The notes under the pieces: generated by a model | Databases searched by the model: none | Told to the model about the DNA's origin: nothing | Seen by the model: the letters and a program-made list of their open reading frames with translations, nothing else | NCBI GenBank assembly: GCA_905235995.1 | Contig: CAJONI010000020.1 | Span: 1 to 64,000 of the forward strand | Source of the DNA: an uncultured Bacteroidales bacterium | Lineage (GTDB): Bacteria > Bacteroidota > Bacteroidia > Bacteroidales > UBA932 | Direction of reading: 5' to 3' | DNA length: 64,000 bases | In this document: positions 1-64,000 of the stretch, one piece after another | Numbering within the stretch: the stretch's first letter is position 1 | How the letters are laid out: each line of letters opens with the position of its first letter | Translations under genes and position numbers: made by a program

Positions 1-24
1 CGGGCGGCCCATCCGGGCCGCCCG
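1..24. terminator. GC-rich perfect hairpin CGGGCGGCCC-ATCC-GGGCCGCCCG, probable 3' end of the minus-strand plug-lipoprotein operon
   Basis: 10-bp perfect inverted repeat downstream of the minus-strand gene; any T-tract lies outside the window. Confidence 0.5.
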
Positions 25-51
25 CCAGTCTTTCAGCAGTGGAAGAAGAAG

Positions 52-534
52 CTACTTCGTATCCTTCTTTTTCTTCTTGTCTTTCTGAGAGGCTTCCTTG
101 GCGAACTGGGCGCCCTTGGTGGTGATCTTGATCACGCCGTTTTCGCCACGGATGCCGTAGATGGAAGTGCTGGCGGCGTCCTTGAGCACGTCGACCGAGT
201 AGATTTCGTTGGGATTCACGGCATTGGTGTCGTTGACTTCTACGCCGTCCACCACGATCAGCGGACCGGAGAAGCCGTTGTAAGTGCCTCTGCCACGGAT
301 GACGATGCCTCCGTCGGGGCCGATCTCCAGGCCTGGCACGCGGCCTTCGAGATACTCTTCGAGGCTGCGGTAGGTCATGGCGTCTGTGTCGCTGACCTCA
401 AGATGGGTCATGGAGCTGGTTTCGTAGGGGTTCACTCCGTCGGAATCCTGAGAATCGGAACCGACGTTATTCTGGGTTCCGCAGCCCGCTATGAGCAGCA
501 GTGCGGAAGCGATGAGGACAAGCTTGCGTATCAT
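52..534 (-). CDS. Small lipoprotein with stand-alone TonB-dependent receptor (SusC-type) plug domain
   Basis: Signal peptide with lipobox LLIAGC; plug motifs PLIVVDGVEV, VDVLKDAASTSIYGIRGENGVIKITTK; no beta-barrel. Confidence 0.75.
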   Translation of the reverse strand: MIRKLVLIASALLLIAGCGTQNNVGSDSQDSDGVNPYETSSMTHLEVSDTDAMTYRSLEEYLEGRVPGLEIGPDGGIVIRGRGTYNGFSGPLIVVDGVEVNDTNAVNPNEIYSVDVLKDAASTSIYGIRGENGVIKITTKGAQFAKEASQKDKKKKKDTK

Positions 535-537
535 GGT

Positions 538-1443
538 TTATTTTGCTGTAAGTGCGGCGAGTGCGATGGAATTGAGCTTGGTGTCGATGCTGTCGGCACG
601 GCTGCTGAGCACGCAGGGGGCCATGGCGCCGGCCACGATGGCGGCCTGTCGTACGTCCTTGCAGAGCTTGGAGTTGGTCTTGTAGAACACGTTGGCGCTC
701 TCGATGTTGGGGAAGAGGAGGCAGTCGGCTTCGCCGGCCACTCCGCTGTTCAGCTTCTTGATCGAGGCGGACTCGGGATCGAGGGCCACGTCGAGGGCAA
801 GCGGGCCGTCGAGCAGGCAGCCTGAGATCTGGCCGCGGTCGGCCAGCTTGGCCAGAAGAGCTGCCTCCACGCAGGCGGGCATGCCTTCGAGCATCTGCTC
901 GGTGGCGGCGATGGCGGCCACCTTCGGCATGGCGATACCCAGTGCCTTGGCGGTGTTGACCAGATATTTGCAGATCGCGATTTTCTGCTTGAAGTCCGGG
1001 GCGGGTATCACGGCCATGTCGCCCATTACGATGAGTTTCGGATAGTTAGGGTTCTGGATCACGGAAACGTGGCTCAGCACGGCCTTGGGAGGCAGCAGCC
1101 CGTTCTCCTTGTTGAGGATGCCGCGCATGTACTTGTCGGTGCTGCAGAGGCCCTTCATGAGGATGTCGCCGGATCCTTCACGCACCATGGCCACGGCCTG
1201 GGCGATGGACTTGAGCTCGTCCTTGTTGTCGATGATGGTGAAAATGGTGTGGTCGATGCCTTCTTCGGTGCAGACTGCCAGGATCTTGTCCTTGTCGCCG
1301 ACGAGTGTTACGTCGACTATGCCCTTGGCGATGGCCAGCGAGGCTGCGGTGATGGTATGGCTGTCGACGCCCCAGGCGGCGACCATGCGTTTCCTGTCCT
1401 TGGAGCGGAGAAGTTCGAATACTTGGTCGAAATTCGTGATCAT
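538..1443 (-). CDS. Phosphate acyltransferase (phosphate butyryl/acetyltransferase family)
   Basis: Protein resembles PTA/PTB family (ILMKGLCSTDKYMRGIL, LLDGPLALDVALD); adjacent to a butyrate/acetate kinase-fold kinase. Confidence 0.8.
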   Translation of the reverse strand: MITNFDQVFELLRSKDRKRMVAAWGVDSHTITAASLAIAKGIVDVTLVGDKDKILAVCTEEGIDHTIFTIIDNKDELKSIAQAVAMVREGSGDILMKGLCSTDKYMRGILNKENGLLPPKAVLSHVSVIQNPNYPKLIVMGDMAVIPAPDFKQKIAICKYLVNTAKALGIAMPKVAAIAATEQMLEGMPACVEAALLAKLADRGQISGCLLDGPLALDVALDPESASIKKLNSGVAGEADCLLFPNIESANVFYKTNSKLCKDVRQAAIVAGAMAPCVLSSRADSIDTKLNSIALAALTAK

Positions 1444-1455
1444 ATCTATCTGTAT

Positions 1456-2607
1456 TTATTTGTTTCTGACTATGTTCATGGTGTCGGTGGCGATGACTAG
1501 CTCCTCGTTGGTGGTCACGGCTACGACCTTGACCTTAGAGCCGGGGCGGGAGATGACCACATCCTTGCCGCGGACGGCATTGGCCTGGGAGTCAAACTCC
1601 ACGCCAAGGAATCCGAGGCCTTCGCACACCTGTTCGCGGACAGGCCAGGCGTTCTCCCCGATGCCGCCCGTGAAGACGATCAGGTCGACGCCGCCAAGCA
1701 CCGCCGCATAGGCACCCACGTATTTCTTGATGCTGTACGCGAGCATCTTGCGGGCGAGTTCGGCTCTCTCATTGCCAGTGGCGGCCGCGGCTTCGATGTC
1801 GCGGTTGTCGGCCGATACGCCGGAGATGCCCAGCAGGCCGCTCTTCTTGTTGAGCAGGTTGTTTACTCCCTGCCAGTCGAGGCCTTCCTTCTCCTGGATG
1901 AAGGTCACGGCGCCGGCGTCGACGTTGCCCACGCGCGTACCCATCACCACGCCTTCAACGGGGGTGAAGCCCATCGAGGTGTCGACGCTCACTCCGTTCT
2001 TGATGGCGGTCACTGAGCTGCCGTTGCCGAGGTGGCAGGTGATGATGCGGCTATTCTTGATGTCGAGGCCAACGAACTTGCAGGCCTTTTCGGCGACGAA
2101 CTTGTGGCTGGTGCCGTGGAAACCGTAGCGGCGCAGGCGGTACTGCTCGTAGAAGCGCCAGGGGACTGCGTACATGTAGGCGTAGTCGGGCATCGTCTGA
2201 TGGAACGAGGTGTCGAAGACGGCGACCTGGGGTATGCCGGGCATCAGCTTCTCGACGGCCTGGATGCCCATCAGGTTTGCGGGATTATGGAGCGGCGCCA
2301 GGGCGCAGCACTGTGCGATCTTGTCCATCACGTCGGGCGTCACCCTGACGCTGCGGTCGAAGAATTCTCCGCCGTGAGCCACGCGGTGGCCTACCGCCTC
2401 GATGTCGGAGAGGGAGCTTATGACGCCCTCTTCGGGACTCACCAGGGCGTCAAGCACCATCTGGATGCCGGCTGCATGGTCGGGGACCACGTCGCCTATG
2501 CGTTCAACCAAACCTTTTTTCATGAGGGTGAAATCTTCGGCGCTCCGCATGTCGAGCAGCTGATACTTCAGCGAGGAGCTTCCGCAATTGAGGACAAGGA
2601 TGATCAT
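1456..2607 (-). CDS. ackA: Acetate kinase
   Basis: MIILVLNCGSSSLKYQL, HRVAHGG, HLGNGSSVTAI, TGGIGENA motifs. Confidence 0.93.
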   Translation of the reverse strand: MIILVLNCGSSSLKYQLLDMRSAEDFTLMKKGLVERIGDVVPDHAAGIQMVLDALVSPEEGVISSLSDIEAVGHRVAHGGEFFDRSVRVTPDVMDKIAQCCALAPLHNPANLMGIQAVEKLMPGIPQVAVFDTSFHQTMPDYAYMYAVPWRFYEQYRLRRYGFHGTSHKFVAEKACKFVGLDIKNSRIITCHLGNGSSVTAIKNGVSVDTSMGFTPVEGVVMGTRVGNVDAGAVTFIQEKEGLDWQGVNNLLNKKSGLLGISGVSADNRDIEAAAATGNERAELARKMLAYSIKKYVGAYAAVLGGVDLIVFTGGIGENAWPVREQVCEGLGFLGVEFDSQANAVRGKDVVISRPGSKVKVVAVTTNEELVIATDTMNIVRNK

Positions 2608-2682
2608 ATCTTTTGTTTATTTGAAAATCGAATTCGACAAAGTTATGAAAAAAAAGTAGTATCTTGCTGAAAATTTGAGAGG

Positions 2683-3744
2683 ATGTGGCAAGGTAGGGAA
2701 GTCTTTCTTTGTACCCTGGCCTTTCTGGCCGGAAACGTGGCGGGCGATGCGCTTTCATTCCATCCCGCCGTGCTTTTGCTCATTGCTGCTCTCTGTGCCG
2801 TTCTGCTGTGGCTCCGTCCATGCGGAGGACTGTCGATACTTTGCCTGTTCATGTTGGGAGCCGCCAGCGTCCAGACAGGGCGTATGCCTCCGGAACCGGA
2901 ACTTTCCTCTCTCATGGCATGGGCTGCTCGCTGCAAAGCCGGTTTCTCGGAGTCCCTGGCCATGTGGTTTCCGGAAGGTGACGAACTCGCCGTGCTCCGG
3001 GCGCTTTCAATAGGCGACAAAGGCTCGCTTACGCGCGACCTCAGGGCGGCCTACCGTGAGAGCGGAGCGATGCACCTGCTGGCGCTCAGCGGACTCCACG
3101 TGGGCCTGGTCTATGCGCTTCTGTCATGGCTGCTGAAGCCGCTGGGAGGGAGCCGGACGGCCCGGATGCTGCGCAGCGTCCTCCTTCTGGCCGCACTCTG
3201 GGCCTATGCCCTCATCACAGGACTCAGCGCCTCTATCTCCCGGGCGGTGCTGATGATCAGCTTCTATGAGGTATCGGGCCTGCTCTCTGGCGACCGCGAT
3301 GCGCTGGCAGCACTTTCCGGCAGCGCATTCATCCTCATGCTGGCCAATCCCGAAGCACCCCGCGACATCGGCTTCCAACTCTCCTACACGGCCGTTCTTT
3401 CAATCATCCTCCTGCATCCCTGGCTTTCCGGGCTGCTGCGCACCCGTTCACCCCTGCTCTCACGGGTCTGGGCACTGCTCAGCATGAGCCTCTGCTGCCA
3501 GGCGACCTGCGGGATGCTGGCCTGGTTGTATTTCGGCACATTTCCCCGCTATTTCCTGCTGACCGCGATCATGGCCGTGCCTATGGCCACTGCCTCGCTC
3601 TATGCCGCCGTTGCGGCCGTGGCGCTGCAGGCCATTTCCACCTTCCTTCCCCTTGTCTCAGATGCCTCCGACCTCTTCGCCGAAGCCCTCCGCTGGCTTT
3701 TGCATCTGCTCAACACCATCATCCGCCTGATCGCAGAACTATGA
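2683..3744 (+). CDS. ComEC/Rec2-family competence membrane protein, short form
   Basis: Competence domain (MHLLALSGLHVGLVYALLSWLL, GLSASISRAVLM); 353 aa without a metallo-beta-lactamase domain. Confidence 0.8.
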   Translation: MWQGREVFLCTLAFLAGNVAGDALSFHPAVLLLIAALCAVLLWLRPCGGLSILCLFMLGAASVQTGRMPPEPELSSLMAWAARCKAGFSESLAMWFPEGDELAVLRALSIGDKGSLTRDLRAAYRESGAMHLLALSGLHVGLVYALLSWLLKPLGGSRTARMLRSVLLLAALWAYALITGLSASISRAVLMISFYEVSGLLSGDRDALAALSGSAFILMLANPEAPRDIGFQLSYTAVLSIILLHPWLSGLLRTRSPLLSRVWALLSMSLCCQATCGMLAWLYFGTFPRYFLLTAIMAVPMATASLYAAVAAVALQAISTFLPLVSDASDLFAEALRWLLHLLNTIIRLIAEL

Positions 3745-3781
3745 TCCCCTTCCAGGCCGCCCCGCAGCTTCCGCCGTCCAA

Positions 3782-3841
3782 CCTCCGCCCGCCTCGCCTC
3801 CGCCCGCACCGCCTCCGCCCGCACCGCCTCCGCCCGCACCG
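3782..3841. repeat. 15-bp tandem repeat (CCTCCGCCCGCACCG), 4 units
   Basis: Three identical units plus one with 2 mismatches, read directly. Confidence 0.9.
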
Positions 3842-3870
3842 CGCCCCCGCACTTTCTCCTGCTTTTTTTT

Positions 3871-3981
3871 CGCTGCAATGTACACACTTGACCGACAGCC
3901 GTTTATGCAAACTCCTCCCCTTGCCGGACGCGGGGAGGACATCTTGTAATGCCCTGATATAGTGTTGCGTCCATTGCAGCG
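3871..3981 (-). repeat. 111-bp TIR element (MITE/REP-like), copy A, inverted relative to copies B and C
   Basis: TIRs CGCTGCAATGTAC/GTCCATTGCAGCG; about 4 differences from copy B over 111 bp in hand alignment. Confidence 0.9.
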
Positions 3982-4005
3982 GAAAAATTAGTACCTTTGC
4001 AGTCT

Positions 4006-5391
4006 ATGGCAGAAAACATTCCTCTTGAACTCGGGACGGAGCCGGTCGGCAAGCTGCTGAAGAAGTACGCTATGCCAGCGATCATCGCGATGACCGCTTC
4101 GTCGCTGTATAACATGGTCGACAGCATCTTCATCGGGCAGGGATGCGGTCCCATGGCCATTTCCGGCCTGGCTCTGACCTTCCCGCTGATGAACCTGTCA
4201 GCCGCCTTCGGCACGCTCGTGGGCGTGGGCGGAGCCACCCTGATCTCTGTGCTGCTGGGACAGAAGAACTATCCCGTAGCCAAGAAGGTGCTTAGCAACG
4301 TCTTCATCCTGAACGTGTTGGTCGGCGTGCTCTTCGCTGCCATCACCCTGACTTTTCTCGATCCTATCCTGCGCTTCTTCGGCGCCAGCGACGCCACGCT
4401 TCCCTATGCCCGCAGCTACATGATCCCAATCCTGCTGGGCAACGTGATCACGCACCTTTATTTCGGACTGAACTCCATCGTGCGCGTATCGGGCCATCCG
4501 CAGAAGGCAATGTACGCCACCATCCTTACCGTCACGCTCAACACGTTCCTGGACCCGATCTTCATATTCCTATTCGACATGGGCATCCAGGGCGCGGCCA
4601 TCGCCACGGTCCTTTCGCAGACCGTATCCCTGATCTGGATTATGCGCATCATCTGCGACAAGCGGGAGTTCCTGCACCTGTCGCGCGAGACCTTCGGCTT
4701 GGACTGGGGAATCGCGAAGCGTTCGCTCTCCATCGGCATGGCGCCGTTCCTGATGAACGTAGCTTCATGCTTCGTGGTGATTTTCATCAACAACCAGTTC
4801 AAGCGCTACGGCGGCGATCTGGCCATCGGAGCCTACGGCATCGTCAACCGGGTGATTTTTCTCTTCCTGATGGTAGTCATGGGCTTCAATCAGGGCATGC
4901 AGCCCATCGCTGGCTACAATTATGGTGCGAAGCAGTACGGGCGCGCACTGGAAGTACTGAACCTCACTATCAGGTGGGCCATCGTGGTTACGAGCATCTG
5001 CTTTGTCGTGGGAATGTTCTTCCCCAGGGCGGCAGTGTCGCTGTTTACCCACGACCCCGAACTGATAGACCTGGCTGCCAGGGGTTTCCGCATCACGGTC
5101 GCCATCTTCTTCATAATCGGCAGGCAGATGGTCATCACCAATTTCTTCCAGAGCATAGGTCTGGCCAACAAGGCCATCTTCCTGTCGCTCACCCGGCAGC
5201 TGATCTTCCTGCTGCCTTTCCTGGCCATCCTGCCGCTCTGGTTGGGAGCCGACGGCGTGTGGCTCAGCATGCCTGCGTCCGACCTGGCCGCACTGATCAT
5301 AACCGAGATAATGCTGGCAAGGCTCAAGAATAGCTTCCGCAAGGAGCAGGAGGCCATGGCCGAAATCCCCGCAACAGTTTCAGAACAATAA
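4006..5391 (+). CDS. MATE family efflux transporter
   Basis: Multi-TM protein with MATE signatures; ORF-track TTG start lies inside the promoter box, ATG at 4006 preferred. Confidence 0.88.
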   Translation: MAENIPLELGTEPVGKLLKKYAMPAIIAMTASSLYNMVDSIFIGQGCGPMAISGLALTFPLMNLSAAFGTLVGVGGATLISVLLGQKNYPVAKKVLSNVFILNVLVGVLFAAITLTFLDPILRFFGASDATLPYARSYMIPILLGNVITHLYFGLNSIVRVSGHPQKAMYATILTVTLNTFLDPIFIFLFDMGIQGAAIATVLSQTVSLIWIMRIICDKREFLHLSRETFGLDWGIAKRSLSIGMAPFLMNVASCFVVIFINNQFKRYGGDLAIGAYGIVNRVIFLFLMVVMGFNQGMQPIAGYNYGAKQYGRALEVLNLTIRWAIVVTSICFVVGMFFPRAAVSLFTHDPELIDLAARGFRITVAIFFIIGRQMVITNFFQSIGLANKAIFLSLTRQLIFLLPFLAILPLWLGADGVWLSMPASDLAALIITEIMLARLKNSFRKEQEAMAEIPATVSEQ

Positions 5392-5402
5392 TATTTCACG
5401 CT

Positions 5403-6038
5403 ATGGAACCCCATCTTATCATATCGATCGGCCGCCAGATCGGCGCAGGAGGCCTCGACACCGCCCGGGCCCTGGCCAAGGAATTCGGCATCAAGATGTA
5501 TGACAAGGAATTGCTGGCCGAAGTGGCACGCGAAAGCGGCCTCGACGCGACCTGCTTCGAGGAGCGGGACGAGAAGTCAAGCCGCGGCGTCGCGGGCGCC
5601 CTCCTGGGATTCCGCTCAGTGCTTGGCCTTTACAACAGGGCCGGCAGCGACAGCGTGATGAACGAGGAGCAGCTTTTCAAGATTCAGGGAGATGTGATGC
5701 GCAGGATTGCAGCCCGCGAGGACTGCATCATCGTAGGACGCTGCGCCGACTACATACTGCGCGACGAGCCGCGACTCTACACGGTATTCATCAGCGCCAG
5801 CCTCCCCAGCCGCGTCCGCCGTTTGATGAGAGGACATGGCTACGATGCCGAGGAGGCCCGCCGCCGCATCGAGCAGGGTGACCGCAAGCGGGCCGAATAC
5901 TACAACTACTACACCTTCAAGAAGTGGGGCGACTCGACCAGCTACGACCTTTGCATCGACTCCTCCAAACTTGACGACGATATCTCCAAAGTAGTGGAGC
6001 TCATCAAGTTCAACATGAGGCAGCGCGGCCTCATCTAA
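5403..6038 (+). CDS. Cytidylate kinase-like family protein
   Basis: ISIGRQIGAGGLDTARALAKEFG ... REDCIIVGRCADYIL; AAA_26-like. Confidence 0.8.
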   Translation: MEPHLIISIGRQIGAGGLDTARALAKEFGIKMYDKELLAEVARESGLDATCFEERDEKSSRGVAGALLGFRSVLGLYNRAGSDSVMNEEQLFKIQGDVMRRIAAREDCIIVGRCADYILRDEPRLYTVFISASLPSRVRRLMRGHGYDAEEARRRIEQGDRKRAEYYNYYTFKKWGDSTSYDLCIDSSKLDDDISKVVELIKFNMRQRGLI

Positions 6039-6050
6039 GACCTTCACGCC

Positions 6051-7727
<1,677 letters not shown>

Positions 7728-7736
7728 AGCTGCCGA

Positions 7737-8501
7737 TCAGCGCAGCTCCTGCACCGGGAAGGTGAAATAAGTGTCCGGATACGGTTCATCCTTGAGGGTG
7801 AAGTGCCACCACTCACTCTCGAGTGCATTGAAACCATGTCTCAGCATTGCGTTGCGCAGGATCATGCGGTTGGCGAACTGTTCGGCGGTGATGCTGCGAC
7901 CGGTGGGGCTGGTACTGCCGTCCCCCGTATACTCGCCCGTCTCGGGATTGCCGCAGAAATCCGGATGACTTTCCGGGCCGAACCAGTCGAAGGTGCCGCC
8001 CATGTCAACTTCCTTTTCCAAAGCCATATCGAAGAGCGTAAGGTCGACCGTTGAGCCGCGCGTATGGCCGCTCTTTTCCATTATGTACAACTGGTCGAAA
8101 AGTACACTCTTGTCGAGGTCGGGATAGAAATATGCCTTCATGGTGGTGTCTGGAATGTCGGCGGCCCAGCGGACGAAGTGGTCCACGGCGCACTGGGGAC
8201 GGTAGGCGTCGTAAATCTTCAGGCGGTAGCCCTGCCCGATCATGTCGTCGCTTACGGCCTTCAGGGCCTCGGCGGCCTCCCTGGTCAGGAGCGCAGTAGG
8301 CTGAAGGTAGCCGTCGATGCGGTCTCCGACGAAATTGTAGGTGCTGTGGTAACGGATTTCCAGGATGGCGTCCGGGACCACGTCGGTGATGTTGACGAAG
8401 TCGCTGCTGTCGGCGGCCGGGTCGGCGACGGGCGTTTCGCAGGCCGTCAGCATCATGGCGGCGAATGCCGCTGCGATTATCAAGGTGAAAGTACGTTTCA
8501 T
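7737..8501 (-). CDS. D-alanyl-D-alanine dipeptidase (VanX/DdpX-like) lipoprotein
   Basis: LKIYDAYRPQCAVDHF, SGHTRGSTVDLTLFD, EWWHFTL motifs; signal peptide with lipobox (MLTACE) from MKRTF start. Confidence 0.88.
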   Translation of the reverse strand: MKRTFTLIIAAAFAAMMLTACETPVADPAADSSDFVNITDVVPDAILEIRYHSTYNFVGDRIDGYLQPTALLTREAAEALKAVSDDMIGQGYRLKIYDAYRPQCAVDHFVRWAADIPDTTMKAYFYPDLDKSVLFDQLYIMEKSGHTRGSTVDLTLFDMALEKEVDMGGTFDWFGPESHPDFCGNPETGEYTGDGSTSPTGRSITAEQFANRMILRNAMLRHGFNALESEWWHFTLKDEPYPDTYFTFPVQELR

Positions 8502-8541
8502 GACGTTCGCTGGTTTGAGTGCGCAAAGGTACAAATTTTTC

Positions 8542-8652
8542 CGCTGCAATGGACGCATCACTATATCAGGGCATTACAAGATGTCCTCCCCGCGTCCGGC
8601 GAGGGGAGGAGTTTGCATAAACGGCTGTTGGTCAGGTGTGTACATTGCAGCG
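8542..8652 (+). repeat. 111-bp TIR element (MITE/REP-like), copy B
   Basis: CGCTGCAATGGAC...GTGTACATTGCAGCG with internal TCCTCCCC/GGGGAGGA stem. Confidence 0.9.
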
Positions 8653-8675
8653 CGAATTTTTGTACCTTTGCCGGC

Positions 8676-9134
8676 ATGAAGAAGATTTTGTTCATTTGCC
8701 ATGGCAACATATGCAGGAGCACGATGGCCGAGGCCATTATGAAACACATGGCCTCCGAGGCCGGTCGTCACGATGAATTTGAGATTGCTTCGGCTGCCGT
8801 CAGCGAGGAAGAATTGGGAAATCCGATCTATCCGCCGGCAGCGGCTGTCTTGCGCCGTCACGGCATCGCTTACGACGGCCAAAGGACGGCCCGTCAGATG
8901 AAAGCATCCGACTACGGGAAATACGATTTGATCATTGCTATGGATGAATCCAACATACGCGGCATCAGGCGTATTGTCGGTGGCGATCCGGACGGGAAGA
9001 TCCGTCTTCTGCTCGAATACGCCGGCGAACACCGCAACGTGGCGGATCCCTGGTACACCAACGATTTCGAAACAGCCTATAACGATATCTTCAAAGGCTG
9101 CCGTGCCTTGCTCGCCGCCCTGCCCCGGTCATAA
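8676..9134 (+). CDS. Low-molecular-weight protein-tyrosine phosphatase
   Basis: ILFICHGNICRSTMAE P-loop (CX5R S/T); DPWY motif. Confidence 0.92.
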   Translation: MKKILFICHGNICRSTMAEAIMKHMASEAGRHDEFEIASAAVSEEELGNPIYPPAAAVLRRHGIAYDGQRTARQMKASDYGKYDLIIAMDESNIRGIRRIVGGDPDGKIRLLLEYAGEHRNVADPWYTNDFETAYNDIFKGCRALLAALPRS

Positions 9135-10046
9135 CCTGAGCAACTTGGCCACTTCTTTCACTGTCGCCCCTCTGTTCCGAATCAGGCTATTGCCAAGACG
9201 TATCCTGTCTTGAATCGTCTGAGTCAGGACATTCTCCATCGTTTCATACTTTCTGGTGTAGCACAGGGTCCGGATCATAGTCTTGTAGATTCTGTAATCC
9301 TTGGCGTAGGTGTCTTCCCTTAGGTCATACTCACTGCCGGTATTGGCATCCAGGGCCGTGACCATCTTTTCATAAGATCCGTAATAGGAGATCGCAGAAT
9401 CGTAGTCGATGCAGTTATACATACGAACCGCATAGTCCGTGAACTGCTGCAGCTGCCGTTGCGTTAACCTTTCTGTAACCCGTTCTATTTCAGTATAATT
9501 CAGCCATCTGCCTTCTTTTTTTCGCGCTTTCACCGTGTAGAGGGCCTTACGGAGGACCCAGCAAGCCTTGTCTATTCGAAGTTTTTCAGAAAAAGGATGT
9601 TTTTCGGTAGCATAAGCCAGAAAGTTCCAGCGGTCTTCTTCCACTTTGTGCGCCAGACGCCCTTCAACAGGATTGTTGTAGACATAAGCTATGGCTGATC
9701 GTATCTTTTTGTGTGACAATTTGGGAGCACACCCGAAAGGGGTGTTGAACAATGGACCTGACAATGAGTAATGCCGGTTGTAAAGTTTTGTGAAGATGCT
9801 GGTATAATCCCTGACGAAAGCCCTGAATCTTTTCGGATCGCGAACCAGGACAATCAGGTGAATATGGTCAGGCATCATGCTGATACCCATGATCTTGATC
9901 CCATAGCGGCGGGACATGGCCGATATCACGGAGAACAGGATCAGGTAATCCTTTACGGAGTAAAAAATCAAATGGCCGTTTCGGGTATTCTGGTAGACGT
10001 GATGAACGGCATCAGCCCTGACAATCGGTTTTTTCCTTCCCTTCAT
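9129..10046 (-). mobile_element. REP-associated tyrosine transposase (RAYT) / IS200-like Y1 HUH transposase
   Basis: MMPDHIHLIVLVRDPKRFRAFVRDYTSIFTKLYNRHY (HUH motif and Y-containing helix); C-terminal HTH-like GATVKEVAKLLRL. Confidence 0.88.
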
Positions 10047-10174
10047 ATCGTTTGCCTCCAAAATGATTTGCCAGGAGCTACTTCTTGCAGCTACTGCAGT
10101 CCAAAGATCGTAATCGTATCCGCAAAATGCAAAACATATTCCAAAACTCCCGCCTCCCTCCTCCTAGTTTTTTT

Positions 10175-10285
10175 CGCTGCAATGTACGCATCGGTATATC
10201 AGGGTATTACAAGATGTCCTCCCCGCGTCCGGTAAGGGGAGGAGTTTACATAAACGGCTGTCGGTCAGGTGTGTATATTGCAGGG
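10175..10285 (+). repeat. 111-bp TIR element (MITE/REP-like), copy C
   Basis: CGCTGCAATGTAC...GTGTATATTGCAGGG; about 10 differences from copy B. Confidence 0.9.
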
Positions 10286-10343
10286 TGGAAAGTTTGCAAA
10301 GGAGGAGCAGAAAGCTTAACTTTGCAACCAAAGCCATTAAGCC

Positions 10344-11351
10344 ATGAGTTTCGAGACAGGCACCAACTTCATAGACTACGTACGTATCTTCTGCAAGAGC
10401 GGTGACGGGGGCAACGGATCGATGCACCTGCACCGGGCCAAGTACGTGCCCAAGGGCGGACCGGACGGCGGCGACGGCGGTCGCGGCGGCCATATCATCC
10501 TTCGTGGCAACAAGCAGATGTGGACCTTGATCCATCTCAAGTACAAGAAACACATAAAGGCCGAGGACGGCGGCGCGGGCAGCGGCCAGCTCAAGCATGG
10601 CAAGCAAGGCGCCGACGTCGTGCTGCAGGTACCCCTGGGCACTGTGGCCCGCGACGGCGAGACCGGCGAAACGCTGTTCGAGGTGATGGAGGACGGAGAG
10701 GAGAAGATCCTCTGCCGTGGAGGCCGCGGAGGCCTGGGCAACGACGCCTTCAAGAGCGCGACCAACCAGACGCCGCGTTTCGCCCAGCCCGGCGAGCCGG
10801 GCGTTGAAGGCTGGTTCATCCTGGAACTCAAGGTGCTGGCCGACGTTGGCCTGGTGGGTTTCCCAAATGCCGGCAAGTCCACGCTGCTCAGCGTGGTCTC
10901 GGCTGCGAAGCCCAAGATCGCAAACTACCCCTTCACCACCCTCGAGCCTCAACTGGGCATAGTGACGTATCGCGACGAGCGTTCGTTCGTGATGGCCGAC
11001 ATTCCCGGCATCATAGAAGGCGCGCATGAGGGCAAGGGCTTGGGACTGAGATTCCTGCGTCATATCGAGCGCAACGCTATGCTCCTGTTCATGATTCCCG
11101 CCGACAGCCCAGACATCTCTTCCGAATACAAGGTGCTGCTGAAGGAACTCAAGCTCTACAACCCTGAACTGCTCGACAAGGACAGGGTGCTCGCCATCAC
11201 CAAGACCGACATGCTCGACGAGGAGCTCCGCAGGGAAGTGAAGCGCCACCTGCCCCGCAAGATACCCAGCTGTTTCATCAGCTCCGTGACGGGGGAGGGG
11301 ATCACCGAACTCAAGGACCTGCTCTGGGAGCGGCTCAACACTGAAATCTGA
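10344..11351 (+). CDS. obgE: GTPase ObgE/CgtA
   Basis: Obg glycine-rich N-domain, [28 protein letters not shown]. Confidence 0.95.
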
Positions 11352-12319
11352 TGTTTCTGCTCACGGATCCCTGTACCGACCCGGCCTGGAACCTGGCCGC
11401 AGAGGAGTATCTGCTCACAGGCCGCAACGAGCCTTTCGTGCGCCTTTGGCGGAACTCTGACAGCGTGATCATCGGCCGCAACCAGAATGCCTGGGCGGAG
11501 ATCGACGCCGGCTACGTGGAGCGCGAGGGCATTCCACTGATACGCCGGCTCACCGGAGGCGGTGCGGTGTTCCACGACCTGGGCAACGTGAACTATTCTT
11601 TTTTCGATCTTAATGGCATACGTTTTACCGAAGTGATGGCGGCTGCCCTGAAGGAGCTGGGCCTCGACGTACGGAGCGAGGGCCGCAACGACCTGACTCT
11701 CGAAGGAATGAAGATTTCCGGAACCGCCGCGTGCGAGAGAGGGGGCAGACGGCTGGAGCACGGCACCCTGCTCTTCGACGCATCGCTCGACCGGCTGGCC
11801 GCCGCACTCAGGCCTCGTCCCGAAAAGTTTGAAGGCAAGGGTGTGCGCTCCGTGCGTAAGCGGGTCGCCAATCTGGCGGAGCATCTGCCTGCGGGCATGA
11901 GCGTGGAAGGGTTCATGACCTTCCTTGCAGGATACCTCGCCGATGCGCTCGACTGCGAAGCTTATGAGCTGACGGGAGAAGACCGTGCCGCCATCGAGGA
12001 GATCAAGTCGCAACGCTATGGCCTCAGGCAGTGGAATTTCGGGGCTTCTCCCGCGTGCAGTTTCCAAAAAGTGCGGAAGTTCCCCGCCGGACTGGTCGAG
12101 GCGCATTTCGAAGTGGAGAAGGGCTGCATACGCAAGCTGCAGGTTTTCGGCGACTACTTCTTCAACAGGCCTACGGCAGAGTTCTGCGCCCTGCTCGAGG
12201 GCTGCCCTTACGCACATGAAGAAATCGCCGACCGTATGGAAAACATAGCGGTCGGCGAATATTTCCTGGGAATCACTCCCGAAGAGATGGTTTCTCTGCT
12301 TTACTCGTCGCGGAGCTGA
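11351..12319 (+). CDS. lplA: Lipoate-protein ligase A
   Basis: PAWNLAAEEYLL, RRLTGGGAVFHDLGNVNYSF. Confidence 0.9.
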   Translation: MFLLTDPCTDPAWNLAAEEYLLTGRNEPFVRLWRNSDSVIIGRNQNAWAEIDAGYVEREGIPLIRRLTGGGAVFHDLGNVNYSFFDLNGIRFTEVMAAALKELGLDVRSEGRNDLTLEGMKISGTAACERGGRRLEHGTLLFDASLDRLAAALRPRPEKFEGKGVRSVRKRVANLAEHLPAGMSVEGFMTFLAGYLADALDCEAYELTGEDRAAIEEIKSQRYGLRQWNFGASPACSFQKVRKFPAGLVEAHFEVEKGCIRKLQVFGDYFFNRPTAEFCALLEGCPYAHEEIADRMENIAVGEYFLGITPEEMVSLLYSSRS

Positions 12320-12492
12320 AGCTTCTGCACGTAGATGGCCTTGTTCATCATGTCGCGCTTCTTCACGGACGGCTTCTCGAAAGTCTTGCGGCTGCGGAGC
12401 TCACGGATGATGCCCGTCTTCTCGAATTTACGCTTGAATTTTTTCAGCGCACGCTCGATGTTCTCACCTTCTTTGACCTGTACGATAATCAT
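12301..12492 (-). CDS. rpsU: 30S ribosomal protein bS21
   Basis: MIIVQVKEGENIERALKKFKRKFEKTGIIRELRSRKTFEKPSVKKR. Confidence 0.95.
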   Translation of the reverse strand: MIIVQVKEGENIERALKKFKRKFEKTGIIRELRSRKTFEKPSVKKRDMMNKAIYVQKLQLRDE

Positions 12493-12499
12493 TTGCTTA

Positions 12500-12508
12500 C
12501 ACCTCCTT
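12500..12508 (-). promoter_or_regulatory. Extended Shine-Dalgarno AAGGAGGTG upstream of rpsU
   Basis: 9-nt complement to the canonical 16S anti-SD, 7 nt before the rpsU ATG. Confidence 0.85.
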
Positions 12509-12554
12509 TTTCTTAGGGAGTGCAAAGGTAGATAAATTTTTGTAAATTTGTCAA

Positions 12555-13475
12555 GTGTTGAAGGAAAATTTCATCGCCTACCTCCAGGCGGAGCGACGCT
12601 TCTCCCCGCGAACCGTGGCGCTTTACCGGGAAGCCGTGTCAGAATATCTCGCCTTTTTCGAGGCTGAAGAGCCCTCGGCGGACATTCTCATGCCCCGGCA
12701 CGTACGCAGCTACCTGGCCTGGGGGCTTGACCAGGGACGTTCCGCCCGTACCATGAACCTGAAGCTCTCCGCATTGAGCACCTGGTGCAACTGGCTCCTG
12801 CGGCAGGGCATACTGAAGGGCAATCCCGTGTCCAAGGTGCCGCGCCCGAAGCAGGAAAAGCGCCTGCCGGAATTCTATACCGAGAAAGCGATCTCCGGGT
12901 ACTTCGACCGGAGCCTGCAGCAGGTGGAGGAGCATCCCGACGACTTCTCCCTGCTGCGCGACCGCATGATCCTGCTCGTGCTCTACTCCACGGGCATGCG
13001 CCGTGCCGAGCTCTGCCGCCTGAAACACACCGACTTCGACGCGGGCAGAAGCCTTTTCAGGGTGCTGGGCAAAGGCGACAAGCAGCGCGAAATCCCTGTC
13101 CCGGCTTTGATATGTCAGGAGATTTCGTTATATTTGGGAAAAATGCGGGAGGCATGGCCCGTGAACCCGGAAGGATGGTTTTTCCTTACCGACAAAGGTG
13201 CGCCTCTATATCTGGGGTTCGTGGACAATGTTGTCAGGCGGGAGCTCTCCGGAGAGGAGGGATTCACCGGCAGGAAGTCGCCCCACGTACTGAGGCACTC
13301 GCTGGCGACGCACCTTCTCAACAGGGGCGCCGACCTGAACAGCATCAAGGAGATACTGGGACACTCCTCGCTTGCCGCTACGCAGGTTTATACGCACAAC
13401 TCTTTCGAACAATTGAAAAAGACATATCTAACCGCTCATCCCAGAGCAAAAAACGGAGGTAAACATGGAAATTAA
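12555..13475 (+). CDS. xerC: Tyrosine recombinase XerC/XerD family
   Basis: Core-binding N-domain; STGMRRAELCRL, SPHVLRHSLATHLLNRGADLNSIKEILGHSSLAATQVYTH. Confidence 0.9.
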   Translation: MLKENFIAYLQAERRFSPRTVALYREAVSEYLAFFEAEEPSADILMPRHVRSYLAWGLDQGRSARTMNLKLSALSTWCNWLLRQGILKGNPVSKVPRPKQEKRLPEFYTEKAISGYFDRSLQQVEEHPDDFSLLRDRMILLVLYSTGMRRAELCRLKHTDFDAGRSLFRVLGKGDKQREIPVPALICQEISLYLGKMREAWPVNPEGWFFLTDKGAPLYLGFVDNVVRRELSGEEGFTGRKSPHVLRHSLATHLLNRGADLNSIKEILGHSSLAATQVYTHNSFEQLKKTYLTAHPRAKNGGKHGN

Positions 13476-13755
13476 AGTTCAGTCCATCAAGTTCGACGCT
13501 GACCAGAAACTTCTTGACTACATCGACAAGAAGTTCAGCAAGATCGAGAAATTCTACGAAGACATCGTGCGGACGGAGGTCGTTCTCTCCCTGCTGGCCG
13601 ATCCTGAGAACAAGAACGTCAAGGCCCACGTGTTCATTCCGGGCAATGAACTGGTCGTGGAGCGCAACAATGAGACCTTCGAAGGCGCCGTGAACGATTG
13701 CGTCGCCACTCTGAAGGACTTGCTCGTCTCCGAAAAGGAGAGAAGGTACAAATAG
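13465..13755 (+). CDS. hpf: Ribosome hibernation-promoting factor, HPF/RaiA family
   Basis: MEIKVQSIKFDADQKLLDYIDKKFSKIEKFYEDI; downstream of xerC. Confidence 0.88.
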   Translation: MEIKVQSIKFDADQKLLDYIDKKFSKIEKFYEDIVRTEVVLSLLADPENKNVKAHVFIPGNELVVERNNETFEGAVNDCVATLKDLLVSEKERRYK

Positions 13756-13786
13756 AAAAATCCCCGGCCAGGCCGGGGATTTTTTT
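13756..13786. terminator. Bidirectional intrinsic terminator AAAAATCCCCGGCC-A-GGCCGGGGATTTTTT
   Basis: Perfect GC stem with A-tract and T-tract between convergent genes. Confidence 0.93.
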
Positions 13787-14915
13787 ACAGGTAATTGTCT
13801 GTCAGTGCGCAGAGTTTGGAGAATACCTCGTCGATGGTTCCGGTGCCGTCGATCTCGCGGTAGACTCCTTTCCCCTTATAGAAGGCAACCACGGGTTCGG
13901 TCTTGGCATGGTAGGTGTCGATGCGGTTCTGGATGACCTCGGGCTTGGTGTCGTCGGGACGGTTCTCGATCTCGGCGCGGTGCCTGATACGCTCGAACAC
14001 GGTCTTGTCGGGAATCGCAAGCGAAAGCACTGCGTCCACCTTTCCGCCGCAACCAGCCAGGATGCGGTCGAGGTGTTCGGCCTGGGCTGCGGTGCGAGGG
14101 AAGCCGTCGAAGAGGAAGCCCTTCACATCGGGGTTGGCTTCAATCTCGGAGGCTATCATGCCTTCCACCACTTCGTCCGGGACTAGCATCCCCTTTTCAA
14201 TGAGCGACTTGGCCTGCATGCCTAGTTCCGTACCGGCGGCCATCTCGCGGCGCAGCAGGTCGCCCGTGGATACGTGCTTCAGCCCGAAACGCTCCACCAG
14301 TCTTGCCGCCTGGGTTCCCTTGCCGGCGCCCGGAGGGCCGAAGATGAGGAAATACTTGCGTGTGTCGGGCTTGGCTGTATCGAGAATGTAGATGTCCTTG
14401 TAGTTGCGGCCCAGCTGGTCGTAGTCGAGGCCGAAGCCCACGATGAAGCGGTTTTCGATCTCCATTGCCACGTAGTCGAGCTTCAGGTCCTTCTTGTAGA
14501 CTTCGGGCTTGAGGAGCAGGGTGCATATCTTCACGTCGGCTGCGCCGGCCTCGCGCAGGATCTCGGAAAGGTCGGTGATGGTCTTGCCGGTGTCGACGAT
14601 GTCTTCCACCACGATGACCGTGCGGCCCTTGATGGCCGTGGTCAGGCCCAGTATCCTGCGGGTCACGCCCATCGAGAGGGTGCCCTCGTAGGAGGAGAGG
14701 CGCACGCTCGAGAGCTCGCAGGGGAAGTTGAAGCGTTTCATGAGCTCGCCAGTGAAGACGATCGAGCCGTTTAGCACACAGAGTACGATGGGGATGCCAT
14801 CGAAGTCCTTGAAATCCTGATTGATGCGTTCGGCAACGGCGTCGATTGCGCTCTCAATCTTCTCATAGCTGATGTAGGGGACGAAATACTTGTCCTTGAG
14901 TAAAATCTTTTCCAT
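13785..14915 (-). CDS. Hypoxanthine phosphoribosyltransferase-adenylate kinase fusion
   Basis: N-term PRTase (VIVVEDIVDTGKTITDL), C-term adenylate kinase (FGPPGAGKGTQAARL, DGFPRTAAQAEHL). Confidence 0.92.
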   Translation of the reverse strand: MEKILLKDKYFVPYISYEKIESAIDAVAERINQDFKDFDGIPIVLCVLNGSIVFTGELMKRFNFPCELSSVRLSSYEGTLSMGVTRRILGLTTAIKGRTVIVVEDIVDTGKTITDLSEILREAGAADVKICTLLLKPEVYKKDLKLDYVAMEIENRFIVGFGLDYDQLGRNYKDIYILDTAKPDTRKYFLIFGPPGAGKGTQAARLVERFGLKHVSTGDLLRREMAAGTELGMQAKSLIEKGMLVPDEVVEGMIASEIEANPDVKGFLFDGFPRTAAQAEHLDRILAGCGGKVDAVLSLAIPDKTVFERIRHRAEIENRPDDTKPEVIQNRIDTYHAKTEPVVAFYKGKGVYREIDGTGTIDEVFSKLCALTDNYL

Positions 14916-15020
14916 CGTCAGAAAAACGTTTCAATTTGCGAAATTACGCATTATCTTTGTCTTTCGGGAGTGCGGCGAGCACTTCTTTTTGACATTTTAT
15001 CAACTTTAACGCAGAGAGAC

Positions 15021-16787
15021 ATGTGCAGAGCGATCGGGGGGACGGTATCTCTCTCCCTCCTTGTTTTCCTTTCAATGGCGCCCCTGAAGGCGCAGGACCT
15101 TCCCGCTTCGCTGGTTTCCCTCCTCGAACAGCGCGAGGAGCAGGCCGGAGACGCCGAATCGTGGGTACAGTATTACGAGCGGCTCATGCAGCATCCGCTC
15201 AACCTCAATGCGGCCTCCCGCCGTCAGCTGGAAGAGACGGGGCTGCTTTCCCTCTTCCAGGTGGAGAGCGTGCTCGCCTGGAGGGAGCGCTACGGGGCGA
15301 TACGCTCCGCCACGGAGCTGTCGTTCGTGGAGGGGTTCTCGGCTGAAACCGTGGCGGAACTCCGCCCGTTCTTCAGTTTCGGCGAGCCCTCCTCCGGGAA
15401 GGGCGCCAGCCAGACCTATTCAGCCCGCTTCAAGAAGAAATGGAAGCAGGCGGGTTTTTCCATAAGTTCCAAGGGAATCTATGAAAGCGAAGCCTTTTCG
15501 GCAGCTGCTGTGATTGACAACGACCCGTTGGAGCGTTTCCCCGATTTCGTTTCGGTGTCGACCCGCTACAAGGGATTCTATGCGGGCGACTTCACGGCCA
15601 GGTTCGGGCAGGGGCTGGTGCTTTGGAAAGCATTCAGCCTTACGGCATTCGGTACTCCATCCTCCCTTGCCCGAAGGGGAAACGGCCTTCAGGTCCGGCA
15701 CTCCTCATCCGAAACGGGCTATTTCCGCGGTGCGGGGTGGTCGGGTGAGTTCGGGCGCTTCTCCGCCTCGGCCTTCGTTTCGCGCACTCCGGTCGACGCC
15801 AGGGTGGTGGACGGGAAATACACTTCGATAGCCACCGACGGCCTCCACGCCACCGAGGCGGAGCGGGCCAAACGCCACGCGATGCATGAATACGTGGCCG
15901 GGGCCAATCTCGGCTACGAAGCGGGACGCTGGCGTTTCGGCCTGACAGCCGCCGCCTATACCTACGACAAGCACAACGGACGCCGGGTGCAGGATTACAA
16001 CCGCTACCAGCAGTACGACGGACCCTGGGGCAACCTGAGCGTGGACTTCCAGGGCTCGCTGGGCAGCCTGCGCCTGTTCGGGGAGGCGGCCGTCGACGCC
16101 CACTTCGCCCCTGCGGTGCTGGCCGGCGCAATCTGGAGCCCTTCGTATTCCTTCGAGACCAGCCTGCAGCTGCGCTGCTATTCCCCGTCCTACATCGCCA
16201 CCCATGCCGGGGCGTGGTCGACGCTCAGCAGCGTGTCCAACCAGATAGGCGCGACCTATGCCGCCCAGGCGATCCTGGGCGCCTGGACCCTTAGGCTCAA
16301 CGCCGACATCGCCTGGTATCCCTGGAAACGATATCGTAAAGAAGCGGGAGGCTGGGGCTTCAAGGCTCGGATTCAGGCCGTAAGGACTTTTTCCGGAGGT
16401 GCTGAAGGGGAGGTGCAGCTCGTATGGAGCGGCCGCCCGAAGGCCAAGGTCCGCATCTCGCTGCCGTTCGGGGAAGCATGGCAGTGCGGCATCCGTGCCG
16501 AGGCCAATACCGGCGGAGTGGCAGGCTATGCCGAAGTGCGCTGGAAGCCCTCCCGCCGCTGGGACTTGTCGGCACGGGCCACGCTCTGGTCGGCTAAGGA
16601 CTGGGATTCGCGCATCTGCTTCTACGAGCGTGGGGTGCCGGAAAGTTTCCTGGTGGAGAACTACTACGGAAAAGGCATCGGGGCATACCTCGTTGTGAAG
16701 TATGCCCCGACGCGGAATGTCGAGCTCTGGGCCAAGGTCCAGCAAGGCTATTGTGCCTATTTCGTGCGGATCTTCATTCCCGGATAG
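15021..16787 (+). CDS. Helix-hairpin-helix N-domain plus outer-membrane-like beta-rich C-domain
   Basis: Signal peptide; LNLNAASRRQLEETGLLSLFQVESVLAWRERYG HhH; aromatic-rich beta-type repeats. Confidence 0.65.
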   Translation: MCRAIGGTVSLSLLVFLSMAPLKAQDLPASLVSLLEQREEQAGDAESWVQYYERLMQHPLNLNAASRRQLEETGLLSLFQVESVLAWRERYGAIRSATELSFVEGFSAETVAELRPFFSFGEPSSGKGASQTYSARFKKKWKQAGFSISSKGIYESEAFSAAAVIDNDPLERFPDFVSVSTRYKGFYAGDFTARFGQGLVLWKAFSLTAFGTPSSLARRGNGLQVRHSSSETGYFRGAGWSGEFGRFSASAFVSRTPVDARVVDGKYTSIATDGLHATEAERAKRHAMHEYVAGANLGYEAGRWRFGLTAAAYTYDKHNGRRVQDYNRYQQYDGPWGNLSVDFQGSLGSLRLFGEAAVDAHFAPAVLAGAIWSPSYSFETSLQLRCYSPSYIATHAGAWSTLSSVSNQIGATYAAQAILGAWTLRLNADIAWYPWKRYRKEAGGWGFKARIQAVRTFSGGAEGEVQLVWSGRPKAKVRISLPFGEAWQCGIRAEANTGGVAGYAEVRWKPSRRWDLSARATLWSAKDWDSRICFYERGVPESFLVENYYGKGIGAYLVVKYAPTRNVELWAKVQQGYCAYFVRIFIPG

Positions 16788-18376
16788 ATCTTGCTCTTGG
16801 AATTCAGGCCGTTGAGCTTGTAGAGGCTGTTCAGGGACGCACCGGTCTTCTTGGCGATGCCGCCCAGGGTGTCGCCCTTCTTCACGATATATACGTCGCC
16901 GGAGGCGCTGGCGGAACTGCCGCCGGAGGAGCCGGATGAAACCTTGCTGGCCGTGGAACCGGAAGAGGAAGCCGTGCTCTTGCTGGCGCTGCCATAGAGG
17001 TAGAGGCGCTGGCCCACGCGTATGGTGTTGCTCTTGAGGCCGTTCCAACGCTTGATGTTGGCCACCGTAGTGTGGTGCTTGGCAGCGATGCTGCTGAGCG
17101 TCTCGCCGGAGCGTACCTTGTGTATCACCCGCTGGCCGTCGCTGCCTCCGGTCTCCTTGATCTTCTGGATGGCCACGGGATTGAAGAACAGGCTGTCCTT
17201 GTAGCGGTAGATACTGTCCTGCAGGTCGGTGTAGGCCATCGTATACTGATGGGGGAGGTTGAGGACGTAAGTATGCTGGTTGCCGGGGATTATGTCGTGG
17301 AGGTACTGCGGGTTGAGGTCGCGCAGGGTTTCCATCGGGATGCCGATGTTGTCGGACACCTGCTGGAAGTGGAGCATCTTGTCGATGTGGAAGGTGTCGA
17401 CGTGCGCCGGAAGGCTTATCTGGGCGGGGACGATGCCGTGCTCAGGATAGTAGTTGAGGGTGTAGAGCGCTGCGATGAAGGCGGGGATATAGCCGCGGGT
17501 CTCGCGGGGCAGGTATCTGTAGATCTCCCAGAAGTCGGTCTTGCCGCCGCTGCGGCGTATGGCCTTGTTGACGTTGCCGGAGCCGCAGTTGTAGGAGGCG
17601 ATGGCCAGCGCCCAGTCGCCGAAGATCATGTAGCTGTCCTTGAGCAGTCGGGCGGCGGCGCGGCAGGAGGTCACGGGATCGTAGCGCTCGTCGACGTAGG
17701 AAGTCATCTCGAGCCCGTAGAGCTTGGCCGTGTTGTACATGAACTGCCACATGCCCTTGGCCCTGGCGCGGGATACGGCCTTGGGATTGAGGGCTGATTC
17801 GATGATGGCCATGGCCTTGAGTTCCTTGGGCAGGTCGTATTCGTCGAAGATCTCTTCGAAAAGCGGCAGGTAGTAGGTCGAAAGGCCCATGATACGCGCC
17901 GTGACGGTCGGCATCTTCTCGGTGTAGCGGATGATCGCGTTCTTCACCGGCTTGTTGAACTGCACGGGGATGAAGGAGTTCATGCGCTTGAGCCTTTCGA
18001 TGTAAACCTCGTCCGGGATGTTGCTCACGAGCGAGTCGGCTTCCAGGTTGGCGATATCGAAATCATTTACGTCCAGTTGCTTCTGTACGTAGTAAAGGTT
18101 CAGGAGGGAGTCTATGTTGTCGGCGTTGTACTCCACGAGGTTCTCGATGTCGTCGTCGAGCAGGATGTCTCCGTCGGGATCGTTGGCCGGGGCGGTCAGC
18201 TGCAGGTATTCGTTGTAGAGCGAGTCGTATGCGTGCTGGAGCGAATCTACGCGGCGGTTCAACTCTTCGACCAGCTGGTTCTGCCGTTTGCGGTCGATCC
18301 GTTGGGCATGGCTGGTGCACGGACAGGCGATCAACACGGACAGTATGGCGAAAACAAACAGGAAAGTACGTTTCAT
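16757..18376 (-). CDS. mltD: Membrane-bound lytic murein transglycosylase D-like with two LysM domains
   Basis: IIESALNPKAVSRARAKGMWQFMYNTAKLYG; LysM motifs (VRSGETLSSIAAKHHTTVANIKRWN; VKKGDTLGGIAKKTGASLNSLYKLN). Confidence 0.9.
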   Translation of the reverse strand: MKRTFLFVFAILSVLIACPCTSHAQRIDRKRQNQLVEELNRRVDSLQHAYDSLYNEYLQLTAPANDPDGDILLDDDIENLVEYNADNIDSLLNLYYVQKQLDVNDFDIANLEADSLVSNIPDEVYIERLKRMNSFIPVQFNKPVKNAIIRYTEKMPTVTARIMGLSTYYLPLFEEIFDEYDLPKELKAMAIIESALNPKAVSRARAKGMWQFMYNTAKLYGLEMTSYVDERYDPVTSCRAAARLLKDSYMIFGDWALAIASYNCGSGNVNKAIRRSGGKTDFWEIYRYLPRETRGYIPAFIAALYTLNYYPEHGIVPAQISLPAHVDTFHIDKMLHFQQVSDNIGIPMETLRDLNPQYLHDIIPGNQHTYVLNLPHQYTMAYTDLQDSIYRYKDSLFFNPVAIQKIKETGGSDGQRVIHKVRSGETLSSIAAKHHTTVANIKRWNGLKSNTIRVGQRLYLYGSASKSTASSSGSTASKVSSGSSGGSSASASGDVYIVKKGDTLGGIAKKTGASLNSLYKLNGLNSKSKIYPGMKIRTK

Positions 18377-18382
18377 ATGATG

Positions 18383-19351
18383 TCAGAAGGTAAGTTGCAG
18401 GTTAAGTCCCAGGGCGTTCGATCCGACTGCGGTGTTCTGCCAGGCATACGTCGGCGTGATGGGGGTTATGACGGTGGGCTTGATCTCCAGGGAGGCGAGA
18501 TTGTCGTTGACTTCGAAGTCCGACATGTAGGCGAAGACGTTGGCGTCGATGACGTTGAGCGCATAGACAATTATGGTGGCCAGGATGGAGTAGTCCCTCC
18601 AGCGGCGGTACAGGTCGCGGTAGGTTTCGGCCTGGCTGGCGGTGATGGCTCCTATGTAGCCGGTGTCCGCGTTGTTGCGGTCCATCTGCGTGATCCATCG
18701 GAAGCGCCTGTACTGCATGTCGTTGAAATGGTAGAAGTAGCCGCAGGCGACCAGGCCTCCGGTCCAGATCGGAATCTTCCACCAGTCGCCGTTGTAGGCC
18801 TGGCCCAGGCCTGGCAGCAGCAGGGAGTAGAGCGTGGACTTGGCCGGGACCGGCACCTTGACGCTGGTCTTGTAGCATACCACACCGTCGAGCATCTGCC
18901 CCCAGTAGAAGGCGCCCGCCGCGATGAAGCTGGCGGTGCTGATGTACTTGAACTTCATCTCTCCGGTCTGCTGGTACTGGCGGTTGGCCCAGATGCCTCC
19001 GTAGACGCCGGCTCCGATGCCGGCATAGATAATGGGTATCTTCCAGTAGTCGCGGTTGTAGATCTGTGCGGCTCCGGGCACTATGGCCGTGCCGAGGAGC
19101 ATGTATGCGGGAGTCAGGGTGTCGCGCCTGGCATAGCCGCGGAAGAGCTTGCGAAGCGAGAAGCCCTGCAGGGAGTCGACCACGGCGGTGGAGTCGCCGG
19201 CGGCGACCTGAGTGGTCTCGCTGCCGGGAGGCCCAGTGACCACGCCGTCCTGCTTTACCCCCGATACGTCGTTCCGAGTGCTCCGGAACTGGGCACTGAG
19301 GCTGCAGCAGACGCAGGTGAGGAGGAAAATGGTGAAGAGGGCGCGGCGCAC
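18383..19351 (-). CDS. DUF5683-like outer-membrane-associated protein
   Basis: ATIVPGAAQIYNRDYWKIPIIYAGIGAGVY; LLPGLGQAYNGDWWKIPIW; upstream of mltD-like gene. Confidence 0.7.
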   Translation of the reverse strand: MRRALFTIFLLTCVCCSLSAQFRSTRNDVSGVKQDGVVTGPPGSETTQVAAGDSTAVVDSLQGFSLRKLFRGYARRDTLTPAYMLLGTAIVPGAAQIYNRDYWKIPIIYAGIGAGVYGGIWANRQYQQTGEMKFKYISTASFIAAGAFYWGQMLDGVVCYKTSVKVPVPAKSTLYSLLLPGLGQAYNGDWWKIPIWTGGLVACGYFYHFNDMQYRRFRWITQMDRNNADTGYIGAITASQAETYRDLYRRWRDYSILATIIVYALNVIDANVFAYMSDFEVNDNLASLEIKPTVITPITPTYAWQNTAVGSNALGLNLQLTF

Positions 19352-19361
19352 GGAAACTCGT

Positions 19362-20246
19362 TTACTGATTCAAGGCCTTCAGGAAATCTTCCACCTGGCT
19401 TTCATCGGTGAAGCGTATATTGATCGAACCGCCGCCCTGTTCCTTCAGACGTATGGATACCCGGCCGTCGAAATGCCGTCCCAGGCGCTCCTGGAGGGTT
19501 TCGTAGAGAGCCGGACGTTCGGGTGAAGTAGCTGTGGGGGCTGCAGGCGCCGCTTCGGGTTCCTGAGCTTTTTTCTCAAGTTGCCTGACCGACCACCCTT
19601 CCTTCAACACGCCCTGGAAGAGCCTGTGCTGGCGGGCGGGGTCGTCCACTCCGGCCAGGGTCTTGGCATGTCCCATCGAGATGGTACCGGTCTTGAGAGC
19701 TTTCTGCATTTCGTCGGGGAGCCCGAGGATACGCAGGTAATTGGTTATGGTAGTGCGTTTCTTGCCAACCCGCAGGGCCATGGCTTCCTGGGTGAGGTTG
19801 CATTCTTCAATGAGCCTCTGGAAGCTGAGGGCCGTCTCCACGGGGTCGAGGTCCTCGCGCTGGATGTTCTCCACTATGGCCATCTCGAGCATCCCGGAGT
19901 CATCGGCCTGCCGGATATAGGCGGGTACGCTCACCAGTCCGGCGGCCTTGGCCGCACGGTAGCGGCGCTCGCCGCTGATGATCTGGTAGCTGTGGGGGCC
20001 GGTCTGCCGCAGGGTCAGGGGCTGGATGATGCCCAGGGTGCGGATCGATGCCGCCAGTTCTTCCAGTGCCTCCCCGTTGAATGTGTCTCGGGGCTGCCGG
20101 GGGTTCGGAACGATTTCCGAGAGTGGGATTTCACTCACTGCGGCGGGGTTGCCGCCGGCCACCTGATGGATGACCCTGGTGTCCTGCAGCATGTCGTCGC
20201 CCAGGAGGGCGCCGAGGCCGCGTCCTAACGCTGCTCTTTTTGCCAT
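19362..20246 (-). CDS. parB: ParB/Spo0J chromosome partitioning protein
   Basis: MAKRAALGRGLGALL, PNPRQPR, YQIISGERRYRAAKAAGL, IVENIQREDLDPVETA. Confidence 0.95.
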   Translation of the reverse strand: MAKRAALGRGLGALLGDDMLQDTRVIHQVAGGNPAAVSEIPLSEIVPNPRQPRDTFNGEALEELAASIRTLGIIQPLTLRQTGPHSYQIISGERRYRAAKAAGLVSVPAYIRQADDSGMLEMAIVENIQREDLDPVETALSFQRLIEECNLTQEAMALRVGKKRTTITNYLRILGLPDEMQKALKTGTISMGHAKTLAGVDDPARQHRLFQGVLKEGWSVRQLEKKAQEPEAAPAAPTATSPERPALYETLQERLGRHFDGRVSIRLKEQGGGSINIRFTDESQVEDFLKALNQ

Positions 20247-21013
20247 GATTCGTTTTTCTTGATGATCTCGCGGGCCAGGTTGAGGTAATTGTCGGCGCCT
20301 GCCGACCTGGCGTCGTAGAGTATCGCCGGCTTACCGTAGGAAGGGGCCTCGCTGAGCTTTACGTTCTTTGTGACCATGGTCTTGAACACCATGTCGGGAT
20401 AGTAGTTCTTGACTTCCTCCACTACCTGGTTGTGCAGCCTCAGGCGGCTGTCGTACATGGTGAAGAGGAAACCTTCGATCGTCAGCGCCGGATTGAGCCT
20501 GGTTCGTACTATGTTGATGGTATTCAGGAGCTTGCCAAGTCCTTCCAGGGGGAAATATTCCGGCTGGACGGGGATAATCACACTGTCGGCGGCCGTCAGG
20601 GCGTTGATGGTGATCAGTCCGAGCGAGGGGGCGCAGTCCACGATGATGTAGTCGTATTTCCCGCGTATGTCCGTGAGTGCGGTGCGGAGCACGTTCTCGC
20701 GGCCGGGGATCTCAAGCATCTCGATCTCTGCACCCACGAGGTTGATGTGGGAAGTGATTATGTCGAGGTGGTCGAGGCCCGTGGGCTTGATCACCTCCTC
20801 GACCTTGCGCTCGCCGATCAGCACTTCGTAGAGCGTGTCCTTTTCCTTGGAGTCGGGGTTGAAGTTCAGGCCGGAGGTGGTGTTGGCCTGGGGGTCGGCA
20901 TCGATGATCAGGGTGCGGTATTCCAGTACTGCGAGCGATGCGGCCAGGTTGATGGCGGAAGTGGTCTTTCCCACTCCTCCCTTCTGGTTTGCTATGGCTA
21001 TGATCTTTTCCAT
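20225..21013 (-). CDS. parA: ParA/Soj ATPase
   Basis: MEKIIAIANQKGGVGKTTSAINLAASLA. Confidence 0.95.
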   Translation of the reverse strand: MEKIIAIANQKGGVGKTTSAINLAASLAVLEYRTLIIDADPQANTTSGLNFNPDSKEKDTLYEVLIGERKVEEVIKPTGLDHLDIITSHINLVGAEIEMLEIPGRENVLRTALTDIRGKYDYIIVDCAPSLGLITINALTAADSVIIPVQPEYFPLEGLGKLLNTINIVRTRLNPALTIEGFLFTMYDSRLRLHNQVVEEVKNYYPDMVFKTMVTKNVKLSEAPSYGKPAILYDARSAGADNYLNLAREIIKKNESWQKEQR

Positions 21014-21023
21014 GGCTTGATGA

Positions 21024-22025
21024 CTATTCTTCAGGCTCGACATAGAGCCAGAAAATGAGCGGGGCATATTCCGGGACGAAATCGCCGCTTCCGGATTCAC
21101 CGTAGCCGAGGTCGGACCTGAACAGCGTGACCGCCTTCTCTCCGTAGTTCATGCGGGCCACCGCCTGTGCGAAACCTTCAACCACCCCGTTGTCGGAGGC
21201 CAGGTTTTCGGTGTCGGGCTTGTGGTAGGTGAAACTCAGGGCGTCGTAGCTGCGACTGCCGTCCCAGATGCGGTAGAACTTGGCGGTGTCCTGGATGTTG
21301 GTGTCGAACACCTGTCCGTTGAGCAGCCGTCCGATGTAGCGGACTTTGATCTCCTCGCCGTCGGCTATGGTGTCAGTTTCTGCGGTATGCTCCTCGAGCT
21401 TCGTGAAATACAAGCCCGTGGATACGGTGTCGGTACCGGGGTAGCGGGACTGGAACCACTCTTTCATGGCGCGGTCCTGCCAGGCCATGATGTCGGTGAC
21501 CACGGTGTCGATGGTCAGGTCGATCAATACGTTTGTTCCTTCGTCGGTCCCGCTGAAGGCTGCGTAGGTGCTGACTTCATGGTTCGAGGCGGAGTAGGGG
21601 ATGGCGATGCTGGCACGTCCTCCGCTGCGCATGGTCTTGAGCACTTCCTCCAGGCTGACGGGCAGGTAGCCCTGGTCCACGCGCCAGATGTCGCTTCCGT
21701 AGAAACTGGCGTTGCTGTAAGTGCCCAGCTGCTCTGCGAGTTCCATGATGTTTGTCGATATCACGGTTCCCTCGAGGGTGCGCTTGACATAATGGGCCCA
21801 CACGTAAGAGCTGTCGGTCACTGCGGGGCCTGCTCCCTGGCTCATGTCAAGGATGTAGGCGCCTTCGGTGCCATAGGGTTTTACGCCGGGGAAATGCGTG
21901 TTGATCCAGGCCTCCATGACGCGGTCGTAGGAGGCGTAGGAATCCTCTTCCGGATCGACGGCGCAGGAAACCGCGGCCAGTGCGGAAACGCCAAGGATTG
22001 CTATGAGGAGCTTTTTCATTTTCAT
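21024..22025 (-). CDS. FKBP-type peptidyl-prolyl isomerase-like lipoprotein
   Basis: Lipobox (AAVSCAV); GEEIKVRYIGRLLNGQVFDTN. Confidence 0.75.
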   Translation of the reverse strand: MKMKKLLIAILGVSALAAVSCAVDPEEDSYASYDRVMEAWINTHFPGVKPYGTEGAYILDMSQGAGPAVTDSSYVWAHYVKRTLEGTVISTNIMELAEQLGTYSNASFYGSDIWRVDQGYLPVSLEEVLKTMRSGGRASIAIPYSASNHEVSTYAAFSGTDEGTNVLIDLTIDTVVTDIMAWQDRAMKEWFQSRYPGTDTVSTGLYFTKLEEHTAETDTIADGEEIKVRYIGRLLNGQVFDTNIQDTAKFYRIWDGSRSYDALSFTYHKPDTENLASDNGVVEGFAQAVARMNYGEKAVTLFRSDLGYGESGSGDFVPEYAPLIFWLYVEPEE

Positions 22026-22027
22026 GC

Positions 22028-22525
22028 TTACTGATTCTTTTTGATGGCGGCCACCAGCACGTCGAACATCAGGGCTGTGTTTTCAGGTACCAGACCCACG
22101 GCCTGTTTGCCGTAGCCAAGCTGGGAAGGGAAGAGCAGCAGTACTTCGGAACCGAGACGGGAGCCCGGCAGACCGCGGTCGAGGCCCTTGATCAGGTCGC
22201 CGGCACCGATCCTGTAGATGCCTTCGTCTTCGACGAACAGCGCGGAGGGGCCTCCCGAAGCGAAGGTAAAGCCCCTGAAAAGGATGTAGACCGAATCGCC
22301 TGGTTCTATCACCTGCGCGGTCTGGAGCGAATCGGCGATGACCACGCGGCTGACGCCGTCCTGGCGTATCACTTCGTAGTCGGCGAAGGTCTTGCTGATG
22401 TAGTCGTCGATGTATTTCTCCTGGTTGATGTTGGCCTCGCGCACTTCCGGGTCGCACGAGGGTGCGAGAAGCAGGAGCGGCAAGAGCAGCAGGCAGGTGA
22501 GTATGGTGGTCAAATGGCGCATCAT
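22028..22525 (-). CDS. FKBP-type peptidyl-prolyl isomerase lipoprotein
   Basis: Lipobox (LAPSCDP); LIKGLDRGLPGSRLGSEVLLLFPSQLGYGKQAVGLVPENTALMFDVLV. Confidence 0.8.
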   Translation of the reverse strand: MMRHLTTILTCLLLLPLLLLAPSCDPEVREANINQEKYIDDYISKTFADYEVIRQDGVSRVVIADSLQTAQVIEPGDSVYILFRGFTFASGGPSALFVEDEGIYRIGAGDLIKGLDRGLPGSRLGSEVLLLFPSQLGYGKQAVGLVPENTALMFDVLVAAIKKNQ

Positions 22526-22556
22526 GTAACCTGCAAAGGTAAGCAAAAGATATGCC

Positions 22557-23597
22557 TTATGAAAATTTTTCTTCCTCCATCCAGGCGGCCAGGGCCTGTT
22601 CGAAATAGGCGGGGACTTCCTCTACGGGCATGTAGAGCCTTCCGCCCGAGGCGTTGCGGTGACCGCCGCCGTTGAAGAACCTGATGGCGAAGCGGTTCAC
22701 GTCGATCTCGCCCTTGGAGCGCAGCGACACCCGTACGTAGGTGCCTTCGTCGTTCTCGGAGAAGAGAGCGCTTACGTCCACGCCCGAAATCGCCAGCGGC
22801 AGGTTGACGAAGCCCTCGCTGTCGCCGGCCTGGAAGTGGTAGCGTTGCTTCTCCTTGCGTGTCAGGACCATATACGCAGTGCGGTATTCCGGGAGCACCT
22901 TCATCTTGTCCTTGACCATGTGCCCCAGCAGGCGGGTGCGCGAAACTGTGTAGCAGTTGAGCACCTTGTCCTGCAGTTCGTCCTTGTTGACGCCGCGGGC
23001 TATGAGCTGCGACGCCATGTCGAAGGTCCCCGGGAAAACCGAATTCGAAAAGTTGTTCGTGTCGGTCATCATGCCCACGTAGAGCGATTCCGCGCAGCGA
23101 AGGTTGAGGCGCTGCAGGTCGCCCGCCACGTCGGGCATCGCGAGCAGGATGCGGAACAGAAGTTCGCAGGTCGAGGATACCCCGGTAGTCGAATATGCCA
23201 GGTCGAAGCGGTCGAGCTCGGCGGCCAGATGGTGGTCGATGAGCACTTTGGGCGCATGGGCCGCGATGATGTCTTCTTCGAGGTATTCGGTGCGGGACAG
23301 GCGGTTGAAGTCGAGGCAGACGATGAGGCCTGCGCCGGCTACGAGCCTGCGCGCCTCATCCATCGACTTTTCGCATATGACCATGCGGTCGGCCGGGTCG
23401 GAAGGCTCGAGGAACGACATGTTGTCGGGATAAGGGCTGGGCAGGATTATGCGGACCCTCTTCCCGCGCCCCTTGAGGTAGTGGTAGGCCGCAGTCACGC
23501 TTCCAAGCGAATCTCCGTCGGGGTTGAAGTGCCCTATCAAGGCGATGTCGTCGGTATGGGAAAGAAAGGCTTCCAGTTTGGAGATGTCAGGGGTCAT
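22557..23597 (-). CDS. DHH/DHHA1 phosphoesterase (NrnA-like oligoribonuclease/pAp phosphatase)
   Basis: IGHFNPDGDSLGS, LIDHHLAAE, GGGHRNASGG. Confidence 0.9.
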   Translation of the reverse strand: MTPDISKLEAFLSHTDDIALIGHFNPDGDSLGSVTAAYHYLKGRGKRVRIILPSPYPDNMSFLEPSDPADRMVICEKSMDEARRLVAGAGLIVCLDFNRLSRTEYLEEDIIAAHAPKVLIDHHLAAELDRFDLAYSTTGVSSTCELLFRILLAMPDVAGDLQRLNLRCAESLYVGMMTDTNNFSNSVFPGTFDMASQLIARGVNKDELQDKVLNCYTVSRTRLLGHMVKDKMKVLPEYRTAYMVLTRKEKQRYHFQAGDSEGFVNLPLAISGVDVSALFSENDEGTYVRVSLRSKGEIDVNRFAIRFFNGGGHRNASGGRLYMPVEEVPAYFEQALAAWMEEEKFS

Positions 23598-23727
23598 ATT
23601 CTGCTGGTCTTCGGGCTAAGTCGGTGCAAAATTAAAAATATATTGTATGCTTGAAATAATTTTTTTATTTTTGTAGGTCAAATCGAATTTGGCTTATTGC
23701 GCGAGAAAAATATTAAAATTAACCATA

Positions 23728-24423
23728 ATGAGAAAACTTTTAACCTATTGCATCTTCCCGCTGATCATCATCTGCCTGGCTTATCTTCTGTTCAGCAGCA
23801 TCAACAAGCCGATGAAATTCAACAACGAGCTCAAGCAGCGCAGCAATGTGGCGATCGAGCAGCTGAAAGACATCCGCACCCTCCAGGTAACCTACAAGGA
23901 CACCTACGGCCACTATGCCCCGGTGATGGACTCTCTCATCGATTTCTACAACAACGGCAAGATCGAGATCATGCGCCAGATCGGTTCCGAAGACGACTCC
24001 ACCGCCGTCCTCCATACCGAAGCGGTCAAGAAGTCGCTGAAAAACCTCAAGGGCACTGCACTCCAGGCAAAGCTCTACGAACTCTATGAGGCCGGCGACA
24101 ACAATCTCATCATCCGTATCCCCCAGGAGACCGCCGTCAAGGACACCCTCTTCCGCAGCCGTGCCGGCTTCGACGTGGAGAAACTCCGCTACATCCCCTT
24201 CTCCGAGGGTGACACCGTCCAGATGACCAGCATCGTCAAGCAGGTGTCGGGCGTCGACGTGCCGCTCTTCGAGGCCAAGATGCACTACAAGGCCCTGCTC
24301 AAGGGCATGGACCACCAGCAGATCGTCAACCTCGTCGCCGAGCGTGAAGACACCGGCCGTTATCCCGGCCTCATGGTGGGTTCCATCGAGAACGCCAACA
24401 ACAACGCCGGAAACTGGGAGTAG
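23728..24423 (+). CDS. Conserved Bacteroidales-type membrane-anchored protein, function unknown
   Basis: N-terminal TM helix, coiled-coil-like segment; no recognised domain. Confidence 0.5.
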   Translation: MRKLLTYCIFPLIIICLAYLLFSSINKPMKFNNELKQRSNVAIEQLKDIRTLQVTYKDTYGHYAPVMDSLIDFYNNGKIEIMRQIGSEDDSTAVLHTEAVKKSLKNLKGTALQAKLYELYEAGDNNLIIRIPQETAVKDTLFRSRAGFDVEKLRYIPFSEGDTVQMTSIVKQVSGVDVPLFEAKMHYKALLKGMDHQQIVNLVAEREDTGRYPGLMVGSIENANNNAGNWE

Positions 24424-24875
24424 TGCTTAAATATACCCTGGTTCCGGAGGAGTTCTTCTCGCCGGACAGTGCCCGCGAACTCCTGTCGCAGGTCGTGATC
24501 CTGGAGAAGAACGAAACGGTAGAAAGTATTGAACTGCCTTGCTATAAGGCAGTTCTTATTTATGCCGGAGAAGAGTCCCATGCCCGTGCGGTAGCCACGA
24601 TGGCTGAGGCCGCCAAGGCCCTGGACCGCTACAACAAGCTGGTGGTCCGTCTGGGCGAAGACATGGTCGACATCGTTCTGGCCGTGGGTGACAAGCTGCT
24701 GCTCTGCAATTCCTATCCGGCCCCGGATCCCGTGACGGCCCAGTATTTCCTGTTCGCCGCCCTCCGCCCCTTCCAGATCAATCCCGAGGTGACGACTGTA
24801 AACTTCTGCGGCGACGTGCCGGAGTCGGTGAAGAGCGACCTTTTCCGCCACTTCGCCAGCGTGGAGGTGTTATGA
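24423..24875 (+). CDS. DUF3822-like protein (probably truncated form)
   Basis: Position upstream of rsmD and sequence pattern (ARAVATMAEAAKALDRYNK..., QYFLFAALRPFQIN). Confidence 0.6.
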   Translation: MLKYTLVPEEFFSPDSARELLSQVVILEKNETVESIELPCYKAVLIYAGEESHARAVATMAEAAKALDRYNKLVVRLGEDMVDIVLAVGDKLLLCNSYPAPDPVTAQYFLFAALRPFQINPEVTTVNFCGDVPESVKSDLFRHFASVEVL

Positions 24876-25420
24876 GGATCATAGGCGGCTCGCTGAAGGG
24901 CAAGGCGATCCTGCCCCCTTCCGGCTACAAGGCCCGTCCGACCACCGATTTCGCCCGGGAGGGCCTGTTCAACACGCTCGACAGCGAATACGAATTCGAC
25001 GGCCTGGCCGTGCTCGACCTTTTCGGCGGCACGGGCGCCGTCTCGTTCGAGTTCGCCTCGCGCGGTGCGGGTTCCGTGGTCACGGTGGAGATGAACCCCG
25101 CCCATGTCGCCTTCATCAAGCGTACCGCCGCGTCGCTCGGGATGGCCTCGCGGGTGCAGGTGGTCCACCACAACGTATTCGATTTCCTCGGCATCTGCAC
25201 CCGTCGTTTCGATATCGTGTTCGCCGATCCTCCTTACGCCCTGGAAGGCCTCGATACCCTTCCCGACCGCATCCTGGAAAGGGGCCTGGTCTACGACGAG
25301 GGCTATCTCATTCTCGAACACCCTGCAGATTACAACTTTGCCGCACATCCCTCCTTCGTGAAGGAGAAGAAGTACGGCAACGTTCACTTCAGTTTCTTCC
25401 GGCCTCTCAGCCTTGGGTGA
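24872..25420 (+). CDS. rsmD: 16S rRNA (guanine(966)-N(2))-methyltransferase RsmD
   Basis: MRIIGGSLKGKAI, RPTTDFAREGLFN, VLDLFGGTGAVSFE, VFADPPY. Confidence 0.94.
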   Translation: MRIIGGSLKGKAILPPSGYKARPTTDFAREGLFNTLDSEYEFDGLAVLDLFGGTGAVSFEFASRGAGSVVTVEMNPAHVAFIKRTAASLGMASRVQVVHHNVFDFLGICTRRFDIVFADPPYALEGLDTLPDRILERGLVYDEGYLILEHPADYNFAAHPSFVKEKKYGNVHFSFFRPLSLG

Positions 25421-27335
25421 CGAAGCGGAAGAAGGGCTCGATGTCTTTCTTTTCGCGGAAACGCGCCATGTAGGCATGGTCGCCAAGGTCGTCGGCAAGG
25501 GCCGACGGCACCCTTTCGCTCATACGTATGGCATCGCCGTAGCGCGCCATGACCTCATCGTGGCTGTGGGCGTAGCGGTGCGAGTCGCGCCGGGAGGCAT
25601 AGGCGCAGTAGAACTGCTCGCCCTGGTCCTTGCGGCGCTCGTCGAAGGCCACCATGTCGGCCCATATCTGGTAGACGTCGGTGGAGTGGGCGAAGTTCAT
25701 CATGTCGGGGGTGTAGCCGCCCGGGGGTCGCATGTTGACCTCCAGGCCCACGTAGTCGCCCTTCTTGCCAAGGCCTTCACGGTCGCGGTCGAGCTGGAAG
25801 AACTCCAGGTGGACGAAGCGGCTCTTCACGCCGAAGGCCCTCACGGTGCGCCTGCCGATTTCGGCCAGGGCCTTCGGAACAGTCTTGTTGGTCCAGTAGC
25901 AGGTGTCGAGGTCGTTGTGGACGATCTCCATGATGGGGGTGGGGAAGATGGTGTTGTTCTCGAAAATGGGCTCCATCCTTGAGTTGAAGATTGCATCGTA
26001 GCTCACCAGCAGCCCGGTGACGAATTCCTCTATCACGAAATAGACATGGTTGTCGGCGTGGTCTGCGAACCAGGCTTCGAGTTCGGCGTCGTCGTGGAGT
26101 TTGAAGGTGCCCGAAGCGCCCATGCCGTTTTCGGGCTTGGCGATCACGGGGTAGCCGGTCCTGGCCACGAAGGCGCGCACGGCTTCCCTGCCTTCCGCGG
26201 CACGGATCTGGCGGGCTGTCGGAATCCCGCCCAGACCGTAGTATTTCTTCATTTCGGCCTTGCTGCGGATGGCGGCTATCTGGTCGGTCTTGATGCCGCT
26301 CGTCACGTTGAAGTCGGTGCGGAGGCGGGCGTCCTGCTCCAGCCAGTATTCGTTGTTCGACTCGATCCAGTCGATACGGCCATATTTGTTGGCGAACCAG
26401 GCCACGGCGCGGTATATCTCGTCGTAGTCCTCGAGGTTTTTCACCTTATAATAGTCTGTGAGTTGCTGACGCAGTTCCCACGGCAGGTTCTCGTAAGCGG
26501 TATCGGCGATGCCGAGCACGTTGACGCCGTTGCGCCGGGCTCCTGCGCAGAAATGCCAGTAGGTCTGCGGGAAATGGGGTGAGATAAAGACAAGGTTCAT
26601 AAAACTGTAGGATTGGTTTTCTTCGGATATGCGGCGCATCGAGCCTCGGGAGATTTCCCAGGCTTCGCCGCGGAGTTCGGCCGGACGGCCTTCCTTCCTG
26701 ACGACGTAGCCCCCGTCGGGGAAGGTGTAGAATCTGTGGCCCCAGCTGTCGGGGAAGGCCACGTCTTCGAACAGGCGCAGGCCGTCGACCGTGGCGTTCC
26801 TGACCTGGTAGTAATGGGGGACAAGCTGGATGTCGGTCAGTCCCAGGCCTTCCAGCCAGCGCCGGTAGCCGGGGTCAATGGCTTCGCCAGGGTATTCAGG
26901 GTGGGAATACACCCGTCCGGCACAGTTCATCGAGCCTGCGCTGCAGCCCATGACCACGCCCCGGAAGTCCTTCAGGAGGGCTTTCAGGCCGATTTCATTG
27001 ATGAAGCGGTTCTGAGTGGGCACATGTCCGCCGCATAGTATTATCCAGTCGGCGCGGGCGACGAGTTGCGGCACCTTCGCCGCGTTCCGGCGGTCGAGCA
27101 TCACGAACGACGAGGTGGAGATGCCCGATTTGTGAATGCAGTCGCCCATGCCTTTCCGTACGGAATCAGTGAAGGCGCGGTCGTCGGGAGCGGCGCTGAT
27201 GAGCAGCACCCTCGGCGCGCGCTTACCTCCGGTGACCTGGCGCAGTGCGGCCTTGACCTCGGCCAGGAAGCCGTTGTCGCTGGTAAACCTGTCCTGCCCG
27301 TAACGGGTCGGACTGCCTGTCAGGAAAAGAATCAT
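25407..27335 (-). CDS. Fusion: peptidase S51-like (cyanophycinase/peptidase E type) N-domain and ATP-grasp C-domain
   Basis: VVMGCSAGSMN nucleophile motif; ATP-grasp GYPVIAKPENGMGASGTFKL, VEEFVTGLLVSYD, VGLEVNMRPPGG. Confidence 0.82.
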   Translation of the reverse strand: MILFLTGSPTRYGQDRFTSDNGFLAEVKAALRQVTGGKRAPRVLLISAAPDDRAFTDSVRKGMGDCIHKSGISTSSFVMLDRRNAAKVPQLVARADWIILCGGHVPTQNRFINEIGLKALLKDFRGVVMGCSAGSMNCAGRVYSHPEYPGEAIDPGYRRWLEGLGLTDIQLVPHYYQVRNATVDGLRLFEDVAFPDSWGHRFYTFPDGGYVVRKEGRPAELRGEAWEISRGSMRRISEENQSYSFMNLVFISPHFPQTYWHFCAGARRNGVNVLGIADTAYENLPWELRQQLTDYYKVKNLEDYDEIYRAVAWFANKYGRIDWIESNNEYWLEQDARLRTDFNVTSGIKTDQIAAIRSKAEMKKYYGLGGIPTARQIRAAEGREAVRAFVARTGYPVIAKPENGMGASGTFKLHDDAELEAWFADHADNHVYFVIEEFVTGLLVSYDAIFNSRMEPIFENNTIFPTPIMEIVHNDLDTCYWTNKTVPKALAEIGRRTVRAFGVKSRFVHLEFFQLDRDREGLGKKGDYVGLEVNMRPPGGYTPDMMNFAHSTDVYQIWADMVAFDERRKDQGEQFYCAYASRRDSHRYAHSHDEVMARYGDAIRMSERVPSALADDLGDHAYMARFREKKDIEPFFRFVTQG

Positions 27336-27607
27336 CGCTGGTTTTCGCCGCCCAGGAAAGCGCAGCCGTCACAGCCGCCTTCGGGACAGGATTCAGGCAG
27401 TTTGCCGCTGGCCGCGGCCTTCGGATTGCGTTTGCGCCACAGTTTCAGTTCCTCCTCCTTCGCGCAGACCACTCCCCGCTTGCGGAGCTCCTTGTTGCGG
27501 GAGATCTCCCCGTCGGGGAACTTCCCGTCTTTCTTGACAAGGATGGTGACAGCCATCCCGGCAACGCCGACGGCAAGGAGTATGACTGCGAGGAGGAAGA
27601 CTTTCAT
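27332..27607 (-). CDS. Small single-TM protein with Cys-rich C-terminus
   Basis: TM helix VFLLAVILLAVGVAGMAVTIL; CPEGGCDGCAF. Confidence 0.6.
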   Translation of the reverse strand: MKVFLLAVILLAVGVAGMAVTILVKKDGKFPDGEISRNKELRKRGVVCAKEEELKLWRKRNPKAAASGKLPESCPEGGCDGCAFLGGENQR

Positions 27608-27611
27608 GGCA

Positions 27612-28457
27612 CTATACCTGCTTGAAAGGAGGTACTACGGCATGGCTGCCCACGGTAAGCACCTGGGGAATCTGCATGGCCTTGAAGGCCGCAGCGTTCT
27701 TGAGGCGGACGATGCGCTCCACCAGGGCCCTGTCGGTGCCGCGGGCAACCACCTCGTCCGGGCTCAGCTCCTCTTCGCAGAGGGCGTGCAGCACGGGGTC
27801 GAGCTGGTCGTATGGCGGCAGGGAGTCGCTGTCCTTCTGGCCGGGATGCAACTCGGCGGAGGGTGCTTTTTCTAGTATCGCCGCAGGAATGATCTCCCGC
27901 CCGTGAAGGGTATTAATGTAGCGCGACAGCTCGTAGACCTGCAGCTTGTAGAGGTCGGCGATCACCATCACCGCGCCGCAGAGGTCGCCGTAGAGCGTGC
28001 CGTAGCCCATGAAGAGCTCGCTCTTGTTGGAGGTGTTGAGCAGCAGGGCGTCGAAACGGTTCGACCAGGTCATCAGGATCGCACCGCGTATGCGGGCCTG
28101 CAGGTTCTCCTGGGCCACGCTCCATCCGGCCCCTTCGAAGAACCCGGCCATCTCTTCCATCGCCTTGCGGTAGATCGCGCCGATGGGGACGGTGTCGGTG
28201 TCGATGCCGAGATTTTGCGCGAGGGCCAGCGAATCGTCGACGGAGCCTTTCGAGGAGAATTCGGAGGGCATCAGGATACCGTGGACGTTGTCCGGGCCGA
28301 GCGCGTCGACGGCCAGGGCGGCTACAAGAGCCGAGTCGATGCCGCCGGAGAGGCCCAGCACGGCGCGGGTCTTGCCGGCACCGGCAAAGAAGCCGCGGAG
28401 CTTTTCTGTCAGCAGGCCGTGGACCTCTGCTATGCTGCGGGAAGGCTCGAAGACCAT
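27612..28457 (-). CDS. nadE: NAD+ synthase
   Basis: LGLSGGIDSALVAALA, NTSNKSELFMGYGTLYGDLCG; start reassigned to MVFEPSRS. Confidence 0.9.
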   Translation of the reverse strand: MVFEPSRSIAEVHGLLTEKLRGFFAGAGKTRAVLGLSGGIDSALVAALAVDALGPDNVHGILMPSEFSSKGSVDDSLALAQNLGIDTDTVPIGAIYRKAMEEMAGFFEGAGWSVAQENLQARIRGAILMTWSNRFDALLLNTSNKSELFMGYGTLYGDLCGAVMVIADLYKLQVYELSRYINTLHGREIIPAAILEKAPSAELHPGQKDSDSLPPYDQLDPVLHALCEEELSPDEVVARGTDRALVERIVRLKNAAAFKAMQIPQVLTVGSHAVVPPFKQV

Positions 28458-28459
28458 GG

Positions 28460-29410
28460 CTATGAGGTGATGAACAGGTCGCTCACCGGCTCGTTGTGGT
28501 AGATGCGGTCGATGACGCTGGCGAATACGCCGGTCATCGAAAGCACGGTGAATATGGAATTGTCGGCATCTTTCCTGAGAGGGACGGTGTCGGCCACGAT
28601 GAATTCCTTGATGGAAGAGGCGTAGATGCGCTCGTAGGCGGGACCCGAGAGGATGGGGTGGGTGCATACTGCGCGGACGCTGAGCGCTCCGCGTTCCATC
28701 AGCACGTCGGCGCACTTGGTGATGGTGCCTGCCGTGTCGACCATGTCGTCGACTATCACGACGTTGCGGCCCTGGACTTCGCCGATGGCGGTCATGCTGC
28801 CCACCACGTTGGCCTTGCTGCGGTCCTTATGGCAGATGATCAGCTGCGCTCCGAGGTTCTTGGCATACACGTTGGCCTTCTTGGCGCCGCCCATGTCGGG
28901 CGAGGCGATCGAGAGGTTCTCCAGGTTCATGGACTGGATGTAGGGGATGAAGATCGAGCTGGCCCACAGGTGGTCGACGGGGATGTCGAAGAAGCCCTGG
29001 ATCTGGGCGGCGTGGAGCTCGCAGGTCATCACGCGGTCGCAACCTGCGGCGGTAAGCATGTTGGCCACGAGCTTCGAGCCGATCGATACGCGAGGCTTGT
29101 CCTTGCGGTCCTGGCGGGCCCATCCGAAGTAGGGTATCACTGCAATCACCTTGTAGGCGGATGCGCGGCGGGCGGCGTCTATCATCAGCAGCAGTTCGAA
29201 GAGGTTGTTGGCGGGAGGATTGGTGCTCTGGACGATGAAAACCGTGGCGCCGCGGACGCTTTCCGTGAACTGGGGTTGGAATTCCCCGTCGCTGAAGACA
29301 GTCAACTCTGCATCTCCGAGTTGGGTGCCCAGCTGCTCGGCGACCTGCTGGGCAAAGGTGTAGGAGCCTCTGCAGGAGAAAATTTTCAGTCTATGGTCGT
29401 ACTGTTCCAT
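28460..29410 (-). CDS. prs: Ribose-phosphate pyrophosphokinase
   Basis: FSDGEFQPQ, VVIVDDMVDTAGTITKCADVL. Confidence 0.95.
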   Translation of the reverse strand: MEQYDHRLKIFSCRGSYTFAQQVAEQLGTQLGDAELTVFSDGEFQPQFTESVRGATVFIVQSTNPPANNLFELLLMIDAARRASAYKVIAVIPYFGWARQDRKDKPRVSIGSKLVANMLTAAGCDRVMTCELHAAQIQGFFDIPVDHLWASSIFIPYIQSMNLENLSIASPDMGGAKKANVYAKNLGAQLIICHKDRSKANVVGSMTAIGEVQGRNVVIVDDMVDTAGTITKCADVLMERGALSVRAVCTHPILSGPAYERIYASSIKEFIVADTVPLRKDADNSIFTVLSMTGVFASVIDRIYHNEPVSDLFITS

Positions 29411-29423
29411 GAATGGAGAAAGT

Positions 29424-30023
29424 TTATGACAGGTTTTTTAGGATTGAATCTATATAGGTAAGGATCTCTTCACGTCCGTCGCCCGTGACGGAGGAGCTGC
29501 AGAAGGCTGGCGGTAGTTCCTCCCAGCTCTCCGAAAGGACGGCTTCGTTGCGCGCTATCCTTTCCTTGAGTGCGACCGGTCCCAACTTGTCGCATTTGGT
29601 GTAGACCAGGGCGAAAGGTATGCCTTCCGCTCCGAGTTCGTCGATGAATTCCCGGTCGATGTCCTGCAGGTCGTGGCGCGCATCGAGCAGCACGAAAAGC
29701 AGTACCAGGTCCTCCGAGTGGAGTATGTAGTCGCCTATGATATCCTGAATCCTTTGACGTCCTTCCTTCCCAAGCCGGGCGTAGCCGTAGCCGGGCAGGT
29801 CGACAAGGTACCAGGAGTCGTTTATAAGGAAATGATTGACCAGCTGCGTTTTGCCTGGTGTCGCGGAAGTGTGGGCCAGGCCCTTTTTCCCGCAGAGGCG
29901 GTTGATTAGCGATGATTTTCCGACGTTGCTCCTCCCTATGAAGGCGAACTCCGGACGGGCGGGTTTCGGCTTCTGGTCCGTGTGCTGGCTGCTGCCGGCA
30001 AAGAGGGCCTGTTTGATTACCAT
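29424..30023 (-). CDS. engB: Ribosome biogenesis GTP-binding protein YsxC/EngB
   Basis: FIGRSNVGKSSLINRL, PGKTQLVNHF, VDLPGYGYA. Confidence 0.95.
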   Translation of the reverse strand: MVIKQALFAGSSQHTDQKPKPARPEFAFIGRSNVGKSSLINRLCGKKGLAHTSATPGKTQLVNHFLINDSWYLVDLPGYGYARLGKEGRQRIQDIIGDYILHSEDLVLLFVLLDARHDLQDIDREFIDELGAEGIPFALVYTKCDKLGPVALKERIARNEAVLSESWEELPPAFCSSSVTGDGREEILTYIDSILKNLS

Positions 30024-30088
30024 GTCGGAAGGATTAGACAGCGCAAAAATACGAAAATAATCGGGATAATTTTCCTATATTTGTCAAC

Positions 30089-31270
30089 ATGGAAATAAAC
30101 AGCTCCATAGGCCTTCTGCAGCTGCAGGAGATGGTGAAGGAATCGCTCTCCGGGGCATTTCCGGCAACGCTCTGGCTGCAGGCCGAGATCAGCGAGCTGA
30201 AGCAGCACCCTTCGGGCCACTGCTACCTCACCCTGGTGGAAAAGGACGAGGGGGGAGGCGCCCTGCTGGCCCGTTGTTCCGCCGTGGCCTGGGCTTCTTC
30301 CTGGCGTATCATACGTCCGTTCTTCGAGTCGCAGACTGGCCGCGGCCTCGCCGTGGGCATGAAGGTGCTGCTGCGGGTACAGGTGAGCTATTCGGCGGTG
30401 TACGGCCTCTCGCTTGTGGTCTACGACATCGACCCTTCCTTCACCGTGGGCGAGCTGGAGCTTGCGCGGCAACGGACGGTGGCACGTCTGGAGGAGGAGG
30501 GGATGATGGGCATGAATGCCATGCTGCCGCTTCCTGCACTGCCTCGCCGCCTGGCCGTCGTGTCGAGCGAGACAGCTGCGGGCTGGCGCGATTTCCGGAG
30601 GCATCTGCTTGAAAATGAGTATGGTTTCGGCTTTGTGCTGGAACTCTTCCCTGCCGTGATGCAGGGCGACGCGGCTCCGGCCTCCATCATTGCTGCGCTC
30701 GACGGCATCGCTGACCGCGCCCGTGATTTCGACGCGGTACTGATGCTGCGCGGCGGCGGCGGGGCGATGGACCTCGTTTGCTTCGACGACTACGACCTGG
30801 CCGTCAACGTGGCCCAGTTCCCGCTCCCGGTGCTTACTGCAATAGGCCACGACCACGACTACCACTTGGTCGACATGGTGGCCCACACCTATGTCAAGAC
30901 CCCCACTGCACTGGCCGACTGGCTGCTCGAGCGCTTCTCGGCCGAAGACTGGCAGCTTTCGCTCCTGCTGCAGCGTCTCCAGCTCGCCCTGCGCACCAAG
31001 TCGGAGGCCCAGCGCGGTACGCTTGACGCCATGGGCCTGAAGATCAGGCATGCCGTGGCCAGCCGCCACGCCGCAGCCCTCCAGGCCCTCCAGGCCCTGG
31101 AGTTGCGCCTCGACGCCGTCGACCCGCAGCGCGCCCTCGACCGAGGCTTCCTGATCGCCCTCAAGAACGGCCGCCGCGCCTCCACCGCCACAGCCTTCAC
31201 CCCCGGCGACCGCCTCTCCCTCCTCTTCCGCGACGGCACCGTCGAGGCGGAAGTCACCGATGTCCAATAA
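30089..31270 (+). CDS. xseA: Exodeoxyribonuclease VII large subunit
   Basis: OB-fold LWLQAEISELKQHPSGHCYLTL; LMLRGGGGAMDL, AIGHDHDY. Confidence 0.93.
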   Translation: MEINSSIGLLQLQEMVKESLSGAFPATLWLQAEISELKQHPSGHCYLTLVEKDEGGGALLARCSAVAWASSWRIIRPFFESQTGRGLAVGMKVLLRVQVSYSAVYGLSLVVYDIDPSFTVGELELARQRTVARLEEEGMMGMNAMLPLPALPRRLAVVSSETAAGWRDFRRHLLENEYGFGFVLELFPAVMQGDAAPASIIAALDGIADRARDFDAVLMLRGGGGAMDLVCFDDYDLAVNVAQFPLPVLTAIGHDHDYHLVDMVAHTYVKTPTALADWLLERFSAEDWQLSLLLQRLQLALRTKSEAQRGTLDAMGLKIRHAVASRHAAALQALQALELRLDAVDPQRALDRGFLIALKNGRRASTATAFTPGDRLSLLFRDGTVEAEVTDVQ

Positions 31271-31275
31271 AAACC

Positions 31276-31303
31276 AGACCCCGGATCTGGTCCGGGGTGA
31301 CGA
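31276..31303. repeat. Palindromic repeat ACCCCGGATCTGGTCCGGGGTGAC
   Basis: Perfect 8-bp arms ACCCCGGA/TCCGGGGT; core shared with the ileS-internal copy. Confidence 0.8.
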
Positions 31304-31368
31304 AGGGTCGTGGATTTGGATTTCTCACGAATTATCAGTAAATTTGAGAGATTGGATAAAAGAGCAAC

Positions 31369-31563
31369 ATGAAGCAAGAGAAAAAGACTTACGAACAGGT
31401 GTTCGCGGAGCTGGAGGAGCTGGTCGCGAAGATCGAGGATCCCGAGCGGGAGCTTTCTGAGATAGGGAAGGACGTGAAGAAGGCTTCGGAAATGATCGCC
31501 TGGTGCCGCGACTATATCCGCGGACAGGAAGAAGAGATAGGAAAACTGATGAAAAACCAATAA
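31369..31563 (+). CDS. xseB: Exodeoxyribonuclease VII small subunit
   Basis: KTYEQVFAELEELVAKIEDPERELSEIGKDVKKA; follows xseA. Confidence 0.88.
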   Translation: MKQEKKTYEQVFAELEELVAKIEDPERELSEIGKDVKKASEMIAWCRDYIRGQEEEIGKLMKNQ

Positions 31564-31565
31564 TC

Positions 31566-33539
31566 ATGAAAATCTGGGAATCTGACCCCTGGCTCGGCCC
31601 GTGGCAGGGCGTCATCGAGGCACGCAACCGCGAAATCCTGCGCCGCAAGCAGGAAATCGCCGGAAAAGGCAGGAAACTGAAAGACGCCATCAACGGTGCA
31701 ATGTACTACTGCCTCCACAGGGAGGCCGGCGGATGGGTGTTCCGCGAGTGGGCCCCCACTGCGACAAAAATCTATGTCATTGGCGATTTCAACGGATGGC
31801 GCCGTACCGAAGAATGGGCCCTCAAGCCCATCGGCGAAGGCAACTGGGAGCTTCGCATCCCTGAATCGGAAGTCGAGCACGGCGACCTTTACAAATGGTA
31901 TGTGGAATGGCCCGGCGGAGGCGGCGAGCGTATCCCCGCCTATGCCACGCGCTGCGTCCAGGACCCCGACACCAAGACCTTCTGCGCCCAGGTCTGGGCC
32001 CCCGAAAAACCCTACCGCTGGCGCAAGAAACTCGGCCCCGCGATCGCCAATCCAGTGATCTATGAGACCCATATAGGCATGAGCTCCGAGGAAGGCAAGG
32101 TGGCAAGCTTCACCGAGTTCCGCAGGAACGTGCTCCCGCGCGTCATCGAAACCGGCTACAACACGCTGCAGATCATGGCCCTGCAGGAGCATCCCTACTA
32201 CGGAAGCTTCGGCTATCAGGTGTCGAATTTCTTCGCACTGAGCAGCCGCTTCGGCACTCCCGAGGAATTCAAGGCCCTCGTCGACGCTGCACACCAGGCC
32301 GGCATCGCAGTGATAATGGACGTGGTCCACAGCCACGCTGTCAAGAACGAGGTCGAAGGCCTCAGCAGGCTCGACGGCTCCTATACTACTTATTTCCACG
32401 AAGGTCCCCGCGGAGAACACCCCGCCTGGGGCTCCCGCTGCTTCGACTACGGCAAGGGTCAGACCTTGCATTTCCTGCTCTCGAACCTCAAGTACTGGAT
32501 GGAGGAATACCATCTCGACGGTTTCCGCTTCGACGGAGTGACGAGCATGCTCTACTACGACCACGGCCTCGGCCGCGACTTCACCTCCTACGACTGCTAT
32601 TTCGACGGCGGACAGGACCCCGACGCCATCACCTACCTCGGCCTGGCCAATATCCTGGTCAAGGAGCTGGACCGCAACGCCTTCACCATCGCCGAAGATA
32701 TGTCGGGCATGCCGGGCCTCGCAGCCCCGATCGAGGACGGCGGCATAGGCTTCGACTACCGCATGAGCATGGGCGTTGCCGACCACTGGATCAAGTGGAT
32801 CAAGGAGCGCAGCGACTGGGACTGGAGCATGGGCGAGATCTGGCACGAGCTCTCGGGCAAGCGTCCCGACGAGCGCACCATCAGCTACGCCGAGTGTCAC
32901 GACCAGGCTCTGGTGGGCGACAAGACCATCATCTTCCGCCTGATAGACAAGGAGATGTACTGGAGCATGAACATCGGCTCCCAGAACCTCGCCATCGACC
33001 GCGGAATCGCCCTCCACAAGATGATTCGCCTCGTGACCCTGGCCACGGCGGGCGACGGCTACCTGACCTTCATGGGCAACGAGTTCGGCCATCCTGAATG
33101 GATAGACTTCCCGCGCGAAGGCAACGACTGGTCGTACCACTACGCCCGGCGCCAGTGGTCGCTGGTCGACAATCCGCAGCTCCGCTACCGCGGGCTCTGG
33201 CTCTTCGAAAAGGCCATGCTGAACCTCGCACGCGAAGCCCGGATCCTGTCGGCGCATCCGACCTGCCTGCGCTGCGACGAGGAGAAGAAGATCCTGCTGC
33301 TGGAGCGCGCAGGCCTTGTCTTCGCCTTCAACTTCAACCCCGAATATTCCTTCGAAAACTATGGCTTCGCTGTGGCGGGAGGCAAGTATGAGACCGTGCT
33401 CGACAGCGACGCCCCCGAGTTCGGAGGCTTCGGACGCCTTGACTCATCCGTGAAGCATCTCACGCGCAGGGAAGGGGATTACGACAACCTCTATCTGTAC
33501 CTTCCAAGCCGCACCGTGCAGGTGCTTCGCAAAATATAG
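31566..33539 (+). CDS. glgB: 1,4-alpha-glucan branching enzyme (GH13)
   Basis: CBM48-like REWAPTATKIYVIGDFNGW; GH13 LDGFRFDGVTSM; start reassigned to MKIWESD. Confidence 0.93.
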   Translation: MKIWESDPWLGPWQGVIEARNREILRRKQEIAGKGRKLKDAINGAMYYCLHREAGGWVFREWAPTATKIYVIGDFNGWRRTEEWALKPIGEGNWELRIPESEVEHGDLYKWYVEWPGGGGERIPAYATRCVQDPDTKTFCAQVWAPEKPYRWRKKLGPAIANPVIYETHIGMSSEEGKVASFTEFRRNVLPRVIETGYNTLQIMALQEHPYYGSFGYQVSNFFALSSRFGTPEEFKALVDAAHQAGIAVIMDVVHSHAVKNEVEGLSRLDGSYTTYFHEGPRGEHPAWGSRCFDYGKGQTLHFLLSNLKYWMEEYHLDGFRFDGVTSMLYYDHGLGRDFTSYDCYFDGGQDPDAITYLGLANILVKELDRNAFTIAEDMSGMPGLAAPIEDGGIGFDYRMSMGVADHWIKWIKERSDWDWSMGEIWHELSGKRPDERTISYAECHDQALVGDKTIIFRLIDKEMYWSMNIGSQNLAIDRGIALHKMIRLVTLATAGDGYLTFMGNEFGHPEWIDFPREGNDWSYHYARRQWSLVDNPQLRYRGLWLFEKAMLNLAREARILSAHPTCLRCDEEKKILLLERAGLVFAFNFNPEYSFENYGFAVAGGKYETVLDSDAPEFGGFGRLDSSVKHLTRREGDYDNLYLYLPSRTVQVLRKI

Positions 33540-33595
33540 GTATAATCTATACATATTTTCGTACCTTTGCGGTTTAAAATCTGAACATCTAGTAT

Positions 33596-35530
33596 ATGGC
33601 TTATCTGCAATTCAACAAGGCCGAGCTCGTGAACCTCGAGTACTCCCTGAAGCGGGAGCTCCTCGCGACCAACCGTGCCGGAGGCTATTGCAACACGACC
33701 ATCGTGGGCTGCAATACCCGAAAGTACCATGGTCTGCTCGCCGTGCCCGTCGACAAGTTCGGCGGACACCGCTACATGCTGCTCTCCGACCTCGACGAGA
33801 CCCTGCTTCAGCACGGGATGCCCTTCAACCTCGGCATCCACTGCTACGGGAACATCTACGAACCCCGCGGCCACAAGTACATCGTGGACTATGAGATGGA
33901 TCCGTATCCCGTCATCACCTACAGGGTGGGCGGCATGCTCTTCAGGAAGGAGCTGCTCTTCGTCTCAGGCTGCGACCAGCTGCTGATCCGCTACACGCTG
34001 CTGGACGCCCACTCCCACACGGTCCTCAGGCTCAAGCCCTACCTGGCATACCGGAGCATCCACGCCCTTACCCAGGCCAATGCCGATGCCAATACGAACT
34101 ACCGTACCATCGAAGGCGGAGCTTCTTTCTGCCTCTACCGCGGCTTCCCCGACCTCTGCCTCCAGATCTCGAAGAACAGCGAGTACGTCCACATGCCCGA
34201 CTGGTACAAGGGTACGGTCTATATGGAAGAATACCGTCGCGGTTTCGACTGCCGCGAAGACCTCCTGGTCCCCGGCTGGTTCGAGATGCCGATGCGCAAG
34301 GGCGAGAGCATAGTAATCTCCGCCTCCACCGTCCCCGTCGACCCGAAGACCCTCAAGACCCTGTTCAACCGCGAGATCAAGAAGCGCATGCCCCGCGAAG
34401 ACTACGACAGCTGCCTGAAGGCCGCCGCCGAACAGCTCTTTGCCTATGAGAAAGGCTTCGCGCGCATCTGCACGGGCTTCTCCTGGCACGAGATCGGCGG
34501 AATGCGCGAAACTGCGCTCACCCTCCCCGGCCTTACCATCTACAACACCGGCGACGTGAAGCTGTTCGAGAAGATACTCTCCGACCTCATCACCGAAAAC
34601 AAGGATGCCTTCCTCCATGGAAGCGACCAGGTGGAGTCTCCGCTGCGCCTGACAGAGGCCGTGCAGCACCTGGCCAAGTTCACCGGCGACGAGGCGCAGG
34701 CCTGGAAGAAATACGGCAAGTTCCTCAAACAGGTGATAGAGAGCTACCTGGGCGGACGTCCCGAAGCGCAGGTACACGACAACGGCCTTGTGTGGGCCGA
34801 ATATCCCGGCATCGCCCTGAGCTGGATGAACGCATATATCGACGGCAAGCCCGTGACCGAGCGCCGCGGCTATCAGGTTGAGACCAACTGCTTGTGGTAC
34901 AACGCAGTGTGCTTCGCCCACGACATGGAGTCCCGCTACGGCCGCTCGAAAGCTTTCGTAGCCCGCTGCGCCGAGGTTAAGGCCGCCATCGAAGACAGCT
35001 TCTACGACATTTTCTGGTCGGAGGAGCGCCGCCACCTTGCCGACTACGTCGACGAGAACGGCCAGAACATCTTCACCCGTCCAAACCAGATTTACGCCTG
35101 CTCTCTGCCCTACAGCCCCGTTTCCGAGGAAGCGCAGGCCGAAATCCTGCACGCAGTGGAGCGTGAACTCGTGACCACCCGCGGCATCCGCACCCTCTCC
35201 CCGAAGAACCCGAATTATCGCTCACGCTACGAAGGCAACCAGATCGAGCGCGACACCGCCACCCACAACGGCTGCAACCGTCCCTGGCTGCTCGGTCCCT
35301 TCGCCGAGGCGAGCTTCAAGCTCTTCGGCCCTTCGTTCGTGCGCAAGGCCCGTGAGCTGGTCGACGGCTTCCAGGAAGACCTCAACGTCCACGGCATCGG
35401 CGCCGTGGCCGAGATCTACGACGGCGATCCGCCTTACGTCCCGCACGGAGCCATCAACTCAGCGCTGAGCGTATCGGCCATCCTATATGTGAAATACCTC
35501 ATCAACCAGTATAAGGAGGAAACGCTATGA
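33596..35530 (+). CDS. Glycogen debranching enzyme (amylo-alpha-1,6-glucosidase family)
   Basis: LLATNRAGGYCNTTIVGCNTRKYHGLL; NGLVWAEYPGIALSWMNA. Confidence 0.9.
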   Translation: MAYLQFNKAELVNLEYSLKRELLATNRAGGYCNTTIVGCNTRKYHGLLAVPVDKFGGHRYMLLSDLDETLLQHGMPFNLGIHCYGNIYEPRGHKYIVDYEMDPYPVITYRVGGMLFRKELLFVSGCDQLLIRYTLLDAHSHTVLRLKPYLAYRSIHALTQANADANTNYRTIEGGASFCLYRGFPDLCLQISKNSEYVHMPDWYKGTVYMEEYRRGFDCREDLLVPGWFEMPMRKGESIVISASTVPVDPKTLKTLFNREIKKRMPREDYDSCLKAAAEQLFAYEKGFARICTGFSWHEIGGMRETALTLPGLTIYNTGDVKLFEKILSDLITENKDAFLHGSDQVESPLRLTEAVQHLAKFTGDEAQAWKKYGKFLKQVIESYLGGRPEAQVHDNGLVWAEYPGIALSWMNAYIDGKPVTERRGYQVETNCLWYNAVCFAHDMESRYGRSKAFVARCAEVKAAIEDSFYDIFWSEERRHLADYVDENGQNIFTRPNQIYACSLPYSPVSEEAQAEILHAVERELVTTRGIRTLSPKNPNYRSRYEGNQIERDTATHNGCNRPWLLGPFAEASFKLFGPSFVRKARELVDGFQEDLNVHGIGAVAEIYDGDPPYVPHGAINSALSVSAILYVKYLINQYKEETL

Positions 35531-36816
35531 GAGTACTGATGTTCGGTTGGGAATTCCCGCCCCATATCGCCGGCGGCCTGGGTACGGCCTGCTATGGCAT
35601 GACCAAAGGCCTGGCTCACGCCGGAGTGGACGTACTTTTCGTGATGCCCTCCGCCAGCGGAGATGAAGACCAGAGCTGCGTCCGCATCATCAACGCCAGC
35701 GACGTGGCAGTCTCCGACAGCATAAGCCAGATCGACGAATATCTCGGCAAGGTACAGTTCCTCCGCGTAGGCTCCAACCTGCATCCCTACATCGACCCGG
35801 TCGACTTCACCGACCTGGTGGAAGAGGAGCAGCGCTCCCAGAGCGAGGAGTTCAAGTTCTATTTCCGGCAGAAATACAAATTCTCAGGCAAGTACGGAAA
35901 GAACCTCATGGAAGAGGTGTCCCGCTACGCCATGGTGGGCGGCGCGATCGCAGCCCGCGAGGACTTCGACGTGATCCATGCCCACGACTGGCTGACCTAC
36001 CACGCCGGCATCGCCGCCAAGCGCGTTTCCGGCAAGCCGCTGGTGATCCACGTCCATGCGACCTCCTTCGACCGCGGCAGTGCCGACAACATCGACACCC
36101 GCGTATTCGCCATCGAGAAGCGCGGCATGGAGGAAGCCGACAAGGTCATCACCGTGAGCGACCTGACCCGCAACATAGTGATCAACAAATACGGCATCGA
36201 CCCCTCCAAGGTCGTGACCGTCCACAACGCAGTCGACTTCTCTGGACGCGAGAAGATCGAGGTGGAGCGCGGCGTCCGCGAGAAGGTCATCACCTTCCTG
36301 GGCCGCATCACCTTCCAGAAGGGTCCCGAATACTTCATCGAAGCTGCAGCCAAGGTGCTCAAGGTGTGCCCTGAGACCCGCTTCGTGATGGCCGGCAGCG
36401 GCGACATGATGAACCGCTGCATACGCTATGTGGCCAAGCTTGGCATAGCCGACCGCTTCTACTTCACGGGCTTCCTGCGCGGCGACGACGTGCAGAAGAT
36501 GTTCGCCCTTTCGGACGTATATGTGATGCCTTCCGTCTCCGAGCCTTTCGGCATCTCGCCGCTCGAGGCCATGAAGACCGACGTCCCGACCATCATCTCC
36601 AAGCAGTCGGGTGTCGCCGAAGTTCTCAAATATGCCATCAAGGTGGACTTCTGGGACGTGAACGCCCTGGCAGACGCCATGTACGGACTCCTCAACTATC
36701 CCGCCCTTCCCCAACTGGCCGCAGAGAGGGGACGCGAGGAAGTCGACAACCTCAAATGGGACGCCGCAGCCGTCAAGGTGAGGCGCGTCTATGAGTCGGC
36801 CGTCAACGGACAATAA
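35527..36816 (+). CDS. GT4 glycosyltransferase (glycogen synthase-like)
   Basis: MFGWEFPPHIAGGLGTACYG, HDWLTYHAG, PSVSEPFGISPLEAM. Confidence 0.88.
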   Translation: MRVLMFGWEFPPHIAGGLGTACYGMTKGLAHAGVDVLFVMPSASGDEDQSCVRIINASDVAVSDSISQIDEYLGKVQFLRVGSNLHPYIDPVDFTDLVEEEQRSQSEEFKFYFRQKYKFSGKYGKNLMEEVSRYAMVGGAIAAREDFDVIHAHDWLTYHAGIAAKRVSGKPLVIHVHATSFDRGSADNIDTRVFAIEKRGMEEADKVITVSDLTRNIVINKYGIDPSKVVTVHNAVDFSGREKIEVERGVREKVITFLGRITFQKGPEYFIEAAAKVLKVCPETRFVMAGSGDMMNRCIRYVAKLGIADRFYFTGFLRGDDVQKMFALSDVYVMPSVSEPFGISPLEAMKTDVPTIISKQSGVAEVLKYAIKVDFWDVNALADAMYGLLNYPALPQLAAERGREEVDNLKWDAAAVKVRRVYESAVNGQ

Positions 36817-36828
36817 AAAAGTAAAGCC

Positions 36829-38037
36829 ATGAATAAGACAGTCTGTTTCTATTTCCAAGTCCATCAGCCCGACCGGCTGCGACAGTTCCGATTCTTCGAC
36901 ATCGGCAACGACGCCCATTACCTGGACGATTTCTCCAACCGTACCATCGTGCGCCGTGTCGCCGAGCGCTGCTACCTGCCCGCGAACAAGCTCCTGCTCG
37001 AGCTTATTCTCAAGCATAACGGAGCATTCAAGGTCGCATTCTCGATTTCCGGTGCGGCCATCGAGCAGTTCGAGCGCTATACCCCCGAGGTGATCGACAG
37101 CTTCAAGGCGCTGGCCGAAACCGGGTGCGTGGAGTTCCTGGCCGAGACCTATTCCCATTCGCTCGCTTCGCTGGCCTCCACTGCCGAATTCAAGAAGCAG
37201 GTGAAGCAGCACGCCGACCTGATGAAACGTGTTTTCGGCGTCAAGCCCACCACCTTCCGGAACACCGAGCTCATCTATTCCGACGACATCGGAGAGACGG
37301 TGGCCGGCATGGGCTACAACGTGATGCTGACCGAAGGCGCCAAGCACATCCTCGGCTGGAAGAGCCCCGATTTCGTATATGCGAACGCCCTCGATCCGAG
37401 GCTGAAGGTCCTGCTCCGCAACTTCAACCTGAGCGACGACATCGCCTTCCGCTTCTCCGACCAGAGCTGGGCGGGCTGGCCCCTGACCGCCGACAAGTTC
37501 GCCGACTGGTCGGTGGCCGCACTGGCCCAGGGCGACGTGCTCAATCTCTTCATGGACTATGAGACCTTCGGAGAGCACCAGCGCAGCGCCAGCGGCATCT
37601 TCGACTTCATGGAGGCCCTGCCCGCAGCCATCCTGGCCCGCGGCCTGGAATTCTGCACTCCCGCCGAGGCGGCGCAGAAGCATCAGGCTGTGGCTCCGCT
37701 CAACGTGCCTTATCCCATCTCATGGGCGGACGAAGAGCGCGACACGAGCGCCTGGCTGGGCAACGAGCTCCAGGAAGAGGCTTTCAACAAGCTCTATTCC
37801 CTCGAGGCCGACATCTACAAGACGAAGGACGAAGGCCTGCTCGCCATGTTCCGCAGACTTCAGGAAAGCGACCACTTCTATTATATGTGCACAAAGTTCT
37901 TCTCCGACGGCAGCGTGCACAGCTACTTCAACCCCTACGACACGCCATACGAGGCTTTCATCAACTACATGAACGTGCTCGCGGACTTCGAACTGCGGGT
38001 GAAGGAGAAACTCAAAGTAAAGAAAACCACCAAGTAA
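36829..38037 (+). CDS. Glycoside hydrolase family 57 alpha-amylase
   Basis: VCFYFQVHQPDRL, EFLAETYSHSLA, FRNTELIYSDDIG, MDYETFGEHQ. Confidence 0.9.
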   Translation: MNKTVCFYFQVHQPDRLRQFRFFDIGNDAHYLDDFSNRTIVRRVAERCYLPANKLLLELILKHNGAFKVAFSISGAAIEQFERYTPEVIDSFKALAETGCVEFLAETYSHSLASLASTAEFKKQVKQHADLMKRVFGVKPTTFRNTELIYSDDIGETVAGMGYNVMLTEGAKHILGWKSPDFVYANALDPRLKVLLRNFNLSDDIAFRFSDQSWAGWPLTADKFADWSVAALAQGDVLNLFMDYETFGEHQRSASGIFDFMEALPAAILARGLEFCTPAEAAQKHQAVAPLNVPYPISWADEERDTSAWLGNELQEEAFNKLYSLEADIYKTKDEGLLAMFRRLQESDHFYYMCTKFFSDGSVHSYFNPYDTPYEAFINYMNVLADFELRVKEKLKVKKTTK

Positions 38038-38043
38038 GCAAGA

Positions 38044-41000
38044 ATGGAAGATAAATTTACGATGCCCGACTACCTGTTCGAGACGAGTTGGGAAGTATGC
38101 AACAAGGTAGGAGGTATCCATACGGTCATTGCCACCAAAGCCCTTTATCTTGGCAATTCATTCAAGAAAAACCATCATATACATATCGGCCCCGACGTCT
38201 GGCGTGACGTAGGCCAGAACCCGGAATTCACGGAAGACCCCACGCTGTTCCGCTCCTGGAGGAGAAGGGCGGCGGAGGAGGGCCTCCGTATCCGTGTCGG
38301 CCATTGGAACGTGGCAGGCCACCCGGTGGCCATCCTGGTCGACTTCACGACCTTCATCAGCCGCAAGGACGAGATCCTGACCGAGTTCTGGAAAAGATAC
38401 AGCGTCGACTCCCTCAGCGGCGGCTGGGACTATGTGGAATCGGCCCTGTTCGGCTATGCCTCCGGCAAGGTGATCGAGAGTTTCGTTCACTACTATGTCA
38501 AGCCCCACGACAAGGTGGTGGCCCAGTTCCACGAATGGATGACCGGCGCCGGCCTGCTCTACCTGAAGACGGCCAACCTGCCCATAGGCACCATCTTCAC
38601 CACCCATGCCACCGTCATCGGTCGCTGCGTGGCCAGCAAGGACATCCCTCTCTACGACGACCTGGAAAGCCTTGACGCCGACCGCCTCTCCCACGAGTTC
38701 GGAGTCGCGGCCCGCCACTCGCTGGAGAAGGCTTCCGCCACTGCGTCCGACGTGTTCACGACTGTGAGCGAGATCACCGCCCGCGAGTGCCGCCAGTTCC
38801 TCGGCAGGTCTTGCGACGTGATCACTCCCAACGGTTTCGAGAACAGCTTCACCCCCGACGCGGAACACTATCCCGCAGCCCGCAAGGCAGCCCGCAGGAA
38901 GCTGCTGGAGGTTGCCTCGGCGATGGCCGGCGAGAAATTCGACGACAAGAGCCTGCTCGTCGCCATAAGCGGCCGCTACGAGTACAGCAACAAGGGTATC
39001 GACGTGTTCATCGACTCGCTGGCACGTCTGGACAGCATAGGTTATTCCGGGCGCAGGATCCTGGCCTTCATCATGGTCCCCTCGGGCAACAACGGTCCCG
39101 ACAAGGAACTTGTGGCGAAGCTCTCCGGAGCCGATACGCTCCACACCACCCAGACGAGCCACTATCTGATGGACGACTACGACATCGTGACCCGCAGGCT
39201 GCGTGAACTTCAGCTGAACAACCACATCGGCTCGACTATCGACGTGTTCTTCATCCCCACCTATCTGAACGGCAACGACGGCGTGTTCAACATGAGCTAC
39301 TACGACCTGCTGGTGGGCATGGACCTGACCGTCTTCCCTTCATACTATGAGCCCTGGGGTTACACCCCGCTCGAGTCGCTGGCCTTCAGCGTCCCCACCA
39401 CCACCACCTCGCTCGCCGGTTTCGGCGTGTGGGTGCGCGACCACTGCGAGGAGCCGCATCCGGGCATCACGGTGATCGAGCGCACTGACGCAAACGCTTC
39501 GGAACTGTCGGTAAAGGTGGCCGAACGCATCATCGAAGTCGCCAGCCTCACTCCGGCAAAGGCGGCACATTATCGCGAGAACGCCAAGAAGGTGTCGGAG
39601 ATCGCTCTGTGGAGCAACAACATCGTCTACTACAAGGAAGCCTACACCGGCGCCATAGACAAGGTGCAGACCTCCCGCAACGAGTTCATCGAGATTCCGG
39701 AAGACACGATGCACGACTTCGCCAGGTATTTCGCCGGCCAGCCTTCATGGACCAGCGTGTTCGTGAGCCGTGAACTGCCTGAACGCCTGATGCATCTGGA
39801 CGCACTCGCCAAGAATCTGTGGTGGTGCTGGAACCAGGATGCCATCGAGCTGTTCCGCAGCATCGATCCCGAGCTTTGGAAAACCACTGGTGGCAATCCG
39901 CTGCTCTTCCTCGACAAGATTCCGCTCAAGCGCTACCGCAGCCTGGAGCAGGACGAAGCCTTCCTGGGCCATCTCGACTCCGTGTATGCCGAATTCAAGG
40001 AATACATGGAAGCCAAGTCCGACCGTCCCGGTCCCCGCGTAGCCTATTTCTGCATGGAATACGGCATCGACACTTCCCTGAAGATCTATTCCGGCGGCCT
40101 GGGCATCCTGGCCGGCGACTACCTCAAGGAAGCCTCCGACATGAAGGTCAACATGACCGCCGTCGGACTGCTCTACCGCCACGGCTACTTTACCCAGAAA
40201 CTTTCGGCCGCCGGCGACCAGATCGCCGACTACGAACCCCAGGACTTCACCAAGATCCCTGCGGCGCCCGTGCGTGACCACGAAGGCAACTGGTTGACCG
40301 TACGGGTCGCATTCCCTGGCCGTAACATCAACGCCCGCATCTGGAAGGTCGAGGTGGGCCGTACCGACCTCTTCCTGCTCGACACCGACTACGAAGACAA
40401 TCTCCCCGAAGACCGCCAGGTGACCCATCAGCTCTACGGCGGCGACTGGGAGAACCGCCTCAAGCAGGAACTCCTCCTCGGCGTGGGCGGCATCAGGGCC
40501 CTCCGAGCCCTGGGCCTTGACGCCGACGTGTACCACTGCAACGAAGGCCACGCTGCCTTCTGTGGTTTCGAGCGCCTGCGCGAGTACATCCAGAACGATA
40601 ACCTGTCCTTCCCCGAGGCTCTCGAAGTGGTGCGCGCATCGTCGCTCTTCACGACCCATACCCCGGTGCCTGCAGGACATGACGCATTCTCCGAAGACCT
40701 TCTCCGCATCTACATCTCGCACTATCCCGAGCGCATGAAGATCGACTGGCCTACGTTCATGAGCCTGGGCAAGATCAATCCCGAGAATCCCGGCGAGAAG
40801 TTCTCGATGAGTTTCCTGGCCGCGAACCTCTCGCAGGAGATCAACGGCGTGAGCTGGCTGCACGGCAAGGTGAGCCAGCAGATTTTCGCGCCCATGTGGC
40901 CGGGCTACCTGCCCGAGGAACTCAACGTGAGCTCCGTGACCAACGGCGTCCACTATCCCACCTGGACCGCTCCCGAATGGAAGGAGATCCACTCCAGGGT

Positions 41001-42276
41001 GTTCGGCAAGGAATTCGCGACCCACCACTACGACAAGAGCTGCTTCGAAGGCATCTACCAGGTGCCCGACGAACTGATCTGGCGCACCCGCCAGACTCTG
41101 CGCAAGCGCCTCATCGACAGGGTGAAGGAAGTGATGTCCGACGCCAGCCTGACCCGCCACTATTCTCCCCACGAGATAGTGAAGATACGCAAGACCCTGC
41201 GCGACGACGTGCTGACCATCGGCTTCGCGCGCCGTTTCGCCACCTACAAGCGGGCCACTCTGCTCTTCAGCAACCTCGACCGTCTCAACGACATAGTCAA
41301 CAACCCGCAGCACCCGGTGCAGTTCCTCTTCGCCGGCAAGGCGCATCCCGCAGACAAGGCCGGACAGGACCTGATCAAGCGCATCATCGACATCTCGAAG
41401 ATGCCGCAGTTCCTGGGCAAGATAGTGTTCGTGCCCAACTACGACATCACCATCGCGAAGCTGCTGGTGCAGGGTGTCGACGTGTGGATGAACAACCCGA
41501 CCCGCCCGCAGGAAGCTTCCGGCACCAGCGGCGAGAAGGCCGTGATGAACGGTGTGATGCATTTCTCTGTGCTCGACGGATGGTGGGTGGAAGGCTACAA
41601 GCCCGGAGCGGGCTGGGCGCTCAAGATGGAGCGTACCTACGACAACCAGTCGTTCCAGGACGACCTCGACTCCTCCACGATCTACAATATCCTCGAGTCG
41701 GAGATCGTTCCCAGTTTCTACGACAAGGACACCTACGGCATCTCCAAGACCTGGGTGGAGACCATCAAGAACACCGTGGCCCTGGTCGCCTGCAACTTCA
41801 CGACCAACCGCATGCTCTCCGACTACATGAGGCAGTACTACGAACCTCTCTGCGAACGCTTCCACAAGCTCGAGGCCGACGATTTCAACCTGGCCCGCGA
41901 CATCGCTTTCTGGAAGAAACGCGTCCGCCGCGAGTGGAAGCAGGTAGAAGTGATATCGTTCCGGCGTCCTTCCCTGAACGAAGCCACCATCTCCCTCGGA
42001 CAGAAGTATACCTCGGAGCTTACGCTTTCCATCGGGGAGCTCGAACCCGAGGATGTCGGCGCCGAGATCCTGCTCACCGAGCAGAACGCGAAGGGAGAGC
42101 ACCACATCGTATCTGTGTTCGAATTCCAGCTCAAGTCGTACGAAGGCGGAGTGGCTACCTATGTCACCGATGTCGTCCCCGAAATCTCCGGGACCTACGA
42201 GACTGCCGCCCGCATCTTCGCAAAGAATGCGGAGATGCCGCACCGTCAGGATTTTGAACTGGTGAAATGGCTGTAG
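38044..42276 (+). CDS. Fusion: GT3-type glycogen synthase and GT35 alpha-glucan phosphorylase (1410 aa)
   Basis: N-term EVCNKVGGIHTVIATKA, VAQFHEWMTGAGLLY; C-term LAKNLWWCWNQDAIELF, NPTRPQEASGTSGEKAVMNGVMHFSVLDGWWVEGY. Confidence 0.9.
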   Translation: MEDKFTMPDYLFETSWEVCNKVGGIHTVIATKALYLGNSFKKNHHIHIGPDVWRDVGQNPEFTEDPTLFRSWRRRAAEEGLRIRVGHWNVAGHPVAILVDFTTFISRKDEILTEFWKRYSVDSLSGGWDYVESALFGYASGKVIESFVHYYVKPHDKVVAQFHEWMTGAGLLYLKTANLPIGTIFTTHATVIGRCVASKDIPLYDDLESLDADRLSHEFGVAARHSLEKASATASDVFTTVSEITARECRQFLGRSCDVITPNGFENSFTPDAEHYPAARKAARRKLLEVASAMAGEKFDDKSLLVAISGRYEYSNKGIDVFIDSLARLDSIGYSGRRILAFIMVPSGNNGPDKELVAKLSGADTLHTTQTSHYLMDDYDIVTRRLRELQLNNHIGSTIDVFFIPTYLNGNDGVFNMSYYDLLVGMDLTVFPSYYEPWGYTPLESLAFSVPTTTTSLAGFGVWVRDHCEEPHPGITVIERTDANASELSVKVAERIIEVASLTPAKAAHYRENAKKVSEIALWSNNIVYYKEAYTGAIDKVQTSRNEFIEIPEDTMHDFARYFAGQPSWTSVFVSRELPERLMHLDALAKNLWWCWNQDAIELFRSIDPELWKTTGGNPLLFLDKIPLKRYRSLEQDEAFLGHLDSVYAEFKEYMEAKSDRPGPRVAYFCMEYGIDTSLKIYSGGLGILAGDYLKEASDMKVNMTAVGLLYRHGYFTQKLSAAGDQIADYEPQDFTKIPAAPVRDHEGNWLTVRVAFPGRNINARIWKVEVGRTDLFLLDTDYEDNLPEDRQVTHQLYGGDWENRLKQELLLGVGGIRALRALGLDADVYHCNEGHAAFCGFERLREYIQNDNLSFPEALEVVRASSLFTTHTPVPAGHDAFSEDLLRIYISHYPERMKIDWPTFMSLGKINPENPGEKFSMSFLAANLSQEINGVSWLHGKVSQQIFAPMWPGYLPEELNVSSVTNGVHYPTWTAPEWKEIHSRVFGKEFATHHYDKSCFEGIYQVPDELIWRTRQTLRKRLIDRVKEVMSDASLTRHYSPHEIVKIRKTLRDDVLTIGFARRFATYKRATLLFSNLDRLNDIVNNPQHPVQFLFAGKAHPADKAGQDLIKRIIDISKMPQFLGKIVFVPNYDITIAKLLVQGVDVWMNNPTRPQEASGTSGEKAVMNGVMHFSVLDGWWVEGYKPGAGWALKMERTYDNQSFQDDLDSSTIYNILESEIVPSFYDKDTYGISKTWVETIKNTVALVACNFTTNRMLSDYMRQYYEPLCERFHKLEADDFNLARDIAFWKKRVRREWKQVEVISFRRPSLNEATISLGQKYTSELTLSIGELEPEDVGAEILLTEQNAKGEHHIVSVFEFQLKSYEGGVATYVTDVVPEISGTYETAARIFAKNAEMPHRQDFELVKWL

Positions 42277-43163
42277 CGGCTACAGGATTCTTCGATGGCG
42301 TGCATCTGGGGCACCGGCAGGTGATCGAACAGATGTGCGCCATCGCCCGTAAACGGGGGGAGGAGTCGGTCGTGGTGACGTTCTGGCCCCATCCCCGTTG
42401 CGTCCTGCAGCAGGATGCCGACCGGCTGAAACTCCTAACGACCCTTCCCGAGAAGCGCGGTCTCTGCCTGAAGTACGGTGCCGACCGCTTCGAGGTGCTG
42501 CCCTTCGACCGGACCTTGAGCCAGCTTTCCGCCGAGGCATTCATCCGTGAGTATCTGGTAGGGAAGCTGGGCGTCACGACCCTCGTGCTGGGATACGACC
42601 ACCGGCTCGGACACGACCGTTTCGATTCCCTTGAAGAGATGATGGCCGTGGTCGCCTCCTGCGGCGTGCAGTCCTGCAGGGTGGAAAAACTGGCCTTTGG
42701 AGATGAAGCCATAAGCTCCACGCAGATCAGGAACGCCCTTTCCGCGGGAGAGGTAGAGCGTGCAAACCATATGCTCGGCTATCATTACGGCCTCCACGGA
42801 GTGGTGGTAGCAGGCAACAGGCTTGGCCGGACCATAGGCTTCCCGACTGCCAACATGCAGCTCTACGAGCCGCTCAAGCTGATTCCGGGCAACGGGGTCT
42901 ATGCCGTCTGGGCAGACGTGCTTGGAAAGCGTTACAAGGGCATCTGCAACATCGGTACGCGGCCTACGGTCGCCTCCGGCGGCGCGAGGACTGTCGAGAC
43001 GCATATTCTTGATTTTGACCAGGACATCTACGGACTCGAACTCAGCATCAGTCTGGTGGGGAGGCTCCGCGACGAGCGACGCTTCGAATCACTGCAAGCT
43101 TTACGTGGCCAGTTGCTTATCGACAGGCAAAAGGCCTCGGAAATGCTTGCCAATGAAAAATAA
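42267..43163 (+). CDS. ribF: Bifunctional riboflavin kinase/FAD synthetase
   Basis: GFFDGVHLGHRQVI, SSTQIRNAL, GRTIGFPTANM. Confidence 0.95.
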   Translation: MAVAATGFFDGVHLGHRQVIEQMCAIARKRGEESVVVTFWPHPRCVLQQDADRLKLLTTLPEKRGLCLKYGADRFEVLPFDRTLSQLSAEAFIREYLVGKLGVTTLVLGYDHRLGHDRFDSLEEMMAVVASCGVQSCRVEKLAFGDEAISSTQIRNALSAGEVERANHMLGYHYGLHGVVVAGNRLGRTIGFPTANMQLYEPLKLIPGNGVYAVWADVLGKRYKGICNIGTRPTVASGGARTVETHILDFDQDIYGLELSISLVGRLRDERRFESLQALRGQLLIDRQKASEMLANEK

Positions 43164-43195
43164 TTGCTATATTTGCAGTAGATATTGAATTGAGG

Positions 43196-43229
43196 AAGGG
43201 TCCCACGAGTTTGGGATTCTTTTCTTTTT
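43196..43229 (+). terminator. Hairpin plus T-tract between ribF and greA, downstream of a TATATTTG box
   Basis: AAGGGTCCCA-CGAGTT-TGGGATTCTT with 10-bp stem (2 G:U) then TTCTTTTT. Confidence 0.65.
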
Positions 43230-43241
43230 AACTTATTTAAA

Positions 43242-43712
43242 ATGGGAGAATCACATTACGTTACTCAAGAAGGGCTCGACAAGTTGCGCGAGGAACTCGC
43301 CGTGATGATTGCCGAACGTCCTGTCATTTCCAGGGCCATCGCAGAGGCGCGCGACAAGGGCGACCTCTCCGAGAATGCCGAATACGACGCCGCACGCGAG
43401 GCGCAGGGCATGCTCGAGCTCAAGATCAGCAAGATGCAGGACCTTATCGCCAACGCCAAGGTCATAGACGAATCCAAGATAGGCACCGACACAGTCCAGA
43501 TGCTCACCAAAGTCAAGCTGAAGAACCAGGGCACCGGCGCCATCGTCACATATACCTTTGTAGGAGAGAGCGAAGCCAACATCCTGGAAGGCAAGCTCGC
43601 CATGACCACGCCCATAGGCAAGGCCCTCATGGGCCACAGGAAAGGGGACGTGGTTCCCGTGACCGTGCCCTCAGGCGTCATCAATTTCGAAATCCTGGAA
43701 ATCTCGATATAG
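43242..43712 (+). CDS. greA: Transcription elongation factor GreA
   Basis: YVTQEGLDKLREELAVM, AREKGDLSENAEY-like ARDKGDLSENAEYDAAREAQG, SPIGKALMG-like PIGKALMGH. Confidence 0.95.
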   Translation: MGESHYVTQEGLDKLREELAVMIAERPVISRAIAEARDKGDLSENAEYDAAREAQGMLELKISKMQDLIANAKVIDESKIGTDTVQMLTKVKLKNQGTGAIVTYTFVGESEANILEGKLAMTTPIGKALMGHRKGDVVPVTVPSGVINFEILEISI

Positions 43713-43714
43713 CC

Positions 43715-44116
43715 ATGGCATCCATCTTCAGCCGTATAGTGGCCGGTGAGATCCCGTCCTACAAGGTAGCGGAAGACGACCGTTACTACGCCTTCCTCGA
43801 CATCAACCCTCTGGCGGAAGGCCATACCCTCGTCATCCCCAAGAAGGAAGTCGACTATATCTTCGACCTTGACCCCGAGACCTATGCCGGTCTCTGGCAG
43901 TTCGCCGCCCGCGTGGCCAAGGCCGTGGAGGCTGCCATCCCCTGCAAGAGGGTGGGCGTGGCCGTGCTGGGCATGGAAGTGCCCCACGCCCATATCCACC
44001 TGGTGCCCCTCCAGACCGAAGGCGACCTGGATTTCCGCAAACAGAAAAAACAACTCACTCCGCAGCGCTTCGCCGAGATAGCATCAGGCATAGCCGCTGC
44101 CTTCAATCAAGGATAA
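43715..44116 (+). CDS. HIT family protein
   Basis: MASIFSRIVAGEIPSYKV; HAHIHLVPL. Confidence 0.95.
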   Translation: MASIFSRIVAGEIPSYKVAEDDRYYAFLDINPLAEGHTLVIPKKEVDYIFDLDPETYAGLWQFAARVAKAVEAAIPCKRVGVAVLGMEVPHAHIHLVPLQTEGDLDFRKQKKQLTPQRFAEIASGIAAAFNQG

Positions 44117-44121
44117 GACCG

Positions 44122-45258
44122 ATGAAACGCTGGATGCTCTGGGCCTCCGCCCTGCTCCTGGCCGCAGCCTGCGACCAAACCCCCGTCGCACGCGTCAGCG
44201 CGACTGTCGAAAAAGCCAAGGATTCTTCCATTGTACTCCAGAAGCTGAACTACAACCGGCTTCTGCCTGTCGACACCATCCGCACCGATGCGACCGGACA
44301 TTTCGACTACAAGATCAAGCTCAAGGGCAACGAGCCCTACTTCTACTACCTCTACCTGGGCGGCGAACCCATCGCTTCGATGGTGCTGCTCCCCTCCGAC
44401 AAGGTGACAGTCACAGTCCCCGGGGAAGGACCCTTCGTAATCGAAGGTTCGGAAGAATCGTCCCTCTTCCAGCAGGTCAACGACGCTTTCGCGGTGGCTT
44501 CGGCCCGGATGGCGGCATTGTCCGACTCGGTCGGTGAAGAGAGTTCCGACGCCGAGATCCAGGCCGTGAACCGGGAGCTCAGCAAGCTGTATGTGGACTA
44601 CAAGCGCCAGGCTATCAAGCACGTGGTCACGCATCCCCGCTCCATCACCTCCGCCGTGGTGCTGTTCCAGAAGTTCAACGACGATCTCCCGGTTTTCGGA
44701 CAGGAGAGCGACGCCGTGATCTTCAAGAATGCGCTGGATTCCCTCGTGCAGGTCTATCCCCGCTCCGAGTTCGTGACCGCCCTTCGCGACGAAGTTGATG
44801 TGCGCACCCAGGGCCTTGAACTTGCGACCAAGATGAACTCGGTCTCGATGATCAGCTTTCCCGAGATCGAGATGCCCGACGTGGACGGCGTGACCCGTAA
44901 GCTCTCCGACCTGGAGGGTCAGGTGATAATCCTCTCGTTCTGGAGCGTTGGTCAGACGGAGCACAAGGTGTTCAACGTCGACCTGGCCGAGCTTTACCGC
45001 AAGTATCACGACAGTGGCCTCGAGATCTACCAGGTGGGTCTCGACATCGACAAGCCTCAGTGGGCTGCGACAGTCAAGAGCCAGCAGCTTCCCTGGATCA
45101 GCGTCAACGACGGCCGTGGGATCCAGTCCCTGTCGGTGGCAAGCTACAACGTCGACCACGTCCCGGCCATGTTCGTGTTCAACCGTCAGGGCGATATCGT
45201 GGGCACCGACGTGTTCGAGCCGGAGGAGTTGGAGCAGCTCGTACGCTCTGTGCTGTAA
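44122..45258 (+). CDS. Thioredoxin-like (TlpA/AhpC-TSA) lipoprotein with DUF4369-type N-domain
   Basis: Lipobox LLAAACD; DFDYKIKLKGNEPYFYYLYLGG; VIILSFWSVGQ and DVDGVTRKLSDLEG redoxin fold. Confidence 0.8.
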   Translation: MKRWMLWASALLLAAACDQTPVARVSATVEKAKDSSIVLQKLNYNRLLPVDTIRTDATGHFDYKIKLKGNEPYFYYLYLGGEPIASMVLLPSDKVTVTVPGEGPFVIEGSEESSLFQQVNDAFAVASARMAALSDSVGEESSDAEIQAVNRELSKLYVDYKRQAIKHVVTHPRSITSAVVLFQKFNDDLPVFGQESDAVIFKNALDSLVQVYPRSEFVTALRDEVDVRTQGLELATKMNSVSMISFPEIEMPDVDGVTRKLSDLEGQVIILSFWSVGQTEHKVFNVDLAELYRKYHDSGLEIYQVGLDIDKPQWAATVKSQQLPWISVNDGRGIQSLSVASYNVDHVPAMFVFNRQGDIVGTDVFEPEELEQLVRSVL

Positions 45259-45266
45259 GTTTTCCG

Positions 45267-45944
45267 CTAAAGGACTGACTTCTTGCTGATTCCGGCGACG
45301 AAGTCTTTCAGATAGAAGGGTTCAAAGTACGCAACGTCTTTGAACTCTTTTTTTTGCAGCTGCGCCAGGGCCGGAGCGGCCATTGCTGTGGCAAGCGGAT
45401 GACAGGACTGGAAGCGGGCGTTGGGGTGATGGCAGACCGCCTGGAACTTCTCTGCGCCTGTACCTATGAAGAGCACGGTTCCGGCGTCCAGCAGTTCGCG
45501 GAAACTGTCTTCATCGAGGATTTTGGCTTCGGTTCCGTCCAGTTTGGTCCCCTTTGTGTCGAAGGTGGCGCAGTAAACTTCCATCCTTCGGGCGTCTATC
45601 ATGGAGACTATGCGTTCCGCTGGTATTTCTGCCTGCAGCGCGAGGATCTGGAGGGTGTCTACGCCCAGCAGCGGCTTGCAGGCGCCGAAGCAGATACCCT
45701 TGGCGGTCGATACGCCCACCCGGAGGCCGGTGTAGGAACCCGGTCCTTCGCTGACGGCGACGGCGTCAAGCTCCGAGGCGGTGATGCCGGCTTCGTCAAG
45801 CACTTCCTTGATATAGGGGGCGAGCATGGCCGACTGGCGTCGCGGGGTCTCGTCTATCCGGCTGGCCAGTATCCCGGCGCCGCAGGAGATGGCTGCGGAG
45901 CAGCTCTCCGTGCTGGTTTCTATCATCAGTATCCGTTCATTCAT
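45267..45944 (-). CDS. tsaB: tRNA t6A37 biosynthesis protein TsaB
   Basis: ILMIETSTESCSAAI, VSEGPGSYTGLRVGVSTAKGI. Confidence 0.93.
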   Translation of the reverse strand: MNERILMIETSTESCSAAISCGAGILASRIDETPRRQSAMLAPYIKEVLDEAGITASELDAVAVSEGPGSYTGLRVGVSTAKGICFGACKPLLGVDTLQILALQAEIPAERIVSMIDARRMEVYCATFDTKGTKLDGTEAKILDEDSFRELLDAGTVLFIGTGAEKFQAVCHHPNARFQSCHPLATAMAAPALAQLQKKEFKDVAYFEPFYLKDFVAGISKKSVL

Positions 45945-45955
45945 GCTTCTCGCAT

Positions 45956-47092
45956 TTATTTGACCTTGAGCCTTTTGCCTTCCGTGATCCTCTGGGATAC
46001 GGCCTCCGGGGGACCAGTGACCACCTGGTCGTCTTCCTGCAGTCCGTCCCGGATCTCGATCCGGTCCAGTTCCTGGATGCCGGTCACCACCTTCCGTGCC
46101 CGTGCGGTGCGACCTTCTTCCACAATCCAGACATACTCCTGTCTGTCCCGGGTGAAGATGCAGGTGACCGGAAGTGTGAGGCAGTCGTGCCTCCGGTCAG
46201 TGACAATCTTCACGGCTGCGGACATACCGGGCAGGAACTTCGCGGAATCGGGCTTCAGCTCAATCCGGACGCCAAAGTTAGCAACTTTTGCAGAATTGGC
46301 AAGCTGTGTGACGACCCCACGGAACTGCCTGCGGGGGTAGGCGTCTATCTCCACTATGGCACTGTCGCGGGGTTCTATCCTTACTATGTCGTTTTCGCCG
46401 ACATCGACCGCTACCTCCATCCGGCTGAAATCCGCAATGCGGAAGAGTTCGGTTCCGCTCATCTGACTCGTTCCGACCACCCTTTCCCCCTTCTCCACGT
46501 TCATACGGGAGACTATGCCGTCCATCGGGGCATACACAGTGGTTTTCAGCAGGTTCTCCCTGGCTTCATTGAGCTGGGCCTCCCCGCTGCGGATGGCGTA
46601 TTCAGCTGCCCGAAGGCTGCTTCTTGCTATGTCCAGTTCCGTCTGCGACTGCTGCAGTTCGGCGGCGGAGATGGCGTTGAGCTCATAGAGTCTCCTGTTG
46701 CGCTCGTGGTTGGAGCGGGCCTGCCGCTCTTCGGCTCTCTGCCGCGCGTATTGAGCCTTGAGCGTGCCCAGGGAAGCGTTGGCCTGGTCGACCTGCGAGA
46801 GATAGAGGTCCTGCCGTATCTTGAGGATCAGGTCGCCGGTCTTTACCGAATCGCCCTCTCCTGCGAAAATGTCGACCACTTCACCGGAAACGTCCGGCGT
46901 GATCTTCACCTCCACCACGGGGCGGATGGTGCCTGAGGCCGGAACCGATTCCACCATGTCGGCCCTTGTGGCATGCCCGGCCTCGACTTCCAGCCTTGCA
47001 TCGTTTCCCGGACGCAGGCTGAGCAGCAGTAGCAGGGAAAGGGCTCCCAGCAGCCACTTCTGCCATTTTTCAAGCGGAAAGATGCGTATCAT
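45956..47092 (-). CDS. Periplasmic adaptor subunit (MacA/HlyD-like) of the peptide-export locus
   Basis: TM anchor; VKITPDVSGEVVDIFAGEGDSVKTGDLILKI lipoyl-like; long coiled coil. Confidence 0.88.
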   Translation of the reverse strand: MIRIFPLEKWQKWLLGALSLLLLLSLRPGNDARLEVEAGHATRADMVESVPASGTIRPVVEVKITPDVSGEVVDIFAGEGDSVKTGDLILKIRQDLYLSQVDQANASLGTLKAQYARQRAEERQARSNHERNRRLYELNAISAAELQQSQTELDIARSSLRAAEYAIRSGEAQLNEARENLLKTTVYAPMDGIVSRMNVEKGERVVGTSQMSGTELFRIADFSRMEVAVDVGENDIVRIEPRDSAIVEIDAYPRRQFRGVVTQLANSAKVANFGVRIELKPDSAKFLPGMSAAVKIVTDRRHDCLTLPVTCIFTRDRQEYVWIVEEGRTARARKVVTGIQELDRIEIRDGLQEDDQVVTGPPEAVSQRITEGKRLKVK

Positions 47093-48390
47093 GGCCTGTA
47101 GCGTTCCAGCAGCTTGAGCTGGAAGAGATACTGCCATTTCGCCTGGAGAAAGTCGGAAACGGCCTTGAAATGATTGTTTCGGGCTACTATATAGTCGAGA
47201 GCGGTAGCCGCGCCGAGGTTGTATTTGGCTTCCGTGACATCGAGCAGGTTCTGCATGGCGCGGAGCTTCTCTTCAGACGAGAGGTATTTCTGGCAGCAGT
47301 TCTCGGCTTCTATCGCGGCGCTGCGTACCTCTTCCTCCACGCCGCTGCGGGCCTTCTCAAGTTGCAGTGCAGCCCTGTCGGCGGCTCTCTGGCTGCGCCG
47401 GACTTCGGAGATGGTCTGCATGGAGTTGAAGACAGGGATGTCGAGCTGGATGGTCAGGGAAGGGTTGCGGTTCTCCTCGAACTGTGTCCCGAACCTGCTG
47501 TCGGCTGCGCTGCTGTAGTAAGTTCCGTAACTGGCGCCCAGACGCAGGCTGGGGTAGAGTGCGGCCTTTGCCCGGGCCTCGTGGTGCCGGCTTTCCGCAA
47601 GGCGTGCGCGGGCGCTCAGGATCCTGGGATCCCCCTGCACATAGTCTTCGACCTGAGTTTCGGTGATTACCGGAATCCTCCGCGCTATGGAATCCTGCCC
47701 GAACGCTTCGCCGGCGGTAAAAGTGGTTTCGCCAGGAAGGTTCATCAGTCGGGTGAGCGTGAGCGTGGCCGTGCGGACCTGGCAGGCGGCGTCGACCATC
47801 GCAGCCTTTTCCGAGGCGACCTGCGCCTCGATCTCGTCGAGGGCGCTCTTGGGCTGGCTGCCCGTCTCCACCAGGGAAGCCGTCCGTTCGCGCTGCAGCA
47901 CTATGGTCGCATGACGCTCGCAGGCGTAGGCGTGGATCTGCCTGGCCAGCATGAGCTGGAGATATGCCCGGGTCACGTCGAGAGTCAGGCTCTGCTGCAG
48001 GTTGTCGGTATCGTGCCGTGCGGCTGAAGCGGCAAGCCAGGCTGCCTGGCTTCCATGGTACCCCGCCAGCCCGTCGAACAGGGTGACGGAAGCGTTTATC
48101 GAAGCTCCGGTGGCATGTGTCAGTTTGTTGCGGATAATTATAAGTTCCTGCATGTCAACGCTTCTGCCCCAGTTGAGCTCTTCGCCTACGCTTACGCTGA
48201 GCGCGGGCAGCATGGCCCACTGGCGCTGTTTCCATTCGTCCTGGCGTGCAGCGGTTTCGAGCCTCTGCTCCCGCAGGCTCAGGTTATGCTCGAGGGCATA
48301 GCTTATGCAGCGGTCGAGAGACCAGCTCTCCTGGGCGCCTGAAGGCCATGCCGAGGCAGCCAGGAACATTATGACGAGTAGTGTCTTCAT
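47089..48390 (-). CDS. TolC-family outer membrane efflux protein
   Basis: Signal peptide MKTLLVIMFLAASAWPSGAQ; two OEP repeats; overlaps adaptor start by 4 bp. Confidence 0.9.
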   Translation of the reverse strand: MKTLLVIMFLAASAWPSGAQESWSLDRCISYALEHNLSLREQRLETAARQDEWKQRQWAMLPALSVSVGEELNWGRSVDMQELIIIRNKLTHATGASINASVTLFDGLAGYHGSQAAWLAASAARHDTDNLQQSLTLDVTRAYLQLMLARQIHAYACERHATIVLQRERTASLVETGSQPKSALDEIEAQVASEKAAMVDAACQVRTATLTLTRLMNLPGETTFTAGEAFGQDSIARRIPVITETQVEDYVQGDPRILSARARLAESRHHEARAKAALYPSLRLGASYGTYYSSAADSRFGTQFEENRNPSLTIQLDIPVFNSMQTISEVRRSQRAADRAALQLEKARSGVEEEVRSAAIEAENCCQKYLSSEEKLRAMQNLLDVTEAKYNLGAATALDYIVARNNHFKAVSDFLQAKWQYLFQLKLLERYRP

Positions 48391-48400
48391 GGCTAAGAAT

Positions 48401-48422
48401 GGGTCTCTCCGAAGAGAGACCC
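48401..48422 (-). promoter_or_regulatory. RNA hairpin GGGUCUCUC-UUCG-GAGAGACCC between the peptide genes and tolC
   Basis: Perfect 9-bp stem with cUUCGg tetraloop on the transcribed minus strand; no T-tract follows. Confidence 0.85.
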
Positions 48423-48434
48423 TGTCCTTGGTGA

Positions 48435-48587
48435 TCAAATGGTAGGCTCTCTCTTGAAGAGGAAGATCGTCCCGATGAAACGGGCGATGACCCCAATGAT
48501 ATAGCCGATAGTGTAGAGCGCGTCCTGCGCTTTCTTGTCCACACCGCCCCATACCAGGGCGGCTTCATTCATTGCGAGTTCCCTCAT
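48435..48587 (-). CDS. Putative GG-leader peptide 2 (50 aa), bacteriocin-like, not in supplied ORF track
   Basis: Manual translation MRELAMNEAALVWGG/VDKKAQDALYTIGYIIGVIARFIGTIFLFKREPTI; preceded by AGGAGG 8 nt from ATG. Confidence 0.78.
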   Translation of the reverse strand: MRELAMNEAALVWGGVDKKAQDALYTIGYIIGVIARFIGTIFLFKREPTI

Positions 48588-48599
48588 GGCGGTGTCCTC

Positions 48600-48806
48600 C
48601 TAGGAAATCAGCGTGGTGCTACCCAGGAAGCCGTCCTTGAGTCCCTTCAATAAATTCGGCAGATAATCGGCAATCGTGTCGATAAGATTGCGGATTTTCT
48701 CGAAGATGGTGGCGAACGTCGACTTGCTGGCGCCTCCACGCATCTGGAGTTCGGAAGAATCCAATTCTCTCAAACCCCTTCCATACATCTTGATAGTTTC
48801 TTCCAT
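48600..48806 (-). CDS. Putative GG-leader peptide 1 (68 aa), bacteriocin-like
   Basis: Leader MEETIKMYGRGLRELDSSELQMRGG then amphipathic ASKSTFATIFEKIRNLIDTIADYLPNLLKGLKDGFLGSTTLIS; next to a C39 ABC transporter. Confidence 0.82.
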   Translation of the reverse strand: MEETIKMYGRGLRELDSSELQMRGGASKSTFATIFEKIRNLIDTIADYLPNLLKGLKDGFLGSTTLIS

Positions 48807-48873
48807 CTGTGTGGGTTTTTTTGGTTTTTTCCAGCCTTTCAGGTGTCTGGAACCGACCTTTCCGTGCGCACGG

Positions 48874-50943
48874 TTATGTTTTCATATGAATTTTTTTCTC
48901 GGCTATGGCGGCGTTGCCGTCGTTGTGCGTGATCATCAGCACCGTCCCGCCTTCGTCACGGAATCTTACGACCCGCCTGAGCAGTACCTCCTGCGACGCC
49001 GGATCGAGCGAGGCGGTAGCCTCGTCGAGTATCAGGACTGCCGGTTCGCGGTATATGGCGCGGGCCAGGGCTATGCGTTGCCTTTGTCCTCCGGAGAGCG
49101 TGCAGCCGCGCTCCCCCACGCGCGTGAACAGCCCCATCGGGAGCTCACGTACCATCGGCCCGAGATCCAGTTCTTCCAGCAGGCGTACCACCCGTTCCAC
49201 GTCGGGCGAAGGATCCATGCAGGCGATATTGTCGAGCAGGGTGCCGTTGACCAGCACGGGGTCCTGCGGAACGATGGACACGAAGCGGCGCCATGCTTCC
49301 AGGCTGTAGAGCCGTATGTCGTGCGGCCCGAGCCTTATCGTGCCGGAATCCACCTTGTAGTCGCGCATCAGCAGGGCTGCCAGGGAACTCTTGCCGCAGC
49401 CGCTCGGCCCCTGAAGTGCGGTGATACGGCCTGCTTCAAGGGTGAGATTGAAGCCCTGGAGCAGCTTGTTGCCGCCGGGGTAGGAAAAATCTATGTTATC
49501 GAAGACCAGGTCGTCTCCGACCCTGGGCTCGAAGCCTTCGATGCCTTCGTCCTCCGGCGGAAGCAGGGTGATGTCGTTGAGGCGTTCCCAGGCTATCCGG
49601 GCTTCGGTCCAGGTGGCTCCCACTCCTACAAGCTCGCTCAGGGGGGAGGAAAACCATGAAGTGAGTGAGTAGAAAGATACGAGTGCCCCTACCGTGAGCG
49701 AGCCGGAGAAGATATAGCTGGAACCTGCGGTCAACAGGGTCAGTGTCAGAAGTTTGGAGATACCGTCGGCCGCGGAGGCGAAGCCGTCGGCCCAGCGGCC
49801 GCCGCGGAAGAGCCGTCCTGCGAGCAGCCTGTATTCCTTTTCGATGCCGCGCAGCAGCCTTTCGCCCTGTCCGAAATACCGGACCACGCGTACGGCCGCG
49901 ATGCCTTCCACGGTCCTCTCTTCGAAGACAGCGGACTGTTCGATAATGTCCCTGTTCACCCTTCTGTTCACACGGTCGGCGACCAGGTACAGGACCAGAT
50001 AGACCGGAATGAATGTCAGCATGAGTAGGGAAAGCCGCCAATGGGTGGTGAACATGAGGGTGAACGAGACAAGCAGTATCAATGTGCCGGTAAGCACGGA
50101 AGAGACGCCTTCGACCAGGAACTGCCTCACCTTGGCCGCGTCGCCCACGCGTGCGTTGAGCTCTCCTGCGCCCCGCCTGACAAAGAATGAGGCAGGAAGC
50201 CGGAACAGATGCCTTAAATATTTCAATATCAGATGACTGTCGAGCGTTATGCTGAGGCGAAGGGAGTACAGCACCCTCCCGTAGCCAACCATCAGCGTGC
50301 AGAGCATGATGGCCAGCATCAGCAGTCCGAAACGGGCGAGGCCGTTGCTGTCGCCGGAAGGCAGGATATGGTCGATGATGTGCTGCAGGAAAAGTGCGGT
50401 GCAGATTCCGGCGACTATGTAGACCAGCGAACCCGCCAGCATCAGGGCGAACTCCCGGGCTGAGAGCGCCCGCAGGCATGAGAACACTGAGGTCCGTGCC
50501 GGGACGGGAGTCTCACGACCGGTGCGGTCAGGGTCGGGCGACATTGTTACAAGGTATCCGGTCCAGGCTTCCCTCAGTTGCGACGCCGGCATCCTGACCA
50601 TCTTGCCGAAGGACGGGTCCATTATGCGTGCGTGGGTGGGGGAGAGGGAGTAGAGGACTACGAAATGAAGGTCTCCGAGGTGGTTTACCACGTGTAGCAT
50701 GACCGGGTCGGACAGTCCGGCGAGGCTGTCGAGGCTGCGTTCGTCAGACTTGTAGGCGCCGGCCTTGAAACCGAGTTCCCTGCATGCGTCGAGCACTCCC
50801 TTGATGCTGGTCCCGGCCAGGGACGTCCCCGATGCTTCCCGGATGGAGGTCAGGGGGATGTCGATGCCGTAGTGCCTGGCTATCGAGGCCATGCATGCTG
50901 CCGCGCAGTCGGAAGGGTCGTGTTGTCTGATGTTCTTGCGCAT
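48874..50943 (-). CDS. Peptidase-containing ABC transporter (PCAT, C39 peptidase + TMD + NBD)
   Basis: C39: QHDPSDCAAACMASIARHYG, NHLGDLHFVVLYS, IMDPSFGK; NBD: GPSGCGKSSLAALL, LSGGQRQRIALARAIYREPAVLILDEATASLD. Confidence 0.95.
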   Translation of the reverse strand: MRKNIRQHDPSDCAAACMASIARHYGIDIPLTSIREASGTSLAGTSIKGVLDACRELGFKAGAYKSDERSLDSLAGLSDPVMLHVVNHLGDLHFVVLYSLSPTHARIMDPSFGKMVRMPASQLREAWTGYLVTMSPDPDRTGRETPVPARTSVFSCLRALSAREFALMLAGSLVYIVAGICTALFLQHIIDHILPSGDSNGLARFGLLMLAIMLCTLMVGYGRVLYSLRLSITLDSHLILKYLRHLFRLPASFFVRRGAGELNARVGDAAKVRQFLVEGVSSVLTGTLILLVSFTLMFTTHWRLSLLMLTFIPVYLVLYLVADRVNRRVNRDIIEQSAVFEERTVEGIAAVRVVRYFGQGERLLRGIEKEYRLLAGRLFRGGRWADGFASAADGISKLLTLTLLTAGSSYIFSGSLTVGALVSFYSLTSWFSSPLSELVGVGATWTEARIAWERLNDITLLPPEDEGIEGFEPRVGDDLVFDNIDFSYPGGNKLLQGFNLTLEAGRITALQGPSGCGKSSLAALLMRDYKVDSGTIRLGPHDIRLYSLEAWRRFVSIVPQDPVLVNGTLLDNIACMDPSPDVERVVRLLEELDLGPMVRELPMGLFTRVGERGCTLSGGQRQRIALARAIYREPAVLILDEATASLDPASQEVLLRRVVRFRDEGGTVLMITHNDGNAAIAEKKIHMKT

Positions 50944-51029
50944 CTCAGTTTCAGGTATAAAAGAGGGAGCTCTCCGTCACTGGTCTCCTCGCCCATTGAG
51001 ACATCTCGCTCACTGCTCCCTCGGGAATT

Positions 51030-51185
51030 CTATAGGAATAAAAAGACCGACAGGACGGACAGTACGAGGGTTGCCGTTAGCAGAAGTGCATACAGAAAGC
51101 CAGAGGTGGTGAAGGAATCGGGCAGGAGATGCCGTACGGTCACGTCCAGGTCGGTCAGGGGGTGCATCCGGGGTTCGCGTTCCAT
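51030..51185 (-). CDS. 51-aa single-TM protein upstream of the PCAT gene, candidate immunity/accessory protein
   Basis: Manual translation MEREPRMHPLTDLDVTVRHLLPDSFTTSGFLYALLLTATLVLSVLSVFLFL; not in supplied ORF track. Confidence 0.6.
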   Translation of the reverse strand: MEREPRMHPLTDLDVTVRHLLPDSFTTSGFLYALLLTATLVLSVLSVFLFL

Positions 51186-51285
51186 GTCGCTCGGTTTTTG
51201 TTTCCGAGTGCAAAGTTCGGCAGCGCGAACGGATTAGCGCCCGCAAAAGAGCAAAATCTCACCTGGGTGAGAAAAAAGAAAAAAA

Positions 51286-51786
51286 TTAAATTTTTACCTG
51301 CTGGAAAAGTTCCTGGAAACGGGGGAAAACCTCCCGCGAAAGATTGAGCAGGGCGGGGTAGAAGCGCGACTCCTGAAGCTTCTCTTTCGGTATGAATTCC
51401 ACGATGTTATTGGCAGAATCGATCAGGTATACGATAACCGAGGCGGCCAGGGCGAACAGGCAGAAAGTCATCACGATCCCGAGCAGCCTGTTGAGCCAGC
51501 CCAGGAGAGAAATCTTGATAATTTTTTCGACGATTCGCCCCAACATGCTTAAAAGCACCGCAATTACAAAAAAGACAAGGATGAAGGAAACGGCTTTGGC
51601 CCAGAAATCTGACATCCCGGCGCTCTCCGGAAACCATTGCGCCACCTGTGGGGCGAAACGGAGGGAGAGAGTGATGCCGAAATAGAGGACGGCGATTGCG
51701 ACCAGTTGCCTGACAAGTCCGTTCCTGATTCCGAACCAGAGGACCGGCAGGAAACAGCAAACGATGACGATATCGACTATGCCCAT
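51286..51786 (-). CDS. CvpA family membrane protein
   Basis: MGIVDIVIVCCFLPVLWFGIRNGLVRQLVAIAVLYFG; CvpA topology. Confidence 0.85.
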   Translation of the reverse strand: MGIVDIVIVCCFLPVLWFGIRNGLVRQLVAIAVLYFGITLSLRFAPQVAQWFPESAGMSDFWAKAVSFILVFFVIAVLLSMLGRIVEKIIKISLLGWLNRLLGIVMTFCLFALAASVIVYLIDSANNIVEFIPKEKLQESRFYPALLNLSREVFPRFQELFQQVKI

Positions 51787-51867
51787 TTAAAGCTTGGAAT
51801 TTGCGTACCCAAAATTAGTGAATTATCGTATCTTTGCAAATTCTACGAGAATCAAAAGCAGCTCTCT

Positions 51868-54800
51868 ATGCATTTTAAAGAATATAAGAAGCTCGACCTG
51901 GTGGCTGTCGGCAATGAAGTCCTGGAAAAGTGGAAGAAAGAGGATACCTTTCGCAAAGTCCTGAAAACAAGCGAAGGCGCGCCGGAATTCATCTTCTTCG
52001 AAGGTCCCCCCTCCGCAAACGGAATGCCTGGCATCCACCATGTGATGGCCCGTTCGATCAAGGACGCAGTGTGCCGCTACAAGACCCAGACAGGCCACCA
52101 CGTCAGCCGCAAGGCCGGCTGGGACACCCACGGCCTGCCGGTGGAGCTTGGAGTCGAGAAGAAACTCGGCATCACCAAGGCCGACATCGGAACGAAGATC
52201 TCGATAGCCGAATACAACGCCACCTGCCGTCGCGAGGTGATGAAATACACCAGGGAATGGGCCACCCTGACCGACCGTATCGGCTACTGGATCGACATGT
52301 ACGACCCCTACGTGACCTACGACAACCGCTACATCGAAACGCTGTGGTTCCTGTTGAAGGATATCTACGACAAAGGCCTTCTCTACAAGGGCTATACCAT
52401 CCAGCCATATTCCCCGACCGACGGCACCGGCCTCAGCTCGCACGAGCTCAACCAGCCCGGCTGCTACAAGGACGTGTCGGATACGACGGCCACGGTGCAG
52501 TTCGAGGTGATTCGCGACGCCGCATCGGAGCGCTTCTTCGAAGACGGCCTGCCGCTCTTCATCCTGGCCTGGACCACGACTCCCTGGACTCTGCCGTCGA
52601 ATACGGCCCTTTGCGTCGGTCCCGCCATCGACTACGTGCGCGTGAAGTCGTCCAATCCCTACACCGGCCGTGAGGCCGTCTATATCCTGGCGAAGGAACT
52701 CGTGGACGCATGGTTCAATCCCAAGGGGAAGATTCCCTTCGAGGTGCTCGACGGCACGTACAAGGGCAGCGAACTGGTGGGCATGCGCTACAGGCAGCTG
52801 ATTCCCTGGTTCAAGCCCGACGGCGACGCCTTCCGCGTCATCCCTGGCGACTATGTGACCACCGACGACGGTACCGGCATAGTGCACATCGCCCCGACTT
52901 TCGGCGCCGACGACAAGCGCGTGGCCGCAGCAGCTGGCATAGCGGGCATAATGCCGGTCGACCGCGACGGCAACCCCCAGGCCCAGGTGGACCGACAGGG
53001 CCGCTTCTGCCGCCTGGAGGACCTCGACCCCGGATATGTCGCCACGCATGTCGATCCTTCATATAAAGAGTATGCCGGCCGCTATGTCAAAGCCGGCTAC
53101 AAGCAGTATTTCGAGCATGTGGACGAGGAGGGGACGCTCGACATCGACCTCTGCGTGATGATGAAGGCCGACGGGCGCGCCTTCAAGGTGCAGAAGCACG
53201 TCCACAGTTATCCGCACAGCTGGAGGACTGACCTCCCCGTGCTCTACTATCCGCTTGACTCGTGGTTCATCAAGGCCACTGCCGTAAAGGACGAGATGGT
53301 GGAGCTCAACAAGCAGATAGTATGGAAGCCCGCATCCACTGGTACGGGACGTTTCGGACAGTGGCTCGAGAACATCCAGGACTGGAACCTGAGCCGCAGC
53401 CGCTACTGGGGCACACCTCTGCCCATCTGGCGTACCGAAGACGGCAGGGAAGAGATATGCATAGGCTCGGTGAAGGAGCTTTGCGACGAAATCGACAAGG
53501 CTGTAGCCGCCGGTTTCATGGCCAGCAACCCTCTGAAAGGCAAGGGCTATGACGAGATCGACCTGCATCGCCCCTTCGTCGATGAGATCTTTCTGGTTTC
53601 TCCCACCGGCCGCAGGATGACCCGGGAAAGCGACCTTATCGACGTGTGGTTCGATTCCGGTGCGATGCCCTATGCCCAGGTCGGGCTCAGGGGCCTCGGC
53701 ACCAAGGCTTTCGGCGCCACCGCCGACTTCATCGCCGAAGGCGTCGACCAGACCCGCGGCTGGTTCTATACGCTGCATGCCATCCACACCATGGTGAGCG
53801 GGACTCCCGCTTTCAAGCGCGTGATTTCCAACGGTTTGGTTCTCGACAAGACAGGAGCTAAGATGAGCAAGCGCCTCGGCAACGCGGTCGATCCTTTCAA
53901 GGCCCTCGACACCTACGGCCCCGACGCCCTCCGCTGGTACATGCTCACCAACGCCGAGCCCTGGGACAACCTGAAGTTCGACGAGAGCGGAGTGGAAGAG
54001 GTGCGCCGCAAGTTCTTCGGCACCCTCTACAACACCTACGCCTTCTTCGCCCTCTATGCCAACATCGACGGCTGGAATCCCGGGATGCCGGATCAAGTCC
54101 GGCTTGACCCGGAATCTCTTCCCGAGATCGACCGATGGATAATCTCCCGTCTCAACAGCCTGATCCGCGACGTGCGCGCTGCCTATGAGGACTACGACAT
54201 CAAGACCGCAGGCCGCCTGATCGAGACCTTCGTCTGCGACGACCTCTCCAACTGGTACGTACATCTCAACCGCAAGCGCTACTGGGCCGGCGAGATGACC
54301 CCCGACAAGCAGGCCGCCTACCAGACCCTCTACGCAGCCCTGCACGACGTGGCGGTGCTCATGGCCCCGATAGCCCCGTTCTTTGCCGAACGGCTCTGTC
54401 TCGACCTGGTTCCCGCTTCCGGATCCGTCCACCTCGTGCCCATGCCGGAACCCGACCTGACGCAGATCGACGCCGGGCTGGAAGAGCGCATGGCCCTGGC
54501 ACAGACCGCCACCTCGCTGGTGCTGGCCCTTCGCAAGAAAGTCGCCATCCCCGTGCGCCAGCCGCTGCAGAAGATGCTCGTGCCCGTCATTTCGCCTGAA
54601 GTGCGCACCCAACTCTCCGCCGTGCAGCAGCTCGTCCTGACCGAAGTCAACGTCAAGGAGCTCGAATTCGTGGAGAATACCGAAGGCATACTCACCAAGA
54701 AGATCAAGCCCAACTTCAAGACCCTGGGCAAGGTCTACGGACCGCGCATGAAGGAGATCGCGGCAGCTTTCGCCACGCTCGGGCAGTCGGAGATTTCCGC

Positions 54801-55230
54801 CATCCAGCAGACAGCCGCAGAAGGAAAGGACTACACGCTGGCCCTCCCCGGCGGCGATGTGACGCTAGCACCCGGCGACTGCCAGATCACTTCCGAAGAC
54901 ATGCCCGGCTGGCTCGTGGCGACCGAAGGTCCTCTGACCGTGGCCCTCGACGTTGAGATAACGCCGGAACTCCGGCAGGAAGGCCTGGCACGCGAGCTCG
55001 TCAACCGCATACAGAACCTTCGCAAAGCCTCGGGTTTCGAGGTGACGGACCGCATTTCGGTGGCCATCGCCAAGAATCCTGCACTGCAGGAATCATTGAG
55101 GAACTTCGGCGACTATGTCCGCGCACAGACCCTCGCCCGTGACATCGTTTTTGAGGAGAACCCCGCTGGAGGCGTCCCTGTGGACTGGGAAGACGGAACG
55201 CTTGAAATAGCTGTTGCCAAATTGAAATAA
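51868..55230 (+). CDS. ileS: Isoleucine-tRNA ligase
   Basis: GPPSANGMPGIHHVMARSIKD (HIGH-like), KMSKRLGNAVDP (KMSKR); start reassigned to ATG 51868. Confidence 0.96.
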   Translation: MHFKEYKKLDLVAVGNEVLEKWKKEDTFRKVLKTSEGAPEFIFFEGPPSANGMPGIHHVMARSIKDAVCRYKTQTGHHVSRKAGWDTHGLPVELGVEKKLGITKADIGTKISIAEYNATCRREVMKYTREWATLTDRIGYWIDMYDPYVTYDNRYIETLWFLLKDIYDKGLLYKGYTIQPYSPTDGTGLSSHELNQPGCYKDVSDTTATVQFEVIRDAASERFFEDGLPLFILAWTTTPWTLPSNTALCVGPAIDYVRVKSSNPYTGREAVYILAKELVDAWFNPKGKIPFEVLDGTYKGSELVGMRYRQLIPWFKPDGDAFRVIPGDYVTTDDGTGIVHIAPTFGADDKRVAAAAGIAGIMPVDRDGNPQAQVDRQGRFCRLEDLDPGYVATHVDPSYKEYAGRYVKAGYKQYFEHVDEEGTLDIDLCVMMKADGRAFKVQKHVHSYPHSWRTDLPVLYYPLDSWFIKATAVKDEMVELNKQIVWKPASTGTGRFGQWLENIQDWNLSRSRYWGTPLPIWRTEDGREEICIGSVKELCDEIDKAVAAGFMASNPLKGKGYDEIDLHRPFVDEIFLVSPTGRRMTRESDLIDVWFDSGAMPYAQVGLRGLGTKAFGATADFIAEGVDQTRGWFYTLHAIHTMVSGTPAFKRVISNGLVLDKTGAKMSKRLGNAVDPFKALDTYGPDALRWYMLTNAEPWDNLKFDESGVEEVRRKFFGTLYNTYAFFALYANIDGWNPGMPDQVRLDPESLPEIDRWIISRLNSLIRDVRAAYEDYDIKTAGRLIETFVCDDLSNWYVHLNRKRYWAGEMTPDKQAAYQTLYAALHDVAVLMAPIAPFFAERLCLDLVPASGSVHLVPMPEPDLTQIDAGLEERMALAQTATSLVLALRKKVAIPVRQPLQKMLVPVISPEVRTQLSAVQQLVLTEVNVKELEFVENTEGILTKKIKPNFKTLGKVYGPRMKEIAAAFATLGQSEISAIQQTAAEGKDYTLALPGGDVTLAPGDCQITSEDMPGWLVATEGPLTVALDVEITPELRQEGLARELVNRIQNLRKASGFEVTDRISVAIAKNPALQESLRNFGDYVRAQTLARDIVFEENPAGGVPVDWEDGTLEIAVAKLK
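54081..54117. repeat. Palindromic repeat inside ileS (core GCCGGATCAAGTCCGGC)
   Basis: Perfect 6-bp arms around TCAAG; shares CCGGATCnnGTCCGGnnTGAC with 31281-31301. Confidence 0.75.
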
Positions 55231-55268
55231 TTACACTATATTTGGTAATTGTTTTAAAACTGACTGCC

Positions 55269-55664
55269 ATGGAAGAGAAGAAAGAAACCCCGGTCGAGAA
55301 AGTCCGCTACAGCGACGAGGAACTTCAGGAATTCAAGGAGTTGATCCTCCAGAAGCTGGAAAAGGCACGTCGTGACTATCGTGCGCTGCAGTCGCAGATC
55401 GATCACAGCAGCAGCAACGACACGGAAGACACCTCCCCTTCGTTCAAGGTACTCGAAGAAGGCTCCGCATCCCAGGCCAAGGAAGAAGCCAGCCAGCTGG
55501 CCGCCCGCCAGTATAAGTTCATCCAAAACCTGGAGGCAGCGCTCATCCGCATCGAGAACAAGACCTATGGCATCTGCCGCGAAACCGGCAAGCTGATTCC
55601 GAAGGAACGTCTCCGTCTGGTTCCCCACGCCACACTCAGCGTGGAGGCCAAGAACAAGCGATAG
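55269..55664 (+). CDS. DksA/TraR family protein
   Basis: YGICRETGKLIPKERLRLVPHATLSVEAK; between ileS and lspA. Confidence 0.85.
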   Translation: MEEKKETPVEKVRYSDEELQEFKELILQKLEKARRDYRALQSQIDHSSSNDTEDTSPSFKVLEEGSASQAKEEASQLAARQYKFIQNLEAALIRIENKTYGICRETGKLIPKERLRLVPHATLSVEAKNKR

Positions 55665-55670
55665 CGGGTG

Positions 55671-56255
55671 ATGAAGTTCTCGAAAGGAGCCCGGATTACC
55701 CTGCTCGTAGTCCTGCTGCTGGTTGTCGACCAGGTCGTGAAGGTCCTGGTCAAGACAAACATGCAGATAGGGCAGAGCATCCATGTCTGCGGGGACTGGT
55801 TCCAGATACTCTTCATCGAAAACAACGGCATGGCCTTCGGCATGCAGTTCGGAGAAGGATTCGGCAAACTGGCCCTCAGCCTGTGCAGGCTGGTCCTGAT
55901 AGCCCTTATCATAATCTACATGAGCCGGCTCCTCCGTCGCAAGGATACCCCGAACGGAGTGCTGGTGGGCCTGGCGCTGATACTCTGCGGCGCCATAGGC
56001 AACGAGATAGACTCGCTGTTCTACGGCCTGATCTTCGACTACGCCCCGCTATTCTACGGCAAGGTGGTCGACATGCTGTATTTCCCCCTGATCGACACCA
56101 CCCTTCCCGCAGGTTTCCCCATCTGGGGAGGGAAACACATCATCTTCTTCCGGCCGATATTCAACATAGCCGACAGTTGCATCACCTGCGGCGCCTTCTA
56201 CCTGATACTGTTCCAGTGGAAGTTTTTCGCGCGGAAGGAGGAGAAAAAAGCCTGA
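55671..56255 (+). CDS. lspA: Lipoprotein signal peptidase
   Basis: VVDQVVKVLVK, ENNGMAFGM, GAIGNEIDS; FNIADSCITCG. Confidence 0.93.
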   Translation: MKFSKGARITLLVVLLLVVDQVVKVLVKTNMQIGQSIHVCGDWFQILFIENNGMAFGMQFGEGFGKLALSLCRLVLIALIIIYMSRLLRRKDTPNGVLVGLALILCGAIGNEIDSLFYGLIFDYAPLFYGKVVDMLYFPLIDTTLPAGFPIWGGKHIIFFRPIFNIADSCITCGAFYLILFQWKFFARKEEKKA

Positions 56256-56259
56256 TTCC

Positions 56260-56898
56260 TTATTTTCCTGCCTGTCGCTTGTCGACGATCCTGGCGTCCG
56301 GGTAGTCTCCCGGGTGGAAGGTTACGTCGTCGTCCGACACGCCGATCTTCACGTCGCGCATCACCAGCGAAATGCCTGATATCTTTGTGGAAAGGCTCAC
56401 TGGCAGATAGCTGGCCTTCGAGACCACCAGGTCAATGGTCTTGGGCGCGTCCTTGTCGTGGTTCGTCCGCGACTTCTTGCAGTGAATATGCCACTCCGTG
56501 GGAGTCTCGCTTTTGAGAGTCAGGTCGTAGCCAGAGGTCACGTCATCGAACATCGATGCGTTCTCTTCGGCTTCGGATTTTCCGCCCGAAGGGGTCTCGG
56601 TTATCACGACTTCCTTCTTTTTCGTGTCGTAGGTCCATTCCACGTCACCGTCGGTCCAGGTGATGCTCTTTTCGCCGAGCAGGGAGATCTCCATCTTCGA
56701 CTTTTCCCCTTTGAACATGACAATCGAGGAGGTCGTGCCGACAATGGGAATCTTGATGTCCATGACCATTGAGAGGCCCTCGGTCTCACTCGGCGCCATG
56801 GCTTCGTCCATGCGGGAGACTATCTCCTCGGGAGTCTGCGCAAGGAGGCAGGCGGCCGAAAACAGGAAGGAAATACAAAAGACTGCAATCTGTTTCAT
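56260..56898 (-). CDS. LolA-like outer-membrane lipoprotein carrier family protein
   Basis: Signal peptide; SIVMFKGEKSKMEISLLGEKSITWTDGDVEWTYDTKKKEVVI. Confidence 0.75.
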   Translation of the reverse strand: MKQIAVFCISFLFSAACLLAQTPEEIVSRMDEAMAPSETEGLSMVMDIKIPIVGTTSSIVMFKGEKSKMEISLLGEKSITWTDGDVEWTYDTKKKEVVITETPSGGKSEAEENASMFDDVTSGYDLTLKSETPTEWHIHCKKSRTNHDKDAPKTIDLVVSKASYLPVSLSTKISGISLVMRDVKIGVSDDDVTFHPGDYPDARIVDKRQAGK

Positions 56899-56944
56899 CT
56901 TGATGTCTTCCATTTTAGGGAAAAATCACTACCTTTGCCGCACA

Positions 56945-57030
56945 GGAAGGTTGGCCGAGTGGTCTATGGCGGCAGTCTTGAAAACTGTTAGGCGGTTCCC
57001 GCCTCAGGGGTTCGAATCCCTTACCTTCCG
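56945..57030 (+). tRNA. tRNA-Ser (UGA)
   Basis: GGAAGGT...ACCTTCC acceptor stem, TGA anticodon loop CTTGAAA, long variable arm, TTCGAATCC T-arm. Confidence 0.95.
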
Positions 57031-57031
57031 C

Positions 57032-57940
57032 TCAGGCTTGCTCCCACTGCTCGCGGAGCAGCGATACCGCAGCCCTCACAGTCGAGGCGCGCTCCCCTTC
57101 ACATCCACACTCGAAGCTTACGAAGTTGGGGTATCCGATCTCCTTCAGGGCACGGAAGCCTTCCACGTAATTGTCTTTCTCCCCGTCTTCTCCGGGCATG
57201 ATGCGCCGGCCGCGGCTGGCGATGTGTACGTGCTGGAGGTAGTCCTTCGCTGATATGAAGGCCGCATAGTCGGAAGTCTCTTCCTGCATGTGCCAGAAGT
57301 CGCCCATGCAGCGCACTCCGGCGCTGTCGGCGTCGCGGCAGATGGCTGCAGCGTCGGACACCAGCCTCAGGTAGAAAGCTTCCCTGCGGTTGAGGGGTTC
57401 GAGAATCACGGTCGTGCCGCAGCTCAGGGCGAATTCGCCCAGCGAATGGAGCTGCTCGCAGAGATAGTCGCGCGTTTCCATGGTATGGGGCAGGCCCACC
57501 TCATCCTGCCAGTTGAAGGCGGGAACCATGATTACGCCGGTGGAACCCAGTTCGCCGGCGGCACGGACGATCTGGCGCATCGTGGAGTCGAAGCTCGCCT
57601 TTACCGACGCTTCGCGGGCCAGGATGAAGCCGTCGAAACCGGCGCAGATGGCGGAAACGCGGATGTTGCGGCCCGAGAGCGCCTGGCTGATCTCGTTCAC
57701 GCGGCTGGCAAGGCTGCCGCCACCGGGCTCGAAGCCCTCGATGCCGAGCTCCTCCATGAAGTCCAGCTTCTCCTCCAGGGTTTCTCCGGGAGCGGTCCCC
57801 TCCTGGAAGGAGAGATGGAGCCGTGTGTCGTTTTTCTTACCGGCAGGGGCCTGGGAAGTGCAGGCGAGCAGGCCGGTCGATGCGGCGGCAAGGGCCGCTG
57901 CACCGGCCAGCGAGGTCTTCAGGAATGACTTTCTGTCCAT
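57032..57940 (-). CDS. Sugar phosphate isomerase/epimerase (TIM barrel), secreted
   Basis: Signal peptide; VILEPLNRREAFYLRLVSDAAAICRD; HVHIASRGRRIMPG; downstream of oxidoreductase. Confidence 0.85.
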   Translation of the reverse strand: MDRKSFLKTSLAGAAALAAASTGLLACTSQAPAGKKNDTRLHLSFQEGTAPGETLEEKLDFMEELGIEGFEPGGGSLASRVNEISQALSGRNIRVSAICAGFDGFILAREASVKASFDSTMRQIVRAAGELGSTGVIMVPAFNWQDEVGLPHTMETRDYLCEQLHSLGEFALSCGTTVILEPLNRREAFYLRLVSDAAAICRDADSAGVRCMGDFWHMQEETSDYAAFISAKDYLQHVHIASRGRRIMPGEDGEKDNYVEGFRALKEIGYPNFVSFECGCEGERASTVRAAVSLLREQWEQA

Positions 57941-57949
57941 GGCTTCAAG

Positions 57950-59302
57950 TTATTTGCCGCTGCCAGGCACGTGTACCTTGTATTTCGACATGTCCATCTT
58001 GCCCATTTCGAGTTTCTCGGGCGTGAGGTCCATGTCGGCCGCACTGATGTCATCCCATTCGGTAGTGGCGCCGGTATAGGCTGCTTCGCGGCCCATGACT
58101 GCGCAAAGGGAGGACATGCCGCACTCGCCGGCTTCCACGTATGCCTCGCCGGAACGGATGTGGTTGACCCAGTCGACATGCTCGAGCACGTAGGGATTCT
58201 CCTGGCTGAACTTTGCCCTTGAGGCCTCGTAGTCGAACTTCCAGAGTACATTGCCATTGTAGTCGTAGATGGCGTCGTCTTCAGACTTCCAGTAGCCTTT
58301 CGTGCCGCGGACCGTCTCGCTCACATTGTTGGAGCAGCCGTCGATCTGGCGGCACATGCTGTGGAGGTGTACGCCGTTCTCATATACGAAGTCCACGCTG
58401 AAATTGTCATACTGGTCGCCGGTTATGCGGCGCTGGCGACTTCCGAACGCAGTGGCCTTGATAGGGTGCTTGTAGCCTATCATCCAGTTGAATACGTCGA
58501 TGTTGTGGACGTGTTGCTCCACGATGTGGTCGCCGGAGAGCCACTCCCAGTTGACCCAGTCGCGGATCATCCATTCCATGTCGCTCCAACCCTTTTCACG
58601 CTCCTTGTACCAGAGCATGCCGCCGTTCCAGTAGACGTTGCCGCCAGTGATCTCGCCGATCATTCCTTCCTGGATCTTCTGGAAAGCTTCAACATAGGGG
58701 CGCTGGTGGTGGCGCTGGGTGCCGCAGACTACGCTCAGGCCCTTGGCCTCGGCCTGTTTGGCGGTAGCCATGATGGTGCGGTAGCCCTTGGAATCCACGC
58801 AGATGGGCTTCTCGAGGAAGGAATGCACACCCTTGGAGGTGGCGTACTGGAAATGTACGGGACGGAACACCGGCGGGGTGGCGACGATCACCATGTCCAC
58901 TCCGGAATCGATGACCTTCTGATAGGCGTCGAAGCCTACGAAGCAGTTCTCTTCGGGGACTTCCTGTCCGTGGGCCTCGGCGATCGAGGAGCGGGCGGCC
59001 TTGACCCTGTCGGGGAACACGTCGCCGAGGGCGGTGACGGTGATGCCGTCGGCTGCTTCCAGCAGGTTGTCCACGGCGCCTGTGCCGCGGCCGCCGCAAC
59101 CGATGAGGCCTACCTTGAGTTCACGTCCGGGATTGGCCTTGTCGGGGAGTTCGGGTACGTAGTAGGTTCCTGCCGCACGGAGGGGTTTGGCGGTTTCCTT
59201 GCCGCCGGTGCAGGCGGACAGTAGCGAAGCGCCCGCCACGGAGGCTGCGCCCAGGGCCGCGCTGGTGGAAAGGAATGCGCGTCTGCTGATTTTGTTGCTC
59301 AT
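57950..59302 (-). CDS. Gfo/Idh/MocA family oxidoreductase with Tat-like signal
   Basis: SRRAFLSTSAALGAASVAGASLLSAC; KVGLIGCGGRGTGAVDNLL; FLEKPICVD. Confidence 0.92.
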   Translation of the reverse strand: MSNKISRRAFLSTSAALGAASVAGASLLSACTGGKETAKPLRAAGTYYVPELPDKANPGRELKVGLIGCGGRGTGAVDNLLEAADGITVTALGDVFPDRVKAARSSIAEAHGQEVPEENCFVGFDAYQKVIDSGVDMVIVATPPVFRPVHFQYATSKGVHSFLEKPICVDSKGYRTIMATAKQAEAKGLSVVCGTQRHHQRPYVEAFQKIQEGMIGEITGGNVYWNGGMLWYKEREKGWSDMEWMIRDWVNWEWLSGDHIVEQHVHNIDVFNWMIGYKHPIKATAFGSRQRRITGDQYDNFSVDFVYENGVHLHSMCRQIDGCSNNVSETVRGTKGYWKSEDDAIYDYNGNVLWKFDYEASRAKFSQENPYVLEHVDWVNHIRSGEAYVEAGECGMSSLCAVMGREAAYTGATTEWDDISAADMDLTPEKLEMGKMDMSKYKVHVPGSGK

Positions 59303-59335
59303 GGTAAATGAATTATTGTTGTTTATAATTATTTG

Positions 59336-60865
59336 TCATTCAATTCCTTCGGGCACGTCGCACACTACCCTGAACCCGATTCCCCTGATATCGGAATACC
59401 ACCAGATGCTCTTTGGATTCTGGGGGTCGGTGCGGAGCCAGTCGTCGTGGCGGGTGTGCTCGCGGGCGGCGCAGCGCACCCTGTCAGCGCCGTCGGCATA
59501 GGAGCCGCCGCGCACGACGTGTTCGGTGCCCTGAGCGGGCCCCTTGGGGTCGAGGTCGCCGTCGCTGATTCCGTCATAGGCGTCTTCTGCATACCAGTCG
59601 GAGCAATATTCCATCACGTTGCCGAGCATGTTCTTAAGGCCGAAGGGGTTGGAGGCCACTGAGCGCGGCTCCTGCGTCCTGGCCCGGGAGGTCGGCTCGA
59701 AGACGACGTAGCGGCCGATTACGGAAGTGTCGGCCTTGTGCATGAAGCGCAGGCCCTTGCCGTCAGAATAGCGGCGGGCGTCGCCTTCGAAGAAATAGTC
59801 GCCCTGGGTGCCGCCACGGGCCGCGTATTCCCATTCGGCTTCGGTGGGCAGGCGGTAGTGCCGGCCAGTCTTGAGCGAGAGCCACTGGCAGAAGGTTTCG
59901 GCTGCGTAGTGCGTCATAGTGATGGCGGGGCGCTCGCCCATGCCCCAGCCCTGGTCTGGGAAGCCGAAGGGCGGGGTAGGCCCCGTCACGGCGTCCAGGT
60001 CTTCACGGCTGTTTGCGGCATATACCTTGGCGGGAGGGGTGCGGCCCTCCGACATCGTCTCATTGTAGAAGCTCCAGAACTGTTGCCAGCTGATTTCGGC
60101 CTCGCCCATGAAGAAGGGGGAGACTCTCACTTTCTTCTGCGGCCCTTCGTCGCTGCGGCGTCCGCTTTCGTTCTCCGGGCTTCCGAGCATGAACTCACCG
60201 CCGGGGACGGCCACCATGCGTATGGAGGCGTTCGTCCCGGGGACGGTCTCGGTGAAGTCTTCGAACCTGGTCACGTCTGCGGCCGAGTCGTAGATTTCGC
60301 CTGTGCCGGTATCCATCTTGCCTTCCAGTTTCTTGTGGGTGTAGCCGGGAATGTAGTGTCCGGCGTTGAGGTGGCAGCTGATGCACTGGAGCTTGAGCTC
60401 TGCGTGGTCGTCGTAGTAGAGGTGGGCGGCCACGCCGTCGTCGGAGATGCCTTCAGGATAGAGGTCCTGGTGGCACTGGATGCAGGATTCGTTGTAGACT
60501 ATCTTTTCGGCGTGTTCGACCTGCCGCTTGGCTTCCCAGTCAAAACTGTCCTTGTCGCGGGTGGCCTTCGCCCAGATGTCCTTGGCTCCCATGCGGAGCT
60601 TGGCCATATAGTAGCGGGCGACGCCGGCTTCCTTGGGGGGAAGGTGGCAGGCTGCGCAGTCGGTCACCACACCGCTCCCGTTGAGGTAATGGGGCGACTG
60701 CTTCCAGAGACGGTCGGCGTCTTCATGGTAGTGGCAGCTCATGCAGTAGTCGCTGGTGGAGGTGTGGGTCTCAACGACCGACAGCGACCAGAACACGCAT
60801 ACACCCAGCACGATTCCGCCAAGGATTGCGAACAGTATCACTGTTTTCTTATCTGAAGCCGACAT
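59336..60865 (-). CDS. Fusion: tetraheme NapC/NrfH-like cytochrome c and SUMF1/FGE domain
   Basis: Four CxxCH motifs (CMSCH, CAACH, CIQCH, CISCH); SUMF1 motifs YRLPTEAEWEYAARGG, LGNVMEYCSDWY, HVVRGGSY. Confidence 0.88.
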   Translation of the reverse strand: MSASDKKTVILFAILGGIVLGVCVFWSLSVVETHTSTSDYCMSCHYHEDADRLWKQSPHYLNGSGVVTDCAACHLPPKEAGVARYYMAKLRMGAKDIWAKATRDKDSFDWEAKRQVEHAEKIVYNESCIQCHQDLYPEGISDDGVAAHLYYDDHAELKLQCISCHLNAGHYIPGYTHKKLEGKMDTGTGEIYDSAADVTRFEDFTETVPGTNASIRMVAVPGGEFMLGSPENESGRRSDEGPQKKVRVSPFFMGEAEISWQQFWSFYNETMSEGRTPPAKVYAANSREDLDAVTGPTPPFGFPDQGWGMGERPAITMTHYAAETFCQWLSLKTGRHYRLPTEAEWEYAARGGTQGDYFFEGDARRYSDGKGLRFMHKADTSVIGRYVVFEPTSRARTQEPRSVASNPFGLKNMLGNVMEYCSDWYAEDAYDGISDGDLDPKGPAQGTEHVVRGGSYADGADRVRCAAREHTRHDDWLRTDPQNPKSIWWYSDIRGIGFRVVCDVPEGIE

Positions 60866-60937
60866 ATCGAGCGAAGTTAGGTATTTTACGGCAATTTTAC
60901 AATACTTTTCGCCTGTCGGACGATGCGGAGATACGTT

Positions 60938-62962
60938 TCAGGAAGGGTCTACGTCGACGGTGATGCGCGTATGTCCCTTGAAGTCACGCTCGATAGCGTC
61001 GATGCGCCCGTGCAGGGCGCGTTTGGTGCCTGCCAGGGCGCGGGTACGCGGCAGCTTTATCCATAGCTGTGCGATATGCTCGCCGGCAACGAGGTCTACG
61101 GCAGGGGATATGGGTCCGGCAATGTCGCCTATTCCGACCTCACCTGCCGCCTCGGAGATGAGTCGGCAGACATTCCATACCCGACCTTCGTATTTGTCTT
61201 TCACCGTTATGCAGATCAGCCTCACATAAGGCGGATAGGAGAAGGCCTTGCGCTCGGCCAGCAGGCCTGACGGACGGTCGGGAACCTGGCCGGGGTTCAG
61301 CAGCCGCTGCAGCACCGGGTGTTCCGGCTGGGCGGTCTGGACAATGATCTTTCCGCGTTCGCCTCGTCGGCCGCTGCGTCCCATCAGCTGTACGAGCAGT
61401 TGCCATGCCCGTTCATCGCTGCGGAAATCAGGCACGGCGAAGAGGCTGTCGGCGCTGACTACGACCACGAGGGCGAGGCGCTCGAAATCGAAACCCTTGG
61501 TGATCATCTGCGTACCGACGAGTATGTCGATGCGGCCTTCCGCGAAGTCGCGTAGCAAACGTTCCTGTTCTGTCTTGCTGGCGGTGGTGTCGGCGTCAAA
61601 TCGGGCTATGACGCGGTCGGGGAATGCTTCGCGCAGCTCTTCCTCCAGCTTTTCCGTGCCGGCGCCGCGCTCCTGCAGGGCCGGTTCTTTGCACGAGGGG
61701 CAGCGCATGGTGAAGCTGCGGTGGTATCCGCAATAGTGGCAGGCCAGGGTGTTGTTGAACTTGTGGTAGCTCAGCGCTACATTGCAATGGGGGCAGCGTG
61801 CTGGCTCGCCGCAGGCATCGCACTGGACTACAGGGGCGTAGGCCCTGCGTGAGCGGAAGACCATCACCTGCTTCCCGCCATCGAGGGTCGCGGCCATCTC
61901 CTTGAGCACCTTTCGTGAGAAGGAACCATCCATGTTGCCCAGCCTTCGTGCCCGGTTGGTGTCGACTATCTCCACGAGCGGATCTTCGCCGCCATGGTAG
62001 CGTCCTGCCAGTTCAACCTTTGCGAACTTGCGGGTCTCGACGTTGTAGAGCGCCTCGTAGGAAGGCGTCGCGCTTCCCAGCACTATCTCTGCGCCCCTCT
62101 GGGCGGCGAGCACCAGCGCCGCGTCGCGGCCATTGTAGCGCGGAGCCGTGTCGTCCTGCTTGTAGGAACGGTCGTGCTCCTCGTCCACGACCACCAGACC
62201 CAGCCTGCGGAAGGGGAGGAAAACGGCGGAGCGGGTCCCCAGAATGATGCGGGGGGTGGAATCGCTGCGCAGGGTGTCGATCACTGCCATGCGCTGCGGT
62301 ACCGTGTTCCCGGAATGATATACTTTCAGGGCGGAGCCGAATACCTCTTCCAGGCGCTGCTGCAGTTGCTTCGATATTGCAATTTCCGGTACGAGATAGA
62401 GCACGTCGCACCCGGCCTGCAACTGTTCGGCGGCCAGATGGATGTAGAGTTCGGTCTTGCCGCTGCCGGTCGCGCCGTGTAGCAGCACAGGCTTCTTGCT
62501 GCCAAAACCTTCCTTCACCTGGCCGAGGGCCTCCTGCTGGCTTTCGGATAGATCCTTGAGAGTAAAGCTCGCGGGCGGAGGCTGCACCTTCTTTTCCTTG
62601 CGCTTGCGTGGAGGAGCGGGACGCAGGATGGCCCGCTGCATGCCCAGATTGCACGCTGCGCGGAATACTTCCCCTGCGGTGCACATATAATAGTCGGCGA
62701 CGGATTGCCAGAACGAGAGTTCTTCCGGGGTGACGGCGGGATGGTCGGGAAGGGCGGCCACGGGCTCTATCGACGAAAGATTCACCCCGGCCGGAGCGCT
62801 GTCGCGCACTTCAGTCACCACTCCCAGCGCAGGATGCCCGCGCAGGGGGACCTGCACCCAGGTGCCGGCATCAGCCTCCCATCCCGACGGAAGCCGGTAG
62901 GTGAGGGGTTCTTTCATCTTCAAGGGGAGCAGCACTTCCACATATCTCTTCTCCTGTGCCAT
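60938..62962 (-). CDS. priA: Primosomal protein N' (replication restart helicase PriA)
   Basis: LLHGATGSGKTELYIHLA, VVVDEEHDRSYKQ, GTQMITKGFDFE, zinc-binding CDACGEPARCPHC; start reassigned to MAQEKRY. Confidence 0.95.
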   Translation of the reverse strand: MAQEKRYVEVLLPLKMKEPLTYRLPSGWEADAGTWVQVPLRGHPALGVVTEVRDSAPAGVNLSSIEPVAALPDHPAVTPEELSFWQSVADYYMCTAGEVFRAACNLGMQRAILRPAPPRKRKEKKVQPPPASFTLKDLSESQQEALGQVKEGFGSKKPVLLHGATGSGKTELYIHLAAEQLQAGCDVLYLVPEIAISKQLQQRLEEVFGSALKVYHSGNTVPQRMAVIDTLRSDSTPRIILGTRSAVFLPFRRLGLVVVDEEHDRSYKQDDTAPRYNGRDAALVLAAQRGAEIVLGSATPSYEALYNVETRKFAKVELAGRYHGGEDPLVEIVDTNRARRLGNMDGSFSRKVLKEMAATLDGGKQVMVFRSRRAYAPVVQCDACGEPARCPHCNVALSYHKFNNTLACHYCGYHRSFTMRCPSCKEPALQERGAGTEKLEEELREAFPDRVIARFDADTTASKTEQERLLRDFAEGRIDILVGTQMITKGFDFERLALVVVVSADSLFAVPDFRSDERAWQLLVQLMGRSGRRGERGKIIVQTAQPEHPVLQRLLNPGQVPDRPSGLLAERKAFSYPPYVRLICITVKDKYEGRVWNVCRLISEAAGEVGIGDIAGPISPAVDLVAGEHIAQLWIKLPRTRALAGTKRALHGRIDAIERDFKGHTRITVDVDPS

Positions 62963-63048
62963 CGCTGTCGTATTAGATTCTCTTGCGAAATTAGTATAAA
63001 TTTTTTGCAGAATAAAAAAAATACGTACCTTTGCACTCCCCAAAACAA

Positions 63049-63121
<73 letters not shown>

Positions 63122-63133
63122 CAAAGAGAGAGA

Positions 63134-63326
63134 GAGAGGCTCAGGCCTCTCTCTCTCTTTGTGGTGCCGGAGGCACCGTTTTTACTGGGGCACATCCCCA
63201 GACCCCTCGCGCGTTCCGCGCGGTCTTACGAGAGGCTCAGGCCTCTCTCTCTTTTTGTGGTGCCGTGGGCACCGATTCTACGGGGGACACGGCCCCCCGG
63301 GACCCCCTCGCGCCGGAGGCGCGTAG
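63134..63326 (+). repeat. Structured tandem duplication (2 x about 96 bp) directly downstream of tRNA-Phe
   Basis: Units 63134-63229 and 63230-63326 both start GAGAGGCTCAGGCCTCTC and contain equivalent hairpins. Confidence 0.85.
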
Positions 63327-63435
63327 ATTGCAGTATTATCTGCCGTAAGGGCGAAGCGGCGGGTGGTGTATGCGTAAGCCGAGCTTTTTTTGCGAGGCGT
63401 CGCATCACCAGAGCCGCGAAGACCGCAGAGGGCGG

Positions 63436-64000
63436 TTATTTCAGGATGGGTTTGAGGACTTCGCGGAATTCGGGCATGGGGCATTTGGTCTCGCGCTCGA
63501 CGATCAGGGTCTTCAGGCCGGCATAGGGCCTGACCTCTTCCTCGATGTCCTTCAGCGGACGGTCGCTGCCGAAGTAGACGGGAGCGAAGCAGTCCCAGAA
63601 TCTCATGGCGAGAGCCTTCGGCATGTGGAAGGTCTCCTGGATGAATTCCTCCTGGCTGAGATAGCAGCACAGGTAGACCATTCCTATGTCGAAGAGATTG
63701 TAACCGTAGCAGAAATCGCCCAGGTCGATGAAATAGCGCTTGTCACCGACGAAGATCGCGTTGCTGTACTGCAGGTCGCCGTGGATGGCCGTGTCGGTGT
63801 CGGGAGCGTCGGCTATGAAGCGCACCAGCTTGTTCTTTTCGGCCTGGGTGAAGAACGGATTGCTGGCCAGCAGCTTGTAGTAGTGGTCCTTCACGCTTTC
63901 GAACCTGGTCGTGTCGAGGTGTACCTGGTGAAGCTTCTTGCACATCTGCGCGAATTCGGTCGCGTAGCGCTCCACGTTTTCTGGGTTTTCGCCCGTTGCG
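63436..64000 (-). CDS. Phosphotransferase (aminoglycoside phosphotransferase/choline kinase-like), N-terminus beyond window edge
   Basis: TAIHGDLQYSNAIFVGDKRYFIDLGDFCYG (HGDxxxxN, DxxD-type motifs). Confidence 0.75.
   Translation of the reverse strand, partial: ATGENPENVERYATEFAQMCKKLHQVHLDTTRFESVKDHYYKLLASNPFFTQAEKNKLVRFIADAPDTDTAIHGDLQYSNAIFVGDKRYFIDLGDFCYGYNLFDIGMVYLCCYLSQEEFIQETFHMPKALAMRFWDCFAPVYFGSDRPLKDIEEEVRPYAGLKTLIVERETKCPMPEFREVLKPILK

Follow-up and report, generated by a model that had tools for sequence, protein, structure and literature searches.

The analysed window is a 64,000-nucleotide stretch of a metagenome-assembled genome (MAG; 1.96 Mb, 88% complete), whose relatives are rumen and gut Bacteroidales MAGs, in agreement with the order named in the preliminary description of this DNA. 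The locus considered here contains a RAYT-like transposase gene, a phosphatase gene and copies of a 111-bp element (E in the gene orders below), arranged as follows:

3871..3981, + strand: element copy A, 111 bp; solitary, with a ComEC-like (Competence, PF03772) gene on one side and a MATE gene on the other side
7737..8501, - strand: M15 D-Ala-D-Ala dipeptidase gene, left neighbour of the RAYT/phosphatase block
8542..8652, - strand: element copy B, 111 bp; covariance-model hit of 95.8 bits on the - strand
8542-8557/8637-8652: outer arms of copy B
8558-8573/8621-8636: box zones of copy B
8574-8593/8601-8620: inner stem of copy B, with a 7-nt loop between the halves
8676..9134, + strand: low-molecular-weight protein tyrosine phosphatase (LMW-PTP) gene, PF01451, E 3.9e-36
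9129..10061, - strand: RAYT-like Y1/HUH transposase gene, 310 aa; Y1_Tnp PF01797, E 1.2e-6
10175..10285, - strand: element copy C, 111 bp; on the RAYT's strand, 113 bp upstream of its start
10344..11351, + strand: obgE, right neighbour of the RAYT/PTP block in this genome only

The preliminary description reported two 111-bp repeats in the same orientation enclosing an LMW-PTP gene and a Y1/HUH gene, and this arrangement was confirmed. Copies B and C lie on the same strand and are 91% identical (repeat match against the own genome, E = 2.5e-41), and the PTP and RAYT genes, both matched by Pfam, stand tail to tail between them. The inverted termini also read as given there, except that copy C ends in ...ATTGCAGGG and not in ...GCAGCG. 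Copy A, which that account did not include, lies on the opposite strand and is 96% identical to B and 91% to C; beyond these three, two diverged copies and none more were found in the 88%-complete genome. Folding of the element as single-stranded DNA gives a long hairpin (z = -3.5 to -5.5 relative to shuffled sequences). With its 111 bp and full terminal inverted repeats it does exceed the REP, which has 20-40 nt, and an Rfam scan of window positions 3600-11000 returned sub-threshold chance matches only and no family. Copies B and C are each placed between divergent genes. Divergent Bacteroidetes-type -7 boxes (TACCTTTG, both strands) flank copy B at 8524-8531 and 8663-8670, serving the M15 gene and PTP, and near copy A one such box lies ahead of the MATE gene; the element may supply or displace upstream promoter parts. 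Elsewhere in the window, positions 13785-14915 hold a single ORF whose translation reads as a hypoxanthine phosphoribosyltransferase-adenylate kinase fusion, and at 63134-63286 the sequence GAGAGGCTCAGGCCTCTC... is present as two direct copies (57 nt, 89%) with internal palindromes.

The transposase carries the motif residues D65-H66-I-H68, the catalytic Y126 and N130, and H66, H68, Y126 and N130 (the Asn four residues after the Tyr) are invariant in 41 homologues; residues 148-310 form an extra helical C-terminal domain. The profile NF047646 (REP-associated tyrosine transposase, NCBIfam REP_Tyr_transpos) matches the protein with 40 bits against a curated cut-off of 80, which would make it a remote member by this profile. 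In a Foldseek search with its AlphaFold2 model (pLDDT 89.6, pTM 0.90), the closest solved structure is 4er8 (E 9.4e-5), the E. coli RAYT bound to a REP hairpin, which ranks above the IS200/IS605 entries. The PF01797 match, the intact HuH, Tyr and Asn residues and the fold match bear out the earlier recognition of a Y1/HUH transposase between the repeats. The gene is under purifying selection: dN/dS is 0.05-0.12 in most pairs compared (0.05-0.09 among the relatives of its clade), with exceptions in one very close pair (0.24) and one saturated pair, and such values indicate that the gene is maintained. The transposase is RAYT-like and looks domesticated, and it is probably of the single-strand type.

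In a DNA search of relatives, the element was detected in 16 of 61 genomes, every one of the same genus, and 47 non-redundant copies from these matches gave a gap-free family alignment. The span from CTGCAA to TTGCAG measures 107 bp in 43 of the 45 copies. The outer stem (alignment columns 1-16/96-111; arm consensus CGCTGCAAYG/CRTTGCAGCG) is nearly invariant, and the inner stem (columns 33-52/60-79) is variable with compensatory changes. Pair 44/68, for example, is GC in 24 copies and CG in 20, pair 45/67 is AU in 23 and CG in 21, and 133 double-change cells were counted compared with 68.8 in shuffles and 9-54 in slid controls. In the box zones between the stems, the cross positions are conserved yet non-pairing (T-T 19/93, A-A 21/91); one side reads TTGANNN(T/A)CAG and the other CTGANNNACTG, so the element has polarity. 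A REPIN combines two inverted REPs in one hairpin and occurs as a population within the genome; the element is built of two inverted halves, from which the canonical REP unit is absent, and reaches populations of up to 47 copies. Copies with exact arms number 47 in one genome (G003) and 33, 32, 15, 15, 11, 11, 11, 9, 8, 6 and 6 in others; the remaining genomes have 4, 4, 3, 3, 2 and 1, and G006 has one non-hairpin chance match, with 0 matches in all genomes for the reversed-pattern control. Matches to the covariance model occur in 26 of the 40 genus genomes, the model's counts per genome being doubled because a palindrome matches on both strands. Inner stems are more alike within a genome (0.80-0.84) than between genomes (0.67), beyond label permutation, as expected from within-genome turnover.

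The association of the element with RAYT genes is close and extends far beyond the window. Clade-I RAYTs were found in 11 genomes (57-100% identity), with one copy per genome, and the other RAYTs there are about 32-44% identical. An element upstream of the RAYT, on its strand and 60-115 bp from its start, is present in 11/11 of these genomes; the distance is 107-113 bp in most, 61-62 bp in G028 and about 60 bp in G008. A second element lies beyond PTP in nine of the 11, on the same strand in 8/9. Elements also bracket RAYTs that are more distant (about 35-44% identity). When a model trained on clade-I elements alone was applied, 40 of 70 distant loci were flanked, 23 of them on both sides, and 65 of the 79 hits fell within 300 bp of the RAYT, which corresponds to 9.7% of the DNA searched; a model-free palindrome search gave 44/159 RAYT flanks against 0/159 shuffled ones. 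The distant elements have the same build, a length of mostly 107-112 and the same boxes, and differ in their outer arms. The box TGANNNTCA was found in the left half of 21/60 elements (0.24 in shuffles) and in the right half of 7/60 (0.25 in shuffles), and the other arm types near distant RAYTs include CGTGGCAC, GCTGGAG, CCTTGGCAC and CCGTGAGG, among others. On the RAYT tree the type-I arm marks a single clade (support 100/100), and the full set of arm labels requires 14 changes compared with 36 when shuffled, a signal of which linkage alone would give part for flanking arms. Genomes that hold RAYTs of types II and III also contain dispersed copies of these types (e.g., eight type II copies in G015 and seven in G063), and dispersed copies that match the RAYT type argue for action in trans. 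Several genus genomes contain 2-5 mutually diverged RAYTs of the same family, each with its own arm type, and these are parallel RAYT/repeat systems in one cell.

RAYT proteins mobilise REP/BIME palindromes and are often placed between REP copies. By analogy, the 111-bp element had been proposed as the substrate of the adjacent RAYT, and the 11/11 linkage, the dispersal and the arm co-diversification indicate that it is very probably the cognate repeat. The expected correlation between element abundance and RAYT presence was seen in part. Genus-wide, model hits occur in 23/23 genomes with a full-length RAYT relative and in 3/17 without one (Fisher 3e-8, uncorrected for phylogeny); however, the element-free genomes come mostly from the half of the genus that ObgE identity shows to be more distant, so that the correlation is confounded by phylogeny. 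In the closest subclade (18 genomes with type-I elements), genomes with the RAYT tend to have more copies (one-sided p = 0.056). Seven of these 18 have no detected clade-I RAYT, some of them being 92-95% complete, which indicates that the RAYT is unnecessary for element persistence.

The 44 G003 copies compared have TTTT on the left (-5 to -2) and AAAA on the right (+2 to +5), each position agreeing in about 80-95% of them, and a target-site duplication of 2-9 bp was found in 0/44. By gene setting, 18 G003 copies are convergent, 17 tandem and three divergent; with ORFs called more strictly, convergent pairs are over-represented (17/37 with the element versus 16/102 without). Short extra pieces of terminal sequence TTTTCCGCTGC were noticed tens of bases outside several G003 elements (flanks of L251, L266, L259 and L074), and these pieces resemble footprints or preferred targets. 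Reading of the flanks as terminators was rejected, since a T-tract comes before the hairpin whichever strand is read and stems upstream of it are not a general feature. A search for empty sites of solitary copies between G063 and G004, which share about 82% identity away from the RAYT block, gave one doubtful case and no clean occupied/empty pair.

Comparison of gene order shows that the RAYT/PTP block has changed its place. In eight relatives, the pair is located between the ComEC-like gene and the MATE gene. In the window it stands, within a rearranged neighbourhood, between obgE and the M15 dipeptidase gene, no homologue of which was seen at syntenic sites in the relatives, and the lone copy A occupies the ComEC/MATE site; G008 and G028 have a common third context. 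Equivalent copies in the nearest relatives are 64-78% alike in most pairs (89% in one G027 pair), and the 91-96% likeness of A, B and C is far above this, so the relocation is recent. Between G024 and G027, a 3.5-kb segment, phosphoesterase-E-GntP-cl28, is inverted, and its ends are elements in opposite orientation (L071 6029- and 9574+; L073 5592- and 9111+). Elements thus stand at rearrangement ends, and the RAYT and homologous recombination are both candidates for the cause. In G011 (L301 14480-15200), the stop codons of the phosphoesterase and PTP genes abut, E-RAYT is missing and the PTP-side element is kept, and in G063 a 9-bp GTGCGGCAG lies on either side of the E-RAYT module. The G011 junction could be read as an empty site with a 9-bp duplication (GTGCGGCAG), but close relatives of G011 carry the module, so that a deletion across the 9-bp repeat is at least as likely as an ancestral empty site, and the junction is not counted as evidence of insertion. 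G063 and G004 share a 2.85-kb block of RAYT, E, phosphoesterase and E (L076 7010-9865 versus L077) that is 95-99% identical, compared with about 82% in other aligned regions, which points to recent horizontal exchange. Composite transfer of this RAYT-E-PAP-E block was also rejected, its breakpoints lying inside the PTP 3' end and about 130 bp past the outer element. The PTP gene itself is present in 25/40 genus genomes, many of them without clade-I RAYT and with PTP elsewhere on the chromosome; it adjoins the RAYT in 11/11 clade-I genomes, and within the subclade it is found in 11/11 genomes with RAYT versus 1/7 without. The PTP-side element is missing in G004 and G024, two of the 11 clade-I genomes.

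These data allow the proposed movement of a composite transposon to be weighed, in which the direct copies would be the ends of a 1.74-kb unit moved by the RAYT with the phosphatase as cargo. The relocation of the block stands, and the proposal also draws on the E-PTP-RAYT-E bracket in 9/11 clade-I genomes with direct orientation in 8/9, the three gene contexts of the block and the solitary copy A that occupies the other site here, the 91-96% likeness of A, B and C, which speaks for a recent event, and the tracking of RAYT by PTP in the subclade. The cargo role of the phosphatase finds no general support, PTP being a resident gene: many genus members have it without RAYT, G004 and G024 are without the PTP-side copy, and G011 retains PTP and the outer copy with no E-RAYT. 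Moreover, recent multiple RAYT copies are never present, and the block exchanged between G063 and G004 did not include PTP and has breakpoints off the element ends, so that a composite transposon is regarded as unlikely. Single genes between successive elements near the RAYT (E-PAP-E-RAYT/PTP-E) and element-bounded blocks inverted between species, as in G024/G027, might also suggest an integron-like gene-cassette system with the element as an attC-like folded recombination site. However, GTTRRRY/RYYYAAC core sites are absent from the arms, most copies are solitary and dispersed, and homologous recombination also explains the changes in gene order; this explanation is given the lowest probability of all those considered.

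It is hardly more probable that the element belongs, as a MITE, to an unrelated DDE insertion sequence and is located near the RAYT by chance or by a common intergenic preference. Perfect terminal inverted repeats, fixed length and dispersed intergenic copies are what such an origin would give, but it is opposed by the absence of target duplication in all 44 copies, by RAYT linkage that persists at identities as low as about 35%, the arms changing in parallel, and by the constant 107-113 bp to the RAYT start in most clade-I genomes. More serious, although slightly less probable than the composite transposon, is the view that the host retains the element mainly for a role of its own, for example as a bidirectional terminator, as a structure at mRNA 3' ends or as a local supercoiling site, and that the RAYT link is a relic. 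The enrichment of convergent pairs in G003, the T/A tracts at both element ends and the persistence of type-I copies in genomes without detected clade-I RAYT are in favour of it. Yet a T-tract ahead of the hairpin on either strand is the reverse of an intrinsic terminator, many copies lie between tandem genes and B and C between divergent ones, no Rfam family matches, and arms that change with the RAYT are left unexplained.

The explanation favoured here, at a probability of roughly 0.8, is that the adjacent RAYT-type HUH transposase has the 111-bp repeat as its cognate, non-autonomous element, the two forming a REP/REPIN-like pair with a large structured hairpin in place of the 20-40-nt REP. 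If the RAYT acts on the element in this way, the element would fold when the region is single-stranded, on the lagging strand or as an extruded cruciform, and the folded form would comprise the outer stem (CGCTGCAAYGKACGCA/TGYGTMCRTTGCAGCG), the boxes TGANNN(T/A)CAG and CTGANNNACTG, and the central hairpin. It is proposed that the RAYT recognises the outer arm and the boxes, that Tyr126 cleaves at the element ends or beside them, and that the single strand is joined into T-tract/A-tract intergenic sites with no target duplication. Co-evolution would keep element and RAYT matched. The copies might also act as sites of breakage and joining in local rearrangement, whether homologous or RAYT-mediated, and element-mediated rearrangement may have brought the RAYT/PTP block upstream of obgE, copy A remaining behind. 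A bolder version is doubtful: a RAYT family outside the published TnpA-Y1 subclasses, with a 107-112-bp multi-hairpin substrate, clade-specific outer arms and shared CTGA/TCAG boxes, in which RAYT activity, and not homologous recombination, would shuffle element-bounded gene blocks around the RAYT locus by local inversion and transposition.

RAYT/REP systems are among the few cases of a domesticated transposase kept for its interspersed repeats. The genus offers a large natural series, with at least five arm types and dozens of RAYTs in 40 genomes, in which protein and repeat have co-changed without the GTAG guide that defines known systems, and which lets recognition determinants be read from covariation. 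It is suggested that REP-like partners outside Proteobacteria have perhaps been missed, because searches target short GTRG-footed hairpins; a published description of the repeats reported here was not found in the open-access library searched.

Similar to TnpA-REP/RAYT of E. coli and Pseudomonas (PDB 4ER8; PMC3116915), the system has an HUH-Y1 protein with Y...N and a fold nearest 4er8, a single gene for each type with its own palindromic repeat at the flanks, copies dispersed in the genome, and repeat and protein that co-vary. It differs in the repeat, which is about 107-112 bp long with full inverted termini and an inner hairpin, and in the protein, which has about 305-310 aa and the extra helical C-terminal domain. 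The canonical REP is a 20-65 nt hairpin with a 5' GT[AG]G foot, whereas the element has 111 bp, and GTAG/GTGG lies near the end in 1/44 copies. Among published groups, subclass 2.6 (Quentin et al., 2018; PMC6006769), equal to RAYT group 5 of Bertels, comes closest. It is found in Bacteroidetes, and its genes are described as having on their flanks "atypical secondary structures" that lack GT[AG]G and recur at other places in the genome. Host phylum, atypical flanking structures and further genomic copies agree with that description. However, the signature given for subclass 2.6 is NH[LIV]H, WQ and YIH[QN]NP, with a HuH-Y spacing of 82 and a median of 179 aa, while the proteins studied here have D-H-I/L/V-H in most, Y-[LV]-Y-N-N-P, no W between HuH and Y, a spacing of about 60 and about 310 aa; judged by those published motifs and descriptions, the RAYT would fall outside subclass 2.6. 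Class 3 of TnpA-Y1 is described (PMC6006769) with atypical structures, a 5' foot CnGA and Y----Q. The CTGA of the boxes is similar to that foot, but the protein here has Y----N, as in class 2, and the phyla differ. In TIRYT (PMC3733652; subclass 2.1), a Y1 transposase is likewise combined with terminal inverted repeats, but its TIR consensus GGGG[AT][CG]A[CG] was not found, the arms here being CGCTGCAA, CGTGGCAC, GCTGGAG, CCTTGGCAC and others. By description, the protein thus appears to fit no published TnpA-REP subclass among those compared. With IS200/IS605 the system shares the HUH-Y1 fold, subterminal hairpins and absence of target duplication; unlike them, it has a protein about twice as long, no sign of recent gene multiplication, and repeats dispersed without the gene. 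Taken together, it looks like a new, large-hairpin version of the RAYT/REP partnership in a little-known group of rumen Bacteroidales.

Follow-up and report, generated by a model that had tools for sequence, protein, structure and literature searches.

A conserved pair of GG-leader peptides beside a C39 exporter in the Bacteroidales family UBA932, a candidate two-peptide antibacterial system

The 50-aa open reading frame p2 (48435-48587, minus strand) is a genuine gene under purifying selection. It is the second of two small peptides, p1 and p2, that make up a GG-leader pair and are kept together, in this order, beside an exporter gene. The cassette that carries them is vertically inherited and fixed in its lineage. 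We moderately favour the reading that p1 and p2 constitute a class IIb-like two-peptide antibacterial system, which, judging from the genes around them, would be exported by a C39 peptidase-ABC exporter (PCAT) with HlyD- and TolC-type partners. In the window, by which we mean the whole stretch of 64,000 nucleotides analysed, the cassette has the order tmORF-PCAT-p1-p2-hairpin-TolC-HlyD and lies between cvpA and tsaB. The features are:

51286..51786 (-), CvpA (Colicin_V production family; PF02674, 1.8e-25), conserved upstream neighbour that borders the insertion site
51210..51214 (-), TTTGC, belonging to a promoter-like element of the Bacteroidota -7 type upstream of tmORF
51030..51185 (-), tmORF, 51 aa, one C-terminal TM-like stretch, first cassette gene, located after cvpA and before the exporter gene; candidate for an immunity function
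48874..50943 (-), PCAT, C39 peptidase-ABC exporter, 689 aa (Pfam Peptidase_C39, ABC_membrane, ABC_tran)
48600..48806 (-), p1, 68-aa GG-leader peptide paired with p2; residues 24-25 are the GG, and KGLKDG contains the GxxxG
48596..48601 (-), AGGAGG, the Shine-Dalgarno (SD) sequence of p2, which shares bases with the stop codon of p1
48435..48587 (-), p2, 50-aa GG-leader peptide made up of a 15-aa leader (48587-48543) and a 35-aa mature core (48542-48438), mature sequence VDKKAQDALYTIG
48401..48422 (-), hairpin GGGTCTCTC-TTCG-GAGAGACCC in the p2-tolC gap, candidate attenuator or mRNA end
47089..48390 (-), TolC-family outer-membrane channel, 433 aa (OEP 3.5e-43; TIGR01844 5.8e-36, below cut-off)
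45956..47137 (-), HlyD/RND-type periplasmic adaptor (TIGR01730 4.6e-57, above cut-off; HlyD_D23 5.3e-20)
45267..45944 (-), TsaB-like protein (named by sequence recognition, no profile), conserved downstream neighbour and other edge of the insertion site

p2 is a conserved gene with a GG leader

The earlier note had read p2 by hand from the minus strand as a GG-leader peptide missed by the ORF track. Retranslation gave the identical sequence, MRELAMNEAALVWGG/VDKKAQDALYTIGYIIGVIARFIGTIFLFKREPTI*, and the ORF tool shows p2 once its cut-off is lowered below 60 aa. The details of that reading were reproduced as well. The p1 stop codon ends at 48600 and the p2 ATG lies at 48587, which leaves the described gap of 12 nt; AGGAGG is found at 48601-48596, 8 nt before the ATG and overlapped by the TAG stop of p1. 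The leader carries L at -12, E at -8, V at -4 and GG at -2/-1 and has no L at -7. Its length of 15 aa holds for the subclade of the window only, since leaders elsewhere in UBA932 have 16-25 aa. The core contains the proposed GxxxG spacing (GYIIG), and its description as a hydrophobic helix with a basic C-terminus agrees with an AF2 model, in which residues 18-44 form a helix (block pLDDT 95), with a net charge of +2 and a mean hydrophobicity of 0.72 over 19 residues.

A tblastn search of 61 genomes recovered p2 in 34 of the 37 genomes of the genus, at one copy per genome and with E values of 1e-7 to 1e-29; the best match in other families of the order was at chance level (E = 0.016). When 300 family genomes were searched with a profile, p2 turned up in 37 of the 40 that belong to the window's genus. 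Every copy in the genus is in frame, without stops and at the same position. The three genomes without p2 (G007, G012 and G020) also lack the neighbouring cvpA, so that the region is probably missing from these assemblies, and we rejected a loss of p2 there. Beyond UBA932, the p2 profile matched only twice in the order, and weakly (E 0.002-0.003). Both matches were discarded, as one sits inside a long ORF and the other on a contig of 3.96 kb on which no neighbouring gene could be recognised.

In the closest usable genome pairs the dN/dS of p2 was 0.05-0.25, far from the value near 1 that the earlier note had named as speaking against a conserved frame. Within the 16-genome subclade, where synonymous sites are partly saturated, the mean pN/pS of p2 was 0.21, compared with values of 0.37 (p1), 0.35 (exporter) and 0.43 (TolC). 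Identity across the genus is 57% in the p2 core versus 27% in its leader; for p1 it is 60% in the leader versus 46% in the core. The leader positions that matter for the GG-leader reading are retained in relatives: GG in 74/74 p1 and 74/74 p2 sequences, E at -8 of p2 in 69/74 and V or I at -4 in 70/74. The retained frame, a dN/dS well below 1, the retained GG and E-8 and a neighbouring exporter with an intact C39 triad all uphold the interpretation of p2 as a GG-leader peptide. That p2 is a chance ORF or an annotation artefact is suggested by its length, below the common 60-aa cut-off. Frame conservation and dN/dS rule this out, and the occurrence once per genome in the genus and the SD-like site before p2 likewise speak against it; the probability we leave to this explanation is negligible.

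p1 and p2 form a tandem

The 34 genus genomes in which tblastn recovered p2 also contain PCAT and one copy of p1 each. The tandem of p1 followed by p2 downstream of PCAT was seen in 74/74 UBA932 loci first read, 40 of which represent eight genera besides that of the window, and in about ten loci read later; in the 74 loci the two are never apart. The deeper branches have the same PCAT-p1-p2 arrangement except for L152 and L154, where the contig ends without an exporter, and L151, where the script did not pick out p2. A family-wide p1 profile matched in 120/250 family genomes and gave no match in about 243 genomes of the order that belong to other families.

A strict GxxxG is present in 71/74 p1 cores and 66/74 p2 cores, where 16.0 and 13.5 were expected from shuffled residues. 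The looser small-xxx-small motif was uninformative (56-61 expected). In the window the mature peptides have about 43 aa (p1) and 35 aa (p2). The p1 core is amphipathic, with a maximal moment of 0.65, and its structure model is of low confidence (pLDDT 64). PDB searches with the p1 and p2 profiles gave matches at chance level, and Pfam and NCBIfam searches with all p1 and p2 members gave only single chance-level matches, for example to lactococcin G-beta (0.009 and 0.019).

p1 and p2 each possess a GG leader, and their translation signals differ, which would suit two independent single-peptide, microcin-like bacteriocins that share one exporter. The 15-aa leader of p2, which we take to resemble those of class II microcins, points the same way. 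However, two such bacteriocins would hardly be expected never to part in 74 loci and nearly always to keep a strict GxxxG in both partners, and we consider this explanation unlikely.

Exporter, channel and adaptor

In the genus the order cvpA-PCAT-p1-p2-tolC-hlyD is found wherever the contig allows. The best PDB match of PCAT is an ABC-type bacteriocin transporter (1.5e-94), followed by ComA. The C39-like domain of HlyB-type transporters is inactive. PCAT of the window retains Cys13, His93 and Asp109, the C39 triad, as well as Walker A and LSGGQ, and for this reason it should cleave GG leaders. Translation of the adaptor may instead begin at an ATG further downstream, near 47092, where TolC stops. 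In four loci (L114, L117 and L120 of g197 and L132 of g188) PCAT, p1 and p2 are present and tolC and hlyD are gone after p2; adaptor and channel may come from elsewhere in these genomes.

p1 and p2 could also be small membrane components of the exporter or the envelope that are matured and inserted by the same system. Their co-conservation with the exporter and the hydrophobicity of p2 are compatible with this. The conserved GG leaders and the intact C39 protease, however, imply cleavage and release, and we know of no PCAT-HlyD-TolC exporter that needs such peptide partners. We therefore hold a structural role to be very unlikely.

For the favoured two-peptide system, we envisage that p1 and p2 would be synthesised as GG-leader precursors, that the C39 domain of the adjacent PCAT would cleave after GG during export, and that the HlyD-type adaptor and TolC would take the peptides across both membranes. 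The mature peptides are predicted to be helical, p1 amphipathic and p2 hydrophobic with a basic end. Most likely they pack against each other through their GxxxG motifs in the membrane of competing, probably related, bacteria and act there as class IIb two-peptide bacteriocins do. Cleavage, secretion, physical pairing and antibacterial action are here deduced from gene content and motifs.

Insertion site, distribution and descent

The site between cvpA and tsaB is empty in two other UBA932 genera (G061 and G344), where tsaB directly follows cvpA. In G349 the cassette lies between the two genes and a TsaB homologue follows HlyD, as in the window. In L158 and L159 (g188) the cassette does not have its usual place and orientation immediately after cvpA, which suggests a local rearrangement. 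The Bacteroidales MAGs that carry p2 were obtained from rumen, omasum and horse faeces, among other sources, and include Candidatus Cacconaster. Cacconaster and Equibacterium have been placed in the GTDB family UBA932 (PMC8957277).

Mirror-tree correlations were too mixed to be used alone, and a gene tree of the exporter was used instead. In this tree of 68 PCAT proteins each genus forms one clade. The number of label changes is 11, which is the minimum, versus 43 in shuffles. The single clade for every genus argues against recent transfer between genera. The tree was rooted by a single outgroup row, the more distant PCAT of G038 (34%), which has no such peptide pair beside it and was for this reason used as outgroup only. 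Within the window's genus, p2 is present in every genome in which the region is assembled.

Bacteriocins are usually patchy and diverse. It is unusual for them to be strictly fixed, to occur as a single copy, to show no trace of transfer from genus to genus and to have a well-conserved mature peptide. Fixation and conservation are the strongest argument against the antibacterial reading, as they would also fit a role in signalling or in the envelope.

Candidate immunity genes

The first cassette gene, tmORF, was not in the ORF list and has no Pfam match; it is kept at the same place in 28 genus loci. We regard it as a putative present-day protection gene. It is missing from three loci of the genus (L042, L046 and L050) and thus cannot be indispensable. 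tmORF or a similar protein was found in g1, g188, g194 and g200 and not in g197, g28 and g203. A 42-aa protein with one TM segment, CbnZ, protects against carnobacteriocin XY (PMC8538875).

A second candidate lies between p2 and tolC. All three g203 genomes read have a PF02517 gene (Rce1-like, CPBP/Abi) of 235-246 aa at this place (8e-15, 1.5e-14 and 1.5e-15), and g199 has a shorter one (163 aa, 1.6e-6). Abi-family proteins serve as immunity proteins for plantaricins EF and JK (PMC8538875). In the exporter tree, rooted by its one outgroup row, g199 and g203 branch off before all others, and on this basis the presence of the Abi/CPBP gene may be ancestral and its loss later. It is absent from all other loci, and g197 and g28 thus have neither candidate. 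With the Abi/CPBP gene confined to g203 and g199 and a patchy tmORF, there is no uniform immunity gene. Producers of bacteroidetocins are likewise without one (PMC6671954). In the g199 locus L153, an HTH-like ORF lies between exporter and p1 (3850-4143, plus strand), a possible regulator.

These observations also bear on another explanation, namely that an ancestral two-peptide bacteriocin has lost its immunity gene and become a lineage-wide secreted cue for density or kin, or a self-directed envelope peptide pair, which the producer itself senses or uses. The presence in every genus genome with the region assembled, the minimal number of label changes in the exporter tree, a p2 core that is better conserved than its leader, a pN/pS of p2 below that of the exporter and an Abi/CPBP gene in the two earliest branches only are all in keeping with it. 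Against it, the crown group has a cassette without a sensor kinase or regulator gene, two unlike GxxxG peptides are atypical of pheromones, and tmORF could be an immunity gene after all. We view it as possible, if somewhat doubtful. As a more specific and still tentative scenario, to which we give slightly less credence, a two-peptide bacteriocin might have entered the cvpA-tsaB site at the base of UBA932 or close to it, have lost its Abi/CPBP gene and have turned into a core, vertically inherited pair that is not a weapon, with a function as lineage-wide signal or in the envelope.

Expression signals

An SD-like GGAGG precedes p2 in 58-62 of the 74 loci and p1 in none (0/74). Such a site was found in 5.6-7.7% of 610 other long ORFs; p2 thus retains a strong SD and p1 none, in genomes where few genes carry one. 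Upstream of tmORF, TTTGC occurs within 60 nt in 24/28 loci, against 1.7 expected. In the p2-tolC gap, all 16 loci of the subclade share a perfect 9-bp hairpin stem, in which one base pair covaries in L039/L040; several of the other loci have unrelated hairpins and others none. Rfam gave no match in the region. Because of the gene spacing, p1 and p2 are likely to share a transcript. One operon, with the peptide genes mid-way and reduced read-through into tolC, would be the simplest arrangement.

Elsewhere in the window, an 832-aa open frame (39745-42243, minus strand) lies on the strand opposite a long gene of glycogen phosphorylase/synthase type and is probably a high-GC artefact.

Discussion

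In the literature searched, which was covered in part, no two-peptide system from Bacteroidota was found; this absence is not proof that none has been described. UBA932 is a large, mostly uncultured family known largely from rumen, horse and digester genomes, and peptide secretion appears to be undescribed for it. A fixed, vertically inherited two-peptide system differs from the usual view of bacteriocins as patchy and fast-changing. The series of loci in which the Abi/CPBP gene is present, tmORF is present or neither is found offers a route to how a producer protects itself, or to how a toxin takes on another role. That an SD is conserved on p2 alone is a separate oddity.

The cassette shares features with several known systems. 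Like class II microcins (microcin V/colicin V, CvaAB-TolC), it has a 15-aa GG leader in the window's subclade, a PCAT-adaptor-TolC set through which export would proceed and a CvpA-family neighbour; cvpA itself appears to be a plain neighbour. It differs in that it encodes two peptides, occurs in Bacteroidales, has longer leaders in relatives and is a core gene set, not one of a plasmid or island. Searches for enterobacterial microcins matched no microcin family in Pfam or NCBIfam. Bacteroidetocins come from Bacteroidota and are unmodified peptides with a GG leader of 15-16 aa and a C39-ABC exporter, for which no immunity gene was found (PMC6671954). They are single peptides with at least two cysteines, accompanied by a thiol oxidoreductase and a TM gene. 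In contrast, p2 of the window has no Cys and comes with a partner peptide, HlyD and TolC, and no thiol oxidoreductase is found among the cassette genes.

In the Gram-negative Caulobacter, CdzC and CdzD make up a two-peptide system (PMC5380434). The peptides are small and hydrophobic, carry glycine motifs and are exported by type I secretion, and immunity is provided by a small transmembrane protein. Two peptides in a Gram-negative host, type I secretion, glycine motifs and a small transmembrane protein as candidate for immunity are common to both systems. CdzC and CdzD have extended GxxxGxxxG zippers with small hydrophobic residues, whereas p1 and p2 of the window, by reading their sequences, have one GxxxG each, along with residues that are charged or aromatic. 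A patchy occurrence and frequent lateral acquisition also set Cdz-like systems apart from the p1-p2 cassette.

With the class IIb bacteriocins of Gram-positive bacteria (plantaricins S, EF and JK, lactococcin G), the differences lie in the Gram-negative UBA932 host with its PCAT-HlyD-TolC set, and in a fixed, vertically inherited cassette without a uniform immunity gene. In addition, p1 and p2 had no significant match to curated bacteriocin families in Pfam and NCBIfam. Since immunity is not uniform, no curated family matches and activity is deduced from sequence, we describe the pair as class IIb-like and do not file it as a member of the class. What the two have in common is two adjacent, different short peptides with GG leaders and GxxxG or GxxxG-like motifs, a PCAT and, in part of the UBA932 family, an Abi-family or small membrane protein nearby.
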